From: Niallia circulans
Lineage (GTDB): Bacteria > Bacillota > Bacilli > Bacillales > Cytobacillaceae
Reading direction: 5' to 3'
DNA: 64,000 nt
Assembly (NCBI RefSeq): GCF_003726095.1
Contig: NZ_CP026031.1
Span: 4,962,001-5,026,000, forward strand
The number at the start of each line of letters is the position of its first letter. Within the stretch, counting starts at the first letter, position 1. The notes below the pieces were generated by a model. That model was not told the DNA's origin, searched no databases, and saw only the letters and a program-made list of their open reading frames with translations. This document shows, in pieces, positions 1 to 64,000 of the stretch. A program made the position numbers and the translations under genes.

Positions 1-1
1 T

Positions 2-427
<426 letters not shown>

Positions 428-441
428 TAAAGATAGTTTAC

Positions 442-479
442 AATGCGTGCAAGAATTTCTTGTACGCATTCTTTTTTTA
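442..479 (+). terminator. Rho-independent terminator of the GH1 gene
   Basis: A 13-bp near-perfect stem (AATGCGTGCAAGA with TCTTGTACGCATT) is followed by a run of T, starting 14 bases after the GH1 stop codon. Confidence 0.85.
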
Positions 480-483
480 GAAG

Positions 484-556
484 GGATGGGGAGTCGCAGG
501 TAAAAGAGGTAGAAGCGCAAGTAAAAGATGGGGAGTCGCGCAAGTAAAAGTAAAAA
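484..556. repeat. Degenerate short tandem repeat (about 21-23 bp units)
   Basis: About three imperfect units share GGGGAGTCGC and GCGCAAGTAAAAG blocks, with weaker copies trailing to about 595. It lies in the 370-base gap between the GH1 terminator and pxpB. The rest of the gap (600-797) is AT-rich and probably holds the pxpB promoter, but no clear -35/-10 pair was recognised. Confidence 0.55.
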
Positions 557-806
557 GGCACAAACAAAAAAGCAAGCAGCACAAGTGAAATAGATGATTT
601 TCCATTTAACATACTCAAATGTCGAGTAAACGGAGAAAAGAGACTTAAATAAGCAATCTAGCTATTACTTTATTTGAATATTTTAAAAATTAACACAATT
701 GTATTTACAAACAATAAATAGAAGTTTATCATATCCCATATAAAGTTAAGAGAAAATGAGGAGAGACCCATTTAGAATATAAGCTTAGTGATAAGAGGTG
801 AGTTCA

Positions 807-1547
807 TTGGAACTAATACCCCCGAAAACCAATAGAAAGATAGAATTTCTGCCAATGGGAGAACAGATTTTAATCGTCCAGTTTGAGGAAATATTATCAA
901 TCGAACAGAATCAAATAGTGCAGCGTTTTGCTGAGGTGATCAAGTCTTTAAAAATTCGAGGTGTTAAAGATATTGTTAAAGGTATGTGCAATTTCTCGAT
1001 TTTATATGATCCACTACTAATAAATTTTGAGCAATTAAAAGATAAGCTTATCCATATTGATTTTACAGAAGTTAGCGGGCGAGAGAAAGAATCACGGATG
1101 GTTCATATTCCAGTCGTTTTTGATGAACAGTATGGTCTTGATTTATCTGAGTTAGCAAAGAAATTGGGCTTTAGTGAAGAGGAAATCGTCGAAATAATAA
1201 CTTCAAATGCTTATTATGTCTATATGATTGGATTTATTGCAGGCTTGCCATATATGGGGAATCTAGATGAACGAATTGCTGTTCCCAGAAAATCTAATCC
1301 AAGAGTTAAAGTCCCCAAAGGTGCGGTTGCTATCGCTAACCAAATGACTTCTATTTATACAGTCGAATCTCCAGGGGGATGGCATATAGTTGGATGGACA
1401 CCAATGGATATTTTTGATGAAACAAAGAATCCTCCTAACTTTATCACGGCAGGAGATTATGTTAAATATGAGCCTATTTCAGCTAAAGTCGCCCATAAAT
1501 GGAACAGCCAAGTACAAAAAGAGTGGGATCAATTATGGAATATATAA
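807..1547 (+). CDS. pxpB: 5-oxoprolinase subunit PxpB (KipI-like)
   Basis: Subunit B of the ATP-dependent prokaryotic 5-oxoprolinase, which with PxpA and PxpC opens 5-oxoproline (pyroglutamate) to glutamate; in Bacillus subtilis the homologue is KipI. Family signatures are GFIAGLPYMG near the middle and the C-terminal VESPGGWHIVGWTP block. TTG at 807 is chosen because AGAGGTG (794-800) sits six bases upstream; the in-frame GTG at 798 lies inside that ribosome-binding site. The 3' end overlaps pxpC by 13 bases, so translation is probably coupled. No pxpA (LamB/YcsF) gene is adjacent, so the complex would need a partner encoded elsewhere. Confidence 0.88.
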   Translation: MELIPPKTNRKIEFLPMGEQILIVQFEEILSIEQNQIVQRFAEVIKSLKIRGVKDIVKGMCNFSILYDPLLINFEQLKDKLIHIDFTEVSGREKESRMVHIPVVFDEQYGLDLSELAKKLGFSEEEIVEIITSNAYYVYMIGFIAGLPYMGNLDERIAVPRKSNPRVKVPKGAVAIANQMTSIYTVESPGGWHIVGWTPMDIFDETKNPPNFITAGDYVKYEPISAKVAHKWNSQVQKEWDQLWNI

Positions 1548-2509
1548 AGTGTTTAAAACCAGGCTTATTAACAACCATCCAAGATTTGGGGAGACCGTCT
1601 TATCAGTCATTTGGTGTTTCAGTCTCTGGTGCAATGGACCCTCTTTCCTTGAAGCTAGCTAATATTATCGTCGGCAATCCACCTGACTATGCTGCTTTAG
1701 AAATAACATTATTAGGACCAGAAATACTTTTCGAAGGAGAAGGGATTATTGCGATTACTGGGGCAGATTTATCACCAACATTAAATGGAAAAGCGATCCC
1801 TATGTGGAAAGCGATCCATATCGAGGGTGGAGCTGTTTTGAAGTTTGGAAAAGGGAAAAATGGCTGTCGCAGCTATCTTGCTATCCTTGGCGGGATTGAT
1901 GTTCCAGAAGTAATGGGAAGTAAATCAACTTTTATTCGCGGAAGATATGGAGGGATGGAAGGAAGAGCCCTTCAAAGCAATGATTACATTCCAATAGGAC
2001 CGTTTAATCCTAAGTGGATGAACCTAGTAAAAAATCGGAGAATCCCTGACTGTTATATTCCGAATTTTTCAAATGATGTGGTTAGATTTGTATGGGGACC
2101 GCATAATAGGGAATTTGAAGGAGAGTCAAAGGAGCTATTTGTAAAAAGGTTATATCAAGTGACCAGTCAATCAGATCGAATGGGATACCGTCTTGATGGA
2201 GATCCGCTAGTACATAAGAAGTCTGCAGATATACTTAGTGAATTTGCAGCACCAGGAACAATTCAAGTCCCTGCAAATGGTAAGCCCATTATCTTGATGG
2301 CAGATTGCCAAATGTCTGGTGGTTATACAAAAATCGGCATGGTCATAGGCACAGATATTCCCCTAGTAGCTCAGAAAAAGCCTGGTGATACAATTAAATT
2401 CCATCCTATATCGATATTACAAGCTCAAGAAGAATGGAAAAGGCAAATGAAATGGCTATCTATTTTAGCTGCAAATAATCTACGTTTAAACCGGAAAACA
2501 GCAATTTGA
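1535..2509 (+). CDS. pxpC: 5-oxoprolinase subunit PxpC (KipA-like)
   Basis: Biotin-dependent carboxyltransferase-like subunit of 5-oxoprolinase. The start MEYIKCLKPGLLTTIQDLGR is the typical family N-terminus, and GVSVSGAMDPLSLKLAN follows as expected. ATG 1535 has GAGTGGG seven bases upstream inside pxpB; the longer in-frame extension to 1499 has no family support. About 324 residues is normal for KipA/PxpC. It is cotranscribed and overlaps pxpB, and a terminator follows after about 150 bases. Confidence 0.88.
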   Translation: MEYIKCLKPGLLTTIQDLGRPSYQSFGVSVSGAMDPLSLKLANIIVGNPPDYAALEITLLGPEILFEGEGIIAITGADLSPTLNGKAIPMWKAIHIEGGAVLKFGKGKNGCRSYLAILGGIDVPEVMGSKSTFIRGRYGGMEGRALQSNDYIPIGPFNPKWMNLVKNRRIPDCYIPNFSNDVVRFVWGPHNREFEGESKELFVKRLYQVTSQSDRMGYRLDGDPLVHKKSADILSEFAAPGTIQVPANGKPIILMADCQMSGGYTKIGMVIGTDIPLVAQKKPGDTIKFHPISILQAQEEWKRQMKWLSILAANNLRLNRKTAI

Positions 2510-2657
2510 AAAATTGGGCAAGAAGATAATTTTTAGATATAAAATACACCATCCTTCATATGAATAAATGACAGTACTTTATTATAAAAAATACTTATTT
2601 TAAAAAAGTGAGCTTAATTAGTGAAATATTCCATGTTTCATAATACAATATTTAAGT

Positions 2658-2689
2658 ATGCTTCCTTCTTTGAAAGAAGCATTTTTTTC
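2658..2689 (+). terminator. Terminator of the pxpBC operon
   Basis: ATGCTTC pairs with GAAGCAT across an 11-base loop, followed by seven T. It closes the pxpBC transcript before the next MFS gene. Confidence 0.75.
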
Positions 2690-2742
2690 AGGTCATTATT
2701 CAAATAAATAATAAATATTTCATATTGAAAGGCGATGAAAAG

Positions 2743-3966
2743 TTGAATTCATTAACCAAAACGAAACGATTACAAATTGCTTTTCTATTGGGATCTCTTT
2801 CCCTATTAGGTCCATTTACAATAGACACATATCTGCCGGCATTTCCAACTATTGTAGAGCAGTTTCATACGAATGCATCCTTAGTTCAAGTTAGTTTGAC
2901 AACATGCTTGTTAGGGCTTGCTTTCGGGCAGTTAATTATTGGACCAATGAGTGATGTCCAAGGACGTCGCAAACCGTTGCTTACATTTCTTGGCTTATAT
3001 TTACTATCTTCGTTAATATGTGCAATCGCACCAAATATTTATATGCTGATAGGTGCTCGCTTTATCCAAGGCTTTGCAGCAGCAGGAGGTCTTGTTATTT
3101 CAAGAGCAGTCGTTCGTGATCTTTACAGTGGAAGAGAGCTGACGAAGTTTTTCGCAACATTAATGTTAATCGGAAACCTCGGTCCAATTGTAGCACCAAT
3201 TATAGGCGGAGCTATTCTTTCTTTCGCGAGTTGGAAAGTAGTTTTTCTTGTATTAACCTGTGTTGGAATTATTTTGACTTTAGTCGTTGCTTTTAAATTG
3301 GAAGAAACATTACCAGTGGAAAAACGTGTACCAAGCAATATTAAAAAAGTAGTCTCGAATTTCGGTTCTTTACTGAAAGACCGTGAATTTGCCGGCTATG
3401 CCTTTACACAAGGTTTCACAACGGCAGGAATCTTTGCCTATGTTTCTGGTATTTCTTTTGTCTACCAAAATATTTATGGCGTTTCCCCACAAGTATTTAG
3501 TTTATTGTTTGGAGTAAACGGGGTTGGCTTAATTATCGGAACGCAAATTGTTGGACGATTATCGAGATTTTCAGAGAAAACATTCTTGAAGAGTGGATTA
3601 GCTCTATCCATGTCCGCATCGATTTTATTAGTAATTGCTATTTTAGTGCATGCACCATTAGTGGCGGTAGCGATTCCTATTTTTCTTTTCGTTACCTCTA
3701 TTAGTATTATTGGAACCTCGTCTTTTTCATTGGCAATGGAAACAAAAGGGCATATGGCGGGAAGTGCATCTGCATTACTAGGTTTATTACCGTTTTTACT
3801 CGGTTCTTTAACAGCACCACTAGTAGGCATCGGCGGAGAACATACCGCTGTGCCGATGGGAGTTATTATTTTCGCATCAAGCTTACTAGCATTTTTGTCT
3901 TACTATATATTGGTTCGTAAATCAGCGGTAAAGATGAATACACCTAAGCATATTACGCATAATTAA
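2743..3966 (+). CDS. Bcr/CflA-type multidrug efflux MFS transporter
   Basis: Twelve-helix major facilitator of the Bcr/CflA drug:H+ antiporter family, an inner-membrane exporter (bicyclomycin, chloramphenicol and sulfonamides in known members). The family N-terminus is GPFTIDTYLPAFPTIVEQF and motif A is GQLIIGPMSDVQGRRKP. The length of about 407 residues is typical. TTG 2743 is preferred because GAAAGG (2727-2732) lies ten bases upstream; the TTG at 2725 would overlap that site. It is monocistronic between two terminators. The actual substrate cannot be inferred. Confidence 0.85.
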   Translation: MNSLTKTKRLQIAFLLGSLSLLGPFTIDTYLPAFPTIVEQFHTNASLVQVSLTTCLLGLAFGQLIIGPMSDVQGRRKPLLTFLGLYLLSSLICAIAPNIYMLIGARFIQGFAAAGGLVISRAVVRDLYSGRELTKFFATLMLIGNLGPIVAPIIGGAILSFASWKVVFLVLTCVGIILTLVVAFKLEETLPVEKRVPSNIKKVVSNFGSLLKDREFAGYAFTQGFTTAGIFAYVSGISFVYQNIYGVSPQVFSLLFGVNGVGLIIGTQIVGRLSRFSEKTFLKSGLALSMSASILLVIAILVHAPLVAVAIPIFLFVTSISIIGTSSFSLAMETKGHMAGSASALLGLLPFLLGSLTAPLVGIGGEHTAVPMGVIIFASSLLAFLSYYILVRKSAVKMNTPKHITHN

Positions 3967-3971
3967 TATGT

Positions 3972-4018
3972 TTTCATAAAAAAGGCACCTTCAAATAGAA
4001 GGTGCCTTTTTTATGAAG
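3972..4018 (+). terminator. Strong terminator after the Bcr/CflA gene
   Basis: Long stem built around AAGGCACCTTC / GAAGGTGCCTT with flanking A and T runs, so it can work in both directions. Confidence 0.9.
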
Positions 4019-4164
4019 AAAACTAAAGCAAAGGAAAGAAATTTGAAAATATTTATAGGGTTAGCGGTTATCTATTTTTAAGAATTAAAAAATGTCAGAA
4101 AACGACTGTGTTTAAGTTAAAAAATGACGAGATTATTAGTATTAGGTTAGATTAAAATGAATAA

Positions 4165-4178
4165 TGTAAGCGCTTATA
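4165..4178 (+). promoter_or_regulatory. Catabolite-responsive element (cre)
   Basis: TGTAAGCGCTTATA matches the CcpA operator consensus TGWAARCGYTWWCW at all but one position. It lies about 38 bases upstream of the GPH symporter start, the usual place for carbon catabolite repression of a sugar operon. Confidence 0.7.
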
Positions 4179-4215
4179 AAATGGTATATTTTCTATTTTA
4201 AGGAGAGGTTTATGA

Positions 4216-5568
4216 ATGCCAATTAAGCAGACAACGTGGAAAGAGAGAATTAGTTATGGCTTTAGTGATACTGCTTCAAATTTAGTGTATTCCATGATTA
4301 CAACTTATTTAATGTTTTTTTATACTGATGTATTTGGTCTTAGTGTTGCTTCAGTAGGAACTTTATTTTTAGTGGCCAGGATACTTGATGCTATTGATGG
4401 ACCAATTTTTGGCATTTTAATTGACAGAACAAGTACGAAATGGGGGAAGGTTAGACCCTATTTCCTTTGGTTTGCACTACCTTTTGGGATTTTGGCTATC
4501 TTGGCGTTTACGACCCCTAATTTTAGTGATTCTGGAAAATTGATTTATGCTTATATAACGTATATTCTATTAGGAATTTGCTATTCAGCTATCAATATCC
4601 CGATCACAGCTATCTTGCCAAGTCTAACAAGTGATCCAAAAGAAAGGAATATATTAGTCAGTACTCGAATGGTTTTAGCTACTGTAGGTTCGACGATAGT
4701 TAGTATTGGCACTTTACCTCTCGTTCAGGTATTTGGTAATGGAAATCAACAAAAAGGATTTATGTTAACGATGACATTATTTGCTGTTATCGGAATTATT
4801 CTTTTTCTCGTTACCTTTTTTAATGTAAGAGAAAAGGTGGGGAATACAGGAAGTGACCAAGTGGTACCATTTAAGTTAGCTTTAAAGACTTTGAAAGGAA
4901 ACACTCCTTGGTTCATTTTATTCTTTGTTAGCTTCTTTACCTTTATCTCATCAATAATGAAATCATCTACAACTGTTTATTATTTAACCTATAACTTAAA
5001 TAGACCTGATTTAATTGGAATTATATTAGCATTAGCTTCATTAAATATTATTGCATATTTTTTAATGCCTTTGGTTGCTAATAAAATGGGTAAAAGAAAT
5101 GTGATGATATATGGTTTGATTTTAACAATTATTGGTCAGTTTATCCTTTATTTTGCGGCTAGTACTCTTTCGGTTTCAATATTGATAATTGGTACAATTA
5201 TCGGTTCGATTGGTGGTGGTTTTGCTATGGGGGTTTCATTTGCTATGAATGCTGATACTGTTGATTATGGTGAATGGAAATCAGGTATCCGTGCACAAGG
5301 ATTTTTGTCTGCAACCCCTGCTATTGGTGTTAAGGCTGGCATGGGAATTGGTGGAGCTCTTTCAGCATGGATTTTAACGGTTGGAAAATATGTTCCTAAT
5401 CAAGAACAAATTCCCTCTGCTTTAAGAGCAATTGAAATTAATTTTATATGGGCACCGACTATTCTATCTTTTATTAGCATTCTATTGCTTTTATTCTACA
5501 AGTTAGATAAACAGGAAAAGCAAATGATTAGTGAATTAAATGAGAGAAGATCTAATTTAAGCATATAA
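4216..5568 (+). CDS. GPH-family sugar:cation symporter
   Basis: Glycoside-pentoside-hexuronide:cation symporter (MelB/XynP/YicJ type), 450 residues with about 12 membrane segments. Signature blocks are the N-terminal ERISYGFSDTASNLVY, FGILIDRTSTKWGKVRPY after helix 2, and the MNADTVDYGEWKSGIRAQG block in the C-terminal half. AAGGAGAGG seven bases upstream fixes ATG 4216. The cre site upstream predicts catabolite repression. The neighbours are an esterase and an AraC regulator, so import of an acylated or plant-derived glycoside is a reasonable inference; the sugar is not known. Confidence 0.85.
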   Translation: MPIKQTTWKERISYGFSDTASNLVYSMITTYLMFFYTDVFGLSVASVGTLFLVARILDAIDGPIFGILIDRTSTKWGKVRPYFLWFALPFGILAILAFTTPNFSDSGKLIYAYITYILLGICYSAINIPITAILPSLTSDPKERNILVSTRMVLATVGSTIVSIGTLPLVQVFGNGNQQKGFMLTMTLFAVIGIILFLVTFFNVREKVGNTGSDQVVPFKLALKTLKGNTPWFILFFVSFFTFISSIMKSSTTVYYLTYNLNRPDLIGIILALASLNIIAYFLMPLVANKMGKRNVMIYGLILTIIGQFILYFAASTLSVSILIIGTIIGSIGGGFAMGVSFAMNADTVDYGEWKSGIRAQGFLSATPAIGVKAGMGIGGALSAWILTVGKYVPNQEQIPSALRAIEINFIWAPTILSFISILLLLFYKLDKQEKQMISELNERRSNLSI

Positions 5569-5663
5569 ATAATGTTTCGAAGGAAATGCTTAAAGTTGAC
5601 TGGTGATTTTATACAATTAGAGGCAAATAGGCTAAATTCAAAAGGGATGGGAGAGGAAAATTT

Positions 5664-6719
5664 ATGAAGTATACTGAAGCATTAGATGAACTAAAAAATA
5701 AACATGCGCAAGATGGATATTTTGTGAAATATGTACCTGGATTACAAGAGGAATCTGGATTTCTAGATCCTAATGCCAAAAAGGAAATTCAGATGTTCCA
5801 ACAAGAGAATGAAAATATAAATCACCAACCAACTCTACAGGAAATCCGTGATTCTATGGGCTGGAGAGCAACAAAGGATATTGCTGTACTCCCATTAAAA
5901 ATCGAAGAAAGGGTGACGGATAGCAATGTTAAAGTAAGGATTTACCAGAAAAAAGCATTAAAGGAAAAAGTGCCCGCGCTTATTTTTATTCATGGTGGAG
6001 GATTCTTTGGAGGATCCCTAAATAATGTTGAAAATCCATGTAGAGCTCTAGCAGATAAAGCAGATATTAAAGTCATCTCTGTGGATTATAGTTTGGCTCC
6101 AGAAAAACCATATCCCAACGGACTTTTAGATTGTTATCATGCTGTCAAGTGGGTTTACGAAAATGCTGCTGAATTAAGCATTGATCCTAGGAAAATAGCT
6201 ATTGCAGGTGATTCAGCAGGAGGGAATTTAAGTTTTACAACATCATTATTAGATCGAGCGCTTGGAACAAATTTTATAAAAGCGGAAGTTCTTATTTATC
6301 CGGCAACTGTTTTAAGAAGTGATATAAATGGAGAATTATGGGATTTAAAAAAGTGGGGAATGAAGGCTGATAAAGCACTTATTAGTGAATATATTATGAA
6401 TTTCGCCTCTTCGTGTGACAACGTTGATAAGATGTATGCACCATATATTCAGCCAGATATTCCTTTTATTGCACCGTTATTCGCAAGTCAATTAGCTGAT
6501 ATGCCTAGCACATTATTCCTAATTGGCGAATTCGACCCGCTAAGAATACAAGGGGAGAAATTATTTAATCTTATGAAAGAGGAAGGGGCATCAGTAGAAT
6601 ATATTCGGTACAATGGTATGATACACGCTTTTATGGATAAGATTGGAGATTTTCCACAAGCGGAAGATCTCATAAATGAAACAGTCCAATTTATTATGAA
6701 TACATTTACAACAGTTTAA
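5664..6719 (+). CDS. Alpha/beta hydrolase, HSL-type esterase
   Basis: Cytoplasmic carboxylesterase of the hormone-sensitive-lipase (abhydrolase_3) group, 351 residues, no signal peptide. The oxyanion HGGG is at residues 110-113, the nucleophile elbow GDSAGG has Ser184, and the probable Asp291 (GEFDPLR) and His321 (MIHAF) complete the triad. A region of about 100 residues precedes the core, as in HSL cap domains. It is 95 bases downstream of the sugar symporter, probably in the same operon, so it may deacylate the imported compound. GAGAGGAAAA precedes ATG 5664. Confidence 0.85.
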   Translation: MKYTEALDELKNKHAQDGYFVKYVPGLQEESGFLDPNAKKEIQMFQQENENINHQPTLQEIRDSMGWRATKDIAVLPLKIEERVTDSNVKVRIYQKKALKEKVPALIFIHGGGFFGGSLNNVENPCRALADKADIKVISVDYSLAPEKPYPNGLLDCYHAVKWVYENAAELSIDPRKIAIAGDSAGGNLSFTTSLLDRALGTNFIKAEVLIYPATVLRSDINGELWDLKKWGMKADKALISEYIMNFASSCDNVDKMYAPYIQPDIPFIAPLFASQLADMPSTLFLIGEFDPLRIQGEKLFNLMKEEGASVEYIRYNGMIHAFMDKIGDFPQAEDLINETVQFIMNTFTTV

Positions 6720-6877
6720 GATAAGTTTAATTTTTGAAAAAATAGTAATGAGATAGCTACTCTGTTTCATTGAAGATAATATATTGAAAAAAGAGAAGAG
6801 AGTTTTTTTAATATTTATTATAATGTAAAGGAGAGTGTGTTTTTTCTCTTTTTTGATAATTCTTTCGGGGTGTTAAG

Positions 6878-7744
6878 ATGGAGTATAAATATGAATTTAT
6901 CAAAACCGATGATAATTTACCAATCAAAATAATTTATCATAAGTCAAATGAGCCTAGTTTTGTCCCAAGTCATTGGCATGATAGTATAGAATTGTCGTAT
7001 GTTCTCTCAGGAAAGATTGAACAAATTTATATTGATGGTTCTGTTTATTGTTCAAAACAAGGAGATATTGTTTTAATAAATTCGAATTCCATTCATGCTT
7101 TTTCCCTCGATCGAGGAGAAAATAGGAGAGCTCTTTCCTTATTCATTCCATATGAATTTATAAAAGCTATCTATAACAATATAGATCAAGTTTCTTTTGA
7201 TTGTATATCAATTAATGAAACTAGTGAACAAAAATCATTATATTTTAATGAATTGCGTGAAAATTTAGATGCGATATTAAAAGCTTACTTAAATATAAAG
7301 CATAATCCCTTAGAGACTATTAAAATAACGGGCTTAATCTATGATTTAGTTTATGTATTATTAAAGAATTTTTCATCTAATAAGAAAATTAGGGGAGAAA
7401 TAAAAACAAATAAATATCTTGATAGACTAATGAAAATTACAAATTACATTAAGAATAATTATAATCATAATCTACCTATAGGTTTAATTGCGGAAAAATT
7501 TGATTTGTCAGCTGAATATTTATCCCGTTTCTTTATAAAGCATATGGGGATGACAGTGCATCATTATATTAATGCAATTCGACTAGAAAAAGCGTATCGT
7601 GACTTAATGAATTCAGATCACACTATTTTACAAATAGCATTAGAGCATGGTTTTCCCAATGAAAAATCTTTTAATAGGGTATTTAAGGCTATTTATAATA
7701 AAAGTCCATATCAATATCGTAAAGAAATAAAAGGGAAGAAGTAG
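6878..7744 (+). CDS. AraC-family regulator with cupin domain
   Basis: 288 residues: an N-terminal cupin-like sensor domain (SHWHDSIELSYVLSGKIEQ, residues about 25-60) and a C-terminal double helix-turn-helix AraC domain (residues about 185-285, with IAEKFDLSAEYLSRFFIKHMG and the second helix block IALEHGFPNEKSFNRVFK). Known relatives activate sugar-utilisation operons when ligand binds the cupin. Its place directly after the symporter-esterase pair suggests it controls them. GGGGTG lies upstream of ATG 6878. Confidence 0.87.
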   Translation: MEYKYEFIKTDDNLPIKIIYHKSNEPSFVPSHWHDSIELSYVLSGKIEQIYIDGSVYCSKQGDIVLINSNSIHAFSLDRGENRRALSLFIPYEFIKAIYNNIDQVSFDCISINETSEQKSLYFNELRENLDAILKAYLNIKHNPLETIKITGLIYDLVYVLLKNFSSNKKIRGEIKTNKYLDRLMKITNYIKNNYNHNLPIGLIAEKFDLSAEYLSRFFIKHMGMTVHHYINAIRLEKAYRDLMNSDHTILQIALEHGFPNEKSFNRVFKAIYNKSPYQYRKEIKGKK

Positions 7745-7890
7745 CTTCTTTTGATTAAGTGATATTTAGTATTTTGGATGAAATAATTATTAAAGTGTGG
7801 AACTAAAATAGTTCATAAAACTAGTAAGCTATTTGAAAAGTTTTTCGGTATCCTTTATAAATGGAATAATAACAGGGCAAGAAGTTGATA

Positions 7891-7926
7891 GAAAGAAAAC
7901 TCACCAATTATGGCGAGTTTTCTTTC
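7891..7926 (+). terminator. Terminator after the AraC gene
   Basis: GAAAGAAAACTC pairs with GAGTTTTCTTTC. The T-rich right arm itself supplies most of the U tract, so it is a moderate call. With the hairpin at 8014-8040 it fills most of the convergent gap 7745-8112; a further weak inverted repeat (GATTGTAGA / TCTACAATC) lies around 8043-8076. Confidence 0.65.
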
Positions 7927-8013
7927 CCAGTTATAAATTTAATATAAGAACCAGTTGTCACTTAACATGATTCTAGTAAATTTCATTATAAACAACTGAT
8001 ATTTAAAATTCGA

Positions 8014-8040
8014 ATAAAAAAAGTTCCTAAAATAGGAACT
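8014..8040 (-). terminator. Terminator of the DltE-like gene
   Basis: Read on the minus strand: AGTTCCTA, a 3-base loop, TAGGAACT, then seven T. It lies about 70 bases past the stop codon of the minus-strand dehydrogenase. Confidence 0.8.
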
Positions 8041-8112
8041 AGGATTGTAGAAAAAATACTATTTTCTCTACAATCTAAGAGTAGGCTAAGGCACTACTCT
8101 TTTACTTTTTCT

Positions 8113-8874
8113 TTACTCAATCATCTTCTTCATCGCCTCATACATATTCTCCACATGCTTATCCACTTCATCACGAGACATCCGCAAACGATCTACGGAG
8201 CTGCCATAGCCAATTTCTAGCTTTCCTTCTTTTAACCCTTGGAATATTCCATCGGCAAACTCGTTTAATGGCTCTCCTGCTGTATGTAACCCGGCACCGC
8301 CTAAATCTGTATTTACAGCTGGAGGGGCAACTTCAATTACTTCTATAGAAGTGTCGGAAAGCTGATGTCTTAAGCTGACAGTGAAAGAATGCATGGCTGC
8401 TTTGGTTGCTGAATAAATGGGTGCAATAACCATCGGCGTAAAGGCTAAACCTGATGTTACATTAATAATGGCTGCATCTTCTTTTTCTGAAAAATAAGGT
8501 GTAAATAGCATAGACATTTGAATAGCAGCTTCCATATTAATCGTAATTTCTTTGCTGAAATAGCTCCAATCATTCTTCGCGTCCGCTTTTAACACATTAA
8601 AACGTTGTTGAATGCCTGCATTGTTTACTAATACGTTCACTTCTGGATAGTGCGCTGTTACCCACTCAAATAATTTAACACGTTCAGCTTCTACAGAGAG
8701 ATCGCTCACATATGTAATCAAGCTAGGATATTTTTCTTTTGCCTGTTGAAGTGCTTCTTCCCTGCGGCCACATACAATCACCGTATTTCCAGCGTTCATA
8801 AATCGTTCAGCAAAAGCTAAGCCAATCCCGGCATTTCCACCTGTAATAAGAATGGTATTATTAGAGAGTTTCAT
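8113..8874 (-). CDS. SDR-family oxidoreductase, DltE-like
   Basis: Classical short-chain dehydrogenase of 253 residues. The Rossmann motif TGGNAGIG is at residues 11-18, NNAG at 84-87, and the catalytic Ser141 with Tyr154-x3-Lys158 (YSATK). Sequence style matches the Bacillus DltE/YkvO-like group; despite the name this group has no proven role in teichoic acid D-alanylation. AGAGGAA seven bases before ATG supports the start. It is monocistronic and convergent with the AraC gene. The substrate is unknown. Confidence 0.85.
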   Translation of the reverse strand: MKLSNNTILITGGNAGIGLAFAERFMNAGNTVIVCGRREEALQQAKEKYPSLITYVSDLSVEAERVKLFEWVTAHYPEVNVLVNNAGIQQRFNVLKADAKNDWSYFSKEITINMEAAIQMSMLFTPYFSEKEDAAIINVTSGLAFTPMVIAPIYSATKAAMHSFTVSLRHQLSDTSIEVIEVAPPAVNTDLGGAGLHTAGEPLNEFADGIFQGLKEGKLEIGYGSSVDRLRMSRDEVDKHVENMYEAMKKMIE

Positions 8875-9064
8875 TGGGATTCCTCTTTTCGACTAATCAT
8901 ATTTTTTCCTTACTTTATCTATTATATCTTGTAATTTGCATATTTATTATTACCATAAGACTCCATTAATAGTGAATTATAGTTAGTTTAAAAAGTGGAA
9001 AAGAACAATTATTATGCGTATAGTCGTAATTTGTAGAATTTTCGTTTTATTTAATTGGAAAGTA

Positions 9065-9094
9065 TTGACAACGAAAAAAATATTACCATAAAAT
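9065..9094 (+). promoter_or_regulatory. Promoter of the bacteriocin-like operon
   Basis: TTGACA (9065-9070), an 18-base spacer and TAAAAT (9089-9094) form a sigma-A type promoter about 80 bases upstream of the precursor gene. The remainder of the gap 8875-9175 is AT-rich with the dehydrogenase promoter on the other strand. Confidence 0.6.
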
Positions 9095-9175
9095 TGGAAA
9101 TGGATTAAACTTTCTATTTTTATAGATGTTTAATTTAAAAGGTTGCACAAGGGGAAATTTAGGGGGGGGTTTTAG

Positions 9176-9499
9176 ATGATTACACAAGAAAAAATATCAA
9201 ATAAAGTTCTTTTGGTAGTTAGTTTTAGTAGTTTATTAGTTATATCAATTGTTCTTATTAATTTAGCTCAAGGTTCTTTTCATTTTAACTTAAGTTATTT
9301 AGTTCCTGGTTTATCTGCAGCAGCAGCATTAAATGGATTGAAAATTGCTAGTAAAGCATACAAAAAAACAAAGAATTTACGTACTGCCTTAAAATTTGTT
9401 GGATCTTGGAGTGTAGTTAGTTTTGTTATTGCTTATGGTGGAGATTGGTTAATCAGTATGCTTTTAGATGGTAACTTAAAAACACTAGCAAACTGGTAA
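9176..9499 (+). CDS. Candidate circular bacteriocin precursor
   Basis: 107 residues, no close match recognised. A charged N-terminus (residues 1-10) and a hydrophobic stretch (11-31) look like the AS-48 type leader of about 35 residues. The rest is alanine-rich and amphipathic, with a lysine/arginine patch at residues 56-73, hydrophobic helices at 74-86 and 91-97, and a terminal Trp, as in AS-48, uberolysin and amylocyclicin. If the core begins near Leu39 or Leu42 it would have 66-69 residues, within the 58-70 range of circular bacteriocins. The main support is context: the next genes match the membrane/DUF95/ATPase set of circular-bacteriocin loci. A G-rich ribosome-binding site precedes ATG 9176. 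Cleavage site and activity are inference. Confidence 0.6.
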   Translation: MITQEKISNKVLLVVSFSSLLVISIVLINLAQGSFHFNLSYLVPGLSAAAALNGLKIASKAYKKTKNLRTALKFVGSWSVVSFVIAYGGDWLISMLLDGNLKTLANW

Positions 9500-9553
9500 T
9501 ACTAATTTTATAACTTATTACCCCCTGTGCAACTCTATTTAATAGGAGATATT

Positions 9554-10897
9554 ATGGTGAAAAAATTTTTTTATCTATACTTATATTCGAATAAATATTA
9601 CATGAATCTTATAATAAGAGTATTGGAAAATAAGAATTTCAATTTTTTTAAGAAACATATTATTTATCTAGCTTTTATTTTATATGCTATCTTTTTCCTT
9701 TTTACTGTCTGTGTTCAAATTTTAGCCCATAACATGGGGAACACTACTATAGTTTTACAAAATATATTTATATTAGCTTTTCTAGCGATGTATTCTATTT
9801 TGCTAACTACAAATCTAGATATGAGCATAATAAGAGGATTTGTTGAGTCAAATATTTCAGTTAAAAACCGTTATATCTATTTATTAATCGTAGAATCCTA
9901 TATTCCTTTTTGTACATTTATATTTGCATTATTGTTTCAACTACCAGTAATCATAGGACAATCATATTTAAACGGTTCGAAAGGAATAATATTTAACTTA
10001 CACTTTATTGTATTTCTATTCATGATTTTTTTATTTATTACGTCACTGAAAATGTTTATCCAATCAATTAAATTAATATGGGATAAATATAATTTGATAA
10101 TAATGAAAGAAATATTTATATTTCTTCTAAGTATCGGAGTTACATTATTCTTTGATGAAATAGTGTATGTCGTTAAAAATATTATCACTTATTTTATTAA
10201 ATTTAATATGAATGTAGGATTAAATGAAAATAAATTTTTAAATTCATTTTCATTTTATAACTATAATTATGCTCGTGAATTAAAAATAATGATCCTCTTT
10301 ATTATTATATTTTTTCTTATTTCTTATTGTTTAAATAATAAGGATATTACGAAGGTTTATAGAGCACCTATACGAACTAAATCTAGTGTTTTAAGCATCC
10401 TATTTAGTAGATTTGGTTTATTTAATCAGAATTTTATTAGTTGTGTTGTTTTAATGAATATACTTAATAGTCCCATAGTAAAAAAAATTATTGGTGCTAA
10501 TGGGTTTCTTTTTTTTGGAATTCTAAGTTTATCACTATTCACAAAATATGTATTTGGTGAACTTGATAAATTCATTTATCTGAATAAGTTAAGTGAATTT
10601 AGAGTTGCGCTTTATTTTTCTTTTATGCATATTATTAGTTTAATTTCTGTATGTATTTTTGGAATAGCATTAAAAAATACATTCATTAGTATAGTAGATT
10701 TAATAAATTTAGTTATTACTCTAATATGTATCGATTTAATTTATTTTTGGCTTTTTTCTACTTTTATTAAATGGATAAAAAGTAAAGATTCTCTTTCAGA
10801 AATATTAACTCATCGAATTATTAATTTTGCTTCTATTATACCATTTCTTATTTATTCAATAATAAAAGGAGTAACTTATGCTATTGCATTATTTTAA
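9554..10897 (+). CDS. Large multispanning membrane protein of the bacteriocin-like operon
   Basis: About 447 residues, overwhelmingly hydrophobic with roughly ten predicted membrane helices and no catalytic motif seen. Circular-bacteriocin loci (As-48B, CclB, UblB type) encode a large membrane protein straight after the precursor, thought to act in maturation or secretion. Position and size fit, but homology was not recognised directly. AGGAG (9544-9548) precedes ATG 9554; the GTG at 9527 has no ribosome-binding site. It overlaps the next gene by 20 bases. The codons are very AT-rich. Confidence 0.65.
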   Translation: MVKKFFYLYLYSNKYYMNLIIRVLENKNFNFFKKHIIYLAFILYAIFFLFTVCVQILAHNMGNTTIVLQNIFILAFLAMYSILLTTNLDMSIIRGFVESNISVKNRYIYLLIVESYIPFCTFIFALLFQLPVIIGQSYLNGSKGIIFNLHFIVFLFMIFLFITSLKMFIQSIKLIWDKYNLIIMKEIFIFLLSIGVTLFFDEIVYVVKNIITYFIKFNMNVGLNENKFLNSFSFYNYNYARELKIMILFIIIFFLISYCLNNKDITKVYRAPIRTKSSVLSILFSRFGLFNQNFISCVVLMNILNSPIVKKIIGANGFLFFGILSLSLFTKYVFGELDKFIYLNKLSEFRVALYFSFMHIISLISVCIFGIALKNTFISIVDLINLVITLICIDLIYFWLFSTFIKWIKSKDSLSEILTHRIINFASIIPFLIYSIIKGVTYAIALF

Positions 10898-11429
10898 GAA
10901 ATTAAAAGCTTCATTTGTAATCTTTGGTATATTGTCGTTCCTATTTATAATTTTAAATATTCTCATTTTAACTACAGAAGTGAAGGGGAATTTGAATGTA
11001 AATGTACATGAAACCCTAGGAATATTTGAAGTGAAAATGATTTTTATTCACAATTTTCTTATATTTATAATCGTTATCCTATTGGGGAATCTTACCTTTG
11101 GCTTTTCAACAATAATATTATTAGCGATTACTTATTTTTTTACAGCATTTAGAATCGCTGAATACTATTCTTTAACAGGAAATAAGGCAATTGCTATATT
11201 TTCCGTATTACTCCATGGAATATTTGAACTAATGGCTATCTCTATTTCAGCAGATATATCATTTGAAACTTTTAGAAGATGGATATTTCCAAAAAAGAAC
11301 TTTTCATTTAGAAGTAAAGAGTTCTTCAATACAACTTTATTTAAACTAATAATAGGTATTTCTTTATTATTTTTAGCAGCATTAATAGAAATTTTTTTTA
11401 CTTCTAAGTTTTTAACTCTATTGCAATAA
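10878..11429 (+). CDS. DUF95/SpoIIM-like membrane protein
   Basis: 183 residues with about five membrane helices. The hallmark of the stage II sporulation protein M (DUF95) family is visible: IHNFLIF in the second helix, HGIFELMAISISADISFE in the middle and LFLAALIEIFFTSKF at the C-terminus. DUF95 proteins are a constant component of circular-bacteriocin clusters (AS-48C, CclC and UblC type), where they help maturation or immunity. GGAG precedes ATG 10878 inside the preceding gene, suggesting coupled translation. Confidence 0.78.
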   Translation: MLLHYFKKLKASFVIFGILSFLFIILNILILTTEVKGNLNVNVHETLGIFEVKMIFIHNFLIFIIVILLGNLTFGFSTIILLAITYFFTAFRIAEYYSLTGNKAIAIFSVLLHGIFELMAISISADISFETFRRWIFPKKNFSFRSKEFFNTTLFKLIIGISLLFLAALIEIFFTSKFLTLLQ

Positions 11430-11446
11430 GTGAAGGAGGGTTTCAT

Positions 11447-12121
11447 ATAATTAAGATTAATAATATTTCCAAAAGTTATAGAGGAAAATATGTTTTTGGT
11501 CCATTTAATATTAATATTGAGAAAAAGCGTATTTATGTACTTATTGGTGGAAATGGTGCAGGTAAAACAACCTTATTACGTGGACTGGCAGGGTTGATAA
11601 AATTCAATGAAAAAAAAGATGATTTTAGTGATAATTTCTATTTTGTTGGAGAGGAAATGAATGTTTTAGAATATTTGACAGGAAGAGAAAATTTATTTCT
11701 AATAGCAAAATTAAAGAAAATAGATACAAAGAAAATTGATTCAATAATTAAATTAAATAAACTAGAATCTTTTATTGATAATTTAGTTTTAACATATTCT
11801 AAAGGAATGTTGGAAAAATTAAAATTATCTATTGGTTTACTAGTTTCTCCAAAAGTATTACTACTTGATGAACCATTTACTTCGTTAGATGTAATAAATT
11901 TAAATTTATTACAAAATAACATAAGAGAATTTACTAGAAGTGGTGATCATTCCGTAATATTATCTTCTCACTCATTAGAGACTATTATGGGTATGGCAGA
12001 TCAATTATTAATATTAAATGAAGGTAATCTAAAAAATATAGATAGAATAAAAGGTAATGTTAAAGAATTAAGACGAATTATTTCAAGAAACATAGGCGGT
12101 GATGAAAGTGAAAAAAATTAG
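11447..12121 (+). CDS. ABC transporter ATPase of the bacteriocin-like operon (non-AUG start)
   Basis: About 224 residues. Walker A GGNGAGKTTLL is near residue 35, the signature-like YSKGMLEKLKL near 120, Walker B VLLLDEPFTSLD near 142 and the H-loop SSHS near 176. The first canonical start in frame (TTG 11594) would delete Walker A, so translation must begin earlier. A strong AAGGAGG (11433-11439) sits seven bases before ATA 11447 and ten before ATT 11450; no ATG, GTG or TTG exists there in frame. AUU or AUA initiation is therefore inferred; a sequence error is the alternative. It follows the DUF95 gene by 17 bases and overlaps the next gene. Confidence 0.8.
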   Translation: MIKINNISKSYRGKYVFGPFNINIEKKRIYVLIGGNGAGKTTLLRGLAGLIKFNEKKDDFSDNFYFVGEEMNVLEYLTGRENLFLIAKLKKIDTKKIDSIIKLNKLESFIDNLVLTYSKGMLEKLKLSIGLLVSPKVLLLDEPFTSLDVINLNLLQNNIREFTRSGDHSVILSSHSLETIMGMADQLLILNEGNLKNIDRIKGNVKELRRIISRNIGGDESEKN

Positions 12122-12602
12122 TAATATATTATTATTTCTCTTACTAGTAGGTTGTCAATTATTTATGTTGGGCTATGGTTATAAAACAGTTGATGTAGAT
12201 GAATATTATCATTTTGTAAATCTAATACAAACAGATATAAATTATAAAATTGTATTGTTGATGCTAATTTTATTAATTGTAGTTGCTATATTATTTGTAG
12301 TTTATTTTTCTGTTACGATATTTTTGTTAATTTCAAACAAGGTGCTAAGCTTAGAGTTAACCTTTAACTTTGTATACTATTTAGTTGCTATAAATCTCAT
12401 AATTACAGCTTTCCATGTTTTTTTATATGAGGTATTTAAGGGAAATTCTATATTTGCATTATATTTAAATCCTTTAGTGCTGCTTAGCACTGTTGTAATT
12501 CTTATACTTACGTTCTTTAATACTAGAAAGATTTTAGCTTCTATACTATTTTCAATTTTATTTTATGTAGTTAATTTAATGATTACACTAATTTTTTACT
12601 AA
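12108..12602 (+). CDS. Small membrane protein, possible immunity protein
   Basis: About 164 residues with about five hydrophobic segments and short loops; no family recognised. As last gene of the operon, overlapping the ATPase by 14 bases, it occupies the place of the permease or immunity protein in circular-bacteriocin clusters. GTG 12108 has AGGCGG eight bases upstream; ATG 12102 in the same frame lies too close to that site. Function is inferred from position only. Confidence 0.6.
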   Translation: MKKISNILLFLLLVGCQLFMLGYGYKTVDVDEYYHFVNLIQTDINYKIVLLMLILLIVVAILFVVYFSVTIFLLISNKVLSLELTFNFVYYLVAINLIITAFHVFLYEVFKGNSIFALYLNPLVLLSTVVILILTFFNTRKILASILFSILFYVVNLMITLIFY

Positions 12603-12809
12603 TTTTATAAAAAAGAAGGATAATCTTGAAAGCAATTTTTTATAGAGAATTTACAATCATTGGTCTATGATTTTTCAATAGAATTAAATTTTAAAAAGAC
12701 ATAAAAAAATGGTCGGGTTTTATAAAAGGTAGTAATTAATCTATGCTGAAAATGAATAACCCAAAACAACCTCATAAAAATATGATACGATGATCATGAG
12801 GTGGAAATT

Positions 12810-13565
12810 TTGGAACAATTAATTTATACACTTTTAGCGTACATAAATAATTCTTTAGAAAAAGATATTAACTATTCCATCGCCAATAGTTTCCTGGAAA
12901 ATATTCATCATATAGAAGGCTATTCTTTAGAAATGGCTGCGGAAGTATGTAATGTTGCCCCATCTACAATTAATCGTTTCTGTAAGCGAATTGGCTTCCG
13001 TAACTTTTCGAATCTCCGCAGTAGTGTTGCTTATCATGGGGGAATGTATGAGGAAAGGGAAAAGAGCTTAACTACAGAAACATTTGAATTAAAACTAAAG
13101 GAAAATATCGAGATAATGGAAAGAATTTCCAGAGTGCAACTAGACCGTATCATAAAAAAGATTCATGAGTCTAAAAGAATTGTCATATTAGGATTTGAAA
13201 AACATCAAATTCAAGCGATGGAGCTTCAAAAGCAATTATTTCTGCTCGGAAAGCTATGTGAATGCAATACGAATTTTTTTAAACAATTGGAAACAGTCTC
13301 TCATTTGACAGAAGAAGATATGATTATTACCATTTCCATTGAAGGAAACATCCTGACAGAAGCGTTAGCAATCAAAGAAAAAATTAAGGCAGCAAGCGGG
13401 AAGAAATTGCTAATTACTTTTTCAGATTCCGAGAAGCACCAACAAATATTTGATGAGATTTTACAATGTGGAAAAATTGATAATAGTGCTGTGAGTAGTT
13501 ATACCTTATTACGTTTGTTTGATATTCTCATCTATCACTATCAAAAACGATATCCTTCTTTCTAA
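12810..13565 (+). CDS. MurR/RpiR-family transcriptional regulator
   Basis: About 251 residues: an N-terminal HTH_6 domain (residues 1-75, with MAAEVCNVAPSTINRFCKRIGFRNF) and a C-terminal SIS-like sugar-phosphate domain (about 100-240) that is rather degenerate. Relatives sense phosphosugars and control beta-glucoside or amino-sugar genes. It lies 80 bases upstream of the GH1 phospho-beta-glucosidase and very likely regulates it. TTG 12810 has AGGTGG five bases upstream; GTG 12801 lies inside that site. Confidence 0.83.
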   Translation: MEQLIYTLLAYINNSLEKDINYSIANSFLENIHHIEGYSLEMAAEVCNVAPSTINRFCKRIGFRNFSNLRSSVAYHGGMYEEREKSLTTETFELKLKENIEIMERISRVQLDRIIKKIHESKRIVILGFEKHQIQAMELQKQLFLLGKLCECNTNFFKQLETVSHLTEEDMIITISIEGNILTEALAIKEKIKAASGKKLLITFSDSEKHQQIFDEILQCGKIDNSAVSSYTLLRLFDILIYHYQKRYPSF

Positions 13566-13596
13566 CTGGTCTGAAAGAGACCAGTTTTTTCTTTTT
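13564..13596 (+). terminator. Terminator between the RpiR gene and GH1 gene
   Basis: AACTGGTCT / AGACCAGTT stem followed by a long T-rich tract, beginning at the stop codon of the regulator gene. Confidence 0.8.
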
Positions 13597-13610
13597 TGTA
13601 AGCGTATCAT
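13597..13610 (+). promoter_or_regulatory. Possible weak cre site
   Basis: TGTAAGCGTATCAT shares the TGTAAGCG half of the CcpA operator but deviates in the other half. It lies between the terminator and the GH1 gene, where catabolite control would be expected. Confidence 0.35.
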
Positions 13611-13615
13611 TATAG

Positions 13616-15100
<1,485 letters not shown>

Positions 15101-15114
15101 TCTTTGTTTAGATA

Positions 15115-15151
15115 AAAAGTGCTGTCCCTTTTGGGCTTCAGCACTTTTTTT
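15115..15151 (+). terminator. Terminator of the GH1 gene
   Basis: AAAAGTGCTG / CAGCACTTTT stem plus T run, 15 bases after the stop codon. The rest of the gap to 15451 is AT-rich; a possible TTGACC at about 15369 may belong to the lipoprotein promoter, but no strong -10 was seen. Confidence 0.88.
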
Positions 15152-15451
15152 ATAGACTATTTTAGAAAAAGTAGAGCAATCCGATTTTTGAAAATGATAG
15201 ATTTTTTAGAATTAATAAACAAATCTTAATATATTGATATAATGAAAACTATATGTTAAAATGTTCCAGTCAAGCATCTTCATTAGTGTAGTTTAGAATT
15301 TATTATGATTAAATACTGAATAATATTCTAATTTTTCTAATAATACATAACAGTAGGGTAACATATGTTGACCAAGTGTTTAAATAGGCTACATATTACT
15401 TTCGGTTTATAAAATAGTAATTATATTATATGCATATAAGGAGAGATTCAG

Positions 15452-15841
15452 ATGAAATATCTTTCTCTATTTATGGTCGCGTTCCTATTCTTGCTTGCAG
15501 GATGCGGGAATTCAGCCGAAGAGAAAAAAGAGGAACCAGTGAAAAAAGAAATGAATGCAGACCAAGAAACAAAAGCAAAAGAATTAACAGATGAAGATAA
15601 GAAATTTATTGCTCTGTTGGAAAAAGGCGAATATCAACAGATTGTTGATGAAACAATCCATCTTGCTAGTGATGCCCAAGTCAATTTTTACTTTTTAGCC
15701 AATGCTTTTAAAGCAGTTCCTGATTATTCGTTAAGTAAAACATATTTGAAAAAAGCGAAGTATATTCCAGCGGAAATTGAAGATAAAGTAAATCAATTAA
15801 AAAAAGATATAGATGCTAACGTGGAGAAAGAGGGAGCTTAA
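15452..15841 (+). CDS. Small lipoprotein of unknown function
   Basis: 129 residues. A lipobox LLAGC with Cys18 follows a short basic, hydrophobic signal sequence, so the mature protein should be lipid-anchored outside the membrane. A charged, Glu/Lys-rich linker (19-50) leads to a helical domain resembling a single TPR-like hairpin (FIALLEKGEYQQIVDETIHLA...). No family recognised. AAGGAGAG precedes the ATG and a terminator follows. Confidence 0.78.
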   Translation: MKYLSLFMVAFLFLLAGCGNSAEEKKEEPVKKEMNADQETKAKELTDEDKKFIALLEKGEYQQIVDETIHLASDAQVNFYFLANAFKAVPDYSLSKTYLKKAKYIPAEIEDKVNQLKKDIDANVEKEGA

Positions 15842-15894
15842 GCTCTTTAATATCGTTAGATAGGTGCTTGACCACTAATTAAGATGTAAGGAAG

Positions 15895-15927
15895 AACCTT
15901 GTCAGAAGATTTCTGGCAAGGTTTTTC
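15895..15927 (+). terminator. Terminator of the lipoprotein gene
   Basis: AACCTTGTCAGAA / TTCTGGCAAGGTT stem with a following T run. Confidence 0.8.
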
Positions 15928-15985
15928 ATACTTTGAAAAGGATAGCATAAGGCAACCAATCAATACTATCCCTAAACGAAAAAAA

Positions 15986-16023
15986 GAAAAACAAATCAAC
16001 TAAAAAAGTTGATTTGTTTTTCC
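15986..16023 (-). terminator. Terminator of the ferredoxin operon
   Basis: AAACAAATCAAC / GTTGATTTGTTT stem immediately past the ferredoxin stop on the minus strand, with T-rich sequence in that direction. Confidence 0.75.
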
Positions 16024-16269
16024 TTATCCTTCATATGATTTGTAAAAATCGATAGCCTTCTGGATATAAGGCTGTTCTTCTGGTGGTACCTCTTCTTCAT
16101 GATAAATGGCGGAAACTGGACATACTGCTTCACATGCACCACAGTCAATACAAATATCGGGATCAATATAGAATTGATCTTCTCCCTTTGCGATACAATC
16201 AACAGGACAAACATCTACACAATCTCCTGCTTGTTCATGCATACATGGTGAAGTTATAACGAAAGGCAT
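16024..16269 (-). CDS. 7Fe/8Fe-type ferredoxin
   Basis: 81 residues. The N-terminal cluster motif is Cys9-x7-Cys17-x3-CysPro (CMHEQAGDCVDVCPVDC) and the second is the canonical CIDCGACEAVCP. The widened first motif is typical of the 3Fe-4S/4Fe-4S ferredoxins (Azotobacter FdI, actinobacterial FdxA type) rather than the small one-cluster Bacillus Fer. It is a soluble cytoplasmic electron carrier; its partner is not evident nearby. A strong GGGGAGGGGAG precedes the ATG. The unrelated minus-strand gene upstream may be cotranscribed. Confidence 0.9.
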   Translation of the reverse strand: MPFVITSPCMHEQAGDCVDVCPVDCIAKGEDQFYIDPDICIDCGACEAVCPVSAIYHEEEVPPEEQPYIQKAIDFYKSYEG

Positions 16270-16300
16270 GGAATCTCCCCTCCCCTTTACTTAAATAATA

Positions 16301-16717
16301 TTAAGATCTAATGTTTAGTAGTACTTCATTCATTCGATTTATATTTTCGCGGATTTTTACAGCACTTAAGTAATCAATTTTATCATGATAACTTTCAGGC
16401 TGTTCTCTTTGCTCATCAATGGACATATGCTGATATTCATCAATGCCCCCTGTTGATGCTTGATAGTCCTCCATTAAGCTAGCTTCCAATTGTTGAACCA
16501 TATTGTTTATTCTATCAAGACTTTGTGTCATCGAGCTGGCTGTGTTGATGATTTCTTCGTTTGATTTTGGAAAGTTATCCATTTTGTTCTTCTGTTCTTG
16601 TAAATCATTCTTCACTTGCTGAAGCAAAGGATCTTTGTCAGCATCTACTTTCATATGATCAAGTATTTGTAACGTGTCGCCTATCAATATTTGCAATCTC
16701 TTGGAGGCGTTTTCCAT
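16301..16717 (-). CDS. Hypothetical protein, helical
   Basis: 138 residues, acidic and predicted all-helical, no membrane segment and no recognised domain. ATG 16717 is preferred because AAAGGTGGG sits six bases upstream; an in-frame ATG at 16738 would precede that site. It is 31 bases upstream of the ferredoxin gene on the same strand and probably in the same transcript. Function unknown. Confidence 0.6.
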   Translation of the reverse strand: MENASKRLQILIGDTLQILDHMKVDADKDPLLQQVKNDLQEQKNKMDNFPKSNEEIINTASSMTQSLDRINNMVQQLEASLMEDYQASTGGIDEYQHMSIDEQREQPESYHDKIDYLSAVKIRENINRMNEVLLNIRS

Positions 16718-16869
16718 GGAAATCCCACCTTTAAGCATTGTATCTATAAAATGGACATAATATCGGCTTTCTATACATCTTACGAGAGTTCTCGCTATTT
16801 TCTAGGCGAAATGCGAGTAATCTTTTTAAAATGGCGATGAAAGGATCGCAAATTATTGTAACCCACAGT

Positions 16870-17094
16870 TTATGGCATTTTGCAAATCGGCAGCTGCCGA
16901 TTTTTTAACTGATAACACGCCTGTGATATTTGATACTGGGTCAAGTATTCGGTAAAGGTCATATTTGTTATATGAACAAACAGCTTGGAAAGATAAGCAT
17001 AATCATATTGGAGATGCTTTGCTACGACTTTCAATGTGCAATCCTGACTGTAGTGGCTGTCTACATAAAGCAATATTCTATGAAAAACTTTCAT
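16870..17094 (-). pseudogene. AraC-family regulator remnant
   Basis: The minus frame reads like the first half of an AraC DNA-binding domain (ILLYVDSHYSQDCTLKVVAK, then YLSKLFVHITNMTFTEYL). It stops after QLPI, where the second HTH helix should follow, and the sensor domain upstream is missing (a stop directly precedes the first Met). A small palindrome AATCGGCAGCTGCCGATT lies at the truncation point. Read as a decayed fragment. Confidence 0.6.
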
Positions 17095-17307
17095 TTATAG
17101 TGAGTATGCAACAGGCATTAAATTTGTGTTCTCTACTAAATTACCACATATATCATAAAGAAAACTTTTATGGCGATAAATAGACAAATTGGGTGTCACC
17201 TTTAAATAAATCCCTTAGAACCTTTTGAAAGAGGAGAAGATATCTTTTAACATTAGTATGTTAAAAAAGGAAAGATTATATGAAGTTTTGGGGATAAACA
17301 GTAAAAG

Positions 17308-17347
17308 CTCTAGCAAACCGAAATAGGACGGTTTGCTAGAACTTTTT
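17308..17347. terminator. Bidirectional terminator before the pentapeptide gene
   Basis: CTAGCAAACCG / CGGTTTGCTAG hairpin with T run on the plus side and T-rich sequence on the minus side; it ends the pentapeptide-repeat gene. Confidence 0.75.
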
Positions 17348-17354
17348 TATGCAA

Positions 17355-17990
17355 TCAATCAACAATCTCCAAGCCTAATAAAGCAGAAAATTGGATGGCT
17401 TGATAGGTAGAAACCTTACACCCTTTTAAATCTGGTGGAGATACAAGCAATGATTGGAAGGTAGAGGTACTAATATCAACACCGTTAAGGGAAGTTCTTT
17501 CAAAATTTGCTCCGTCCATTGTACATTTCTTAAATTCGATCTTTTTAAAGAGACAATCATAAAAATCAGCAGATTCAACAGGCGAGTCTTGGAATCTAAC
17601 TTTCTCTAATTTGGAGCTTCCAAAAGCGGCTAGTCTCAATAAGGAATCAGTAAACTGCACATTTCTTAAACGGGAGTCTGTAAAATCTACCCCTAATAAT
17701 TTGCAGTTAGTAAATTGGCATTTGTGAATGGAAGAACTAGTGAGCTTCGCATTAGAGAAATCACAGCTTTCAAAAATAACGTCTGTTAATTCCATGCCGG
17801 AAAAATCAGTATGCATAAACTTACAATTCTTCAGCACCATTTTCGATAACCGTACTTTATTTAATACTTCTTCTTCAAACATGGAGTGATGAACTTCGCA
17901 TCCTTCTAACTCTAATTCTTCCTCGTACAATATATCGTGAAAATTCTTTGATGGTAGGTTCGCAGGTATCTTTGGTTCTTCTATTTTCAT
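17355..17990 (-). CDS. Pentapeptide-repeat protein, Qnr-like
   Basis: 211 residues made almost entirely of A(D/N)LXX-type pentapeptide repeats (for example FSGMELTDVIFESCDFSNAK), which fold as a right-handed quadrilateral beta helix. Length and the C-terminal DLKGCKVSTYQAIQFSALLGLEIVD resemble Qnr proteins (DLQGVKLDNYQA...LGIAVIG), DNA mimics that protect gyrase from quinolones. Resistance is therefore possible but unproven, because many chromosomal homologues have no known role. AAAGGAG precedes the start. Confidence 0.8.
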   Translation of the reverse strand: MKIEEPKIPANLPSKNFHDILYEEELELEGCEVHHSMFEEEVLNKVRLSKMVLKNCKFMHTDFSGMELTDVIFESCDFSNAKLTSSSIHKCQFTNCKLLGVDFTDSRLRNVQFTDSLLRLAAFGSSKLEKVRFQDSPVESADFYDCLFKKIEFKKCTMDGANFERTSLNGVDISTSTFQSLLVSPPDLKGCKVSTYQAIQFSALLGLEIVD

Positions 17991-18115
17991 CTATACTACT
18001 CCTTTTCTGTTGCCTTCCTGTGTGATAACTACTATATGAAAAAATAACTTTAATTTAAAGACTGTATTTTTTGTTCTATTTATGTGCAGGTAGAAAATTA
18101 TAGATTTTTAAGGTT

Positions 18116-18161
18116 CAGTTAAGGTATGGAAAACGAACAGTTAAGATAGAGCGGCTAGAAT
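18116..18161 (+). promoter_or_regulatory. Direct repeats and -10 of the lantibiotic-resistance operon
   Basis: Two CAGTTAAG repeats (18116 and 18138) are 22 bases apart, two helical turns, just upstream of TAGAAT (18156-18161); no good -35 is present. This is the usual layout of an activator site for OmpR-type response regulators and would be the target of the regulator encoded at 20616. Confidence 0.5.
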
Positions 18162-18191
18162 AATGGAAGAAAAGAAATGGAGGAGAAAGTC

Positions 18192-19100
18192 ATGTTAGAT
18201 TATATTATTGAAACAAGCAATTTAACGAAGAAATTTGGAAAGTTTTTAGCGGTTGATCAGGTGAATCTATTAGTACCAAAGGGAGGGATTTATGGATTTC
18301 TCGGTCCAAACGGAGCTGGAAAGTCGACGACGATTCGAATGCTGCTCGGACTTATTAAAGAAACAGAAGGAGAGGTGAAGGTATTTAATAAGTCGATAAA
18401 GGATGACCGCATCGCTATTCTAAGCCGCATTGGCTCCATGGTAGAAACTCCTTCCTATTATGGTCATTTAACTGCTTATGAAAATTTAGAAATAACGCGA
18501 AAAATTTTAGGTGCAGAAAAAAAGGAAATAGAGCGTGTTTTAGAAATTGTAAAATTAACAGAAGTTCGTAACAAAGCAGTAAAAAAGTTTTCCTTGGGCA
18601 TGAAACAACGGTTAGGAATAGCTCAAGCTCTGTTAGGAAAACCAGAACTACTAATTCTTGATGAGCCGACAAATGGATTGGATCCCTCTGGCATTATCGA
18701 AATTCGTGAATTAATTAAAAGTTTGCCAAAGGATTATGGCATTACGATTCTGATATCCAGCCATATTTTAAGCGAAATAGAATTAATGGCCACCCATGTT
18801 GGGATTATTAACAAAGGAAGATTACTATTTCAAGGTTCAATGAATGATTTAAGAGAGAAACAAAAAGCGGTCATTCAACTAGAGGCGGAGCCGAGGGCAG
18901 AGGTAGAAGCTTATTTAAAAAATGCTGAGATACCTTTCAAAGCAGATAAGCGTTATTTATACCTTGAACCAAACTATCAGCCGGCGAAAGTAAATCGAGA
19001 GCTGATTATGAATGGGTATGATGTCCATCAATTAATGATGAAAAAGAACTCCTTAGAGGAAATATTTCTATCTATTACAGGGAAGGAGTCAGTGTTATGA
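18192..19100 (+). CDS. ABC transporter ATPase, lantibiotic-resistance type (LanF/CprA-like)
   Basis: About 302 residues. Walker A GPNGAGKST, signature FSLGMKQRLG, Walker B LLILDEPTNGLD and H-loop ISSH are all intact, followed by the C-terminal extension common to BcrA/LanF ATPases. It energises two membrane subunits encoded next, forming an exporter that removes lantibiotics from the membrane. ATG 18192 has GGAGGAG six bases upstream; ATG 18177 lies before that site. It overlaps the permease gene by four bases (ATGA). Confidence 0.88.
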   Translation: MLDYIIETSNLTKKFGKFLAVDQVNLLVPKGGIYGFLGPNGAGKSTTIRMLLGLIKETEGEVKVFNKSIKDDRIAILSRIGSMVETPSYYGHLTAYENLEITRKILGAEKKEIERVLEIVKLTEVRNKAVKKFSLGMKQRLGIAQALLGKPELLILDEPTNGLDPSGIIEIRELIKSLPKDYGITILISSHILSEIELMATHVGIINKGRLLFQGSMNDLREKQKAVIQLEAEPRAEVEAYLKNAEIPFKADKRYLYLEPNYQPAKVNRELIMNGYDVHQLMMKKNSLEEIFLSITGKESVL

Positions 19101-19843
19101 AACTAACAACCTTGATTTTGTTAGAGAGCTACAAACAGAAAAAAGGCTGGTTGTGGTTATTTTTGCTAGTTATTCCTACTGGAACGACATTAGCGATGTT
19201 CTTAGATATTAATGAGCGTTATAACTATTTACTCGATACAGCAAGTCCAGGTTATAATTCATGGGATATCCTTTTGTTGGAAAATCATAGTGTTCTTGGC
19301 TGGGGCATGTTTTTACCGATGTTTATCGGCATCATTTACTCCTTAATCTTTCAAGTCGAAGACAGCCAAAATAATTGGAAGCAAATTCTTAGCTTACCTA
19401 TCAAACGGGAAGCTGTATATTTTTCTAAGTTTTTAGCAGGCCTTTTGTGTTGTATAGCTCTTATAATCCTAAATATGCTCGGACTTATTTTAGTAGGATA
19501 TATGATGGATTTTCCTGAAGCGGTGGAATGGAGCAGTTATCTTTTTTATGCGGGGAAACAAATCGTGATGATATTAGCTGTTGCTAGTTTGCATAATTGG
19601 TTAAGCTCTTATTTTAAGAATACGATCATTCCTATTGCGATTGGATTTGCTGGAGTCATTGTATCCGGTATTGTCAAGTTTCAATATCCAGAAGCAGGAA
19701 AGTTCTTTCCCTATATGTATCCTTACGTTACAGATGGACTGGTCAATAAGGAATTAGCAGAGTTTTTGCCTTATTCTCTCGTTTTTACGTTGTTATTTTT
19801 ATGTTTTGGAATATGGCAATTTAAAAGAAAAGATGTTCTGTAG
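19097..19843 (+). CDS. ABC-2 permease, lantibiotic immunity type (LanE/MutE-like)
   Basis: 248 residues with six predicted membrane helices. Length, topology and the block DSQNNWKQILSLPIKREAVYFSKF match the MutE/EpiE permease family. Translation is coupled to the ATPase through an ATGA overlap. It is paired with a sister permease that carries a frameshift, so the transporter may be non-functional unless that is a sequencing error. Confidence 0.85.
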   Translation: MKLTTLILLESYKQKKGWLWLFLLVIPTGTTLAMFLDINERYNYLLDTASPGYNSWDILLLENHSVLGWGMFLPMFIGIIYSLIFQVEDSQNNWKQILSLPIKREAVYFSKFLAGLLCCIALIILNMLGLILVGYMMDFPEAVEWSSYLFYAGKQIVMILAVASLHNWLSSYFKNTIIPIAIGFAGVIVSGIVKFQYPEAGKFFPYMYPYVTDGLVNKELAEFLPYSLVFTLLFLCFGIWQFKRKDVL

Positions 19844-19855
19844 GAGGGGAAAACA

Positions 19856-20583
19856 ATGTTCACTTTATTAAAAGTAGAATTATATAAATTAAAGCGGTCA
19901 AAAATTTTATTAGCAACTACGATTTTTACTTTTCTTGCTCTTTATCAAGGCTGGGATTCTGCCAAATCTGGCCATGCAGAAGGAGAGGGGAATGTTTTTA
20001 AAGCCTTTTTATTTCAAGGAACTGCTACAGTCTACAGCTGGATTATTTTCCCGCTTATTATCACCCTTGTTCTCGTGATGATGTCAAGAATGGAGCATAG
20101 CAACAATAGTTGGAAGTACTATCTGACATTACCAGTAGACAGAGTGAAAGTATATTTAGCGAAGCTTGTTATTGGGGTGGAATTATTTTTTATAGCTTAG
20201 TTTTACTGTTTGCGGGAATGATTTTAGTAGCTAATTATCTGGGGTTAGAAGCAGTTCCATTGTTATGGTTAGCAAAAAGATTTGCTTTATTATTGCTTTC
20301 ATCATTCGCGATAATCGGGATTGTTTTTTATTTAAGCTATCGTTTCACCCATTTTGCTGTACCTATAGCGATTGGAGCGGGACTTGCTTTTCCTGCCATG
20401 TTTGTTGCTAATTCTGAGAAGTTATGGATTTTTTATCCGTGGGATTATCCAATTGTTGCTTCGATGACTGGTGTATTTGAAGTATCTGGAAAAAATACAA
20501 GCATGCTTGTTATATCGATCAGTATCTTTCTTCTTACAATTATAATTGGACTTTTACGATTTCGGACAAAAGATGTACTATAG
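19856..20583 (+). pseudogene. ABC-2 permease (LanG/MutG-like), frameshifted
   Basis: Two overlapping frames together make one immunity permease of about 242 residues. The first runs from ATG 19856 to a stop at 20200 and the second continues with GGIIFYSLVLLFAGMILVANYLG. The break falls at GGGG (20174-20177); one extra G would restore VIGGGIIFYS. The block NSWKYYLTLPVDRVKVYLAKL parallels the first permease. It is one of four single-base losses seen in the window, so a consensus error is as likely as true inactivation. Confidence 0.8.
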
Positions 20584-20615
20584 CAATATAGAAGTGGAAA
20601 AGAAAGGGATATAAT

Positions 20616-21341
20616 ATGTCATTAACGGGATTAACAGAAAAGAAAATACTATTAGTAGATGATGAGGTTGATATTTTAAATTTACTAGAAACCGTATTGC
20701 GAAAGGAAGGCTTTAAGCGAATCGAAAAAGCAACGACCGGTGAAAAGGGAATTAGGCTTAGTGAAACGTTTAATCCAGACATTATTATCCTCGATATTAT
20801 GCTTCCCGATATGGAAGGCTATGAGGTATGTCAAAAGATGCGTAAGATAACCTTTGCGCCAATTATTTTTTTATCGGCAAAATCAGAGGAAATTGATAAA
20901 TTGCTCGGACTTGGAATAGGTGGCGATGATTATGTTACAAAGCCTTTTAGCACAAAAGAATTAGTGTTTCGGGTTAAGGCTCAACTGCGCAGAAGTCAAT
21001 ATATGATTCAAAGTCAAAATATAGATGAACAAATTACGTTTGGGGATATCATCATTTCGCCGAATACTGGAGAAGTGAAAAAAGGGGAGAAATCAATAAC
21101 GCTAAAAGCAAAAGAGCTGCAATTATTAGTTTATTTGGCCGAACATCCGAATCAGATTTTCAGCAAAAGTAAAATCTGTGAAGCTGTGTGGGGAGAAGAT
21201 TTCATTGGTTTAGATAATACTATAATGGTCCATATTCGTCGCCTTCGCGAAAAAATTGAAGAGGATCCGAGTAATCCAAAATGGATAAAAACAGTTAAAG
21301 GACTAGGCTATAAGCTGCAAGTTAGAGGAAATGAAGGATGA
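20616..21341 (+). CDS. OmpR-family response regulator (LanR/CprR-like)
   Basis: 241 residues: a receiver domain (residues 9-125, phosphoacceptor Asp60 in IIILDIMLPD, Lys of VTKPF) and a C-terminal winged helix (about 145-238, VHIRRLREKIEEDPSNPKWIKTVKGLGYKL). With the kinase that follows it forms a two-component system of the NisRK/SpaRK/CprRK kind, which switches on the adjacent lantibiotic transporter. It lies 33 bases after the permease in the same operon. Confidence 0.9.
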   Translation: MSLTGLTEKKILLVDDEVDILNLLETVLRKEGFKRIEKATTGEKGIRLSETFNPDIIILDIMLPDMEGYEVCQKMRKITFAPIIFLSAKSEEIDKLLGLGIGGDDYVTKPFSTKELVFRVKAQLRRSQYMIQSQNIDEQITFGDIIISPNTGEVKKGEKSITLKAKELQLLVYLAEHPNQIFSKSKICEAVWGEDFIGLDNTIMVHIRRLREKIEEDPSNPKWIKTVKGLGYKLQVRGNEG

Positions 21342-21342
21342 A

Positions 21343-22737
21343 GTGGAAGATTACAACGCAGTTTCTCTTTTTATGATATTAAGTTTATTGCTTTCCATTT
21401 TTGCTTTTCTTTTGGTGAATGTATTTTTCTTCTATAGTAGCTATTTGGGAAAGGAACGTATATTCCCTTATCAGAACCCGACTTATTATACATTGGATTT
21501 TGCAGACAATATTCGATATGAAAATGATCAAGTTTCTATTGCAAAGAACAAGCTGGATGATCTCAAAGAGGGAAAAATTTGGATTCAAGTTTTAGATGAA
21601 AACGGAACGGAGATCTACAGTCAGTTTAAACCGGAAAAAGTACCTAGCCATTATACGCCTGCTGAAATAATCCGTTATCATAAATTTACGGGAGCACTGG
21701 AAAACTCTACTATATATGTTGGGATGCTAGAAAAAGGAAATCGAAGTTTGAGCTATATTATGGGGTATCCAGAGAAAGTTATTGGAAAGGCTTATATCAA
21801 TTATCGGACAGAAACACTACTGCGAGATGTTTTGCTCATGATTGTCTCCATTGTAATTGTTGTAACGTTAATTGCTTTAATATTTGGCTACTTTTTTAGT
21901 AGACGGCTGGCAAAGCCGATTGTTCAGCTTATTGAGGGCATTCAAAAGCTTGCGAAAGGGGACTTTTGGAGAAGAAATCAGGTGAAGGGTGTTTATAAAA
22001 CGGTATTTGAGAATTTAAATGAATTATCGGATACACTGCAATCTAATGAAGCAGAGCGCAGAAAATTAGAAAAGATGAGAGAAGAATGGATTACGAATAT
22101 TACGCATGATATAAAAACACCACTTTCCTCGATTAAAGGTTATTCGGAACTGCTGCAAGACTACGAGCTAGATGCTAATGAAAAGAATCGATATGTGGAT
22201 ATTATCCTGAATAAATCAGTCTATATTGAGCATTTAATCGATGATTTGAATCTAACCTATAAATTAAAAAGCAATGTCTTTCTTTTGAAAAAGGCAGAAG
22301 CAAATTTGGTGGATATCATAAGGGAGTCCGTTATCCAAATTTTGAATCACCCTTTATACGAGGAAACCAATCTTGATTTTTCAACAGAAACCGAGCAAAT
22401 TTTATTTAACTGCGATAAAACCTTGATACAACGTGCATTAATGAATTTAATCTATAATGCCATCGTTCATAATCCACCCGATACCTTTATTCAAGTATTT
22501 ATTGGTCAAGAAAAAGAAACGATTAAAGTATGGATAGAGGATAATGGCAATGGCATTGAAGAAGGAGAACTAGAGGATTTATTTTCTCGCTACTATCGCG
22601 GAACAAATACAGGAGAAGCACATAAAGGAAGTGGCTTAGGATTAGCTATTGCTAAGCAGATTGTCGAAGCACATGGCGGAAAGATATTTGTAGATAGCAA
22701 GTTAGGGGAAGGAACAAGAATTACGCTTATTTTCTAG
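21343..22737 (+). CDS. Sensor histidine kinase (LanK/CprK-like)
   Basis: About 464 residues. Two membrane helices (about 8-32 and 165-190) bracket an extracytoplasmic sensor loop of about 130 residues. HAMP-like segment, HisKA with the phosphorylated His in NITHDIKTPLSSIKGYSELL, and HATPase with DNGNGIEEGEL and GSGLGLAIAKQI follow. GTG 21343 is chosen because AAGG (21334-21337) lies five bases upstream; ATG 21331 directly abuts the preceding purine run. The external domain probably detects the peptide antibiotic. No bacteriocin structural gene lies beside it. Confidence 0.87.
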   Translation: MEDYNAVSLFMILSLLLSIFAFLLVNVFFFYSSYLGKERIFPYQNPTYYTLDFADNIRYENDQVSIAKNKLDDLKEGKIWIQVLDENGTEIYSQFKPEKVPSHYTPAEIIRYHKFTGALENSTIYVGMLEKGNRSLSYIMGYPEKVIGKAYINYRTETLLRDVLLMIVSIVIVVTLIALIFGYFFSRRLAKPIVQLIEGIQKLAKGDFWRRNQVKGVYKTVFENLNELSDTLQSNEAERRKLEKMREEWITNITHDIKTPLSSIKGYSELLQDYELDANEKNRYVDIILNKSVYIEHLIDDLNLTYKLKSNVFLLKKAEANLVDIIRESVIQILNHPLYEETNLDFSTETEQILFNCDKTLIQRALMNLIYNAIVHNPPDTFIQVFIGQEKETIKVWIEDNGNGIEEGELEDLFSRYYRGTNTGEAHKGSGLGLAIAKQIVEAHGGKIFVDSKLGEGTRITLIF

Positions 22738-22835
22738 AAATATATTTTTAAATAATATAAATGGCAGAATGCTTTTAAAAGTTGTCAGTAATATTGTAGG
22801 TACTATCCGAAGCAACAACAATATGATTTTCTAAA

Positions 22836-22861
22836 AAGGCTCTCCATAAAGGGGGAGCCTC
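22836..22861 (-). terminator. Terminator of the DUF4190 gene
   Basis: Minus-strand hairpin AGGCTCCCC / GGAGAGCCT followed by five T, 16 bases past the stop codon. Confidence 0.7.
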
Positions 22862-22876
22862 ACAAAAACATATAGT

Positions 22877-23137
22877 TTATCCAAAAGTAGCTAGTGATAA
22901 AAACGCAATAATCCCTAACAGTACTAATAGTTGGAGGATTATTCCAACTATGCCCCATATTAAACCTGCTGTCGCAAAACCTCTCCCATTTTCGTCCGTT
23001 TTATTGATTTCATTTACTGCTTTTCTTGAAAAAATAATGCTGATAATTCCTAAAATAAGACCAATGAAGGGAATTAATACCGATAAAATACCCAATGTTA
23101 CCGATATGATTGAATTAGTGTTTGTCTGATTGTTCAT
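22877..23137 (-). CDS. DUF4190-type small membrane protein
   Basis: 86 residues with two hydrophobic hairpins (SVTLGILSVLIPFIGLILGIISI and AGLIWGIVGIILQLLVLLGI) separated by a conserved polar loop (SRKAVNEINKTDENGRG), the pattern of the DUF4190 family. Function unknown. ATG 23137 is preferred over 23182; AAGGAG lies about 11 bases upstream. Confidence 0.75.
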   Translation of the reverse strand: MNNQTNTNSIISVTLGILSVLIPFIGLILGIISIIFSRKAVNEINKTDENGRGFATAGLIWGIVGIILQLLVLLGIIAFLSLATFG

Positions 23138-23429
23138 GACAGTCGTTTCTCCTTTCTTTTTTTTGCATACCTTCCAGCTCAAACTGCAGAAAATCTGTCA
23201 GCTAAGGATGGGATGTACACTTGAAGGTCGATAAATATAACTAACCATTAGTGGTTATAAGGGCATCACTAATAGAAGTTTTTTCTATACTGCGGTTGTT
23301 TGCTTTATCCTTATATAAAGTAATACGAATAACAGCATCTAAAGTTACAATGTATGTTTTTCATTCTTTATACAACGATTCACATAACTTCATTTATTCA
23401 TGGAACACTAATCTGTGGAGGTGAAGAGA

Positions 23430-23561
23430 ATGACAAACAGAAAAGCTGATCCATCGACAATTGGTTTAGGTTCTAACCAGCCAGAAGGTCAAGGAACAAC
23501 TTCAAAGGAAACAGGAAAAACAAAGGAAGATTCTTCTAGAAAGAAACAAAAACGTTCTTAA
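23430..23561 (+). CDS. yuzL: YuzL-family small protein
   Basis: 43 residues encoded from ATG 23430, with GGAGGTGA five bases upstream. The conserved core DPSTIGLGSNQPEGQGTT and the basic tail SSRKKQKRS match the Bacillus YuzL family, small hydrophilic proteins of spore-forming Bacillaceae with no defined role. A terminator follows within 25 bases, so it is a separate unit. The 250 bases upstream contain no other gene that I can support. Confidence 0.8.
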   Translation: MTNRKADPSTIGLGSNQPEGQGTTSKETGKTKEDSSRKKQKRS

Positions 23562-23582
23562 TACTTAATACAACGACTAAAG

Positions 23583-23613
23583 CAGGTGGAGGAAATGCCA
23601 CCTGTATTTTATT
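23583..23613 (+). terminator. Terminator of yuzL
   Basis: CAGGTGG / CCACCTG stem with an eight-base loop and T-rich tail. Confidence 0.75.
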
Positions 23614-23713
23614 GGATCTTGATGGAAGAAGGGTTTTATAAATCTCTATATAATTAATAATATATAATAAGGAAAGAATATTTAGATTATTTTAAATGTG
23701 GGGGGGAAATCAT

Positions 23714-24091
23714 TTGAATACTTATCTAAGCAAAAGAAATAAAGGCTTTCTGTTTATTATCAGTGTTATTCTTTTTATTGGGATTATTGGCTATGGAGTA
23801 TACTGGGCTTTTTATGATATGAATCGATTGCCAAAAGGAGAATATATTACAGAAGAAACTTCACCAGACGGGGCCTATACCTTAAAAGCTTATCGGACAA
23901 ATGGTGGTGCAACTACTTCATATGCAATCCGCGGGGAACTTGTCTTTAATAAAAAGGGTAAGAAAAAGAACGTTTATTGGAATGAAGGGGAAGAAACAGC
24001 AAAAATTGTATGGAGCGATAAACATACAGTAGTAGTGAATGGGCATTCTCTTCATGTTCCAACAGATAAATTTGATTATCGAAATCAGTAA
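23714..24091 (+). CDS. DUF5412-family protein
   Basis: About 125 residues: one N-terminal membrane helix (GFLFIISVILFIGIIGYGVYW) followed by an extracytoplasmic domain with SPDGAYTLKAYRTNGGATTSYAIRGELV, diagnostic of DUF5412 as I recall it. TTG 23714 is chosen because a run of seven G (23700-23706) gives a ribosome-binding site seven bases upstream. Function unknown. The 24092-24290 stretch downstream contains a coding-like frame that I could not assign. Confidence 0.78.
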   Translation: MNTYLSKRNKGFLFIISVILFIGIIGYGVYWAFYDMNRLPKGEYITEETSPDGAYTLKAYRTNGGATTSYAIRGELVFNKKGKKKNVYWNEGEETAKIVWSDKHTVVVNGHSLHVPTDKFDYRNQ

Positions 24092-24290
24092 GGAGAACTT
24101 TAAGGAAGTGCCTCCTACTACTGCAAATTTGTTTTTGAAAACTGACCAAGTTAATTTTTACGACTCACTTCCTTATGATAGATCTAAAGATGGGTTTACT
24201 AATAAAGGCGGAAATTACTCGCTATGGGGAAATTCTGTTCTTTTACATACGGACAATATAACGTGAATGTGATTGTTTAAATAATACTAG

Positions 24291-24340
24291 TTGACATGTA
24301 CAAATAAAGTATTATATAATTATCTCGAATTCAAGATAAT
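24291..24340 (+). promoter_or_regulatory. mhqR promoter with MhqR-type operator
   Basis: TTGACA (24291-24296), an 18-base spacer and TATAAT (24315-24320). A near-perfect palindrome at 24319-24340 with core TATCTCGAATTCAAGATA begins in the -10 box. It matches the known B. subtilis MhqR operator (tATCTcgAAtTCgAGATa), so the gene should be autorepressed. Confidence 0.8.
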
Positions 24341-24356
24341 TGAAAGGAAGATTATC

Positions 24357-24812
24357 ATGGATAATAAGGAAGTAAGTAAATATGAAGAAGATTTATCATT
24401 AAAGGTATTCGTTGTGTTGTCGAGAGCATTGCAATCGATAAAGAAACGTGTAGAAGAAGATATAAAATGTCTCGGTTTAAACCCTACAGAATTTTCTGTG
24501 CTGGAATTGATTTATAGCAAAGGGGATCAGCCAATTCAAAAGATTGGTGAAAAAGTTTTGATTGCAAGCAGCAGCATTACCTATGTAGTAGATAAATTAG
24601 AGAATAAAAAATTAATCAGAAGAAAACCTTGTCCAAAAGACCGCCGCATAACCTATGTGGTGATAACAGAAGAGGGAACCGAGCTTATGGACAAAGTCTT
24701 TCCAAAGCATAGAGCAGCCATGAACGAGATATGTGGCGGGTTAGACAATAAAGAAAAAGAAATACTGATTGAACAGCTCAAAAAATTAGGGCTTCATGCA
24801 CAAGAGATGTGA
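24357..24812 (+). CDS. mhqR: MarR-family repressor MhqR
   Basis: 151 residues. Winged-helix MarR fold with NPTEFSVLELIYSKGDQPIQKIGEKVLIASSSITYVVDKLE and the wing motif KPCPKDRRITYV. MhqR represses quinone-detoxification genes and is released by methylhydroquinone, catechol or diamide-type electrophiles. Identification rests on the operator in its own promoter and the mhqO/mhqD-type genes that follow. AAAGGAAG precedes ATG 24357. Confidence 0.83.
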   Translation: MDNKEVSKYEEDLSLKVFVVLSRALQSIKKRVEEDIKCLGLNPTEFSVLELIYSKGDQPIQKIGEKVLIASSSITYVVDKLENKKLIRRKPCPKDRRITYVVITEEGTELMDKVFPKHRAAMNEICGGLDNKEKEILIEQLKKLGLHAQEM

Positions 24813-24818
24813 TTTTTT

Positions 24819-24846
24819 TTGAGGTTATATCTCGAATTAATAATAT
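24819..24846 (+). promoter_or_regulatory. Candidate promoter and MhqR half-site of the dioxygenase operon
   Basis: TTGAGG and TAATAT with a 16-base spacer flank TATCTCGAATTAA (24828-24840), which repeats the left half of the mhqR operator exactly for ten bases. The right half is degenerate. It probably brings the dioxygenase operon under MhqR. Confidence 0.5.
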
Positions 24847-24959
24847 TTTAATTCGTAGTAATGAGCGAAAATAGAGAATTTCTATAAATGATTTTTCTAC
24901 TTATATCAAATAGTAACTAAATAAAGCTTGCTAGAAAATTGGAATAGGAGTGAACGGCA

Positions 24960-25898
24960 ATGACGAAGAGCACAAGTGGAATTCACCATATTACGGCAAT
25001 CGTAGGCCACCCGCAAGAGAATGTTGACTTTTATGCAGGTGTATTGGGATTGCGTTTAGTGAAACAGACGGTCAATTTTGATGATCCAGGGACATATCAT
25101 TTATATTTTGGAGATGAAGGCGGCAATCCAGGCACGATTATTACTTTCTTTCCATGGACAGGAGCGCGTAAAGGAGTGATTGGAGACGGGCAAGTCGGTG
25201 TAACGTCTTATGTTGTGCCTATAGGAGCTCTTTCATTTTGGGAAAAAAGGTTAGCAAAATTTAATATTTCTTTCACAAAAACAGAGCGTTTTGGAGAGGA
25301 ATACTTAGCTTTTTCTGATCCCCATGGCTTACTGCTAGAAATAGTAGAAAGAGCAGAAGGGAAAAATAATAGCTGGCAGTTTGGTGAAGTGACACCTGAA
25401 AATGCTATTAAAGGATTTGGCGGTGCAACGCTTTTATCGAAACAACCTGCACAAACAGCAGAACTTTTAGAAAAAGTGATGGGATTTAAAAAAGTTGGCG
25501 AAGAAGGAGAATATGTACGTTTCCGTTCCTTTAGCGATATTGGAAATGTCATCGATTTAAAATTAACTACAGGCAGAAGTGGGGAAATGGGTGTTGGAAC
25601 TGTTCATCATATTGCTTTTAGAGCAGTGGATGATCTTGACCAATTAGACTGGCAGAAACACGTCTCGCAAAATGGATACCATGTAACAGCTGTTAAGGAT
25701 CGAAATTATTTTAATGCCATTTATTTTAGAGAGCATGGTGAAATACTCTTTGAAATTGCGACAGATCCGCCAGGATTTGCAATTGATGAATCTAAAGAAA
25801 CACTAGGAGAGACATTAATGCTGCCAAGTCAATATGAACAATATAGAGAACAGCTTAATAGCAGATTAATACCAATTGATGTTAGAAATCTCGACTAA
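24960..25898 (+). CDS. mhqO: Ring-cleaving dioxygenase, MhqO/MhqA type
   Basis: 312 residues in two glyoxalase/bleomycin-resistance (VOC) repeats: ITAIVGHPQENVDFYAGVLGLRLVK at the start and VHHIAFRAVDDLDQLDW in the second half. Metal ligands are the His of GIHHIT, the His of VHHIAFR and a Glu near the C-terminus (ILFEIATDPPGF). MhqO-type enzymes open quinol or catechol rings as part of thiol-reactive quinone defence. AGGAGTG precedes ATG. It is the first gene of an MhqR-controlled operon and is paralogous to the gene at 26552. Confidence 0.87.
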   Translation: MTKSTSGIHHITAIVGHPQENVDFYAGVLGLRLVKQTVNFDDPGTYHLYFGDEGGNPGTIITFFPWTGARKGVIGDGQVGVTSYVVPIGALSFWEKRLAKFNISFTKTERFGEEYLAFSDPHGLLLEIVERAEGKNNSWQFGEVTPENAIKGFGGATLLSKQPAQTAELLEKVMGFKKVGEEGEYVRFRSFSDIGNVIDLKLTTGRSGEMGVGTVHHIAFRAVDDLDQLDWQKHVSQNGYHVTAVKDRNYFNAIYFREHGEILFEIATDPPGFAIDESKETLGETLMLPSQYEQYREQLNSRLIPIDVRNLD

Positions 25899-25916
25899 TT
25901 TGTAAAGGATGATTTG

Positions 25917-26528
25917 ATGCATTCCATTGATCCGAAAACCATTTCAGAAAGAGAGAATTATAAATTTCTAATTGGAAGCATAATTCCTAGACCTATTGCC
26001 TTTGTTACTAGCTTGTCGGAAGAGGGTGTCTTAAATGGGGCTCCTTTCAGCTACTTTAATATTGTATCATCTAATCCGCCAATGATATCGTTATCCATTC
26101 AGCGTTCCAATGGGAAACCAAAAGATACGGCAAGGAACATTTTAAACAAAAAGGAATTTGTCATTCATATTGTAGATGAACAAAATGTTGATAAAATTAA
26201 TCAAACGGCAGCAAGTCTTGCATCAAGTGAAAGTGAGATTGAATTAGCAGGATTAACACCGATAGATAGCAGCGCCATCTCTGTACCGGGTATAAAGGAA
26301 GCTAAGATTCGTATGGAATGTGTATTGGAACATTCATTAGAGTTGGGAGGTACCGAGGCACTTCCTGGATGTGATTTTCTAATTGGAAGAGTGGTTCATT
26401 ATCACATTGATCCTACCCTGTATGAAAATGGCAGAATTGATCCAAGAGGGTTAGCAGCTGTCAGCAGATTAGCAGGAAATGACTATGCAAAAATTGGTGA
26501 CATGTTTACAAAAGTAAGACCACAATAG
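25917..26528 (+). CDS. Flavin reductase-like, FMN-binding split-barrel protein
   Basis: 203 residues of the flavin reductase/DIM6-NTAB family: IIPRPIAFVTSLSEEGVLNGAPFSYF and the later FVIHIVDEQNVDKIN block. Such proteins bind FMN and hand reduced flavin to a partner or reduce quinones. It sits between two ring-cleavage dioxygenases in an MhqR operon, so a role in quinone handling is inferred. The ATG 25917 start follows AAAGGATG; TTG 25914 is immediately adjacent but less likely. Confidence 0.83.
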   Translation: MHSIDPKTISERENYKFLIGSIIPRPIAFVTSLSEEGVLNGAPFSYFNIVSSNPPMISLSIQRSNGKPKDTARNILNKKEFVIHIVDEQNVDKINQTAASLASSESEIELAGLTPIDSSAISVPGIKEAKIRMECVLEHSLELGGTEALPGCDFLIGRVVHYHIDPTLYENGRIDPRGLAAVSRLAGNDYAKIGDMFTKVRPQ

Positions 26529-26551
26529 TTCCATGAAATGGAGAGGATAAG

Positions 26552-27499
26552 ATGCAAAAAACAGCAGGAATTCATCATATTTCAGCAATGGTAAATGATG
26601 CACAAAGAAATATTGATTTTTATGCAGGTGTCCTTGGTCTACGATTGGTAAAAAAGACAATTAATTTTGATCGCCCAGAAGTGTATCATCTCTATTTTGG
26701 GAATGAAACAGGGGAACCAGGAACAATTATTACTTTCTTTCCATGGGAAAAACAGCTGAAAGGTAGAATTGGCCAAGGGCAAGTTGGTGTAACGAGCTAT
26801 GTTATTCCACATGGTAGCAGTGCATTTTGGAAAAATCGTCTTCTTTCCTATGGTGTAGAAGTGGAAAATGCTTCGAGATTTAAAGAAAGATATTCGCAAT
26901 TTGTCGATCCAGATGGTCTGCAAATCGAATTAGTGGAACGAAACGAAGGACCATTAAGTAATTGGCAGCTAGGTTCAATCCATCCTGATGTTGCTATTAA
27001 AGGTTTTGGCGGAGCAACATTACTTTCGGCACAACCGAACAAAACAGCAGAGGTATTAGAACATATATTGGGTCTTAAATGTGTAGGAGAAGATGCAGGG
27101 TATTTGCGTTTCATCGCCGATGCACAGATAGGAAATGTGATAGATATCAAATTGACCCCGTCTGTTCGTGGGCTCATGGGAGCAGGAACTGTCCACCATA
27201 TTGCTTGGCGGGCAAAAGATGAGACAGAGCTTCAGCAATGGAGAACGCTGCTACAAGAAAAAGGGTATTATCCAACGGAAGTGAAAGATCGAAACTATTT
27301 TAAAGCCTTATATTTTCATGAAGAAGGCGGCATTCTTTTTGAGCTAGCTACTGATGGACCTGGATTTACGGTGGATCAGCCAGTAGAACAATTGGGAGAG
27401 AAGCTAATGCTCCCTGATTGGTTAGAAGAAAAGCGTGATGAGTTAACAGCTGCTTTGCCTAAAGTAGAGATTAGAATCTTAGAGGAGGAGAAGGGATGA
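26552..27499 (+). CDS. Ring-cleaving dioxygenase, MhqO/MhqE type
   Basis: 315 residues, about half identical by eye to the protein at 24960, with the same VOC repeats (GIHHISAMVNDAQRNIDFYAGVLGLRLVKK and VHHIAWRAKDETELQQW) and metal-ligand positions. In B. subtilis mhqE and mhqO are two such paralogues. It overlaps mhqD by four bases, so the two are translationally coupled as in mhqED. Confidence 0.87.
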   Translation: MQKTAGIHHISAMVNDAQRNIDFYAGVLGLRLVKKTINFDRPEVYHLYFGNETGEPGTIITFFPWEKQLKGRIGQGQVGVTSYVIPHGSSAFWKNRLLSYGVEVENASRFKERYSQFVDPDGLQIELVERNEGPLSNWQLGSIHPDVAIKGFGGATLLSAQPNKTAEVLEHILGLKCVGEDAGYLRFIADAQIGNVIDIKLTPSVRGLMGAGTVHHIAWRAKDETELQQWRTLLQEKGYYPTEVKDRNYFKALYFHEEGGILFELATDGPGFTVDQPVEQLGEKLMLPDWLEEKRDELTAALPKVEIRILEEEKG

Positions 27500-28107
27500 A
27501 ACATATTTTCAATAAGGGAAAAGATCCGAAGAAGCCCACGTTATTGATGTTACACGGAACAGGCGGAACAGAGTTAGATTTATTGCCACTAGCAGGGATG
27601 ATCGATGATGAAGCTTCTGTGTTAAGTGTCCGCGGGAATATTTTAGAAAACGGCATGCCGCGTTTCTTTAAGCGTTTAGCAGAAGGTGTATTTGATGAAG
27701 AAGATTTAATTTTTCGTACAAAGGAATTAAATGAATTTCTGGATGAAGCAGCCCAAAAATATGAATTTGATAGAGAAAATATCGTAGCAATTGGCTATTC
27801 TAATGGTGCCAATATTGCTGCAAGCTTATTATTCCACTATCAGGATGCATTAAAAGCAGCTATTCTACATCATCCAATGGTACCGAGAAGAGGAATTACG
27901 CTCCCTGATTTAACCGGAAAAGGAGTATTTATTACTGCAGGAACCAATGATCCGATTTGTTCAAAAGAAGAATCAAATGAACTACAATCAATGCTTGTTA
28001 ATGCTAATGCGAATGTCGAAATGCATTGGGAAAACAGAGGCCATCAGCTAACAGCTGAGGAAGTAGAAGCAGCTGCTAAATGGTATTCAGCTTTAACAAA
28101 TAGTTAA
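27496..28107 (+). CDS. mhqD: Carboxylesterase/hydrolase MhqD
   Basis: 203-residue alpha/beta hydrolase of the phospholipase/carboxylesterase type. Triad Ser102 (GYSNGAN), Asp152 (GTNDPICS) and His183 (NRGHQLT). In B. subtilis MhqD is encoded with the dioxygenase MhqE under MhqR and is thought to act on ring-cleavage products. The ATGA overlap with the upstream dioxygenase agrees. Confidence 0.87.
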   Translation: MKHIFNKGKDPKKPTLLMLHGTGGTELDLLPLAGMIDDEASVLSVRGNILENGMPRFFKRLAEGVFDEEDLIFRTKELNEFLDEAAQKYEFDRENIVAIGYSNGANIAASLLFHYQDALKAAILHHPMVPRRGITLPDLTGKGVFITAGTNDPICSKEESNELQSMLVNANANVEMHWENRGHQLTAEEVEAAAKWYSALTNS

Positions 28108-28285
28108 TTATTTAAAAGAGAAAAAGTAATCATAAATTTCCACAATTGGGGAATAAGAAGAACAGCTAACATTGAAAAGACTATTTCAGTGGAGGTGATT
28201 CTTATAAGATCAATAAAAAATTAAAGCAGGTGTACTTATGGGGTTTTTAAACAAATTATTTGGAAAATCAAAGGAGATGGAAAAC

Positions 28286-28897
28286 ATGGCAAATGTTAAA
28301 GTAGCAGTAATTTTTTATAGTATGGGTGGAACAAACTATCAATTAGCACAGTGGGCAGCAGAAGGAGCAAAAGAAGCTGGCGCAGAAGTGAAAGTAGTAA
28401 AAGTACAAGAATTAGCGCCACAATCTGTTATTGACAGCAATGAAGCTTGGAAAGCAACAGTGGATGCAACAAAAGATGTACCAGTTGCATCATCGGAAGA
28501 TATTGAATGGGCAGATGCGATTATTTTCAGTGTTCCAACACGTTTTGGTACAATGCCTTCTCAAATGAAGCAATTCATTGATTTACAAGGCGGTCTATGG
28601 GCAAACGGAAAAACAGTTAACAAAGTAGTAAGTGCTATGACTTCAGCACAAAATCCACATGGTGGACAAGAAGCAACATTATTATCTTTATACACTTCTA
28701 TGATGCATTGGGGCGCTATTATTGCTACACCAGGATACACAGATCCAGTTCTATTCGGAGCAGGTGGAAACCCTTATGGTACAAGTGTAACAGTTGGACA
28801 AGATGGAAAAATGATCGAAGACGTTCAAGGTGCAGTTAAACATCAAGCGAAACGTACTGTTACCGTTGCAGAGTGGGTTAAAAAAGGAAATCAATAA
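28286..28897 (+). CDS. WrbA-type NAD(P)H:quinone oxidoreductase
   Basis: 203-residue flavodoxin-fold protein. FMN phosphate-binding loop FYSMGGTNYQLA near the N-terminus, then FSVPTRFGTMPSQMKQFID and GGQEATLLSLYTSMMHWG, all WrbA signatures. Two-electron reduction of quinones to quinols avoids semiquinone radicals and fits the quinone cluster upstream. AAGGAG lies about eight bases before ATG 28286; an in-frame ATG at 28238 with a weaker CAGGTG would add 16 residues. Confidence 0.87.
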   Translation: MANVKVAVIFYSMGGTNYQLAQWAAEGAKEAGAEVKVVKVQELAPQSVIDSNEAWKATVDATKDVPVASSEDIEWADAIIFSVPTRFGTMPSQMKQFIDLQGGLWANGKTVNKVVSAMTSAQNPHGGQEATLLSLYTSMMHWGAIIATPGYTDPVLFGAGGNPYGTSVTVGQDGKMIEDVQGAVKHQAKRTVTVAEWVKKGNQ

Positions 28898-29187
28898 TTT
28901 GTAAACATAGGAAAACCAGGAGTAGATAGCTTCTGGTTTTTTTGTATGCTGCTATTCCAAAGAGGCTTCCGGTGGCAGGGCATGAGGTAATTCCTTTTTT
29001 GAATGGAGCTTAAAATAACACTGATAATGACACTTGCTCCGCCAATGATTTGGGTCAATGTAACGGTTTCCTCTAGAAGAAAAATGAAAAAGACTATCCC
29101 AAGTACAGGAACAAGATTCATTAAGGAAACGGAAGCACTTGCAGACAGCTTTTTTAATCCATAATTATATAAAAGAAAGGCAGCCAC
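28891..29187 (-). pseudogene. EamA/DMT transporter remnant
   Basis: The minus frame gives only the last two membrane helices of a drug/metabolite transporter (LLYNYGLKKLSASASVSLMNLVPVLGIVFFIFLLEE, then IIGGASVIISVILSS). The other eight helices are absent upstream, and the frame runs on into the wrbA end, so this is a 3' fragment. The adjoining bases to 29330 hold only a short frame that I could not assign. Confidence 0.65.
28912..28943 (+). terminator. Terminator of the mhq/wrbA region
   Basis: AAAACCAG / CTGGTTTT stem with seven T. Confidence 0.85.
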
Positions 29188-29330
29188 AGAGCAGCCAATG
29201 CTAATGATTCATGATTTATACTTAATGGAAATATTGGAGATACATCGTGATATATTAGAAGACTCATTTGGAAAGAATCTGATTGATTTGCGAAGAAAAT
29301 TCTCTATCTATCCTGATTTCAAAAAGCAAG

Positions 29331-29370
29331 GATACCTTTACTCCTATGGTGAAGGTATCTTTTTATTTTT
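29331..29370 (+). terminator. Terminator upstream of the YeeE gene
   Basis: GATACCTT / AAGGTATC stem followed by TTTTTATTTTT. The gene it ended is no longer recognisable. Confidence 0.7.
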
Positions 29371-29393
29371 AATTACAAAAATAAAAATTTATA

Positions 29394-29422
29394 TTGACAC
29401 AAATTGAAAATACCATTAAGAT
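29394..29422 (+). promoter_or_regulatory. Promoter of the YeeE/YedE gene
   Basis: TTGACA, a 17-base spacer and TAAGAT. A start codon at 29394 would coincide with the -35 box, which supports the later start at 29469. Confidence 0.7.
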
Positions 29423-29468
29423 GAAAAAAGTAATTCCGACTATATTAATAGGGAAAGGGTGTTTTGGA

Positions 29469-30725
29469 GTGGCAACTTCAGCAAATGTTCAGTCGACTCA
29501 AAAGATAAAGAGTCAAAAAGAACAACCAAAAGGATTAAAGGCTCCACAGATGCCTTTAATCATTGGTGGACTCATTGTAACAGCGATTCTACTAGTCTAT
29601 TTATTAATGACACAAAAAAGTATGCAGCCGATATTATTAGTTTTGGGCCTCTTACTAGGATATACATTATTTCATGCTCGTTTTGGTTTTACATCCGCAT
29701 TTCGCAGACTTGCGTCAGTAGGAAATGGGCAGGCGTTACGTGCGCATATGCTGATGTTAGCAGTGGCGGTAACGCTATTTGCCCCAATTTTAGCATACGG
29801 CGTTTCCTTTTTTGGAACAGGAGCGACTGGCTATGTATCACCGGTTGGTGTTAGTCTTGTCGTTGGTGCCTTTATGTTTGGGATTGGCATGCAGCTTGGG
29901 GGCGGATGTGCTTCTGGTACCTTGTATGCAGTAGGCGGCGGACGTTCTGTTGCATTTGTAACATTACTATTCTTCATTATCGGTTCTACAATTGGTGCAG
30001 CTCATCTGTCGTTTTGGACAGAAGACTTACCATCTTTTGCCCCAATTTCATTAGCGACATCAACTGGTCTTGGCTATGGTGGTGCTTGGATTGTATCCAT
30101 TATTCTATTTGGTGTAATTGCATGGATTACATTGGTTGTGGAAAGAAAAAGAAAAGCGCCAAAAATGGCTCCTCTTCCAACAACAACTGGCTGGAAACGT
30201 ATTTTCCGCGGTTCATGGCCATTATTTGCGGCAGCGATCGTGTTAGCTGTTCTTAATGCTTTAACCTTAATGACACGCGGTACTCCATGGGGAATTACCT
30301 CTGCCTTTGCTTTATGGGGTTCAAAAGTGGCCCAATTTTTTGGTATGGATGTAGCAAGCTGGGGATTCTGGCAAGGGGCAAATGCTCAAGCTTTAGAAGC
30401 TTCTATTTTTGCAGATTCTACAACGATTCTAAACTTCGGTGTTATCCTTGGCGCCTTTTTGGCATCGGCAGCTGGCGGTCTTTTTAAATTTTCAAAAGTG
30501 ACGCTTGGAAATGTGCTTGCTTCCATCATTGGCGGCTTACTAATGGGTTATGGCTCACGTTTAGCATTTGGATGTAACGTAGGTGCTTACTTTGGCGGGA
30601 TTGCATCATTCAGTGTTCACGGTTATGTGTGGGGAATATTAGCATTAGCTGGGACATTTGTTGCCTTGTATCTTCGTCCATTATTTGGACTTTCTGTACC
30701 AAAGTCAAAAGATACATTTTGTTAA
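29469..30725 (+). CDS. YeeE/YedE (TsuA-like) sulfur-compound transporter
   Basis: About 418 residues with 10-12 membrane helices and the YeeE/YedE signatures GGGCASGTLYAVGGG and GSRLAFGCNVGAYFGGIASFS, each with a conserved Cys in a G-rich loop. TsuA-type members take up thiosulfate through cysteine relay. GTG 29469 follows AAAGGGTG and comes after the promoter. No TusA or sulfurtransferase partner lies beside it, so the exact substrate is not fixed. Downstream a terminator closes the unit. Confidence 0.85.
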   Translation: MATSANVQSTQKIKSQKEQPKGLKAPQMPLIIGGLIVTAILLVYLLMTQKSMQPILLVLGLLLGYTLFHARFGFTSAFRRLASVGNGQALRAHMLMLAVAVTLFAPILAYGVSFFGTGATGYVSPVGVSLVVGAFMFGIGMQLGGGCASGTLYAVGGGRSVAFVTLLFFIIGSTIGAAHLSFWTEDLPSFAPISLATSTGLGYGGAWIVSIILFGVIAWITLVVERKRKAPKMAPLPTTTGWKRIFRGSWPLFAAAIVLAVLNALTLMTRGTPWGITSAFALWGSKVAQFFGMDVASWGFWQGANAQALEASIFADSTTILNFGVILGAFLASAAGGLFKFSKVTLGNVLASIIGGLLMGYGSRLAFGCNVGAYFGGIASFSVHGYVWGILALAGTFVALYLRPLFGLSVPKSKDTFC

Positions 30726-30731
30726 GAGAAA

Positions 30732-30766
30732 AAGCAGGTATCATTTAGCTGATGCCTGTTTTTTTG
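30732..30766 (+). terminator. Terminator of the YeeE gene
   Basis: GCAGGTATCA / TGATGCCTG stem with a G-U pair, plus seven T. The following 30767-30990 stretch is AT-rich and shows no gene. Confidence 0.85.
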
Positions 30767-30990
30767 GGGTGTGAAAATACTTAACTTTTTAAAAAAAGCG
30801 TCTAAATAGAAGCTAATAATTTATTGGAATTTGCGCAATTCTTATGTTGGAATCTCACTTATTTCGGGAAGGTACAAATATTTTAGTATATAAGATGATA
30901 TCTCTTTTTAATAATAGTATGTCTATATTCTGAGATTAGTTTAATTTAATTTTTCTTTCAAAAATTCCTGAAAAAATTTTCGCAAAAGTG

Positions 30991-31145
30991 TAGACAAAAC
31001 AAAAAGATGCGTGTAAAATTATCTTTAATTAGAGATAATTTATTTCAAAGTATTTTTGATAGGAATATCTCTAATAAGTTTGCCTTAATATTCAATAAGA
31101 TTGAGGGAAACTAATTTTTTTAATAAATATCTTGAATTCAAAGTA
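30991..31145 (+). promoter_or_regulatory. YceI promoter with three MhqR-like operator motifs
   Basis: TAGACA (30991-30996), 17 bases, TAAAAT (31014-31019). A palindrome at 31018-31039 (core TATCTTTAATTAGAGATA) starts in the -10 box exactly as at mhqR. A half-site TATCTCTAAT lies at 31066 and a further near-palindrome TATCTTGAATTCAAAGTA at 31128-31145. This suggests repression by MhqR or a close MarR relative. Confidence 0.65.
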
Positions 31146-31177
31146 AATAATAAGAGGAAAATGGGAGGAATTTTAAA

Positions 31178-31702
31178 ATGGCAAAATGGACAGTAGATCA
31201 ATCACATTCTAGCGTAGGATTTGAAGTAAAACATATGATGGTATCAAAGGTGAAGGGTCAATTCGATTCTTATACAGCAGACGTAGAAGCGGCAGATTTA
31301 GCAGATTTAACAACTGCTAGCATTGCATTTAAATTTGATGTAGCAAGCATTAACACACATAGCGAAGATCGTGATAATCACTTGAAATCAGCAGATTTCT
31401 TCGATACAGAAAAATACCCAACAATTGATTTTAAATCAACATCGATTACAAAAGATGGCGATGACTATAAAGTAACTGGTGATTTAACTATTAAGGATGT
31501 TACAAAGCCAGTAACATTTGACGTAGAATATGGTGGGAAAGGTACAAACCCATGGGGCGTAGAAGTTTACGGTTTCGAAGGAGAAGCAAAAATCAACCGT
31601 GAAGACTTCGGACTTACTTGGAACGCAGTATTAGAATCAGGCGGCGTGCTAGTAGGAAAAGACATCAAAATCAAAGTAGAATTAGAAGTAAACCCAGCAT
31701 AA
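31178..31702 (+). CDS. YceI-family lipid-binding protein
   Basis: 174 residues with the YceI beta-barrel signatures: WTVDQSHSSVGFEVKHMMVSKVKGQF at the start, SEDRDNHLKSADFFDTEKYPTIDFKS in the middle and GFEGEAKINREDFGLTW near the end. YceI proteins bind polyisoprenoid or quinone-like lipids in an eight-stranded barrel. No signal peptide, so cytoplasmic. GGGAGG precedes the ATG. The MhqR-like operators upstream link it to quinone or electrophile stress by inference. Confidence 0.88.
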   Translation: MAKWTVDQSHSSVGFEVKHMMVSKVKGQFDSYTADVEAADLADLTTASIAFKFDVASINTHSEDRDNHLKSADFFDTEKYPTIDFKSTSITKDGDDYKVTGDLTIKDVTKPVTFDVEYGGKGTNPWGVEVYGFEGEAKINREDFGLTWNAVLESGGVLVGKDIKIKVELEVNPA

Positions 31703-31827
31703 GGAAACAGAGGGAGGACGGTTCTTATGTATCCTATTGGATGCGGAAGAACTGTCCTATTTAGATAAAAAACTGTTTGGGAAGAAACTTAATTTTTTCT
31801 ATATAAAGAGAATAATGGGACTGCTGA

Positions 31828-32087
31828 CATGAAGAGGATGAAAGCTGAAAAACCGTCAGCAAGAGGGAAAAATGGTGTTCATGAAGAGGATGAAAGCCGA
31901 AAAACCGTCAGTAAGAGGGAAAAGTGGTGTTCATGAAGAGGATGAAAGCCAAAAGCTCGTCAGTAAGAGGGAAAAGTGGTGTTCATGAAGAGGATGAAAG
32001 CCAAAAGCTCGTCAGGAAGAGGGAAAATGGTGTTCATGAAGAGGATGAAAGCCAAAAGCTCGTCAGGAAGAGGGAAAAATGGTGTTC
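31828..32087. repeat. Tandem repeat, five 51-52-bp units
   Basis: Unit starts at 31828, 31880, 31932, 31984 and 32035; each carries CATGAAGAGGATGAAAGC, a variable middle and GAAGAGGGAAAA(G/T)GGTGTT. It fills the 675-base gap between the YceI gene and ywhD together with AT-rich sequence (32160-32377) in which I see no gene. The short frames inside are by-products of the repeat. A second array of the same period is at 62642. Confidence 0.85.
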
Positions 32088-32377
32088 ATAAACACCTAAA
32101 TTCAAAAGCTCACCAACCACTGTATTCCATCCAAACTTCATACATAGCCACACTCTAAAAATGGCAAGCTATAAACTAAATGAGCATATAAAATCCTTAT
32201 TTATAATAACACCAACAAGCAGAATAATTGCCATAAAACACCATCACCCTTAATATAGCAATCAAGACAAGTCATTTCGAAGCAGTAAGTTAGTTTTCCG
32301 AAAATACCTTATGTAGTTGGTCTAAATAAGAAAAAAAGCATAAGGGACTTGTACAAAAAGGAGGAGTTAACGCAAAT

Positions 32378-32932
32378 ATGGACAACAAAAAGGAAGGTTC
32401 ATCCAAAAAAAATGCACAATTTAATATCTTGCGGAATGATCCAACAAAAGGTGATGGCGGCTATGGAGTAGGATCTATCTCTTTAGAGAATGTTACGCCA
32501 ATCATTATTGATCGAGAAAGCCAGGAAGTATTTATTGATATAGGCGCTATGCATGGCAGAAGTAAAGTGGAACAAAAAGTATTTTTTAAGAATGTGACAA
32601 AAGAAGAAGTACTAGATTTGGATCCGCATAAATATTGGGTTATTTGGATTGCGTTGGACAGAAATGAAGAGGGTGCTTATTATTCTGGTGCTGGTGCTTG
32701 CGAAATCTTGGTAGCAAAGAAAATGAAAGAAGGAAGTAGAAAACGTTTTGGCTACAAGGCGATGCCAGAGCACGTAAATAGCCTTGATAGAGCTATCAAA
32801 CGAAGATTTGCGTTAAATAATATGGATTACGATTCCAAGCAGTCGTTAAAAAAGTTCCTTGTTGATTTTAACAATGAATATTGGGAGAGATCGCCTGAGG
32901 AATTAAAGAATAGTTTAAATAATGATGAATAG
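32378..32932 (+). CDS. ywhD: YwhD-family protein
   Basis: 184 residues matching the Bacillus YwhD family: FNILRNDPTKGDGGYGVGSISLENVTPI, IDIGAMHGRSKVEQKVFF, YYSGAGACEILV and MPEHVNSLDRAIKRR. Conserved in spore-forming Bacilli, function unknown. AAGGAGG precedes the ATG. The flavin monooxygenase gene starts 16 bases downstream, so they may be cotranscribed. Confidence 0.87.
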   Translation: MDNKKEGSSKKNAQFNILRNDPTKGDGGYGVGSISLENVTPIIIDRESQEVFIDIGAMHGRSKVEQKVFFKNVTKEEVLDLDPHKYWVIWIALDRNEEGAYYSGAGACEILVAKKMKEGSRKRFGYKAMPEHVNSLDRAIKRRFALNNMDYDSKQSLKKFLVDFNNEYWERSPEELKNSLNNDE

Positions 32933-32948
32933 AAGAAAGGTGAAGAAA

Positions 32949-34013
32949 TTGAAAAAATACGGATTAGATCCAAGCAAAGGATTAGAGTTTGGTATCTATA
33001 CATTAGGGGATCATTTACCAAACCCACTAACAGGGGAACGAATTTCTGCAGAAGAACGTGTACACGAGATTATCGAATACGCAAAATTAGCAGATCAAGC
33101 AGGACTTGATTTCTTTAGTGTTGGAGAGAGTCATCAGGAATATTTTGTTACACAAGCGCACTCAGTGGTGTTATCAGCTATTGCACAAGCTACGAAAAAT
33201 ATTAAAATAGCTAGCTCGTCTACTATTATAAGTACATCAGATCCAGTCCGGGTATATGAGGATTTTGCAACAATTGATTTAATTTCTAAAGGCCGTGCTG
33301 AAATTATTGCTGGTCGTGCTTCAAGAGTTGGTTTATTTGAATTGTTAGGTTACGATCTTCGTAATTATGAAGAATTGTTTGAAGAGAAATTTGAATTATT
33401 AATGAAAATTAATGAAGAGGAAGTAGTGAACTGGAGTGGAGAATTCCGTGCACCGTTAAGAAATGCGAGAGTGTTACCACGACCTAAAGATAGTTTTATT
33501 CCGATTTGGCGTGCAGTTGGAGGGACACCAGCAAGTGCAATCAGAGCTGGAATGGTAGGAGCTCCAATGTTTATGGCACATTTAGGTGGTCCAGCATCTG
33601 TATTCAAACGAACAGTAGATGCTTATCGTGAAGCAGCTCGTAACAGCGGATTTGATCCAGCTGAATTACCAGTAGCTACAGCAGGCTTCTTTTATGCAGC
33701 AGAATCATCCCAGCAAGCTTTAAAAGATATGTACCCACATATTAATGAAGGCATGAAAAAAACAAATGGGGCAGGATTTCCAAAACAGCATTTTGCCCAA
33801 GGGGTAGATCCGCATAATATTATGAACATCGGAAGTCCACAGCAAATCATAGAAAAAATTCTTTATCAACATGAAATGTTTAATCATCAACGCTATATTG
33901 CCCAAATTGATTTTGGTGGTATGCCGTTTAAAAATGTTATGAAAAATGTGGAGATCATTGGTACGGAAATTTTGCCGGCTATTAGAAAATACACAAAAAA
34001 ATCGGAGGCATAA
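32949..34013 (+). CDS. LLM-class flavin-dependent oxidoreductase
   Basis: About 354 residues of the bacterial luciferase-like TIM-barrel family: LEFGIYTLGDHLPNPLTGE, DFFSVGESHQEYFVTQAHSVVLSAIAQ, KIASSSTIISTSDPVRVYEDFATIDLIS and IIAGRASRVGLFELLGYD. Uses reduced FMN delivered by a reductase, which the next gene provides. TTG 32949 has AAAGGTG seven bases upstream; the ATG pair at 32922 lies inside ywhD. Substrate unknown. Confidence 0.86.
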   Translation: MKKYGLDPSKGLEFGIYTLGDHLPNPLTGERISAEERVHEIIEYAKLADQAGLDFFSVGESHQEYFVTQAHSVVLSAIAQATKNIKIASSSTIISTSDPVRVYEDFATIDLISKGRAEIIAGRASRVGLFELLGYDLRNYEELFEEKFELLMKINEEEVVNWSGEFRAPLRNARVLPRPKDSFIPIWRAVGGTPASAIRAGMVGAPMFMAHLGGPASVFKRTVDAYREAARNSGFDPAELPVATAGFFYAAESSQQALKDMYPHINEGMKKTNGAGFPKQHFAQGVDPHNIMNIGSPQQIIEKILYQHEMFNHQRYIAQIDFGGMPFKNVMKNVEIIGTEILPAIRKYTKKSEA

Positions 34014-34017
34014 GGTT

Positions 34018-34584
34018 ATGAAAATTGTTGGATTATCCGGATCAAAGGTCGGATCTAAAACGAGAACAGCGATGGATTACACAATGAAAGCTATTGCGGA
34101 TAATTATCCCGATATTGAGATAACGTTACTCGATTTGGCGGATTATGATATCCAATTTAGTGATGGGAGAAACTATTTAGAATATGAAGGGGACACTGGG
34201 GTTGTTACCAAGACATTGATGGAAGCAGATGCGATTATTATAGGCACACCAGTTTTCCAAGCATCTATTCCTGCTACATTGAAAAATATTTTTGATTTGT
34301 TGCCGCAAAATGCGTTTCGCGATAAAGTAGTTAGTATAATTGTAACGGCAGGTTCATCTAAACATTATTTAATTGCTGAACAGCAGTTAAAACCGATTTT
34401 GGCTTATATGAAAGCACAGATCGTCCAAACATATGTATTTATTGAGGAAAAGGATTTTCAGCGCAAAGAAATTACAGATGATGATGTGTTATTCCGCATT
34501 GAACGATTAGTGGAAGATACAATAGTATTAACAGAGACATATACGGAAATACGAGCGAAAAAGGAAGCCCAATACGATTTTTAA
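34018..34584 (+). CDS. NADPH-dependent FMN reductase
   Basis: 188-residue flavodoxin-like reductase (SsuE/MsuE group): KIVGLSGSKVGSKTRTAMDY with the phosphate loop, then GTPVFQASIPATLKNIFDLLP. It starts four bases after the monooxygenase stop, so the two form a two-component flavin monooxygenase system. The in-frame extension to 33946 lies within the upstream gene and lacks a ribosome-binding site. Confidence 0.87.
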   Translation: MKIVGLSGSKVGSKTRTAMDYTMKAIADNYPDIEITLLDLADYDIQFSDGRNYLEYEGDTGVVTKTLMEADAIIIGTPVFQASIPATLKNIFDLLPQNAFRDKVVSIIVTAGSSKHYLIAEQQLKPILAYMKAQIVQTYVFIEEKDFQRKEITDDDVLFRIERLVEDTIVLTETYTEIRAKKEAQYDF

Positions 34585-34655
34585 TAAGTGAAAATATTTG
34601 TAGGATATTTTTTATATATTTTAGTCTAATTAGTATTTATAATTGAGGAAGAAAA

Positions 34656-34964
34656 ATGAAGGAATTAGAAGGAATCGTTGTCATTCAACGAGATATCGGT
34701 TCAGATGTATTAGTTATTAATAATGTCCCTGTATCACAGTATTATATGGGCTGCAATGGGGAAGAAATTAAGCTTACTATTGTTTGTGCAAAGGGGAAAA
34801 CTTATACATTTGAAGGAACAGCTGATATTTTTTACTTTGAAGGCAAGCAACATTACTACAGAGGAACGAAATATGTAGATGACTTTTTTATCGATGATAT
34901 CGATATTAGAGAGTTATTAGAGCAGCATGAAAATGAATTTGTCAAAATAATCGTTTCAAGTTGA
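34656..34964 (+). CDS. Hypothetical protein
   Basis: 102 residues, acidic, soluble, beta-rich in appearance, with no recognised domain. It has its own ribosome-binding site (GAGGAAG) and a strong terminator within ten bases of its stop, so it is a real short transcription unit or the end of the flavin operon. Confidence 0.6.
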   Translation: MKELEGIVVIQRDIGSDVLVINNVPVSQYYMGCNGEEIKLTIVCAKGKTYTFEGTADIFYFEGKQHYYRGTKYVDDFFIDDIDIRELLEQHENEFVKIIVSS

Positions 34965-34970
34965 ATTCTA

Positions 34971-35011
34971 AAAAAAGCTAGTACTTTTCGTTGAAGAGTA
35001 CTAGCTTTTCT
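34971..35011 (+). terminator. Strong terminator
   Basis: AAAAGCTAGTAC / GTACTAGCTTTT stem with flanking A and T runs. Confidence 0.9.
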
Positions 35012-35160
35012 GTTCTTAAGAAAGGAAAAATCATTATCTATTATATATAAACGAAATAAAAATTTTCTTTCTCTATGTTTTTCTAGACATTTCCTTACTC
35101 ACCAGTTTTAAATTTATGCTATCATCAACATAATAGACTAGATAAGACATGGAGGGGCAT

Positions 35161-36168
35161 ATGAAACGAACCTTGCTATATAGCTTTTTCCTTCTCTCTT
35201 TTCTGATAGCGGTTGCATATTCCTTGTATTTTTATAAGCAAGCTCATACTTTTGATAAGAAAATGAAAGAAGTTCTTTCTGATGAGGTATCTCTACCAAC
35301 CTATCATTTTGCTTTTATTGGCGAGGAAATGGATCATGATTATTGGCGCTTAGTAGGAGCTGGAGCAAAAAAAGCTGCAGCGGAAAATGATGTTTTTGTT
35401 GAATACGAGGGTCCAAAGCGATCCAATCCCGAGGAACAATTAAAACTTCTAGATATGGCCATACAGGCTAAAGTGGATGGAATAATTGTGCAAGCGCTTA
35501 ATGATTCGTTTACGCCTCTAATTAACAAGGCAGTAAAAGAAGGTATTCCTGTTATTACGATTGATACAGATGCACCAGATAGTTTGCGTCTTGCTTATAT
35601 TGGCACAGATAATTATGAAGCTGGTCGATTGGCAGGACAAACATTGGTAAAGGATACTGCGGGAAAAGCGAAGATAGGGATTATTACAGGCGGAGTGGAT
35701 AATGCTTATAAACAGCATCAATTAAGAGTACAGGGATTTAAAGAGGCAATCGAAAAGATAGAAGGAATCAAGATTATTGCGATAGATGAATCTAATCTCA
35801 CAAGAGTTCAAGCAGAAGAAAAGGCCTATAAGATGCTAAAAAAGCATAAAGATATCACTGCTTTTTATGGAACAAGTTCGTTAGATGGTATTGGAATTGC
35901 AGCAGCAGCAAGATCATTAAATAGACAAAATGATTTATATGTCATTTCTTTTGATTCGTTAGAAGAGAATCTTGATTTATTACATAAAGAAGAGATAAAT
36001 GCCATTGTTGAACAGCAGCCATACGAAATGGGACAAAAAAGTATTGAATTAATGATGCATCTGGTCAAACAGAAGTCTGTTCCTCAGATGCATCATATGA
36101 ATGCTGCTATTATTCATTCGAAAGATTTAGATAGTATGGTAGAAAAAATGGGGAATGGCCATGATTAA
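35161..36168 (+). CDS. Membrane-anchored sugar-binding protein of a three-component sensor
   Basis: About 335 residues: an N-terminal membrane helix (LLYSFFLLSFLIAVAYSLYFY) with no lipobox, then a Peripla_BP_4 type I fold (YHFAFIGEEMDHDYWRLVGAGAKKAA, VDGIIVQALND, TIDTDAPDSLRLAYIGTDNYEAGRLAG). Such proteins (XylFII, AraP) present a sugar to the kinase rather than to an ABC transporter. ATG 35161 has GGAGGGG upstream. It overlaps the kinase gene by eight bases. A XylE-like symporter follows the regulator, so xylose or arabinose is the likely ligand. Confidence 0.83.
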   Translation: MKRTLLYSFFLLSFLIAVAYSLYFYKQAHTFDKKMKEVLSDEVSLPTYHFAFIGEEMDHDYWRLVGAGAKKAAAENDVFVEYEGPKRSNPEEQLKLLDMAIQAKVDGIIVQALNDSFTPLINKAVKEGIPVITIDTDAPDSLRLAYIGTDNYEAGRLAGQTLVKDTAGKAKIGIITGGVDNAYKQHQLRVQGFKEAIEKIEGIKIIAIDESNLTRVQAEEKAYKMLKKHKDITAFYGTSSLDGIGIAAAARSLNRQNDLYVISFDSLEENLDLLHKEEINAIVEQQPYEMGQKSIELMMHLVKQKSVPQMHHMNAAIIHSKDLDSMVEKMGNGHD

Positions 36169-37603
36169 AATTCGTACGAAGCTGCTTATATATTTTGGGG
36201 TCATTCTATTGTTATTATTACTATTATTTTGGATTCGAGAAACTAGCAATCAACAAGTAAAGAAATTATACGATGAGAATATGGCCTCTTTCTTCTTACT
36301 GAATGAAATGACGAAAGAAACGAATCAGGCCTATCAATCGCTGCAAATCTATGTTCATGAACCATTACCGGAGAATTTAGCCTTGTACAAGGTGGAAATA
36401 GAAAAGATAAGCAGGGTGGAACAACAATTTAGAGCAATGGAAAAAGAGGGAATACCGAAGAAAAATCTATTAAATATGATAAATAATTTTCGGAAACAAA
36501 CAGAAAAAACAGTGCAAGGGATTGAAAACGAAGATATTCAGCAATATTCCACTTCTCTAAAAGAAGTAGAAAAAATATCAGCCTACATTCATGAAAAAGC
36601 ACTTGATTTAATTGATGAAAAACTGACAAAATACCAAGCAGCCTCTTATTTTTTAGATGAAAAAATTACCCAAACAAAAAATATGGGAACCGCTATTCTT
36701 CTATCTATTATTCTCTTGAGTATTTTATTTGCATTATGGTTTTCGAATGGAATCACAATAACTATTGGTCGCTTAACAAAGGAAGCAGAAGAAATTTCTG
36801 CTGGCAGATACAATAGGGAAGATATTGTCGTTTCACAAAAGGATGAGCTTTGGTTTTTAACGAAAACATTTAATGAGATGAAAAAAAATATTTTAGAGTC
36901 TGTTAAACAAATAGAAGAAAAGGCAAAATTGGCTCAGTTGCTTAAAGAGATGGAATTGAAGAGTTTACAAAATCAAATCAATCCCCATTTTCTTTTTAAT
37001 ACACTTAATACTATCTCTAAAACCGCTTATATTGAGGGAGCTGACAAGACGAGTGATTTAATCTCATCGGTTTCGGCATTGCTTCGCTACAATATAGGCA
37101 GTCTTGACCGCCAAACATTGTTGAAAGATGAAGTTGCAATTGTGAAGGAATACTTTTTTATTCAAAAAACGCGTTTTGGTGGGAGAGTGGAATTTACAGA
37201 GGATATTGATCCAGAGTGCTTATCGACACCCATTCCTTGTCTAACCTTACAGCCAATTATTGAAAATGCATTTATTCATGGGATTGAAAGGATGGCCAAA
37301 GGGGCGAAAATTACATTATCTATTTATGAAAAAGAGGAAAAAGTCTTGATTGAAGTGATAGATAATGGAGTGGGCATGGATCAAGATACCATTGATCGAT
37401 TGCTGGACGTGAGCGAGGAGACAGATCAGGAAGTTGCCAATAAAGGAGCAGGGCATTCAACTGGTATTGGCATGCGGAATGTCATAAAAAGACTGCGACT
37501 ATTCGATAAGGACAGCCAAGTAAAGATACACTCCATCGTTGGCGAAGGAACAACAGTGTTGATTAGCTTGAATAAATTAGGAAAGGAGGATACTTTATGC
37601 TAA
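36161..37603 (+). CDS. YesM/LytS-type sensor histidine kinase
   Basis: About 480 residues: two membrane helices (about 6-25 and 170-195) around an external four-helix-type sensor domain, HAMP, then the His_kinase domain with phosphoacceptor His276 in QNQINPHFLFNTLNTIS and a HATPase with DNGVGMDQDTI and GIGMRNVIKRL. ATG 36161 follows GGGGA; ATG 36155 is too close. With the sugar-binding protein and YesN-type regulator it makes a XylFII-LytS-YesN or AraPST-like system. Confidence 0.87.
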   Translation: MIKIRTKLLIYFGVILLLLLLLFWIRETSNQQVKKLYDENMASFFLLNEMTKETNQAYQSLQIYVHEPLPENLALYKVEIEKISRVEQQFRAMEKEGIPKKNLLNMINNFRKQTEKTVQGIENEDIQQYSTSLKEVEKISAYIHEKALDLIDEKLTKYQAASYFLDEKITQTKNMGTAILLSIILLSILFALWFSNGITITIGRLTKEAEEISAGRYNREDIVVSQKDELWFLTKTFNEMKKNILESVKQIEEKAKLAQLLKEMELKSLQNQINPHFLFNTLNTISKTAYIEGADKTSDLISSVSALLRYNIGSLDRQTLLKDEVAIVKEYFFIQKTRFGGRVEFTEDIDPECLSTPIPCLTLQPIIENAFIHGIERMAKGAKITLSIYEKEEKVLIEVIDNGVGMDQDTIDRLLDVSEETDQEVANKGAGHSTGIGMRNVIKRLRLFDKDSQVKIHSIVGEGTTVLISLNKLGKEDTLC

Positions 37604-39165
37604 AAGTAATGTTAGTAGATGATGAACCGATTGAAAGAGAAGGATTGAAGCTTATGCTTAGCCGTAATCGTTCTAATTTTGAAATTACTGCAGAAGCGGA
37701 AAATGGGAAAGATGCAGTAGAGTTGGCTATTGCTCATAAGCCAGATTTAGTTTTTATGGATATAAAGATGCCAGAGTTGGATGGGATCGAAGCGATTAAA
37801 CGAATATATGCCTCTGCTCCTATGATTAAATATATTATGGTTTCTGCTTTTGATACATTTGATTATGCCCGAGAAGCAATGAAATTTGGGATAAAGGAAT
37901 ATTTACTTAAACCAAGCAAGGTCTCAGAGGTTTTAGCTGCTTTTGATGGAATGGCAGCAGAAATTGAAAAAGAAAAACGAGAAGTAAGGAATAGGCAGGA
38001 AATTCATCATCGACTGGAGAGGGTTAGTTCTGTTATCGAAAATGAATTTATCGTTTCCTTAATAATGGATTATGTGCATGAATTTAATCAGGAGGAATGG
38101 GATGAATGGCTTGATCTTGAACAGAAAAAAGGATTTGTTACCGTTTTTTCCTTTGAATCAGAAGACCAGCATCCAAGCAAAGCAGTAAAAGGCCATTGGT
38201 ATCGCATCCTCAAACAAGCTTTACAGGCATATGATCTCCCTTGTATTGTTGGACCATTAACAGGCTTTCAAGTACCTATACTTGTACTCTTGGATGAAAA
38301 TATACCACCAGATAAAGAGAGAAGAGACTATTTTGCTCGAAAGATTATCCACGATGTACAAAAACAGCTTGAACAATGTCTTTTATATGCAGGGGTAGGT
38401 ACAATTGTTTCAAATATTCATCAGTTTTCTGATTCTTATAAAGAAGCAATCTATGCGTTGGAGCTTGTTCACAGCCATCCAAGTGCAGCATATATGACCT
38501 ATAATGATCGCGTTAAGCAAAAACGGAAACAATTAATTCCCTTTGATGTGGAGAAAGAACTACTAGATGCAGTGAAAAAGGGAGAGAGCCAAAAAGGGTT
38601 ACAAATGTTTGAAACCTATTTTCAATCTATTCAACAGGCTTCCGACTTCCAGCTAAGAATGATACACAAAGCAATGGAGAGCTTCTTTATCGTCTTAACT
38701 CGTTCGCTGAAAGAACTAGGCTTTGAAGAGGAAATTGAAACGAGCTTAGGACAATTTGATCACTCAATGCAAATTAAAGAAGCAGCTAAATCACAATTAT
38801 TGAGTATTATGAAGCGGTTAGGAGAATGGCGGTCAAAGGGGATACACTCCTTACTATTAGAAGCAAAAGAGTACATCGATAAATATTATGATCGAGCTAT
38901 TTCTCTCGAGGAAGTTGCGGATCAAATTGGCATCAGTTCTTATTATTTAAGTAAATTATTCAAAGAGCGATTTCAAGTTACCTTTATTGACTATATAACA
39001 AATACACGATTGGAAAAGGCAAAGGAACTTCTATTAGTTCCCAATGTATCACTAAAAGAAATAGCTTTAACTATTGGTTACAAGGACCCAAACTATTTTA
39101 GCAGAGTATTTAAAAAAGAAGTGGGAATGAGTCCAAGTGAATATCGAACAAAATATCAACAGTGA
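37597..39165 (+). CDS. YesN-type response regulator (receiver + AraC)
   Basis: 522 residues: receiver domain with Asp55 (LVFMDIKMPELDG), a long central region (140-410) of YesN type, and a C-terminal AraC DNA-binding domain (about 420-520, LEEVADQIGISSYYLSKLFKERF and IALTIGYKDPNYFSRVFKKEVGMSPSEYR). AAAGGAGGA precedes the ATG, which overlaps the kinase end by seven bases. Probable activator of the symporter gene 360 bases downstream. Confidence 0.9.
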   Translation: MLKVMLVDDEPIEREGLKLMLSRNRSNFEITAEAENGKDAVELAIAHKPDLVFMDIKMPELDGIEAIKRIYASAPMIKYIMVSAFDTFDYAREAMKFGIKEYLLKPSKVSEVLAAFDGMAAEIEKEKREVRNRQEIHHRLERVSSVIENEFIVSLIMDYVHEFNQEEWDEWLDLEQKKGFVTVFSFESEDQHPSKAVKGHWYRILKQALQAYDLPCIVGPLTGFQVPILVLLDENIPPDKERRDYFARKIIHDVQKQLEQCLLYAGVGTIVSNIHQFSDSYKEAIYALELVHSHPSAAYMTYNDRVKQKRKQLIPFDVEKELLDAVKKGESQKGLQMFETYFQSIQQASDFQLRMIHKAMESFFIVLTRSLKELGFEEEIETSLGQFDHSMQIKEAAKSQLLSIMKRLGEWRSKGIHSLLLEAKEYIDKYYDRAISLEEVADQIGISSYYLSKLFKERFQVTFIDYITNTRLEKAKELLLVPNVSLKEIALTIGYKDPNYFSRVFKKEVGMSPSEYRTKYQQ

Positions 39166-39193
39166 AACAGCGATTATGGGTCGCTGTTTTTTT
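39166..39193 (+). terminator. Terminator of the sensor operon
   Basis: AACAGCGA / TCGCTGTT stem plus T run directly after the stop. The remaining gap to 39504 should hold the promoter and YesN-type operator of the symporter, but no repeat was clear enough to call. Confidence 0.8.
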
Positions 39194-39504
39194 CCGTTTT
39201 GGAAGATTGGTCTAGACTGCTTATAATGATTTTTAACTAAGCGCAAAGAAACATTTTACAAGAAAGTCTAGCTATTAACAAAAAAGTGAAGATGAAATCG
39301 CTATCAAGAATACGCTTTCGTGATAATTTATTTATATGAACGGAATAGAGTATAGGAATTATTAAATAAAAATGAAAACGGAATCATACTGATGCTAGAA
39401 AGGGAGGAGATAGTAACGTTGATAGTTACTAGATAGTGCTTTGTGATAATCATTAGCAGATAAGAAAGACGGACAGTATCACAAGAGGAGGGAAGAAAGA
39501 GAGT

Positions 39505-39528
39505 ATGTCTCTTTCGAATATATGGTAA
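39505..39528 (+). CDS. Possible seven-codon leader overlapping the symporter start
   Basis: ATG 39505 encodes MSLSNIW and stops at TAA 39526-39528, overlapping ATG 39522 of the symporter (ATGGTAA). Purine-rich GGAGGGAAGAAAGAGAG lies upstream of this ATG, whereas the symporter ATG has no ribosome-binding site of its own. Translational coupling is inferred. Confidence 0.4.
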   Translation: MSLSNIW

Positions 39529-40937
39529 ATAAAAATAGCTATCTTTATATCGGATTAATTACAATGGTTGCAACACTTGGAGGCTTGTTATTTGGGTATG
39601 ATACAGCAGTAATCTCCGGCGCAGAAGGTTCACTTCAAGCCTATTTTACTGAGGGATTAGGACTTAGTTCACTTATCCATGGACTAACTGTCTCAAGTGC
39701 TTTAATTGGTTGTATTATTGGAGGCTTTATATCTGGATACTTCGCTACCAATTTTGGGAGAAAATATTCGCTTATTATTGCCGCTGTATTATTTCTAGTA
39801 TCCGCTCTTGGATCTGCATTTCCTGAATTTTTATTTTTCACAAGAGGGGAACCAAGCTATGCGCTGCTCATTACCTTTAATATCTATCGAATTATTGGAG
39901 GAATTGGCGTAGGTTTAGCTTCAGCCATCTCCCCTATGTATATCGGCGAAATGGCACCGCCCAAAATAAGAGGCACTTTAGTTTCTTTAAATCAATTTGC
40001 TATTATTTTTGGAATGCTTGTTGTCTATTTTGTTAACTGGGGCATTGCTAAAGGACAAACACTAGAGTGGGTAAATGATATCGGTTGGCGCTATATGTTC
40101 CTGTCAGAAGCAATCCCAGCAATTTTATTCATGGTTCTATTATTTACAGTGCCAGAAACACCACGCTATCTTGTATCAAAGAACGAAGATGAAAAAGCGA
40201 TGAATATCCTTTCAAGAATATATGAGAAAACAATGGCGAAAGCGACAATGTTTGAAATTAAAGCATCCTTTAAGGAAAGTAATAAGAAAGCAAAACTATT
40301 TACATTTGGTAAAAAAATTGTTGTCGTTGGAATTTTACTATCAGTCTTCCAGCAATTCGTTGGAATTAATGTTGCTTTATATTATGCACCGCGTATTTTT
40401 GAAAGCATGGGCGCAGCAAGAGATGCTTCGATGTTCCAAACTATTATTATGGGCTTAGTAAATGTTGTTTTCACCCTTATTGCAATCTTCACAGTCGATA
40501 AATTTGGACGCAAACCATTATTAATTATTGGCTCTGTCGGGATGACAATTGGGATGTTTGGGGTAGCAGCAATGGCTTTCTCAAACAAAATCGGAATTGC
40601 TACATTAATTTTTATTATTATCTATACAGCATCCTTTATGATGTCTTGGGGACCAGTTGTCTGGGTATTAATTTCAGAAATCTTCCCGAATAGAATAAGA
40701 GCACAAGCTGTCGCAATTGCCGTAGCAGCACAATGGGCAGCGAACTACTTTATTTCTTCTACTTATCCTGCAATGATGGAGGTAAGTGGCGGTTTAACCT
40801 ATTCTTTTTATGGAATCATGAGTTTACTATCAGCATTGTTCATCTGGAAGTTTGTCCCGGAAACAAAAGGTCGATCATTAGAAGAATTAGAGAAGATCCT
40901 AGTTAACTCTCAGAAAAAAGATGAAGATGTAGCGTAA
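39522..40937 (+). CDS. XylE/XylT-like sugar:H+ symporter
   Basis: 471-residue sugar porter (MFS) with 12 helices: GGLLFGYDTAVISGAEGSL, GRKYSL, the VPETPRYLVSKNE loop, the FQQFVGINVALYYAPRIF motif of helix 7, and the C-terminal PETKGRSLEELE. WVNDIGWRYMFLSEAIPA matches the XylE region with an extended loop, so D-xylose (or arabinose) uptake is the best guess. It sits downstream of the sugar-sensing three-component system. See the leader at 39505 for the unusual start. Confidence 0.87.
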   Translation: MVNKNSYLYIGLITMVATLGGLLFGYDTAVISGAEGSLQAYFTEGLGLSSLIHGLTVSSALIGCIIGGFISGYFATNFGRKYSLIIAAVLFLVSALGSAFPEFLFFTRGEPSYALLITFNIYRIIGGIGVGLASAISPMYIGEMAPPKIRGTLVSLNQFAIIFGMLVVYFVNWGIAKGQTLEWVNDIGWRYMFLSEAIPAILFMVLLFTVPETPRYLVSKNEDEKAMNILSRIYEKTMAKATMFEIKASFKESNKKAKLFTFGKKIVVVGILLSVFQQFVGINVALYYAPRIFESMGAARDASMFQTIIMGLVNVVFTLIAIFTVDKFGRKPLLIIGSVGMTIGMFGVAAMAFSNKIGIATLIFIIIYTASFMMSWGPVVWVLISEIFPNRIRAQAVAIAVAAQWAANYFISSTYPAMMEVSGGLTYSFYGIMSLLSALFIWKFVPETKGRSLEELEKILVNSQKKDEDVA

Positions 40938-40948
40938 GATGAAGTGGT

Positions 40949-40979
40949 AAAAGCAGAGGAGACCATCCTCTGCTTTTTA
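40949..40979 (+). terminator. Terminator of the symporter gene
   Basis: AAAGCAGAGGA / TCCTCTGCTTT stem with a T tail. Confidence 0.88.
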
Positions 40980-40999
40980 GTATTTTGAGAAGTGGATGG

Positions 41000-41690
41000 T
41001 TTGGCTGAAAAGAGAGCAGTTTTGGCTGATAAATCAGTAGTTTGGCTGAAAAGGGAGCAGTTTTGGCTGATAAAATAGTAGTTTGGCTGAAAAGGGAGCA
41101 GCTTTGGCTGATAAATCAGTAGTTTGGCTGAAAAGGGAGCAGTTTTGGCTGATAAAATAGTAGTTTGGCTGAAAAGAGAGCAGTTTTGGCTGATAAATCA
41201 GTAGTTTGGCTGAAAAGGGAGCAGTTTTGGCTGAAAAAATAGTAGTTTGGCTGAAAAGAGGGCAGTTTTGGCTGATAAATCAGTAGTTTGGCTGAAAAGG
41301 GAGCAGTTTTGGCTGAAAAAATAGTAGTTTGGCTGAAAAGGGGGCAGTTTTGGCTGATAAATCAGTAGTTTGGCTGAAAAGAGAGCGGAATTGGCTGATA
41401 AAATAGTAGTTTGGCTGAAAAGAAAGCAGTTTTGGCTGATAAATCAGTAGTTTGGCTGAAAAGGGAGCAGTTTTGGCTGATAAATCAGTAGTTTGGCTGA
41501 AAAGGGAGCAGTTTTGGCTGATAAATCAGTAGTTTGGCTGAAAAGGGAGCAGTTTTGGCTGAAAAAATAGTAGTTTGGCTGAAAAGGGAGCAGTTTTGGC
41601 TGAAAAAATAGTAGTTTGGCTGAAAAGAGAGCAGTTTTGGCTGAAAAAATAGTAGTTTGGCTGAAAAGAGGGCAGTTTTGGTTGATAAAA
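41000..41690. repeat. Tandem array of alternating 21- and 20-bp units (41-bp dimers)
   Basis: About 34 monomers all begin TTTGGCTGA. They alternate between a GAAAAGGGAGCAGT ending (21 bp) and a GATAAATCAGTAG or GATAAAATAGTAG ending (20 bp), so the true period is 41 bp over about 690 bases. CTGATAAATCAG is itself palindromic. Frames inside it on either strand are artefacts. The same core recurs at 57014. The rest of the gap 41691-41778 shows nothing further. Confidence 0.93.
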
Positions 41691-41778
41691 TTAAGTCTTA
41701 TCTCAAAAAGGCAGCCATAATTGGCTAATTCAATCAGCAATCATAAAAAAGGTCTAAAAAATTTATTTTGTAAGCAAA

Positions 41779-41808
41779 TTGTATCAAAGGTGATGCATAT
41801 GCTATGAT
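41779..41808 (+). promoter_or_regulatory. Promoter of the Mef-like leader transcript
   Basis: TTGTAT, an 18-base spacer and TATGAT, about 35 bases upstream of the leader peptide. Confidence 0.5.
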
Positions 41809-41842
41809 TAATTGGAATATAAATGAAGCGGAGGTTTTCCTT

Positions 41843-41890
41843 GTGACAGCATCTATGAGACTAAGATTCCCACATTTCATCGTTAACTAA
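41843..41890 (+). CDS. Macrolide-sensing leader peptide (MTASMRLR type)
   Basis: GTG 41843 with GGAGG eight bases upstream encodes MTASMRLRFPHFIVN. The first eight residues are those I recall for the leader of mef(A)-type efflux genes. The Arg-Leu-Arg motif is the established macrolide-dependent ribosome arrest sequence (also in ErmDL). Stalling at RLR in the presence of erythromycin should change the downstream RNA fold and let transcription pass the terminator at 41966. The gene downstream is a Mef-like efflux pump. Confidence 0.8.
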   Translation: MTASMRLRFPHFIVN

Positions 41891-41998
41891 ATACGTTTGG
41901 ATAGTCTTCTTTTGAGAAGAAGTGGGATTGGTCTGTCTGTTTATGGAAGCCTAATAATGGTTAATAAAGAGGGGAGATACCAAGTCTTCGCTCTTTTT
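41891..41998 (+). promoter_or_regulatory. Transcription attenuator of the Mef-like gene
   Basis: After the leader there is a hairpin TCTTCT-TTTG-AGAAGA (41905-41920). GTGGGATT (41922-41929) can instead pair with ATTCCCAC inside the leader reading frame (41865-41873 region). A terminator hairpin AAAGAG-GGAGA / TCTTC-CTCTTT plus U run occupies 41966-41998, upstream of the MFS start. The mutually exclusive pairings fit leader-stalling attenuation. Confidence 0.65.
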
Positions 41999-42058
41999 TA
42001 CTGCTCTAATAGATAGACTTATTCACATGACAAAAAAATTAGAATGTGAGGTTTATAA

Positions 42059-43296
42059 ATGAGTACAGTTAATAATAAAGAAAATTGGTATCGGAATATT
42101 GTATTATTTCTTAGCAGCCAGACGATATCTTTGTTTGGATCATCGCTTGTGCAATATGCTATTATGTGGCATATAACGTTAACTACTGAATCCGGTTTAA
42201 TGATGACATTATATATCCTTTGTGGATTTCTTCCCACGTTTCTTTTGTCGCCAGTGGCTGGAGTATGGGCCGATCGCTATAATCGGAAACTCTTGATTAT
42301 GATATCTGATGGATTAATTGCATTTGCGACATTAATATTGGCACTGCTCTTTTTAATGGGATATGATTCCATTTGGCTACTCTTTGTGATGGCAGCAGTT
42401 CGAGCGTTTGGAACAGGTGTTCAAACGCCATCTGTTGGGGCGATTTTGCCACAAATAGTGCCAAAAGATAAGCTGACAAAAGTGAATGGTGTTAATGGGA
42501 GTATTCAGGCAGTAATTATGTTTGTATCTCCGATGGTTAGTGCTACTTTATTGACGATGGGATCCATCGAAGCGATTTTTTCATTGATGTTATCACGGCA
42601 GCTATTGCTATTTTTACTTTGCTTGCCTTTTTAAAGATTCCTGCACATCAAAAGGCATCGCTAGAACAAGCGACTAGTTATTTTAGTGATTTTAAAGAAG
42701 GACTGAAATATGTTCATCATCATGCCTTTTTGAAAAAATTCTTTATTTATTTTTCCATCTTTTTTGTGCTGATGGCACCAGCAGCATTCTTAACTCCTTT
42801 GCAGGTTACTCGCAGTTTTGGAGATGATGTCTGGCGGCTTACAGCCATTGAAATAGCTTTTTCGATTGGAATGATGGTAGGCGGAGGAGTCATTGCCGCA
42901 TGGGGTGGATTTGAGAATAAAGTGAAAACAATGACCCTAGCAAGCATTATTATGGGAGTTTGTACTTTTGCACTCGGGATGATTCCATTCTTTTGGATCT
43001 ATTTAGTATTCATGGCACTATTCGGAGTGGCAATGCCTATATTTAATACACCAACCACGGTCTTATTGCAGGAAAAAATAGAAGAAGGGTTTTTAGGAAG
43101 AGTTTTCGGTGTAATGGGAATGATTTCTACCTCTATGATGCCAATTGGCATGTTAATATTTGGACCGCTTGCCGATTTTATTAAAGTCGAATGGTTATTA
43201 TTAGGAACAGGGGCTTTTATTATGATCCTGTCGATTTTTTTAGGAAAAGACAAAGCATTAATCGAAGCTGGAAAACCTTCTATTGAAGGAGTTTGA
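42059..43296 (+). pseudogene. Mef-like macrolide efflux MFS protein, frameshifted
   Basis: Two frames together give one MFS protein of about 412 residues in the MefA/MFS_3 group: WYRNIVLFLSSQTISLFGSSLVQYAIMWHI, then GVWADRYNRKLLIMISDG, PSVGAILPQIVPKDKLTKVNG and, in the second frame, FIDVITAAIAIFTLLAFLKIP onwards. The break is at a run of six T (42576-42581); a seventh T would restore AIFFIDV. The leader peptide and attenuator upstream support macrolide efflux. Whether the frameshift is real or a consensus error cannot be told here. Confidence 0.82.
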
Positions 43297-43303
43297 TTCA
43301 ACT

Positions 43304-43351
43304 GCTAGGCTTGGTGAGCGCATATTATGTTTGCGTAGCTAAGTCTTTTTT
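43304..43351 (+). terminator. Probable terminator after the Mef-like gene
   Basis: Imperfect stem GCTTGGTGAGCGCA / TGCGTAGCTAAGT followed by seven T. Confidence 0.5.
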
Positions 43352-43498
43352 TCTTTTAAAAGGTGGAAGAATTTAAAAGTTCTCTTACGAGGAATGAAAT
43401 TCGATAGTGTTTCTTGTATAATGGATAAATGTATCGGGAAATGCAACGTTCAAAAACGAAACGCTTAATTGATATTTAAGCGTCAACGAGGGATAGGT

Positions 43499-44121
43499 AT
43501 GAAAAGAAGAAGGAAAACTACAACAAATACAATTATTGTCTTAATATTAGTTATATATTTTGGCTATTTATTTGCTTCTACTACAATTAAGCAAAATAAA
43601 GAACAAAGATTATTGAAATATTTACCGGAAATTGCCACTCAACTGAAAAAAATGAATTAAATGCAGAAGAGCTAGCACCCGTTGTGCTTGCTATCATGGA
43701 TCAAGAAAGTCGCGGAAAAGGAAATGATCCCATGCAGTCCTCTGAATCAGCGGGGCTGAAGAGAAATGCAATTGAAGACCCAGCCGAGAGCATTAAGCAA
43801 GGAGTATTTCATTTTGCAGAAGTGTACAAGTATGGGCAAAAGCAAGGAGTAGATATTGAAGCAATCATTCAAAGCTATAATATGGGACCTGGTTATATTG
43901 ATTTCATTGTCAGCAATAATCAAGTCGAACATAGTGAAGAATCAGCCAAAACATACTCTGAATATATGGTTGAACGGTCACCAGACATTTATACATGTAA
44001 TAATGACAAATTGAATTTTAGATATCCATATTGCTATGGAGATTTTACTTATGCAGATAAAGTGACATCTAAGGTCGATGAGATGAGCAATATAATTGAA
44101 AAATATGCTCGTAAATTATAG
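43499..44121 (+). pseudogene. Lysozyme-like (transglycosylase) protein, frameshifted
   Basis: The N-terminal frame (43499-43660) has a basic start and a membrane helix (TIIVLILVIYFGYLFAS) and ends in QLKKMN. The second frame resumes KNELNAEELAPVVLAIMDQESRGKG and runs to 44121. Adding one A to the A7 run at 43646-43652 joins them into about 207 residues. The Glu in MDQESRGKGNDPMQSSESAG and the IIQSYNMGPGYIDFI block identify the Gram-positive lysozyme-like family (N-terminal part of CwlT and YddH). It is an extracellular, membrane-tethered muramidase. It lies 15 bases upstream of cysK. Confidence 0.8.
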
Positions 44122-44136
44122 GAGGAATAAAGAAAA

Positions 44137-45057
44137 ATGAAGCTTTACGATTCTGTACTTGAATTAATTGGCAATACACCAACTGTACGATTGAATAAAA
44201 TACCTAATACTACTGGAGCAGAGGTTTTTATCAAATTAGAATCTTTCAATCCAGGCGGAAGTGTGAAGGATCGTGCGGCTCTAAATATGATTGAACGTGC
44301 CGAAAAAGAGGGAAAGCTTATCCCAGGAAGAAGCACTATTATTGAGCCGACCTCAGGTAATACAGGGATAGGAATTGCTATGGTTGCTGCCGTAAAGGGA
44401 TACCGTTGTATCATTACAATGCCAGATAATGCAACAAAAGAACGTGTCCAAATATTAAAGGCATATGGAGCAGAGGTATATTTAACTCCAGGTAACAGAC
44501 GAATGCAAGGGGCAATTGATGAAGCCAATCGTTTAGCTACAGATATTGCTGACAGCTTTATTCCCATGCAATTTGAAAATGCAGCAAATGCCGATGCTCA
44601 TCGAGGTACTACCGCTGTTGAAATTTTTGAAGCGTTTGAAGGAAAGCTAGATGCACTTGTTTTGACTGCTGGTACTGGGGGAACAGTTACTGGCGTTGGA
44701 GAAGAATTAAAGAAAATGATTCCAGACATAAAAATATATGTAGTGGAGCCATTTGGTTCACCAGTATTATCAGGAGGTAAACCAGGTCCTCATAAAATTC
44801 CAGGGACAGGCCCAGGATTTATACCGAAAATCTTAAACAGAGACATTTTTGATAAAGTCTTATTAATAAAAGATCATGATGCGGAAGTCATGGCGAGACG
44901 TCTAGCAGCGGAAGAAGGGATCTTTGTAGGTGCATCGGGTGCATCTAGCGCGCATTTTGCTGTGCAAATAGCAAGTGAACTACCATCATCTGCTAAAGTG
45001 TTATGCATCGCACCTGATACTGGAGAACGTTATTTATCTTCAGATTTATTTTCATAA
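44137..45057 (+). CDS. cysK: Cysteine synthase
   Basis: 306 residues. PLP-binding Lys44 in PGGSVKDRAALNMIE, the phosphate-binding TSGNTGIG and TAGTGGTVTGVG loops, and GASGASSA near the C-terminus. Makes cysteine from O-acetylserine and sulfide in the cytoplasm. AGGAGGA precedes the ATG. It may be transcribed with the lysozyme-like gene upstream; a terminator follows. Several Bacillus paralogues exist, so the housekeeping role is not guaranteed. Confidence 0.9.
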   Translation: MKLYDSVLELIGNTPTVRLNKIPNTTGAEVFIKLESFNPGGSVKDRAALNMIERAEKEGKLIPGRSTIIEPTSGNTGIGIAMVAAVKGYRCIITMPDNATKERVQILKAYGAEVYLTPGNRRMQGAIDEANRLATDIADSFIPMQFENAANADAHRGTTAVEIFEAFEGKLDALVLTAGTGGTVTGVGEELKKMIPDIKIYVVEPFGSPVLSGGKPGPHKIPGTGPGFIPKILNRDIFDKVLLIKDHDAEVMARRLAAEEGIFVGASGASSAHFAVQIASELPSSAKVLCIAPDTGERYLSSDLFS

Positions 45058-45119
45058 AAGTATGGAGACATTGGAATAAGCTGTTCCTATTGGGAGAAAA
45101 AATTTCAAATGACATTAAC

Positions 45120-45150
45120 TGGCCAGATCATTTATGATTTGGTCTTTTTT
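45120..45150 (+). terminator. Terminator of cysK
   Basis: GGCCAGATCAT / ATGATTTGGTC stem (one G-U pair) plus six T. Confidence 0.82.
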
Positions 45151-45266
45151 CTCCAATTAGCATAATAATGTTTTGATTTTATAATACATCTTTAACTCTG
45201 TTTTGAATCGTGTGTATAATAATACATACAAACAAATTTTTATACGTAATTAAGGGAATGGAGCTA

Positions 45267-45875
45267 ATGAAATTGATTTGTGAGTCCGGCCAATTAACAG
45301 ATTACTTATCTGAACAAAAGAAAGTTAATTATTCTAATCCAATTATTAAAGAACAAAGAAAGGAGCTTTTTAATTCAGCTCAAACAGAAATCGAAAAAAC
45401 TAAAGTAGCCTTTGAATTCGTCCGTGATGAAATATCTCACTCTTGGGATATTCAAGGCAAACGAGTGACTTGTAAGGCATCCGATGTTTTGAAGTACAAA
45501 GAAGGAATTTGTTATGCAAAAGCTAATCTATTAGCAGCTTTATTACGTTCTCAGCATATTCCAACAGGTTTCTGTTATCAGCGATTGATGTTGTTTGACT
45601 CTCCTGAAAAAGGATATTGTCTACATGCTTTAAATGCCGTTTATTTAAAATCTCTAAATAAATGGATACGATTAGATGCTCGTGGAAACAAAGCTGGCAT
45701 TGATGCACAATTTTCCTTAGAGGAAGAAAAGTTAGCTTTTACAGTTAATGAAAAAATGGATGAAAAGGACTATCCCGTTATTTATGTTCAGCCAAATACC
45801 AAAACAATAAATGTGTTAAAGGGTCATAATGATGCATTAGAAATGTACAAACATCATTTGCCTGATAGCATTTAG
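45267..45875 (+). CDS. Transglutaminase-like cysteine protease family protein
   Basis: 202 residues with the transglutaminase core: Cys82 (KEGICYAKANLLAALLRS), His120 (CLHALNAVYL) and Asp137 (KWIRLDARGNK). No signal peptide. Members of this soluble group are of unknown function in Bacilli. ATG 45267 is preceded by GGAG; the earlier start at 45210 falls before that site. Confidence 0.82.
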   Translation: MKLICESGQLTDYLSEQKKVNYSNPIIKEQRKELFNSAQTEIEKTKVAFEFVRDEISHSWDIQGKRVTCKASDVLKYKEGICYAKANLLAALLRSQHIPTGFCYQRLMLFDSPEKGYCLHALNAVYLKSLNKWIRLDARGNKAGIDAQFSLEEEKLAFTVNEKMDEKDYPVIYVQPNTKTINVLKGHNDALEMYKHHLPDSI

Positions 45876-45917
45876 TGCAGGTGTTTAATGGTTTACAAGG
45901 AGATGAGAAAGAGGAAA

Positions 45918-46108
45918 ATGCATTGCTGTAGGGAGATGATTATCATGCAACATTCAAGTGTGATATTCATAAAAATCCCTTTGACTGTCCAGATAAATTA
46001 ATTTTATTCAATGAAAAGGATCATGACTACGGATTGATCATACATGATGGTGGTACTTCAAGTATTGGAATTGAATTTAGTCCGTGGTGTAGGTCAAAAT
46101 TAGCATAG
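45918..46108 (+). pseudogene. DUF6980-family protein, frameshifted
   Basis: MHCCREMIIMQ in the first frame continues, after one missing base near 45959-45960, as TFKCDIHKNPFDCPDKLILFNE, then YGLIIHDGGTSSIGIEFSPWC and a stop at 46106-46108. The Cys pairs, CPD and IIHDGGTSSIGI...PWC pattern match the small DUF6980 zinc-ribbon-like family. It is the fourth gene in the window with a single-base -1 shift. Sequence between 46109 and 46247 could not be assigned. Confidence 0.65.
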
Positions 46109-46247
46109 GTTGTGCAGATTTACCTACGTATTGGCCAAGTATCGGTTGGAAGAATGAGAATTAGGACAGCTGAAAATTGCATAAGGTGAAACTTTTTATT
46201 CCATATAAGCGTACAATTTATAAACAAATTATTAGGGAGGGAAAGTA

Positions 46248-46526
46248 TTGGGAATTTTACTCGAATTGTTAAATTTTGCTGTTTATATACCTTTTTTTAA
46301 GGTCGATGAAGAAGATGTATGCAGAAATGTAAAACATCTAAAAAAACATCAATGGTTCCAAAATTACCTTAATGTTGAAGAGTATCGTGGGCTTATAATT
46401 CATGATAAGGATGTCCGACAATGTATTGGGAAATTCAAAAGTAGTAAACTTCATAATCATTCTTATCAAAATAAGTGTCAAGAAAAATTATACAAAGCTC
46501 TACTGAAAAATGGGAATATTGTCTAA
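46248..46526 (+). CDS. Hypothetical protein
   Basis: 92 residues starting at TTG 46248, with AGGGAGGG seven bases upstream. Basic, mostly helical, with an N-terminal hydrophobic stretch (ILLELLNFAVYIPFF). No family recognised. Confidence 0.5.
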   Translation: MGILLELLNFAVYIPFFKVDEEDVCRNVKHLKKHQWFQNYLNVEEYRGLIIHDKDVRQCIGKFKSSKLHNHSYQNKCQEKLYKALLKNGNIV

Positions 46527-46537
46527 AGCAGTTGCAG

Positions 46538-46570
46538 GAAAAAAGGCTGTCAAGATAGTTTTGGCAGCCT
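46538..46570 (-). terminator. Terminator of the retinol-dehydrogenase-like gene
   Basis: GGCTGCCAA / TTGACAGCC-type stem with seven T on the minus strand; also partly usable on the plus strand. Confidence 0.7.
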
Positions 46571-46581
46571 CCTTCTTTTCT

Positions 46582-47424
46582 TCAAAGTGGCAAATATTCC
46601 TTTTCATATACAGATTGCACTTGTAGTAAAACTTGGCCAGCATGCTGTTTAAATTTGAATTCTGCAGGCTTTCCTTTTCTAAAATAAAGCCCAGCGTCAT
46701 GCGGGGATTTTTCTAATCCAGCAAACAACCGATCTGCCCCTACACTAGGATGTGGGCCAAATAAACGGATGAATGGCTGTATAATAAGTGGCAGGCCTCC
46801 ATTTCTTCCTTTGCGCATTGTATTGTTATTGCCTGGATCTATACTGACAATTGTGACACCCTCTCGCTTTAATTCTTGCGCAAAAGCATATGTCCACAAA
46901 GTGATTGCCAGCTTCGTCGATGCATAGGGACCAATCAATTTCTGAAATTTGGGCGGGTTTGCCAATTCCTCTGGTACGAAAGATTTTTTAAAATGAAATG
47001 CATCTGAACTAGTTTGTATAACAATAGAAGGCTTTCCTTTTTTTAAAAGATCAAGTAGTTCCATCGTAATGATAAAGGGAACAACAGTCTGAATTTCGTA
47101 ATGTAGCTCACGCCCTTGTGGGGAAAAGATGAGCTTCGAAAAACTGCCTCCAGCATTATTGAAGAGAGCATCAAGCTTTGTTTCTTCCTCTTTTATTAGC
47201 TTCAAAGCAGACTTTAATTGCTTAAAATCAGCTATATCAGCATGATAAACACGGATTTCTCCTGTCTGGATTTTTTGCTGTAGCATTTGTTCTTCTTTGG
47301 GAAATTCAGAGCGAATTAAAGCTGCAATTTCCCATCCATTCTCAATTAATTTCTTAGTCAGCTCAAGTCCTATTCCGCTGTTCGCCCCCGTAACAAGAGC
47401 TATTTTTCTTTCTGATATAATCAT
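46582..47424 (-). CDS. SDR-family dehydrogenase (retinol-dehydrogenase-like)
   Basis: 280 residues: TGANSGIG cofactor motif at 12-19, FNNAGG at 88-93, Ser139/140 and Tyr167-x3-Lys171 (YASTK). Long loop and C-terminal region as in the WWOX/RDH-like SDR group. AGGAGGT precedes the ATG. Divergent from a MerR gene and preceded by a MerR-type promoter (19-bp spacer), so it is the presumed target of that regulator. Substrate unknown. Confidence 0.85.
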   Translation of the reverse strand: MIISERKIALVTGANSGIGLELTKKLIENGWEIAALIRSEFPKEEQMLQQKIQTGEIRVYHADIADFKQLKSALKLIKEEETKLDALFNNAGGSFSKLIFSPQGRELHYEIQTVVPFIITMELLDLLKKGKPSIVIQTSSDAFHFKKSFVPEELANPPKFQKLIGPYASTKLAITLWTYAFAQELKREGVTIVSIDPGNNNTMRKGRNGGLPLIIQPFIRLFGPHPSVGADRLFAGLEKSPHDAGLYFRKGKPAEFKFKQHAGQVLLQVQSVYEKEYLPL

Positions 47425-47453
47425 TTTATTACCTCCTATTGGTGAATGAAGGA

Positions 47454-47530
47454 AGTATAGAACATGGAGTTAACTCCATGTCAATAAAAAGAATTCTCCT
47501 TGACCTGGAGTTAACTTCATATCTTATAAT
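47454..47530. promoter_or_regulatory. Divergent MerR-type promoters with 19-bp spacers
   Basis: Minus promoter: TTGACA (47479-47484), 19 bases, TATACT (47454-47459). Plus promoter: TTGACC (47500-47505), 19 bases, TATAAT (47525-47530). Each spacer contains the dyad GGAGTTAACT, perfect (TGGAGTTAACTCCA) on the minus side. Overlong 19-bp spacers with a central dyad are the hallmark of MerR activation by DNA distortion. Confidence 0.85.
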
Positions 47531-47556
47531 GACTTTATAAGAAGGAGGACGAACGA

Positions 47557-47916
47557 ATGTATACCATTAAGAAGGCAAGTGCTCTTACTAGACTAAGCAT
47601 TGATACAATCAGATATTATGAAAAAGTTGGTTTGCTCCCAAACATTAAACGGCTGCCGAATAAGCATCGGGTCTTTACACAAGCTGATATTGATAGGCTT
47701 CAAATGATCACTTGTATGAAAAAGGCAAATCTTAGTTTAGAAGAAGTGAAATTATATCTTGATATTGCGGAAACAAGTAAGATGACTCCTGAAATGATAG
47801 CAGGTATGCTTCGGCAAAAAGAAAAAGTAAAAAATCAGATGGCTCAATTACAGACTGTTTTGGATTTTATCGATGAAAAATTAGCCGAAGGAACATGGTT
47901 AAAAAGAAAAGTATAA
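47557..47916 (+). CDS. MerR-family regulator
   Basis: 119 residues: N-terminal winged HTH (YTIKKASALTRLSIDTIRYYEKVGLLPNIKRLPNKHRVF), followed by a long dimerisation helix (about 80-112). The single Cys (MITCMKK) is in the HTH region, so this is not a metal sensor of the classic type; it resembles the AdhR/NmlR-like group that responds to aldehydes or other stress. Controls the divergent dehydrogenase by inference. Confidence 0.87.
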   Translation: MYTIKKASALTRLSIDTIRYYEKVGLLPNIKRLPNKHRVFTQADIDRLQMITCMKKANLSLEEVKLYLDIAETSKMTPEMIAGMLRQKEKVKNQMAQLQTVLDFIDEKLAEGTWLKRKV

Positions 47917-48022
47917 AAACGTATATCATTAATTTAAGGATATTTCTTAAATCAAATAGATTTTGGTATTTCACAACTAAAGTGGAAGGGTTAGTGACAT
48001 AACTAATAGGAAATTTAATATT

Positions 48023-48072
48023 CCTATACCCCTGTAATGATATTTAAATCAATATTATTACAGGGGTATAGG
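48023..48072. repeat. Long inverted repeat (22-bp arms, 6-bp loop)
   Basis: Left arm begins CCTATACCCCTGTAAT and the right arm ends ATTACAGGGGTATAGG; only one position out of 22 differs and it would be G-U in RNA. It lies 35 bases past the RidA stop codon. It lacks a T tract on either strand, so it is not a standard terminator. Confidence 0.75.
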
Positions 48073-48107
48073 TCAGGTACATTAATTACTTTGAAATAAT
48101 ATCTTAC

Positions 48108-48491
48108 TTAATCAGAGTGTGCGACAGCCTTGACTTCAATCAACTGCTCCGGAAACGCCAGATAAGTCACGCCGATGAGGCTGCCGGCTGGTCTGTGTTT
48201 TTCCAGGTATTCTTTGAACAGACTGATGACTGGCTCAGTGTGCTCCTGCGGGTTTGTTAGAAAGATTTCCACATAAGCGAGGTTGGACTTCGTGATACCA
48301 AATTCATTCAAAACTCGATCGAGGTTTTCTAATGTTTGGCGAGTTTGTGCCTCAATATTATCCTTGCCAACGAACATACCATCCTTATCGTGCGAAAATT
48401 GACCTGAAATGTAGATAGTACCGTTGACACTATATCCTTGGGTAATACCGTGGTCCCATAGGTTGTGATTGTAGGTTTTAATAGTAGTCAT
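48108..48491 (-). CDS. RidA-family protein
   Basis: 127 residues of the RidA/YjgF family: YSVNGTIYISGQFSHDKDG, VGKDNIEAQTRQTLENLDRVLNEFG and a C-terminal HRPAGSLIGVTYLAFPEQLIEVKAVA. RidA hydrolyses reactive enamine/imine intermediates, but the usual Arg of the active site (S/TR-PAR) is replaced by the variant HRPAGS, so this may be one of the non-deaminase subgroups. AAAGGAGAG fixes ATG 48491. Divergent from an HxlR regulator that likely controls it. Confidence 0.83.
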   Translation of the reverse strand: MTTIKTYNHNLWDHGITQGYSVNGTIYISGQFSHDKDGMFVGKDNIEAQTRQTLENLDRVLNEFGITKSNLAYVEIFLTNPQEHTEPVISLFKEYLEKHRPAGSLIGVTYLAFPEQLIEVKAVAHSD

Positions 48492-48550
48492 TTTTTTCTC
48501 TCCTTTCTCTCGAATTAAGGTAAAGTATAAAATGAATATAAAGAAAAAAA

Positions 48551-48562
48551 TAGTACGCACTA
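48551..48562. promoter_or_regulatory. Possible HxlR operator
   Basis: TAGTACGCACTA, a palindrome except for its two central-flanking bases, sits in the short divergent region between the RidA and HxlR genes. Confidence 0.4.
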
Positions 48563-48597
48563 TTTAGATAGCTACTATCAGAAAGGAAAGTGTCAAT

Positions 48598-48936
48598 GTG
48601 AGTATGGCTGATTATAAAGAAAAGGGTAATATCCAAGAGACACCTTTTGGATATACACTGTCAGTTATTGGAGGTAAATGGAAAATGCTAATTCTTTATC
48701 TCCTTTCAGAAAGTCAACCTGTTCGCTTTAATGATATGAAAAGAAGAATAGGAACAATTACCTTTAAAACATTAAGTTCACAGCTTAAAGATTTGGAAGC
48801 AGATGGGATGGTTATACGAAAGGAATATCCTCAAATTCCTCCTAAAGTGGAATACAGTCTAACACATAAAGCAGAATCGATATTGCCTATTTTAGAACAG
48901 TTATGTGAATGGGGAGAAAAAAACCGCAATATTTAA
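48598..48936 (+). CDS. HxlR-family regulator
   Basis: 112 residues: the family N-terminus with TPFGYTLSVIGGKWKMLILYLLSESQPVRFNDMKRRIGTITFKTLSSQLKDLEADGMVIRKEYPQIPPKVEYSLT pattern in consecutive blocks. The usual redox Cys near the N-terminus (C-P) is not present. GTG 48598 follows GAAAGGAAAG; ATG 48604 is also possible. Probably controls the divergent RidA gene. Confidence 0.85.
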   Translation: MSMADYKEKGNIQETPFGYTLSVIGGKWKMLILYLLSESQPVRFNDMKRRIGTITFKTLSSQLKDLEADGMVIRKEYPQIPPKVEYSLTHKAESILPILEQLCEWGEKNRNI

Positions 48937-49288
48937 ATTTTTTTGTAAGATAATAAGAACTTATTTGGATCAATATGAGCTAAATTTAGTCTCTTGCATT
49001 AGAAAACAGAAAACAGTTACCTAATGGTAGCTGTTTTCGTAGTGTTCCTGGCATGTTCACTAGCAGGAGGTGAAAGTCTGCTTTGGACGGTTGGGTTATG
49101 AAAACCATTAGTCAAAGGCAAAGATATCCGTGATGACACGGAATTAAAAGGAACCATGGTCGTCACGGCAATGCTGCTCCCTACTCGTTTGCCGCTATTG
49201 TGATAGGTAAATATAATAAAAAAATAGGGATATAAAGTTACTACACAATTAATATTTTTCGAGGAATTGAAACTCATCTTGAAAAATA
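48937..49288. other. Gap with a hairpin and a coding-like remnant
   Basis: A hairpin AAAACAGTTAC / GTAGCTGTTTT (49010-49036) follows the HxlR gene. From 49024 the plus strand reads like a short membrane-protein fragment interrupted by a stop (VVFLACSLAGGESLLWTVGL, then KGKDIRDDTELKGTMVV). No family was recognised, so it is recorded only as a possible decayed gene. Confidence 0.35.
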
Positions 49289-49678
49289 TTAGTTTTTTAT
49301 CTGCAAATTACGTTCTTTAAAAATTTGTTTAGCAACAAAAATAGCATTAAGAACTTTTGGAAAACCTGTATAAGGAACACAATGAGTAATGGCCTCGATC
49401 ACTTCTATAGGGGTGAGTCCCACATTCAGTGCAGCATTAATATGGATGTTAAGTTGTGGTTCACACCCTCCTTGAGTAGCAAGTGACGCAATGGTTATAA
49501 GTTGACGTTGTTTTAAATTTAATCCCTCTCGAGTATAAATTTCTCCAAAAGCGAATTCAACAACATATTTACCGAGGTCGGGAGCAATATCTTTTAGAGA
49601 ATTTATAACTCGCTCTCCGCCTTCTCCGTCTATTTCCATTAGTTTTTCCCAACCTCTTTGATAACGGTCATTTGACAT
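49289..49678 (-). CDS. Carboxymuconolactone decarboxylase-family protein (YraC-like)
   Basis: 129 residues, all-helical CMD fold: ERVINSLKDIAPDLGKYVVEFAFGEIY, LKQRQLITIASLATQGGCEPQLNIHINAALNVG and EVIEAITHCVPYTGFPKVLNAIF. A Cys and His at the position of the AhpD-like active site is partly retained (GGCEPQLNIHI). In B. subtilis a CMD gene (yraC) is next to the MerR regulator adhR, the same arrangement as here. AAGGAGG precedes the ATG at 49678. Confidence 0.83.
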   Translation of the reverse strand: MSNDRYQRGWEKLMEIDGEGGERVINSLKDIAPDLGKYVVEFAFGEIYTREGLNLKQRQLITIASLATQGGCEPQLNIHINAALNVGLTPIEVIEAITHCVPYTGFPKVLNAIFVAKQIFKERNLQIKN

Positions 49679-49719
49679 TTGATTATCCTCCTTAGTGTTT
49701 AAAATCAATAACATAAAAT

Positions 49720-49750
49720 AATTTACACTTTAGACTGCACTCTAAAGCAA
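49720..49750 (-). promoter_or_regulatory. MerR-type promoter of the CMD gene
   Basis: On the minus strand TTGCTT, a 19-base spacer and TAAATT. The spacer is centred on the dyad CTTTAGAGTGCAGTCTAAAG. It is consistent with activation by the divergent AdhR-like regulator. Confidence 0.75.
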
Positions 49751-49777
49751 GGCTTTTTTTATGCTATAATTAAATTT

Positions 49778-50143
49778 ATGGATAAAAAATATTTTACAAT
49801 TCGAAATATATCAAATATGACGGAGCTATCCGTACACACCTTACGTTATTACGAAAAAATTGGTCTGCTTAACAATGTAAAACGGGATGTAAATGGTTAT
49901 CGCCAATATACTAAGTCAGATATTTCTTGGATAAACTTCCTAATTCGTTTAAAAGTAACAGGGATGCCAGTGTCTGAGATGAAAAAGTTTTCTGATCTGC
50001 GGAGTAAAGGGGATTCTACGATAAGTTTACGTCGGAAGTTATTAGAAGATCATCAAAAAAGTATCCAGGAACAAATAAAAGACTTACAAAATAATCTTCA
50101 TAAGATTGAGGAGAAAATCAACTATTATAAGGAATTGGAGTAA
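49778..50143 (+). CDS. MerR-family regulator (AdhR-like)
   Basis: 121 residues: HTH region FTIRNISNMTELSVHTLRYYEKIGLLNNVKRDVNGYRQYTKSDI, then a helical dimerisation arm. The gene order (MerR regulator divergent from a CMD protein) matches B. subtilis adhR/yraC, which responds to formaldehyde and methylglyoxal. No Cys is evident in the protein, unlike AdhR (Cys52), so the signal may differ. Confidence 0.83.
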   Translation: MDKKYFTIRNISNMTELSVHTLRYYEKIGLLNNVKRDVNGYRQYTKSDISWINFLIRLKVTGMPVSEMKKFSDLRSKGDSTISLRRKLLEDHQKSIQEQIKDLQNNLHKIEEKINYYKELE

Positions 50144-50330
50144 ATAAAATAATGGTATTCAATTTGCGATTGCTCCTAAAGAAATGATGCAAGGAAATAG
50201 AGAATCTACTTTTCCTTCTCTCTCAGGAAGGAAGCTTTTCAATTACTGGCTAAAGGTTTTAGCAAGTTATACAAATATCTTAGGGCAATCTTCATAAATG
50301 GTGAACACCTTTTTTGTTACTACTCAATGG

Positions 50331-50361
50331 AAATGTGGTATTCATTTAGAGGATGAAAGCC
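50331..50361. repeat. Solitary copy of the 52-bp repeat core
   Basis: GTGGTATTCATTTAGAGGATGAAAGCC matches the shared block of the arrays at 31828 and 62642 in a 365-base gap (50144-50508) with no gene that I can support. Confidence 0.65.
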
Positions 50362-50486
50362 CTCCTTTCACTTTACTTTAGCTTATGTAGTCGAGCTAGA
50401 TCTACGCCACCACAATTGATTATTTAGGATGAAATAATCAATTAGAAAGCTAGAAGGAACAGTATTTGGGCTGGAATTTGCTCTTC

Positions 50487-50526
50487 AAAAAAAAGGAGTG
50501 CTTCCCATTTAAAATGGAAGCACTCC
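50487..50526 (-). terminator. Terminator overlapping the dedA stop
   Basis: Minus strand GGAGTGCTTCC / GGAAGCACTCC followed by eight T. The left arm encodes the last codons of the DedA protein and its stop. Confidence 0.88.
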
Positions 50527-50997
50527 CATATAGTAACCAATAATATTAAAAAGTAAGCACCAAAGAAAAGAACCGATTGCGGCAAATAACATGTATTTTG
50601 ATAAATTCATGCCAGAAATGCCTGAAAAATAAGAAGTTAATCTTCTGACACCTGGGATGAAATTAGCAATGACTATTGTCCAAGGGCCATATTTATCAAA
50701 CCAATTTTCCACGCGTTCTAATTTGCTAGGGGTAAGCTTGATCCACTTTCCGTGTGTAAGCAGAAATGGTTTGCCAATTTTCTTGCCTAGTGCGTAATTG
50801 ATGACCATGGCACTAAGGGCACCAATAAAGCAAATGATATCTGCAGTAAGAAAATTCATTATGGAAATGGAAGAAAGATAGCCTACAAAGGTTAGCAATG
50901 CTTCATCTGGAACAGGAATCCCTAACCCGCTTAATGCAAAAAGCGCAAAAATGGCAATGTAGCCGAATTGGGAAATGAAATGTATGGATGTACTCAT
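50509..50997 (-). CDS. DedA-family membrane protein
   Basis: 162 residues, four to five membrane helices. SGLGIPVPDEALLTFVGYLSS carries the conserved acidic motif and FIPGVRRLTSYFSGISGM the conserved Arg pair. DedA proteins act in membrane homeostasis, including transport of undecaprenyl phosphate and phosphatidylethanolamine. It is shorter than usual (about 200), lacking part of the C-terminal helix region. Its stop codon lies inside the terminator stem. Confidence 0.85.
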   Translation of the reverse strand: MSTSIHFISQFGYIAIFALFALSGLGIPVPDEALLTFVGYLSSISIMNFLTADIICFIGALSAMVINYALGKKIGKPFLLTHGKWIKLTPSKLERVENWFDKYGPWTIVIANFIPGVRRLTSYFSGISGMNLSKYMLFAAIGSFLWCLLFNIIGYYMGVLPF

Positions 50998-51186
50998 CTA
51001 TATTACTCCGTTCTTTATTTCTCGTTAACTAGCTAATTTGGAAGAAATCCACAGTATATAGTAGTTAAGTAAAATGCACCTATTCTATGACAAAAAAAGT
51101 AAAGAAATAATGCGACTTTCCTATCATACAGGGAAATAAAGAAAAATGGGAGTGAAAAGTTTTAAGAAGTTCATTTTAAGATCACT

Positions 51187-51447
51187 TTATGAAGAGTTGC
51201 TAACGATGTAAATAATAATAATGCAAACAAGAATCAATGATTGTGTCCAGATTACTTTTTGGCTGAGTCCCGCTCTTTTTTCTAGGAAAAAGATATAACC
51301 GTTTATGAGAGCAAATCCTAGAATAAGAGTAGGTACAGAAAAGGAGTGCTCGGAGGACAAGAGGGCATTGGCAATAACCAGAGAGATAATCAGCATGCCG
51401 ATGGAACCCCATACTAATTCGATATACAGACTTCTTTTATTCTCCAT
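51187..51447 (-). CDS. Small membrane protein
   Basis: 86 residues with three hydrophobic helices (IELVWGSIGMLIISLVIANAL, TLILGFALINGYIFF, QSLILVCIIIIYIVS). No family recognised. AGGAGGTG upstream of the ATG supports translation. Confidence 0.65.
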   Translation of the reverse strand: MENKRSLYIELVWGSIGMLIISLVIANALLSSEHSFSVPTLILGFALINGYIFFLEKRAGLSQKVIWTQSLILVCIIIIYIVSNSS

Positions 51448-51643
51448 AATTTTGACACCTCCTTATGAAAAAGTCACCATTATTTACATTATTAAGCATA
51501 TCATAAGTATGTTGGTACAAAGAAAGAAATTACACTCGAATGATTTGACTTTGAATCATATTTGGATTACTTTAATGACAAATAGAAAAGTAGTCAATGG
51601 GAAAATGAAGCATGCTAGAAAAATATAAGGAGGTTTTTTGAGG

Positions 51644-51943
51644 ATGAGAACAACGATTGAAAAAGCACTTTCCTTAGGTTTAGGTTTAGCGATTGCAGGT
51701 AAAGAACAAGTAGAAAAAACAGTTGAAGAGTTGGTGAAAAAAGGAGAGGTAAGCAAAAATGAATCAAAAGATTTAATCAATCATTTGATTCAAAAGGGAG
51801 AGGAAATGAAAGGTCAGCTTGAAGCAGTGGCAAAAGAAAAGGTAAATGCTGCTTATGGGGAATTAAAGCTGGCTACTTTAGAGGATGTAAAGAAATTAGA
51901 AAAAAGAATAGAGGCATTAGAAAGAAAAAATCTCGACGAATAA
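51644..51943 (+). CDS. Phasin-like helical protein
   Basis: 99 residues: short hydrophobic N-terminus, then charged amphipathic helices (VEKTVEELVKKGEVSKNESKDLINHLIQKGEEMKGQLEA) and a C-terminal coiled coil (EDVKKLEKRIEALERK). This is the phasin (PhaF/PhaI)-like family linked to polyhydroxyalkanoate granules, but in Bacilli it is regularly next to a ubiB/aarF gene without PHA genes. ATG 51644 lies eight bases after AAGGAGG. Confidence 0.8.
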   Translation: MRTTIEKALSLGLGLAIAGKEQVEKTVEELVKKGEVSKNESKDLINHLIQKGEEMKGQLEAVAKEKVNAAYGELKLATLEDVKKLEKRIEALERKNLDE

Positions 51944-51956
51944 AGTAGGTTTGTAA

Positions 51957-53615
51957 ATGGGTGTAAGTAAACGTATTAGACAGATGAAAAGATATCGCAA
52001 AATAACGTCTATTCTCGCTCGTAACGGAATAGGCTTTTTTTCCAATAAGATCGGATTGGAGGAGAAGTTTTTCTTTCATAAAGAACATCCTCCTAAAAGC
52101 ACTGGAAGACGCATCCGCTTAATACTCGAAGAACTTGGAACTACCTTTATTAAACTTGGGCAAATTGCCAGTACTCGTCCTGACTTAATCCCACCAGAAA
52201 TAATTAATGAATTAAAAGAACTGCAAGATCAAGTACCTCCCTTTACCTATGGAGAAGCCGTTCAGATTTTAGAAGAAGAATTAGGTGATTCTGTCGATCA
52301 TCTGTTCAAACATTTTTCTGAAACTCCTTTGGCGGCAGCATCCATTGGGCAAGTGCATAAAGCAATCCTTAAAGACGGGACACAAGTTGCTGTCAAAATA
52401 CAACGTCCTAATATTCATGCTATCATCGAAACAGATTTAGAAATTATCGCCGATTTGGCCCGAATTGCGGAGAATACATGGGGTTGGGCAAAGCAGTATG
52501 GGCTTCGCGAAATTGTTGATGAACTAGCAAAAGGTCTACTGGTTGAATTAGACTATGGAATCGAAGCAAGAAATATGGAGCGTTTTCTAGAACAGAATAA
52601 ATCGATAGGATATGTTGTCATCCCGTCGGTTTACTGGGATTATTCCACAAAAAAGGTATTGACGATGGATTATATAGAGGGAATAAAGCTATCTGACCAT
52701 AAGCGATTAGATGAAGCTGGAATTGATCGAGAACTGCTTGCCGAAAGATTAGCCTATACGATTTTTTATCAAATTCTAGAGGTTGGTCATTTTCATGCTG
52801 ATCCTCATCCAGGAAATGTACTTGCACTACAGGATGGGCGCATCGTTTTATTAGATTTTGGAATGGTAGGACAACTTTCCTCTTATACGAAAAAGAGTTT
52901 TGCTTCCTTCGTTGTTGCACTTCGTAATAAAAGCACGAAAGGAATCATCCGCGCGATTTCTGATTTGGGCATGATTCCCGAAAATGTTGATATAAAAAAA
53001 TTAACAGCTGATGTGGAAGAACTGCGCGATAAATATTATGATATTCCGCTGAAAGACGTAAGTGTGGGTGAAGCAATTAATGATTTATTTATTATTGCCT
53101 TCCGTCATAATATAAGAATTCCTTCCGAATTAACCCTTTTAGGAAAGTCGCTCATGACGATGGAGGGAGTTGTCGTTGCACTAGATCCTACTTTTAGTGT
53201 ATTTGATGTGGCGGAGCCATTTGGAAGAAAGCTATTTCTTGATAAGCTAAAGCCATGGAAAATAGTGAAAAATATAGTAGATGAAATACCAGAATATTTT
53301 GCTTCTCTGAAAGATATTCCGATTACCGCTAAACAGTTAATGGGAATTCTTCGCAAGGGAAAGGTGCAGGTAGAGTTTACCTCCCCACAGTTGGATTTGT
53401 TAATCAAAAAGATTGATCGATTCAGTAATCAAATCGCGTTTAGTATAGTGCTGCTGGCATTAAGTATCGTGATGGTCGGTCTCATTATTGGTGTCGCACT
53501 TAGCGGAGTACAAACCGTTCTCTGGAAATTTCCAATTATTGAAATTGGCTTTTCCATTGCCATGTTGATGGTTGCATGGCTTATTTACTCGATTTTTCGG
53601 TCTGGCAGGTTTTAG
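51957..53615 (+). CDS. AarF/UbiB-family atypical kinase
   Basis: 552 residues. KxGQ motif FIKLGQIASTRPDLIPPE, the nucleotide loop AAASIGQVHKA, VAVKIQRP, and HxxxHPGNV/DFG-like HADPHPGNVLALQDGRIVLLDFGMVG. Two C-terminal membrane helices (QIAFSIVLLALSIVMVGLIIGVAL and IGFSIAMLMVAWLIYSIF). UbiB-type proteins act as unorthodox kinases/ATPases in quinone or isoprenoid lipid handling at the membrane. It is cotranscribed with the phasin-like gene (13-base gap) and ends in a strong terminator. Confidence 0.88.
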   Translation: MGVSKRIRQMKRYRKITSILARNGIGFFSNKIGLEEKFFFHKEHPPKSTGRRIRLILEELGTTFIKLGQIASTRPDLIPPEIINELKELQDQVPPFTYGEAVQILEEELGDSVDHLFKHFSETPLAAASIGQVHKAILKDGTQVAVKIQRPNIHAIIETDLEIIADLARIAENTWGWAKQYGLREIVDELAKGLLVELDYGIEARNMERFLEQNKSIGYVVIPSVYWDYSTKKVLTMDYIEGIKLSDHKRLDEAGIDRELLAERLAYTIFYQILEVGHFHADPHPGNVLALQDGRIVLLDFGMVGQLSSYTKKSFASFVVALRNKSTKGIIRAISDLGMIPENVDIKKLTADVEELRDKYYDIPLKDVSVGEAINDLFIIAFRHNIRIPSELTLLGKSLMTMEGVVVALDPTFSVFDVAEPFGRKLFLDKLKPWKIVKNIVDEIPEYFASLKDIPITAKQLMGILRKGKVQVEFTSPQLDLLIKKIDRFSNQIAFSIVLLALSIVMVGLIIGVALSGVQTVLWKFPIIEIGFSIAMLMVAWLIYSIFRSGRF

Positions 53616-53628
53616 GATAATGAAAATG

Positions 53629-53672
53629 AAAAGTGTCAAAGACTCCCTATTCGAGTTTTTGACACTTTTTTC
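53629..53672 (+). terminator. Terminator of the aarF unit
   Basis: AAAAGTGTCAAA / TTTTGACACTTT stem plus T run. Confidence 0.9.
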
Positions 53673-53827
53673 GGTCATGTTTTTTTTTTATGGTCTTTTT
53701 GTAAACTTGTTGCTTTAGATATTAAGGGGAGTGTGTTTGGAAATCTTTTGGAATAATATTCCTTCGCGCTTTGTTGTGTTAGAATAAGGATGTATGTTCG
53801 GTTGTGTAGAAGGGGGATAACTTTAAA

Positions 53828-54394
53828 ATGTTAAAGAATAGAGAAGATGTAATAAAGCTAATCCAAAGCGATGAAAAAATGATGGAGATTATAAAGGTTG
53901 CGGGTTCCTTGAATTTGCCTGATTGGTGGATATGTGCAGGATTTGTACGTTCAAAAATCTGGGACACATTGCACGGGTTTATTGAAAGAACTGAGACGCC
54001 AGACGTAGATGTTATTTATTTTGATAACACAAAAATTGATGAGAATTTTGAAAAGGAATTAGAGAATAAGTTGAAAAGCATAATGCCTAATATACCTTGG
54101 TCTGTTAAAAATGAAGCAAGAATGCACGTCATTAATAATCTTCCTCCTTATTCTTCTTCTGAAGATGCTATTTCAAAGTTTCCAGAAACTGCAACTGCCA
54201 TCGGAGTAAAGATAGACAAGGATAATAAACTGGTTCTTACTTCTCCTTGTGGAATTGATGATGTCATTAATTTAGAACTGAAACCGACTCCCTATTTTAT
54301 CGAAACAAAAGAACTTGCTGCAATTTACGAGGAGCGAATTATCAAAAAGAATTGGAAGGCTATTTGGCCTAAAATTAAAGTCCAAACATATTAA
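53828..54394 (+). CDS. Nucleotidyltransferase family protein (DUF925-like)
   Basis: 188 residues: WICAGFVRSKIWDTLHGF, the catalytic PDVDVIYFD acidic triad, then NEARMHVINN and SSEDAISKFPETATAIGVK with KAIWPKI near the end. Belongs to the NTP_transf_6 group, of unknown physiological target. GGGGG-type ribosome-binding site upstream. Confidence 0.83.
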   Translation: MLKNREDVIKLIQSDEKMMEIIKVAGSLNLPDWWICAGFVRSKIWDTLHGFIERTETPDVDVIYFDNTKIDENFEKELENKLKSIMPNIPWSVKNEARMHVINNLPPYSSSEDAISKFPETATAIGVKIDKDNKLVLTSPCGIDDVINLELKPTPYFIETKELAAIYEERIIKKNWKAIWPKIKVQTY

Positions 54395-54402
54395 AAAACT
54401 GA

Positions 54403-55070
54403 TTAGGAAATATGGCGTTTTATTTTTTTATACCTCCCGCAAAAAAAATTTACAGTGATTGTGTTTGAGTTCTGGCAAGCACTGAGAAACATTTGATTAA
54501 TCCGTTCCTTCTCTTCAATTTTCTTGTTTTGTTGAAGAAAGCTAAACCAATAAAGGTAGTTGTTCAGATATTTAGTCGCCATCCCTTGAAACCTTTCCAT
54601 CCAATCCTTTAACCGTTTTTGATAGTTGGTTTACATTATTCAGGTGGTGGATACCTTTTTGAACATATCCTTCTTTTCTAAGATTAATAGGGCTCGTGTT
54701 TCAATGTCTTTATCAGAGCGAATTTCTTATAGTATGTAGTATTAGTGCATAGCAAAGAAGCCGGTTCATTATCATTCCCTATAACCGCATTTATTTCCTC
54801 CGCTCGCACTCGGCCTTGAGATATAACCTGCAATTACGGTTTTGAGCTACCACAACTGCAATTTTAAGGTTACTAATCCGTCTCTTCCTCCACATGTTTC
54901 TTTGGTTTTCTGTCTAAGGCTTACATTCTTTTAAAGACTCCTTAAAAAAGGATTCATCACTTTCCGCAATTCCTTTCAACATTAGAAATCCTTGGGATGT
55001 GTAGCTATATCAAGTGAAGTAGTAGATTTTTCTATTTTGATCCTAACCGTCATCGTTACTCCAAATCTAG
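54403..55070 (-). pseudogene. Decayed IS1595-type transposase
   Basis: The minus strand shows remnants in family order, broken by stops and frameshifts: EIAESDESFFKESLKE (acidic active-site block), RKRRISNLKIAVVVAQNRN, SDKDIETRALLILEKK and KDWMERFQGMATKYLNNYLYWF (family C-terminal block). No intact inverted ends were identified. This fills the gap between the nucleotidyltransferase and the alcohol dehydrogenase genes; 55071-55211 shows nothing further. Confidence 0.7.
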
Positions 55071-55211
55071 TCTTTTAATCGGTGGTTATTCCTAAAATTA
55101 ACCGCACTAGGAATCTAATTCTACAGTAAATCGCGGAAATATTTGGATGTTTGTAGCTTCTTCTGGAAATGGTATAGATAAACAATCAACTAAAACAGGA
55201 GGAGTTTGCAG

Positions 55212-56354
55212 ATGAAGGCTGTTACATTTCAAGGAACGAAGGATGTACAAGTAAAGGAAGTGGCAAATGCGAAGCTTCAAAAAAAGGATGATATCGTCGT
55301 TCGTATTACATCTACGGCTATTTGCGGATCTGATTTACATATTTATCAAGGAGCGTTACCAGCTGAAAAAGACTATGTTATAGGACATGAACCAATGGGA
55401 ATTGTTGAAGAAGTAGGACCTGAAGTAACAAGAGTAAAAAAAGGAGATCGTGTGGTACTGCCATTTAACATTGCTTGCGGACATTGTTACTATTGTGAGC
55501 ACGATATGGAAAGTCAATGTGATAATGCTAATCCCAATAAGGATATTGCAGATACGGGAGCATATTTTGGCTTTACAGAACGGTATGGGGATTATCAAGG
55601 TGGACAAGCCGAATTGTTAAGAGTTCCATACGGGAATTTTGTCCCTTTTGTTATCCCGGAGTCCTGTGAATTAGAGGATGAAGCCTTGTTATTTATGTCC
55701 GACGTCCTTCCAACGGCATATTGGAGTGTCGAAAATTCAGGCGTAAAAGATGGTGATACGGTCGTCGTTTTAGGTTGTGGACCTGTTGGATTAATGACTC
55801 AAAAATTTGCTTGGATGAAGGGTGCGAAGCGCGTTATAGCAGTTGATAATATTCCATATCGCTTAAACCACGCTCAAAAAATGAACCAAGTAGAAATTGT
55901 CAATTTTGATAATCATGGAGATACAGGCAACTATATAAAGGAACTGACTTCAGGTGGAGCAGATGTCGTAATCGATTGTGTAGGAATGGACGGAAAGAAA
56001 TCGCCTATGGAAGCAATAGGTCAAAAGTTGAAGATTCAGGGCGGAACAATCAGTGCTATCGAAATTGGCATGAATGCTGTGCGCAAGTTTGGTACCATGC
56101 ATTTAACAGGTGTTTATGGATCTAAATATAATATGTTCCCATTAGGAAATATTTTTGAACGAAATATTACTGTGAAAACAGGACAAGCACCAGTAATACA
56201 CTATATGCCTATGTTATTTGATTGGATTACTACAGGCAAAATTGATCCAACGGAGATTATTACCCATCGCATTGCATTAGATGATGCGAGCAATGCGTAT
56301 CAAATGTTCAATGATCACCAAGATGAAGTAATCAAAGTTGTCCTTAAACCTTAA
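55212..56354 (+). CDS. Zinc-dependent alcohol dehydrogenase
   Basis: About 380 residues of the GroES-like/zinc MDR family. Catalytic zinc: Cys in ICGSDLHIY and GHEPMG(I). Structural zinc: CGHCYYCEHDMESQC. NAD motif GCGPVG and the later VDNIPYRLNHAQK. The sequence resembles glutathione-independent formaldehyde dehydrogenases. AGGAGGAG fixes ATG 55212; TTG 55206 is closer than usual. Monocistronic. Confidence 0.88.
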   Translation: MKAVTFQGTKDVQVKEVANAKLQKKDDIVVRITSTAICGSDLHIYQGALPAEKDYVIGHEPMGIVEEVGPEVTRVKKGDRVVLPFNIACGHCYYCEHDMESQCDNANPNKDIADTGAYFGFTERYGDYQGGQAELLRVPYGNFVPFVIPESCELEDEALLFMSDVLPTAYWSVENSGVKDGDTVVVLGCGPVGLMTQKFAWMKGAKRVIAVDNIPYRLNHAQKMNQVEIVNFDNHGDTGNYIKELTSGGADVVIDCVGMDGKKSPMEAIGQKLKIQGGTISAIEIGMNAVRKFGTMHLTGVYGSKYNMFPLGNIFERNITVKTGQAPVIHYMPMLFDWITTGKIDPTEIITHRIALDDASNAYQMFNDHQDEVIKVVLKP

Positions 56355-56362
56355 TAGTTCGA

Positions 56363-56406
56363 AAAAGCCATCGAAGGAAGAAGACCGATTGCTTTTCACT
56401 TTTTTA
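56363..56406 (+). terminator. Terminator of the alcohol dehydrogenase
   Basis: AAAAGC-ATCG / CGAT-GCTTTT stem with T-rich tail. Confidence 0.65.
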
Positions 56407-56524
56407 TCAAACCCGTCCGAACATATGGCAATTTATCGACGATTTGACGCTATCCATATGTTTCTACTATCTAACCCTTTATAATAAAAGTGTAAACTAG
56501 CTAACACAGAGAGGGACGTTTTCG

Positions 56525-56947
56525 ATGAGAAAATACTCCAAGATGATTAAGCCTTTTGATATTATTATGGTTGTTCTCCTCTTAATCATTTCATTTGTCC
56601 CAATGGCCGTATTTGCGATGAACCAAGGGAAGGAAGAAGAAGGGAATAAAGTCATGGCCGTTATTACACAGGACGGGAAAGTCATTCGTGAAGTAGAACT
56701 AACAGGTCATACGGAAAATGAACAATTTATGATAAAAGGAAAAGGAAAACAATATAATTTAATCGAAGTGGAAAATGAACAAATCAGAATTAAAGAAGAT
56801 AATAGTCCAGACCAAATTGGAGTCAAAATGGGATGGAAAGGCATACCGGGCCAAACAATTATTTGTTTGCCCCATAAAGTTTTAATTGAAATAGTAGCAG
56901 AGAAACCAGAAAAGACGAATGAGGATGGATTGATTTTGTCCCATTAG
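56525..56947 (+). CDS. NusG domain II-containing protein
   Basis: 140 residues: one membrane helix (FDIIMVVLLLIISFVPMAVFAM), then an external NusG_II beta domain that ends WKGIPGQTIICLPHKVLIEI, the diagnostic block. Commonly near FMN-binding or RnfG-like proteins; here it is alone. Function unknown. Confidence 0.83.
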   Translation: MRKYSKMIKPFDIIMVVLLLIISFVPMAVFAMNQGKEEEGNKVMAVITQDGKVIREVELTGHTENEQFMIKGKGKQYNLIEVENEQIRIKEDNSPDQIGVKMGWKGIPGQTIICLPHKVLIEIVAEKPEKTNEDGLILSH

Positions 56948-56963
56948 TTAATTGATTTGTGTG

Positions 56964-56995
56964 GAAAGCGATGTTCAATCATCGCTTTCTTTTTG
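56964..56995 (+). terminator. Terminator of the NusG-II gene
   Basis: GAAAGCGATG / CATCGCTTTC stem plus T run. Confidence 0.88.
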
Positions 56996-57013
56996 TTTTT
57001 GTGATGTTGGTGG

Positions 57014-57322
57014 TTTGGCTGATAAGGGAAGGAGTTTGGCTGATAAGGGAAGGAGTTTGGCTGATAAGGGAAGGAGTTTGGCTGATAAGGGAAGGAGTTT
57101 GGCTGATAAGGGAAGAAGTTTGGCTGATAAGGGAAGAAGTTTGGCTGATAAGGGAAGGAGTTTGGCTGATAAGGGAAGGAGTTTGGCTGATAAAGGAAGG
57201 AGTTTGGCTGATAAGGGAAGAAGTTTGGCTGATAAGGGGAGGAGTTTGGCTGATAAGGGAAGAAGTTTGGCTGATAAGGGAAGGAGTTTGGCTGATAAGG
57301 GAAGAAGTTTGGCTGATATCCG
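57014..57322. repeat. Tandem array of 21-bp units, 15 copies
   Basis: Exact 21-bp period from 57014 to 57308: TTTGGCTGATAAGGGAAGGAG with occasional G/A changes in the last block, 14 full units and a partial one. Because 21 is a multiple of three, open frames appear on both strands (heptapeptide LADKGRS and others), which are not genes. The shared start TTTGGCTGATAA links it to the array at 41000. Confidence 0.95.
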
Positions 57323-57389
57323 CAAAATTAGCCTTTAATATATTCTCTTATAGCAAAGGAAAAAAGGGAACTGATCCAAAAAATAATAA

Positions 57390-57438
57390 AAAACCGATTT
57401 CACACTCTGATATTCCAAGGAGAATCGGCTCTTTTTAA
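57390..57438 (-). terminator. Terminator of the FNT gene
   Basis: AACCGATT / AATCGGCT-type stem flanked by A and T runs; works in both directions. Confidence 0.65.
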
Positions 57439-57447
57439 TAAAAATGT

Positions 57448-58236
57448 TTATTTTTCGTCGTCTTCCATAAAAGGCTTATTAACGTAATAATACATAACCC
57501 CCATAAAACCAACCCCGCCAATTAAATTCCCTATTGTTACGGGCACTAAGTTGCGAATAATGGCTGGGATAGTGACAGCTGGATTCTGATCTAGTACATA
57601 AGAAATAGAGAATGTTGCCATATTGGCAATGCTATGTTCATAACCTGAGATAAAAAAGCAGAAAACGAATAAAATCATTACCGTTATTTTAGCGATATCT
57701 TCCTTTAAAGCCATTGGGATAAAGAATGCTAAACACACAAGCCAGTTACATAAAATTCCTCGAAAGAAAAGTTCACTTATGGGTGCTTGCAATTTAGTTT
57801 CTGCAGCGTGAAGCAAAAAGTCATTGACACTAGGTGACTTAAATAGCCCTGTTAGTAAGATGAAAACAGCAAAGAAAATTGCTCCGACTATATTTCCTGC
57901 ATAGCTAGTTCCCCAAACTTTAAAGACATCGGTCCACTTGATTTTTTTTCTTAGTGCAGCATAAGTATAGTAAAAGGTGTTTCCTGTAAATAAATCTCCG
58001 CCACCATAAGCGATAAGAATAATAGCTGCACCGAATACTAATGCTGCCATAGGATACGCAAAAGGAGATTCTACTGCATAGAAGAAGTTCCCTGTCTTAA
58101 ATGCAACAATTACTCCAAATCCAATAAACATACTGGCGACAACGGCACGCATAAAAAAGCGAAACTTACTGCGTTTATAAATTTTTAATTTTTTTAAGGC
58201 TAATTTTTCTACTTCATAAAGAGATGCGCCTTCCAT
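57448..58236 (-). CDS. Formate/nitrite transporter family channel
   Basis: 262 residues, six membrane helices in the FocA/NirC/HSC fold. GGGDLFTGNTFYYTYAAL carries the conserved 'TGN' block and NWLVCLAFFIPMA the second half-repeat; GYEHSIANMATFS carries the central His. Channels of this family pass formate, nitrite or hydrosulfide. AGGAGG precedes the ATG. No formate or nitrite enzyme is adjacent. Confidence 0.87.
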   Translation of the reverse strand: MEGASLYEVEKLALKKLKIYKRSKFRFFMRAVVASMFIGFGVIVAFKTGNFFYAVESPFAYPMAALVFGAAIILIAYGGGDLFTGNTFYYTYAALRKKIKWTDVFKVWGTSYAGNIVGAIFFAVFILLTGLFKSPSVNDFLLHAAETKLQAPISELFFRGILCNWLVCLAFFIPMALKEDIAKITVMILFVFCFFISGYEHSIANMATFSISYVLDQNPAVTIPAIIRNLVPVTIGNLIGGVGFMGVMYYYVNKPFMEDDEK

Positions 58237-58640
58237 ATTCTAATCCTCCTGAAAAAAAGGTTTTCTTTGTTTTCACTGTAATAATGTTTCTTACCCTATT
58301 ATTATCATGTTGATTCCTTAAGAGGTCAATAAAATTATGTGAAAAAAATCACAATAATAATATATATTCGAAATTTGTTCACATTTCTACTGAAAAGTTA
58401 ACGATCTTATTATATTCCCAAATAGACTAAATTAAAAATATTCATAAAATATGCAATATTTTTCTGAAAATACTGTTAATTAAGACTGAGCTATGTATTG
58501 GAAAATAGAATAAAACGCGTAATATCAGCTTGGAATAATTTGTCGAAGAATTCATGTTATATTTTCTTACAAATGTATAGACTTTATATTTATTCAATCA
58601 TAAAATAGAAGATGGAAACTAACAAGGGAGTGAAGAGCTC
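58237..58640. other. Long AT-rich gap between divergent genes
   Basis: No gene, terminator or riboswitch pattern was recognised. It must hold the promoters of the FNT gene (minus) and the ACT-MFS gene (plus). A T-box was looked for and not seen. Confidence 0.5.
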
Positions 58641-60128
58641 ATGACTTCAGCATATCGCATTTCGATGCTTGTAAACGATCAGCCGGGAGTTCTGGCTCGT
58701 ATATCCAGCTTATTTGGAACGCATCATGTTAATATTGAAGATATCAAAACGAAAAAATATAAACGAGAAGCAACGACTAGAATACAAATTTCTAGTTCGG
58801 CAGAAGAGAAGCAAGTACAAAACCTTATCCTAGGATTACAGGGATTAATGGATGTTGTAGAGGTGGATGCAGATGCTATTCATCAATCGGCTTTTCAGCA
58901 ACGACTGCTTCAACGTACAAATACTATTCAAACCCTAAGAGAGCAAAAAACACTAAGCAAAAAAGTATCTTACTGGCTAGTTGCCTGTAGCTTGTTCTTA
59001 ACATTATTCGGTACGAATATTCCTGCCTCCCTGTATTCGCTTTACCGTGTAGAATGGGGACTTACATCGGGAATGATTACCCTTGTATTTGCTATTTATG
59101 CTTTTACGGTTATTCCAGCAATTGTGATTGCGGGGCAATTATCCGACCAGATTGGAAAAAAGAAAGTACTTATCCCGGGAATTTTCTTTTCCCTTATAGG
59201 AACTCTTTGCTTCACCGTAGCGAATGGTCTGGGAATGCTGCTTATTGGTCGCTTATTCCAAGGATTATCTGTTGGTATTTTAAATGGGGTAGCAGTAGCT
59301 GCTTTAACGGAGCTTGATGAGAATAAAAATACAAAAAAGACTGCGTTAATATGTGCTCTTGCTGTTACGCTTGGGAATGCATTCGGCCCAATTCTCTCCG
59401 GATTACTTGGTGATTTTGCTCCAATCCCATTGAGATTATCCTATTATGTACATTTATTATTTATCATTCCATGCTTTATCTTCCTATTTTTCTTAAATGA
59501 AAATATTAAACCTGGTTTAAAGCCTGTTCAATTGAAGAAGCCATTTGTTCCAAAAGAGATTATGAAACCATTCTTACTAGCATCATTTACTTCTTTTGTA
59601 GCATGGTCGATTATTAGTATGTTTATGTCGTTAATTCCGTCTAATCTGTCTAGCTTTACAACGGTAACTAGTTTAACAATATCAGGCGTAGTTGTAGCAC
59701 TTGGATTAATCGCTGCTGCTTTTAATCAAATTTTATTAAAACAATTATCACTAATGAAATTAATGACAATTGGATATGTGTTTCTTGCATTGGGTCTTAT
59801 CTTTCTAGTTATTACGATTGATACGAAATCACTGACCTTACTGTTGATTTCTGCTGTATTGATTGGTGGAGGAAATGGACCAGCTTATGCAGGAAGTCTG
59901 GCACTAGTTAATGAAGTAGCTCCAAGTAAAACGAAAGGAAATATTGTATCTACTTTCTTTGTCATTACTTATCTTGGTGTGAGCCTGCCGGTTATTGGTC
60001 TTGGCTATTTATCTCAGTCTTTCGGGGTAGCGGGGGCTGTAACGACTTATGTACTCATTATGGGAGTACTGTTAGTAGGAATTGCAGGCTTTGCATGGAA
60101 AGAGGGGAAATCCATTTTTCCTAAATGA
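58641..60128 (+). CDS. ACT domain fused to an MFS transporter
   Basis: 495 residues in one uninterrupted frame. Residues 1-78 form an ACT domain like that of IlvH (MTSAYRISMLVNDQPGVLARISSLFGTHHVNIEDI and the final LMDVVEVDAD). After a helical linker (80-110) comes a full 12-helix MFS transporter, with motif A IAGQLSDQIGKKKVL and the drug:H+ antiporter-like LIGRLFQGLSVG. ACT domains bind amino acids; as an N-terminal cytosolic domain it could sense an amino acid and gate transport. That fusion is unusual. GGGAGTGAAG precedes ATG 58641. A weak terminator-like hairpin is at 60144-60177. Confidence 0.85.
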   Translation: MTSAYRISMLVNDQPGVLARISSLFGTHHVNIEDIKTKKYKREATTRIQISSSAEEKQVQNLILGLQGLMDVVEVDADAIHQSAFQQRLLQRTNTIQTLREQKTLSKKVSYWLVACSLFLTLFGTNIPASLYSLYRVEWGLTSGMITLVFAIYAFTVIPAIVIAGQLSDQIGKKKVLIPGIFFSLIGTLCFTVANGLGMLLIGRLFQGLSVGILNGVAVAALTELDENKNTKKTALICALAVTLGNAFGPILSGLLGDFAPIPLRLSYYVHLLFIIPCFIFLFFLNENIKPGLKPVQLKKPFVPKEIMKPFLLASFTSFVAWSIISMFMSLIPSNLSSFTTVTSLTISGVVVALGLIAAAFNQILLKQLSLMKLMTIGYVFLALGLIFLVITIDTKSLTLLLISAVLIGGGNGPAYAGSLALVNEVAPSKTKGNIVSTFFVITYLGVSLPVIGLGYLSQSFGVAGAVTTYVLIMGVLLVGIAGFAWKEGKSIFPK

Positions 60129-60275
60129 AATATTCTAAATTAAAAGGCCGGATTTACTTTTAAAAAGTAAACTGGTCTATTGTCATCCCTATCAATTAAA
60201 AGTAAAAGAATTGTAAAGGAATAAAAAAGTATTAATAATTATCTCGATGTTGAATAGAATGTTGATGTAGAAGAT

Positions 60276-60392
60276 TTGGCAAGGGAATCTGCTATGATAT
60301 ATCATAGAAACGAATTGGATGGCCCCATAGACAGAGACGATCTAGGAGGCTAGCTTGAAGGTTTGAAAAGATAGGTAGATTCCCTTAACCAA
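60276..60392 (+). ncRNA. Candidate structured RNA of unknown class
   Basis: TTGG-C-AAGGGAATCT (60276-60290) pairs with AGATTCCCTT-AA-CCAA (60377-60392), giving a closing stem of 14 base pairs with a small internal loop. Inside are a perfect hairpin CTATGA-TATA-TCATAG (60292-60307) and a possible stem of GGCCCC (60331 region) with GGAGGC (60345-60350). No U-tract or reading frame follows and no known class was recognised. It lies in the 610-base gap upstream of tRNA-Gly. Confidence 0.45.
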
Positions 60393-60467
60393 TGAAAACT
60401 ATATGCAGTAGATTGGTGCAAGAAATAGAAACGGAAAGAAATAATAAAAAATTTGTCGAAAAAAAGG

Positions 60468-60496
60468 TTGCATTTTTTACATGATGGTTATATAAT
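60468..60496 (+). promoter_or_regulatory. Promoter of tRNA-Gly
   Basis: TTGCAT, a 17-base spacer and TATAAT, about 50 bases before the tRNA. Confidence 0.75.
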
Positions 60497-60547
60497 AAAA
60501 AACGTGTTAAGGACATGTTAAAAAACAGTAAAGAAAACTTAATAAAT

Positions 60548-60621
60548 GCGGGTGTAGTTTAATGGTAAAACCTCAGCCTTCCAAGCTGATGTCGTGGGTT
60601 CGATTCCCATCACCCGCTCCA
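60548..60621 (+). tRNA. tRNA-Gly (anticodon TCC)
   Basis: Full cloverleaf of 74 bases: acceptor GCGGGTG / CACCCGC, anticodon stem CAGC/GCTG with loop CTTCCAA (anticodon TCC), T arm with GGTTCGATT, and an encoded CCA. Single, not part of an array, followed by its own terminator. Confidence 0.97.
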
Positions 60622-60634
60622 TACATAACTCACA

Positions 60635-60678
60635 ACGCAGTGTTTCGTTTCATTAAGAACGAAGCATTGCGTTTTTTA
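60635..60678 (+). terminator. Terminator of tRNA-Gly
   Basis: ACGCAGTGTTTCGTT / AACGAAGCATTGCGT stem plus T run. Confidence 0.88.
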
Positions 60679-60696
60679 TATTTTACGAAGAAAATA

Positions 60697-60737
60697 GTTG
60701 GAAGAGGCGTTTTATAAAAAACGCTTCTCCCAACTAT
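60697..60737 (-). terminator. Terminator of the B3/B4-domain gene
   Basis: AGTTGGGAGAAGCGTTTT / AAAACGCCTCTTCCAACT-type stem on the minus strand, right at the stop codon. Confidence 0.7.
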
Positions 60738-60738
60738 A

Positions 60739-61404
60739 TTATTCCACAATGGAAAATGTGGCTTCTCCTCCATGAACTTGTAGAAACATTTTAAGTAGAG
60801 ATTCTACCATTTGTTTGGCTTTTTCATTTGCAATAGAGGGTGGGAGATAAATGATTTGAATGGCATTTTTCGTAGATGATTGGACAGGGGCTCTGTCTGA
60901 ATCGACAAAGGGGCTTCCAAATGGACCAAGTTCATCTTCTGATACAATCAAATTTTCAATCGAATTTATTCTTCCGTTAAAGCCAGCGTATTGTTCGCTT
61001 TCTTTTCCGATACGTATGTTTATTTTTCCTTGAAGATTGGCACAATCATAAATACCGATCGGAATACCATATTGAAGGGAAAAGAAGTTATTAATATCAA
61101 TACTACTATTAATTGGTTCTAAGTAATTCTGTTTTTTGATGCGTCTCAGCAGGCTTTCGGCTGAATGACGATAACGATTTGGATCTTTGCCTGTCTTTTT
61201 AAAGATTTCCCGCCATTCTTTTATAGAAGGGATATCCGTTACATTACTATCTTCTAAATCAAAAAAAATAGACTCTTGAAAAAGTCGCATCCGCCCTTTA
61301 ATCATTTGCGGGGTGTCCATTACTTGCATGCCTTGATAATGAATGAAGCCAATCTTAAAATTGGGTATACGTTCTTTAATCTCTTTTGCGATTGAAATAT
61401 CCAA
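60739..61404 (-). CDS. B3/B4 tRNA-synthetase-like domain protein
   Basis: 221 residues. The B3/B4 domain of phenylalanyl-tRNA synthetase beta chains is visible (KDPNRYRHSAESLLRRI, INNFFSLQYGIPIGIYDCANLQG, and GRINSIENLIVSEDELGPFGSPFVDSDRAPVQ). Stand-alone members are thought to edit mischarged tRNA or free amino acids; the role is unproven. TTG 61404 is preferred because GGAGGTG lies six bases upstream; the earlier TTG at 61419 overlaps that site. Confidence 0.8.
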   Translation of the reverse strand: MDISIAKEIKERIPNFKIGFIHYQGMQVMDTPQMIKGRMRLFQESIFFDLEDSNVTDIPSIKEWREIFKKTGKDPNRYRHSAESLLRRIKKQNYLEPINSSIDINNFFSLQYGIPIGIYDCANLQGKINIRIGKESEQYAGFNGRINSIENLIVSEDELGPFGSPFVDSDRAPVQSSTKNAIQIIYLPPSIANEKAKQMVESLLKMFLQVHGGEATFSIVE

Positions 61405-61496
61405 TATATACACCTCCAATATAATAGTTGTCTATGTTATTCTATATTTTAGCGTAATCTTTATAAAAAACCAATGAAAAGGAAGGAGGGGGCCCT

Positions 61497-62630
61497 ATGG
61501 ATTACCGTGAATTCAAGAAAGATATCATTGCATATAGTAAAACGATCGGGATCGATAAAATAGGCTTTACGAGTGCGAGCACCTTTGAAGAAATGAAAGT
61601 ACGACTAATAACCCAGCAGGAGTTAAACTATCAATCTGGTTTTGAAGAGAAGGATATTGAGAAGCGGGTAAATCCCTCCCTTCTATTACATCAGCCAAAG
61701 TCCATTATTTCGATTGCATTAGCTTATCCTTCTAAAATGAAGGAAAGAGTAGTTAGCAAAAAAGGGGAGCGCAGAGGGATTTTTTGTCGTGCTTCCTGGG
61801 GAACAGATTACCATGTTGTTTTAAAAGATCGCTTGCAAAAGCTTGAAGATTATATAAAAGAACGAATTCCAGATGCTTTGTGTAAGTCAATGGTTGATAC
61901 CGGGGAATTAGTGGATCGTGCAGTTGCCCAGCGAGCGGGAATTGGTTGGTCTGGAAAAAACTGTGCAATCATTACTCCTGAATTTGGTTCGTATGTTTAT
62001 TTAGGCGAGATGATTACCAATCTTCCAATCGAGCCTGATACACCGATGGAGGATCAATGTGGAACTTGTAATAAATGCATTGATGTATGTCCAACAGGTG
62101 CCCTTGTTCAAGGTGGACAATTAAATGCACAAAGATGTATAGCATTTCAAACACAGACAAAGGGCTTTTTAGCGGAAGAATTCAGAGAAAAGCTTGGGAA
62201 TCGAATTTATGGCTGTGATACATGTCAAACGGTTTGTCCAAAAAATAAGGGCATTGATTTTCATAATCATCCAGAAATGGAACCAGACCCTGAAATCGCA
62301 AAACCATTGCTTCAACCACTTCTTTTTATCAGTAATAAAGAATTTAAAGAAAAATATGGTCATATTTCTGGTTCATGGCGTGGGAAGAAGCCGATCCAGC
62401 GTAATGCGATTATTGCACTTGCCCATTTTAAAGAAGAAGGTGCAATCGGTGATTTAATTACAGTCATGAACAAAGATCCAAGACCAGTAATAAGAGGAAC
62501 AGCCGCTTGGGCACTTGGGAAAATCGGCGGCGATGAATCAAAGACAGCCCTAGAATCAGCCAAACAACAAGAATCTGATCATGAAGTATTAAAAGAAATG
62601 GACGATGCATTACAGCGGTTGGCAAAATAA
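61497..62630 (+). CDS. queG: Epoxyqueuosine reductase QueG
   Basis: 377 residues. Cobalamin-dependent reductase that makes queuosine in tRNA. Two 4Fe-4S motifs: CGTCNKCIDVCPTGAL and CDTCQTVCPKN. The block GELVDRAVAQRAGIGWSGKNCAII precedes them, and a C-terminal HEAT-like repeat (ALAHFKEEGAIGDLITVMN, RPVIRGTAAWALGKIGG) binds tRNA. AAGGAGG precedes the ATG. Confidence 0.93.
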   Translation: MDYREFKKDIIAYSKTIGIDKIGFTSASTFEEMKVRLITQQELNYQSGFEEKDIEKRVNPSLLLHQPKSIISIALAYPSKMKERVVSKKGERRGIFCRASWGTDYHVVLKDRLQKLEDYIKERIPDALCKSMVDTGELVDRAVAQRAGIGWSGKNCAIITPEFGSYVYLGEMITNLPIEPDTPMEDQCGTCNKCIDVCPTGALVQGGQLNAQRCIAFQTQTKGFLAEEFREKLGNRIYGCDTCQTVCPKNKGIDFHNHPEMEPDPEIAKPLLQPLLFISNKEFKEKYGHISGSWRGKKPIQRNAIIALAHFKEEGAIGDLITVMNKDPRPVIRGTAAWALGKIGGDESKTALESAKQQESDHEVLKEMDDALQRLAK

Positions 62631-62641
62631 TTAATAGGAAT

Positions 62642-62840
62642 GAATGCTGAAATTTTTCGGAGGAAGAGGAAAAGTGGTGTTCAGCAGTTGGATGAAAGCC
62701 GAAATCCCGTGGAGGAAGGGGAAAAGTGGTGTTCATAAGTCGAATGAAAGCCGAAATCCCGTGGAGCAAGAGGAAAAGTGGTGTTCAGCAGTTGGATGAA
62801 CGCTAAAAATCCACAGAGCAAGCAGAAAACAGGCGTTCAT
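62642..62840. repeat. Tandem repeat, 52-bp units (about 3.5 copies)
   Basis: GTGGTGTTCA occurs at 62674, 62726 and 62778 with a degenerate copy at about 62830, each followed by GATGAAAGCC or GATGAACGC. Same period and same core as the array at 31828 and the solitary copy at 50331. It lies between queG and the amidase gene. Confidence 0.85.
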
Positions 62841-62888
62841 TAGAAAAATACTCTTTATCATTTTAACGAATTAATACGAGAAGAAAAA

Positions 62889-62918
62889 AGAAGGCTAGCA
62901 ATGCCTTCTTTTTTTTGT
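62889..62918 (+). terminator. Terminator downstream of queG
   Basis: AGAAGGC / GCCTTCT stem followed by eight T. Confidence 0.85.
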
Positions 62919-62967
62919 ATACTTCTACTCCGCTTTAACATAGTTATTAATGAAGGGAGTAGATGGA

Positions 62968-63846
62968 ATGAGACAACAATTAATGGAGTTAATCGAGAAA
63001 AGGATTCAGCAATGCGTTACAAAGGATAGGGAAGCAATAGTGGATGAAAAATTAGAGAGAAAAAGAAATAGCATGTATAAAAGAAAGGCTGAAATTGTTC
63101 ATGTAAAGGCAAAAGGGAAAATTGAAGATATGGAAAAAAAGGCGGATGAGACAGAAGAATTAGTGTATTCTGTTCATCTTCAATATTTTATCAAGCAAGG
63201 CGAGCTTTTTTTGATTGAAGAAGAGGTGGAAAATAGAAAAGCTGTTATTTACAAGGGGGTAATAATTGAAGATACAGAGGTTCTCCCAGCTTATCCAGAA
63301 GACTATCGAGAGGTGCCATTAGCGGAAGAATGGCGAGAAACGAAAGAAAGAGAAAGCCGCTATAAGTATGATCGTTTAAAGGCTGTTCAATATGCAGAAA
63401 AATGGTGGAATAGCTATAATCCGAAATACCATCAATTTGAAGTAGATTGCACCAATTATATATCTCAGTGTGTCCATGAAGGCGGGGCACCAATGAGAGG
63501 CTATCCTAATCGAAATAAAGGCTGGTGGATGCAAAATAATAATTGGAGTTATAGCTGGGCCGTAGCAAATGCGTTCCCAAGATACTTGGAAACCTCTACT
63601 GCTGGCTTGCGGGCAAAGCGGGTGGATAGTGCCATGGAGTTAAAGCTTGGAGATGTCATTTGCTATGATTTTGAAGGAGATGGGAAATATAATCATACAA
63701 CGATTGTTACGGGAAAAGATGCGAATGGCGAGCCATTAGTAAATGCGCATACGTATAATAGTCGCATGCGTTACTGGAAATATGAAGATTCGACAGCTTA
63801 TACACCGAATATTAAATACAAATTTTTTACGATTATTGATGGATAA
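62968..63846 (+). CDS. Amidase_6-domain protein
   Basis: About 292 residues: an N-terminal basic, helical region (1-130) and a C-terminal putative amidase domain (about 135-290) with catalytic Cys in FEVDCTNYISQCVHEGGAPM, His in KYNHTTIVTG and the PLVNAHTYNSR block. Family members are NlpC/P60-like hydrolases; the target bond is unknown. No signal peptide. ATG 62968 is preceded by GAAGGGAG; ATG 62950 lies before that site. Confidence 0.85.
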   Translation: MRQQLMELIEKRIQQCVTKDREAIVDEKLERKRNSMYKRKAEIVHVKAKGKIEDMEKKADETEELVYSVHLQYFIKQGELFLIEEEVENRKAVIYKGVIIEDTEVLPAYPEDYREVPLAEEWRETKERESRYKYDRLKAVQYAEKWWNSYNPKYHQFEVDCTNYISQCVHEGGAPMRGYPNRNKGWWMQNNNWSYSWAVANAFPRYLETSTAGLRAKRVDSAMELKLGDVICYDFEGDGKYNHTTIVTGKDANGEPLVNAHTYNSRMRYWKYEDSTAYTPNIKYKFFTIIDG

Positions 63847-63925
63847 AAAAGAGATTTATCTCTTTCGCATTTCCTTTTCACAAAGTGTATAATGGAACGG
63901 AAAGTAATAGTTAGAGGTGACAAAC

Positions 63926-64000
63926 TTGGCAATACATATTGTTTTATACCAACCACAAATTCCTTCCAATACAGGCAATATAGCCAGAACATGTGCGGGA
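63926..64000 (+). CDS. trmL: tRNA (cytidine/uridine 34 2'-O)-methyltransferase TrmL, 5' part
   Basis: TTG 63926 with AGAGGTGA five bases upstream. The 25 visible codons [25 protein letters not shown] match the SPOUT methyltransferase TrmL/CspR N-terminus ([19 protein letters not shown] type). Cut off by the window end. Confidence 0.87.

What the first reader, a model, noticed from the sequence alone, without database searches (positions are those of the whole stretch)
9065..12602. Divergent circular-bacteriocin-like operon
Seen: a compact five-gene operon with a 107-residue precursor-like protein ending in Trp, a 447-residue membrane protein, a clear DUF95/SpoIIM-type protein, an ABC ATPase and a small membrane protein. 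Known: AS-48, circularin A and uberolysin loci have this same set. Inferred: a head-to-tail cyclised peptide of about 66-69 residues (start near Leu39-Leu42, end at Trp107). The core does not resemble any bacteriocin I know closely; its basic patch lies in residues 56-73.
Basis: partly seen in the sequence, partly recalled or inferred. Interest (0 to 1): 0.8.

Follow-up and report, generated by a model that had tools for sequence, protein, structure and literature searches.

The report
New divergent circular-bacteriocin-type gene cluster
A bacterial chromosome carries a five-gene cluster that most likely makes a ring-shaped antimicrobial peptide, from a rare family that the standard sequence models for such peptides did not recognise.

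Summary
The operon is real: a 107-aa precursor ending in Trp, a ~447-aa hydrophobic protein B, SpoIIM/DUF95, an ABC ATPase and a ~166-aa hydrophobic protein E. It belongs to a small family: 16 precursors were aligned, and all 7 loci whose DNA I read have a precursor gene with B, SpoIIM, ATPase and an E-sized gene, though one precursor looks frameshifted and one B gene is in pieces. The SpoIIM is the circular-bacteriocin kind. The predicted border (F-N/L39) fits published cleavage sites, all 16 cores end in Trp or Tyr, and between two operons the core differs at 1 of 69 residues, the leader at 8 of 39. Against plain membership: 0 of 7 precursors scanned hit PF09221 or TIGR03651 (10 of 10 reference cores do), B is not detectably related, and the basic patch lies at core residues 15-35 instead of 52-65. 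Cyclisation and killing are inferred. The window's ATPase lacks a standard start codon. Verdict: new variant of a known kind, about 0.78.

The parts
9176..9499 (+). Precursor peptide gene (107 aa). Predicted leader residues 1-38 (helix 9-31 in a low-confidence model), predicted core residues 39-107 (69 aa, Leu39 to Trp107).
   Evidence: family alignment; model; core properties; leader/core border.
9290..9496 (+). Predicted core segment to be joined head to tail; basic residues at core positions 18, 22, 25, 26, 28, 31, 35, 64; net charge +6, no Cys.
   Evidence: Cleavage and ligation are inferred.
9554..10897 (+). Gene B: 447-aa hydrophobic (presumed multispanning) protein, presumed partner of the ATPase in processing/export.
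   Evidence: No Pfam or NCBIfam match at E<=1; homologous to B of five other loci (hhalign 96.1%, E 2.9e-9; BLASTP 1e-6 to P0006); no match to B of canonical clusters.
10878..11429 (+). Gene C: SpoIIM/DUF95 protein of the circular-bacteriocin type.
   Evidence: PF01944 E 1.7e-10; hhalign to canonical bacteriocin SpoIIM E 2.3e-8 alone and 7.4e-19 as a family, against 0.2% and 8.2% probability to the genome's own other SpoIIM; best match lies in the bacteriocin cluster in 4 of 4 genomes, two of them near-duplicates.
11447..12121 (+). Gene D: ABC-transporter ATPase; P-loop intact, but no ATG/GTG/TTG start before it (ATA 11447 or ATT 11450 would have to serve).
12102..12602 (+). Gene E: ~166-aa hydrophobic protein, candidate immunity protein; homologue of a gene that sits upstream of the precursor in six other loci.
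   Evidence: hhalign to those six: 75.9%, E 2.3e-5; E against three other proteins or sets 0.1-0.2%. The start codon (GTG 12099 or ATG 12102) is my choice; comparisons used a slice from 12111.

Best explanation
A circular-bacteriocin-type RiPP cluster of a precursor family outside the existing models. Shown: a conserved gene set (precursor, hydrophobic protein B, SpoIIM/DUF95, ABC ATPase, small hydrophobic protein E) and a precursor with a fast-changing leader and a constant 68-69-residue cationic, Cys-free core that begins with L/I/M/F (if the border is right) and ends in Trp or Tyr. Inferred: the hydrophobic leader keeps the precursor at the membrane; it is cut after residue 38 (F-N / L); the SpoIIM protein with B and the ATPase join Leu39 to Trp107 and export the ring; the ring inserts into membranes of competing Gram-positive bacteria with core residues 15-35 as the cationic face; protein E, with the ATPase, gives self-immunity.
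For: Gene set in 7 of 7 loci read, same order precursor-B-SpoIIM-ATPase as in a canonical cluster (L053). SpoIIM: family profile vs canonical bacteriocin SpoIIM 99.1%, E 7.4e-19, vs the genome's own other (sporulation-type) SpoIIM 8.2%, E 0.0042; the cluster SpoIIM is the best hit in 4 of 4 TIGR03651-positive genomes. Border: aromatic at -2 in 14 of 16, N/D/E/Q/H/S at -1 in 16 of 16, L/I/M/F at +1 in 16 of 16, as in leaders MFD and MLFN and the MFE motif (passages of PMC10028692; section 4 of PMC8659200). C-terminal Trp/Tyr 16 of 16; an aromatic last residue is required in circularin A. Column identity 0.18 in residues 1-36 vs 0.52 in 39-107. Between L023 and L024, 8 of 39 leader and 1 of 69 core residues differ while SpoIIM, ATPase and E-type proteins are 54, 64 and 66% identical. 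The stretch most like the known N-terminal G-[IVM]-xxxx-A block is the conserved PG[LI]S-type block at core position 6-7 in 14 of 16.
Against: 0 of 7 precursors scanned hit TIGR03651 or PF09221 at E<=1, while 10 of 10 reference cores do at E<=3e-4 (over the curated cut-off: 7 of 10 and 8 of 10). Core profiles do not align above shuffled controls. B unrelated by profile and in 4 genomes searched. The ATPase is not specifically like canonical ones: the cluster ATPase ranks 1st, 2nd, 6th and 8th in four genomes. Structure models unreliable (pLDDT 56.8 and 48.8). The N-terminal block is weak: scores >=10.5 occur in 39 of 42,268 windows of 162 frames, at least one of them a family precursor. At position 1, circularin A made little product with Leu and none with Met. 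The uberolysin and lactocyclicin leaders (MDILLE, MK) lack the aromatic at -2. The window copy's ATPase lacks a standard start, so this copy may be impaired.
Confidence: 0.78

Rival explanations
1. The small protein is a linear exported peptide (bacteriocin or signal) or an uncleaved small membrane toxin; the SpoIIM/ATPase/B set exports it or gives immunity, with no ring formed.
For: Cyclisation cannot be read from sequence; no match to circular-bacteriocin models in the 7 precursors scanned; an N-terminal hydrophobic helix as in any small membrane protein.
Against: SpoIIM/DUF95 is a constant part of the circular-bacteriocin clusters surveyed (PMC8534725 section 5; PMC8659200 section 4) and this SpoIIM is of that kind. 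A constant core length (69 aa in 15, 68 in one of 16) beside leaders of 35-51 aa, and a terminal Trp/Tyr in 16 of 16, have no obvious reason in a linear peptide.
Confidence: 0.13
2. The small protein is a subunit of the membrane complex itself (for example a transporter accessory protein) and not a secreted product.
For: The neighbours are hydrophobic proteins and an ATPase; the peptide is hydrophobic.
Against: Two-rate evolution inside one small protein, and a core far more conserved than its would-be partners (68 of 69 residues identical vs 54-66% identity, one pair of operons), do not suit a co-evolving subunit.
Confidence: 0.05
3. The window's copy is a decaying cluster that no longer makes product, whatever the family does (not exclusive of the best explanation).
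For: The ATPase lacks ATG/GTG/TTG before the P-loop; in two other genomes the cluster is damaged (B gene in pieces between insertion sequences in L050, precursor apparently frameshifted in L052).
Against: The other window frames are intact; the ATPase frame is open from the ATA/ATT codons to its stop with intact P-loop, and AAGGAGG sits at a suitable distance.
Confidence: 0.25

Closest known systems
Enterocin AS-48 / circularin A / uberolysin family (PF09221, TIGR03651), subgroup i circular bacteriocins
   Same: Gene set and order precursor-B-SpoIIM-ATPase (L053); SpoIIM homologous; predicted core length; hydrophobic first and aromatic last residue; cationic, Cys-free core; a G-[IVLM]-xxxx-A block near the start of the core; hydrophobic leader of 35-51 aa (35 in AS-48, recalled; 2-48 in the class).
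   Different: No hit to either model in 7 of 16 precursors scanned; B without detectable relation; basic patch at core 15-35 instead of 52-65 (PMC7132975 passages); a family-specific small gene E; GRAVY of the 16 cores 0.32-0.70 versus 0.54-1.06 in ten reference cores.
Gassericin A / butyrivibriocin AR10 type, subgroup ii circular bacteriocins (PF16942 CclA_1 considered)
   Same: Basic region in the N-terminal half of the core (14-19 in family ii, PMC7132975 passages).
   Different: No PF16942 hit in the 7 precursors scanned; strongly cationic (+3 to +9) rather than near neutral; ends in Trp/Tyr, not Ala; no conserved Asn at the cut (Asn at -1 in 5 of 16).
Yip1-type proteins of circular-bacteriocin clusters
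   Same: Small hydrophobic protein in the cluster; a downstream protein in L049 scores Yip1 at E 0.0027, below the cut-off.
   Different: Gene E and its upstream homologues do not align with the 185-aa protein of a canonical cluster that I took as Yip1-like by eye.

Membership tests
Head-to-tail cyclised bacteriocin clusters (broad class) | Precursor, SpoIIM/DUF95 and ABC ATPase genes together | tested here: met
   criterion from section 4 of PMC8659200 and section 5 of PMC8534725.
Head-to-tail cyclised bacteriocin clusters (broad class) | SpoIIM of the bacteriocin-cluster kind | tested here: met
   (the genome's own other SpoIIM as control).
Head-to-tail cyclised bacteriocin clusters (broad class) | Hydrophobic first residue and hydrophobic/aromatic last residue of the core | tested here: met
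   16 of 16 at column 39 and at the C-terminus; the start position itself is predicted.
Head-to-tail cyclised bacteriocin clusters (broad class) | Mature core of 58-70 residues, no Cys pairs | tested here: inconclusive
   68-69 residues if cut at column 39; no Cys in 16 of 16 cores; the cut is predicted only. Range from passages of PMC7132975.
Head-to-tail cyclised bacteriocin clusters (broad class) | Overlapping (translationally coupled) genes | tested here: met
   20-nt overlaps at 10878-10897 and, with ATG 12102, at 12102-12121; coupling itself not tested.
Head-to-tail cyclised bacteriocin clusters (broad class) | Compact bundle of 4-5 helices (saposin-like) | tested here: inconclusive
   Helices predicted but pLDDT 56.8 / 48.8, pTM 0.28 / 0.27; no fold search made because of this.
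Head-to-tail cyclised bacteriocin clusters (broad class) | Peptide bond between N- and C-terminus; antimicrobial activity | not testable with these tools
   Needs expression and mass spectrometry.
AS-48/circularin/uberolysin sequence family (PF09221, TIGR03651) | Match to the family models | tested here: not met
   0 of 7 precursors scanned (of 16) hit at E<=1; reference cores 10 of 10 at E<=3e-4, over the cut-off 7 of 10 (TIGR03651) and 8 of 10 (PF09221).
AS-48/circularin/uberolysin sequence family (PF09221, TIGR03651) | Polybasic region at core residues 52-65 | tested here: not met
   Most K/R at core 15-35 in 16 of 16 (24-31 in L050), with at most two elsewhere; position of the usual region from passages of PMC7132975.
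AS-48/circularin/uberolysin sequence family (PF09221, TIGR03651) | Homologous B membrane protein | tested here: not met
   hhalign 0.7%; no match to the cluster B in 4 genomes (one unrelated hit at E 0.033). Sensitivity for such proteins is limited.

The most novel reading that the evidence does not exclude
A third architectural group of circular bacteriocins: the ring's cationic membrane-binding face is built by the first helices after the ligation point instead of the last ones, and it is made by a SpoIIM/ATPase pair with an unrelated B partner and its own small immunity protein. It may be a circularly permuted version of the classical ring, or an independent invention of the peptide that took over the same ligation machinery. 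Either way, the part shared with classical systems (SpoIIM, ATPase, terminal residues) would point to the elusive cyclase.
Probability: 0.3. Interest if true: 0.68.

Novelty: new variant of a known kind. Interest (0 to 1): 0.52.

Why it matters
No enzyme that cuts and joins circular bacteriocins had been identified (PMC8659200 section 4). A rare, very divergent set that keeps SpoIIM and an ATPase but has a precursor and a B protein without detectable relation narrows the search for what is essential. It also shows that precursor-based models can miss a whole family, and offers an antimicrobial scaffold with a different charge layout.

Tried and rejected
Chance matches: FlhB, DUF2398, YabQ, BioY, LspA, lactococcin_972 and similar hits of the precursors (E 0.004-1) are all below curated cut-offs. 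In one search, 38 of 193 genomes matched at E<=0.01; all but the window's own were weak (18-25 bits) and nearly all inside frames of 371-1324 aa, so I set aside 37. In one search, 11 of 397 genomes matched; I kept 5 (E<=3.4e-7) and set aside 6 (E 0.001-0.007).

Homology of cores by profile: no signal against ten reference cores, singly or doubled to allow circular permutation (scores 10.1-13.3; maxima of 60 shuffles each 17.3 and 16.9), so permutation is neither shown nor excluded. PDB: the window precursor alone gave four chance matches (E 0.43-1.2), the family profile two (E 0.62). Structure prediction: two jobs, both too unsure for a fold search, which I did not run.

ATPase as a marker: generic. 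Gene E as Yip1: not supported. An inverted repeat around the precursor gene pairs in the predicted RNA, but 17 of 1000 shuffles pair as well and the overall fold is ordinary. Phage records: no match. Plasmid search: two records; the Sinorhizobium one (E 0.2) was set aside.

Literature: of searches I saw the listings (20 of 90, 2 of 2, 3 of 3, 20 of 123, 15 of 35 and 4 of 4 papers); no title or abstract start described this family, and no paper of the library held the three longer sequence blocks asked. I opened four papers: PMC8659200 (outline, section 4), PMC8534725 (outline, section 5), PMC7132975 (outline, passages), PMC10028692 (passages). The papers that hold both 'circular bacteriocin' and Staphylococcus delphini or Niallia were not opened. 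Supplementary tables, where mined precursors are listed, could not be read, so an earlier listing cannot be excluded.
Full report
The window encodes five tightly packed genes on the + strand: a 107-aa precursor-like protein (9176-9499) ending LANW, a 447-aa hydrophobic protein B (ATG 9554, stop 10897), a SpoIIM/DUF95 protein (10878-11429; PF01944 E 1.7e-10), an ABC ATPase (to 12121; ABC_tran E 2.7e-17) and a ~166-aa hydrophobic protein E (to 12602). No transmembrane prediction was run; 'membrane' is read from the sequences. B and SpoIIM overlap by 20 nt, as do the ATPase and E. The ATPase frame has no ATG, GTG or TTG ahead of its P-loop; ATA 11447 or ATT 11450, after AAGGAGG, would have to serve. 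A homologue in L051 begins MIKVNN; the window frame reads (ATA) IKINN.

The precursor is one of a family. One search gave three relatives, a plasmid search one in Pseudalkalibacillus hwajinpoensis, and a profile search 12 proteins at E<=1, all with E<=4.3e-24 (three of them the earlier ones), four with named sources: Niallia taxi, Alkalihalobacillus sp. CinArs1, Staphylococcus delphini and Oenococcus sp. UCMA 16435. With two from whole genomes, 16 precursors were aligned. The family looks rare: 5 of 397 genomes of the order after setting aside six weak ones, 3 of 398 of the class, 1 of 398 of the phylum (the window's own), 1 of 84 of the genus of G917, which is the S. delphini genome judging by an identical precursor and contig length, and, with the single sequence, 1 of 13 genomes of the window's genus. 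In some searches at most 11-12 candidates a genome were scored, so those are lower bounds.

The operon is conserved. I read DNA of seven loci: the window, L023, L024, and L049, L050, L051, L052. All seven have a precursor gene, B, SpoIIM, ATPase and a small hydrophobic gene of 164-178 aa. In six the small gene lies just upstream of the precursor; in the window its homologue is the last gene (hhalign 75.9%, E 2.3e-5; E against three other proteins or sets 0.1-0.2%; by BLASTP alone only E 0.071). Two loci are damaged: in L050 the B gene is in pieces among insertion sequences, and in L052 the precursor matches in two frames. L049 has a further gene downstream, weakly Yip1-like (E 0.0027, below cut-off). 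L025 and L026 have the contig lengths of L023 and L024 and are not counted.

The SpoIIM protein is the circular-bacteriocin kind. The family profile aligns with SpoIIM of three clusters next to TIGR03651-positive precursors at 99.1%, E 7.4e-19, but with the genome's own other SpoIIM (231 aa, PF01944 E 3.7e-33; taken as the sporulation protein) only at 8.2%, E 0.0042; the window protein alone gives 95.3%, E 2.3e-8, against 0.2%. In four TIGR03651-positive genomes the best hit of the profile was the SpoIIM inside the bacteriocin cluster, 4 of 4, though G013 and G014 carry near-identical clusters; I did not check that those genomes have a sporulation SpoIIM. By contrast the ATPase is generic: the cluster ATPase ranks 1st, 2nd, 6th and 8th among ABC hits of the four genomes. 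B shows no relation to canonical B, though B is conserved within the family.

The leader/core border can be placed. Columns 1-36 have mean pairwise identity 0.18, columns 39-107 0.52. At column 37 an aromatic residue stands in 14 of 16, at 38 N/D/E/Q/H/S in 16 of 16, and at 39 L/I/M/F in 16 of 16. Published short leaders include MFL, MLFN and MFD, and an MFE motif precedes the cut in the uberolysin group; among nine short leaders 67% have a charged residue at -1 and 56% an aromatic one at -2, but MDILLE and MK have no aromatic there (passages of PMC10028692; section 4 of PMC8659200). In circularin A the last residue must be aromatic and the first a short-sidechain hydrophobic one: Leu gave little product, Met none, Phe was not measured (passages). 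Here the last is Trp or Tyr in 16 of 16. Leaders run from 35 to 51 aa while the core is 69 aa in 15 and 68 in one. Between L023 and L024, whose SpoIIM, ATPase and E-type proteins are 54%, 64% and 66% identical, the leader differs at 8 of 39 residues and the core at 1 of 69; in that precursor's own numbering the leader changes stop at residue 36 and the predicted core starts at 40. This is what is expected if residues from about there on are the product; it is one pair of operons.

Relation to known circular bacteriocins. Core profiles do not align above shuffled controls. The one sequence link is short: scoring every 10-residue stretch of each precursor against the G-[IVM]-xxxx-A block of ten known cores, the best stretch is the conserved PG[LI]S-type block at core position 6-7 in 14 of 16; the relatives are not independent, and in 162 frames used as background (at least one a family precursor) 39 of 42,268 windows score >=10.5, so the block is suggestive, not proof. 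The divergent L050 core has G6, P8, V11 and A12 in the same places as AS-48.

The charge layout differs. Most K/R residues lie at core 15-35 in the 16 family members (24-31 in L050), with at most two elsewhere (position 3 or 53-65); in the ten reference cores most lie at 40-66, with up to three at 3-21. A survey gives 52-65 for family i and 14-19 for family ii (passages of PMC7132975). Net charge is +3 to +9, pI 9.7-11.2, no Cys in any of the 16 cores. Structure prediction gave helices only at low confidence (pLDDT 56.8 for the precursor, 48.8 for the core).

Surroundings. The operon sits between an SDR gene (8113-8874, minus; adh_short E 2.9e-44) and a gene that looks RpiR-type (12801-13565; named by eye). 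Among 13 genomes of the genus, five have both flanks adjacent: the window; G166 and G175 with no such operon (170 bp between the matches in G166; in G175 a gene that looks MerR-type); and G167 and G169, where the same interval holds a radical-SAM/SPASM protein and an ABC transporter (for G167, nearest model a ranthipeptide maturase, 169 bits against a cut-off of 340). The slot thus appears to exchange peptide clusters.

Mechanism, with steps marked. Shown by sequence: gene set, SpoIIM kinship, constant core, terminal residues. Inferred: cut after residue 38, joining of Leu39 to Trp107 by SpoIIM/B/ATPase, export, membrane killing through the cationic first half of the core, and immunity by gene E. 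The window copy may be weak or silent because of its ATPase start. I file it as a new variant of the broad class of head-to-tail cyclised bacteriocin clusters, not as a member of the PF09221/TIGR03651 sequence family.

Noticed in passing
window 11427-11460: The ABC ATPase gene has no ATG/GTG/TTG start ahead of its P-loop; ATA or ATT after AAGGAGG would have to start it. Either a rare start codon or a recent lesion.
   Followed up: partly
window 8874-12801; L083, L084, L085, L086: The same chromosomal interval holds a radical-SAM/SPASM protein plus an ABC transporter (a probable other RiPP cluster) in two sister genomes and neither cluster in two more: an exchange slot for peptide clusters.
   Followed up: partly
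window 9141-9155 and 9519-9533: A GC-rich inverted repeat brackets the precursor gene and pairs in the predicted RNA; 17 of 1000 shuffles pair as well.
   Followed up: partly
L023 11029-11403; L024 11050-11436: A similar small protein with a signal-peptide-like start (124-128 aa; the one scanned, P0009, has no Pfam or NCBIfam match at E<=1) follows the ATPase in these two operons; the window has another gene there.
   Followed up: no
G013:C1:4578699-4579896: A second SpoIIM-type match beside an ABC ATPase match, each with one in-frame stop, in a genome that also has a canonical circular-bacteriocin cluster: a possible relic cluster.
   Followed up: no
L052 1198-1514; L050 5074-9878: Damaged family clusters: a precursor matching in two frames in L052 and a B gene in pieces between insertion sequences in L050.
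   Followed up: partly
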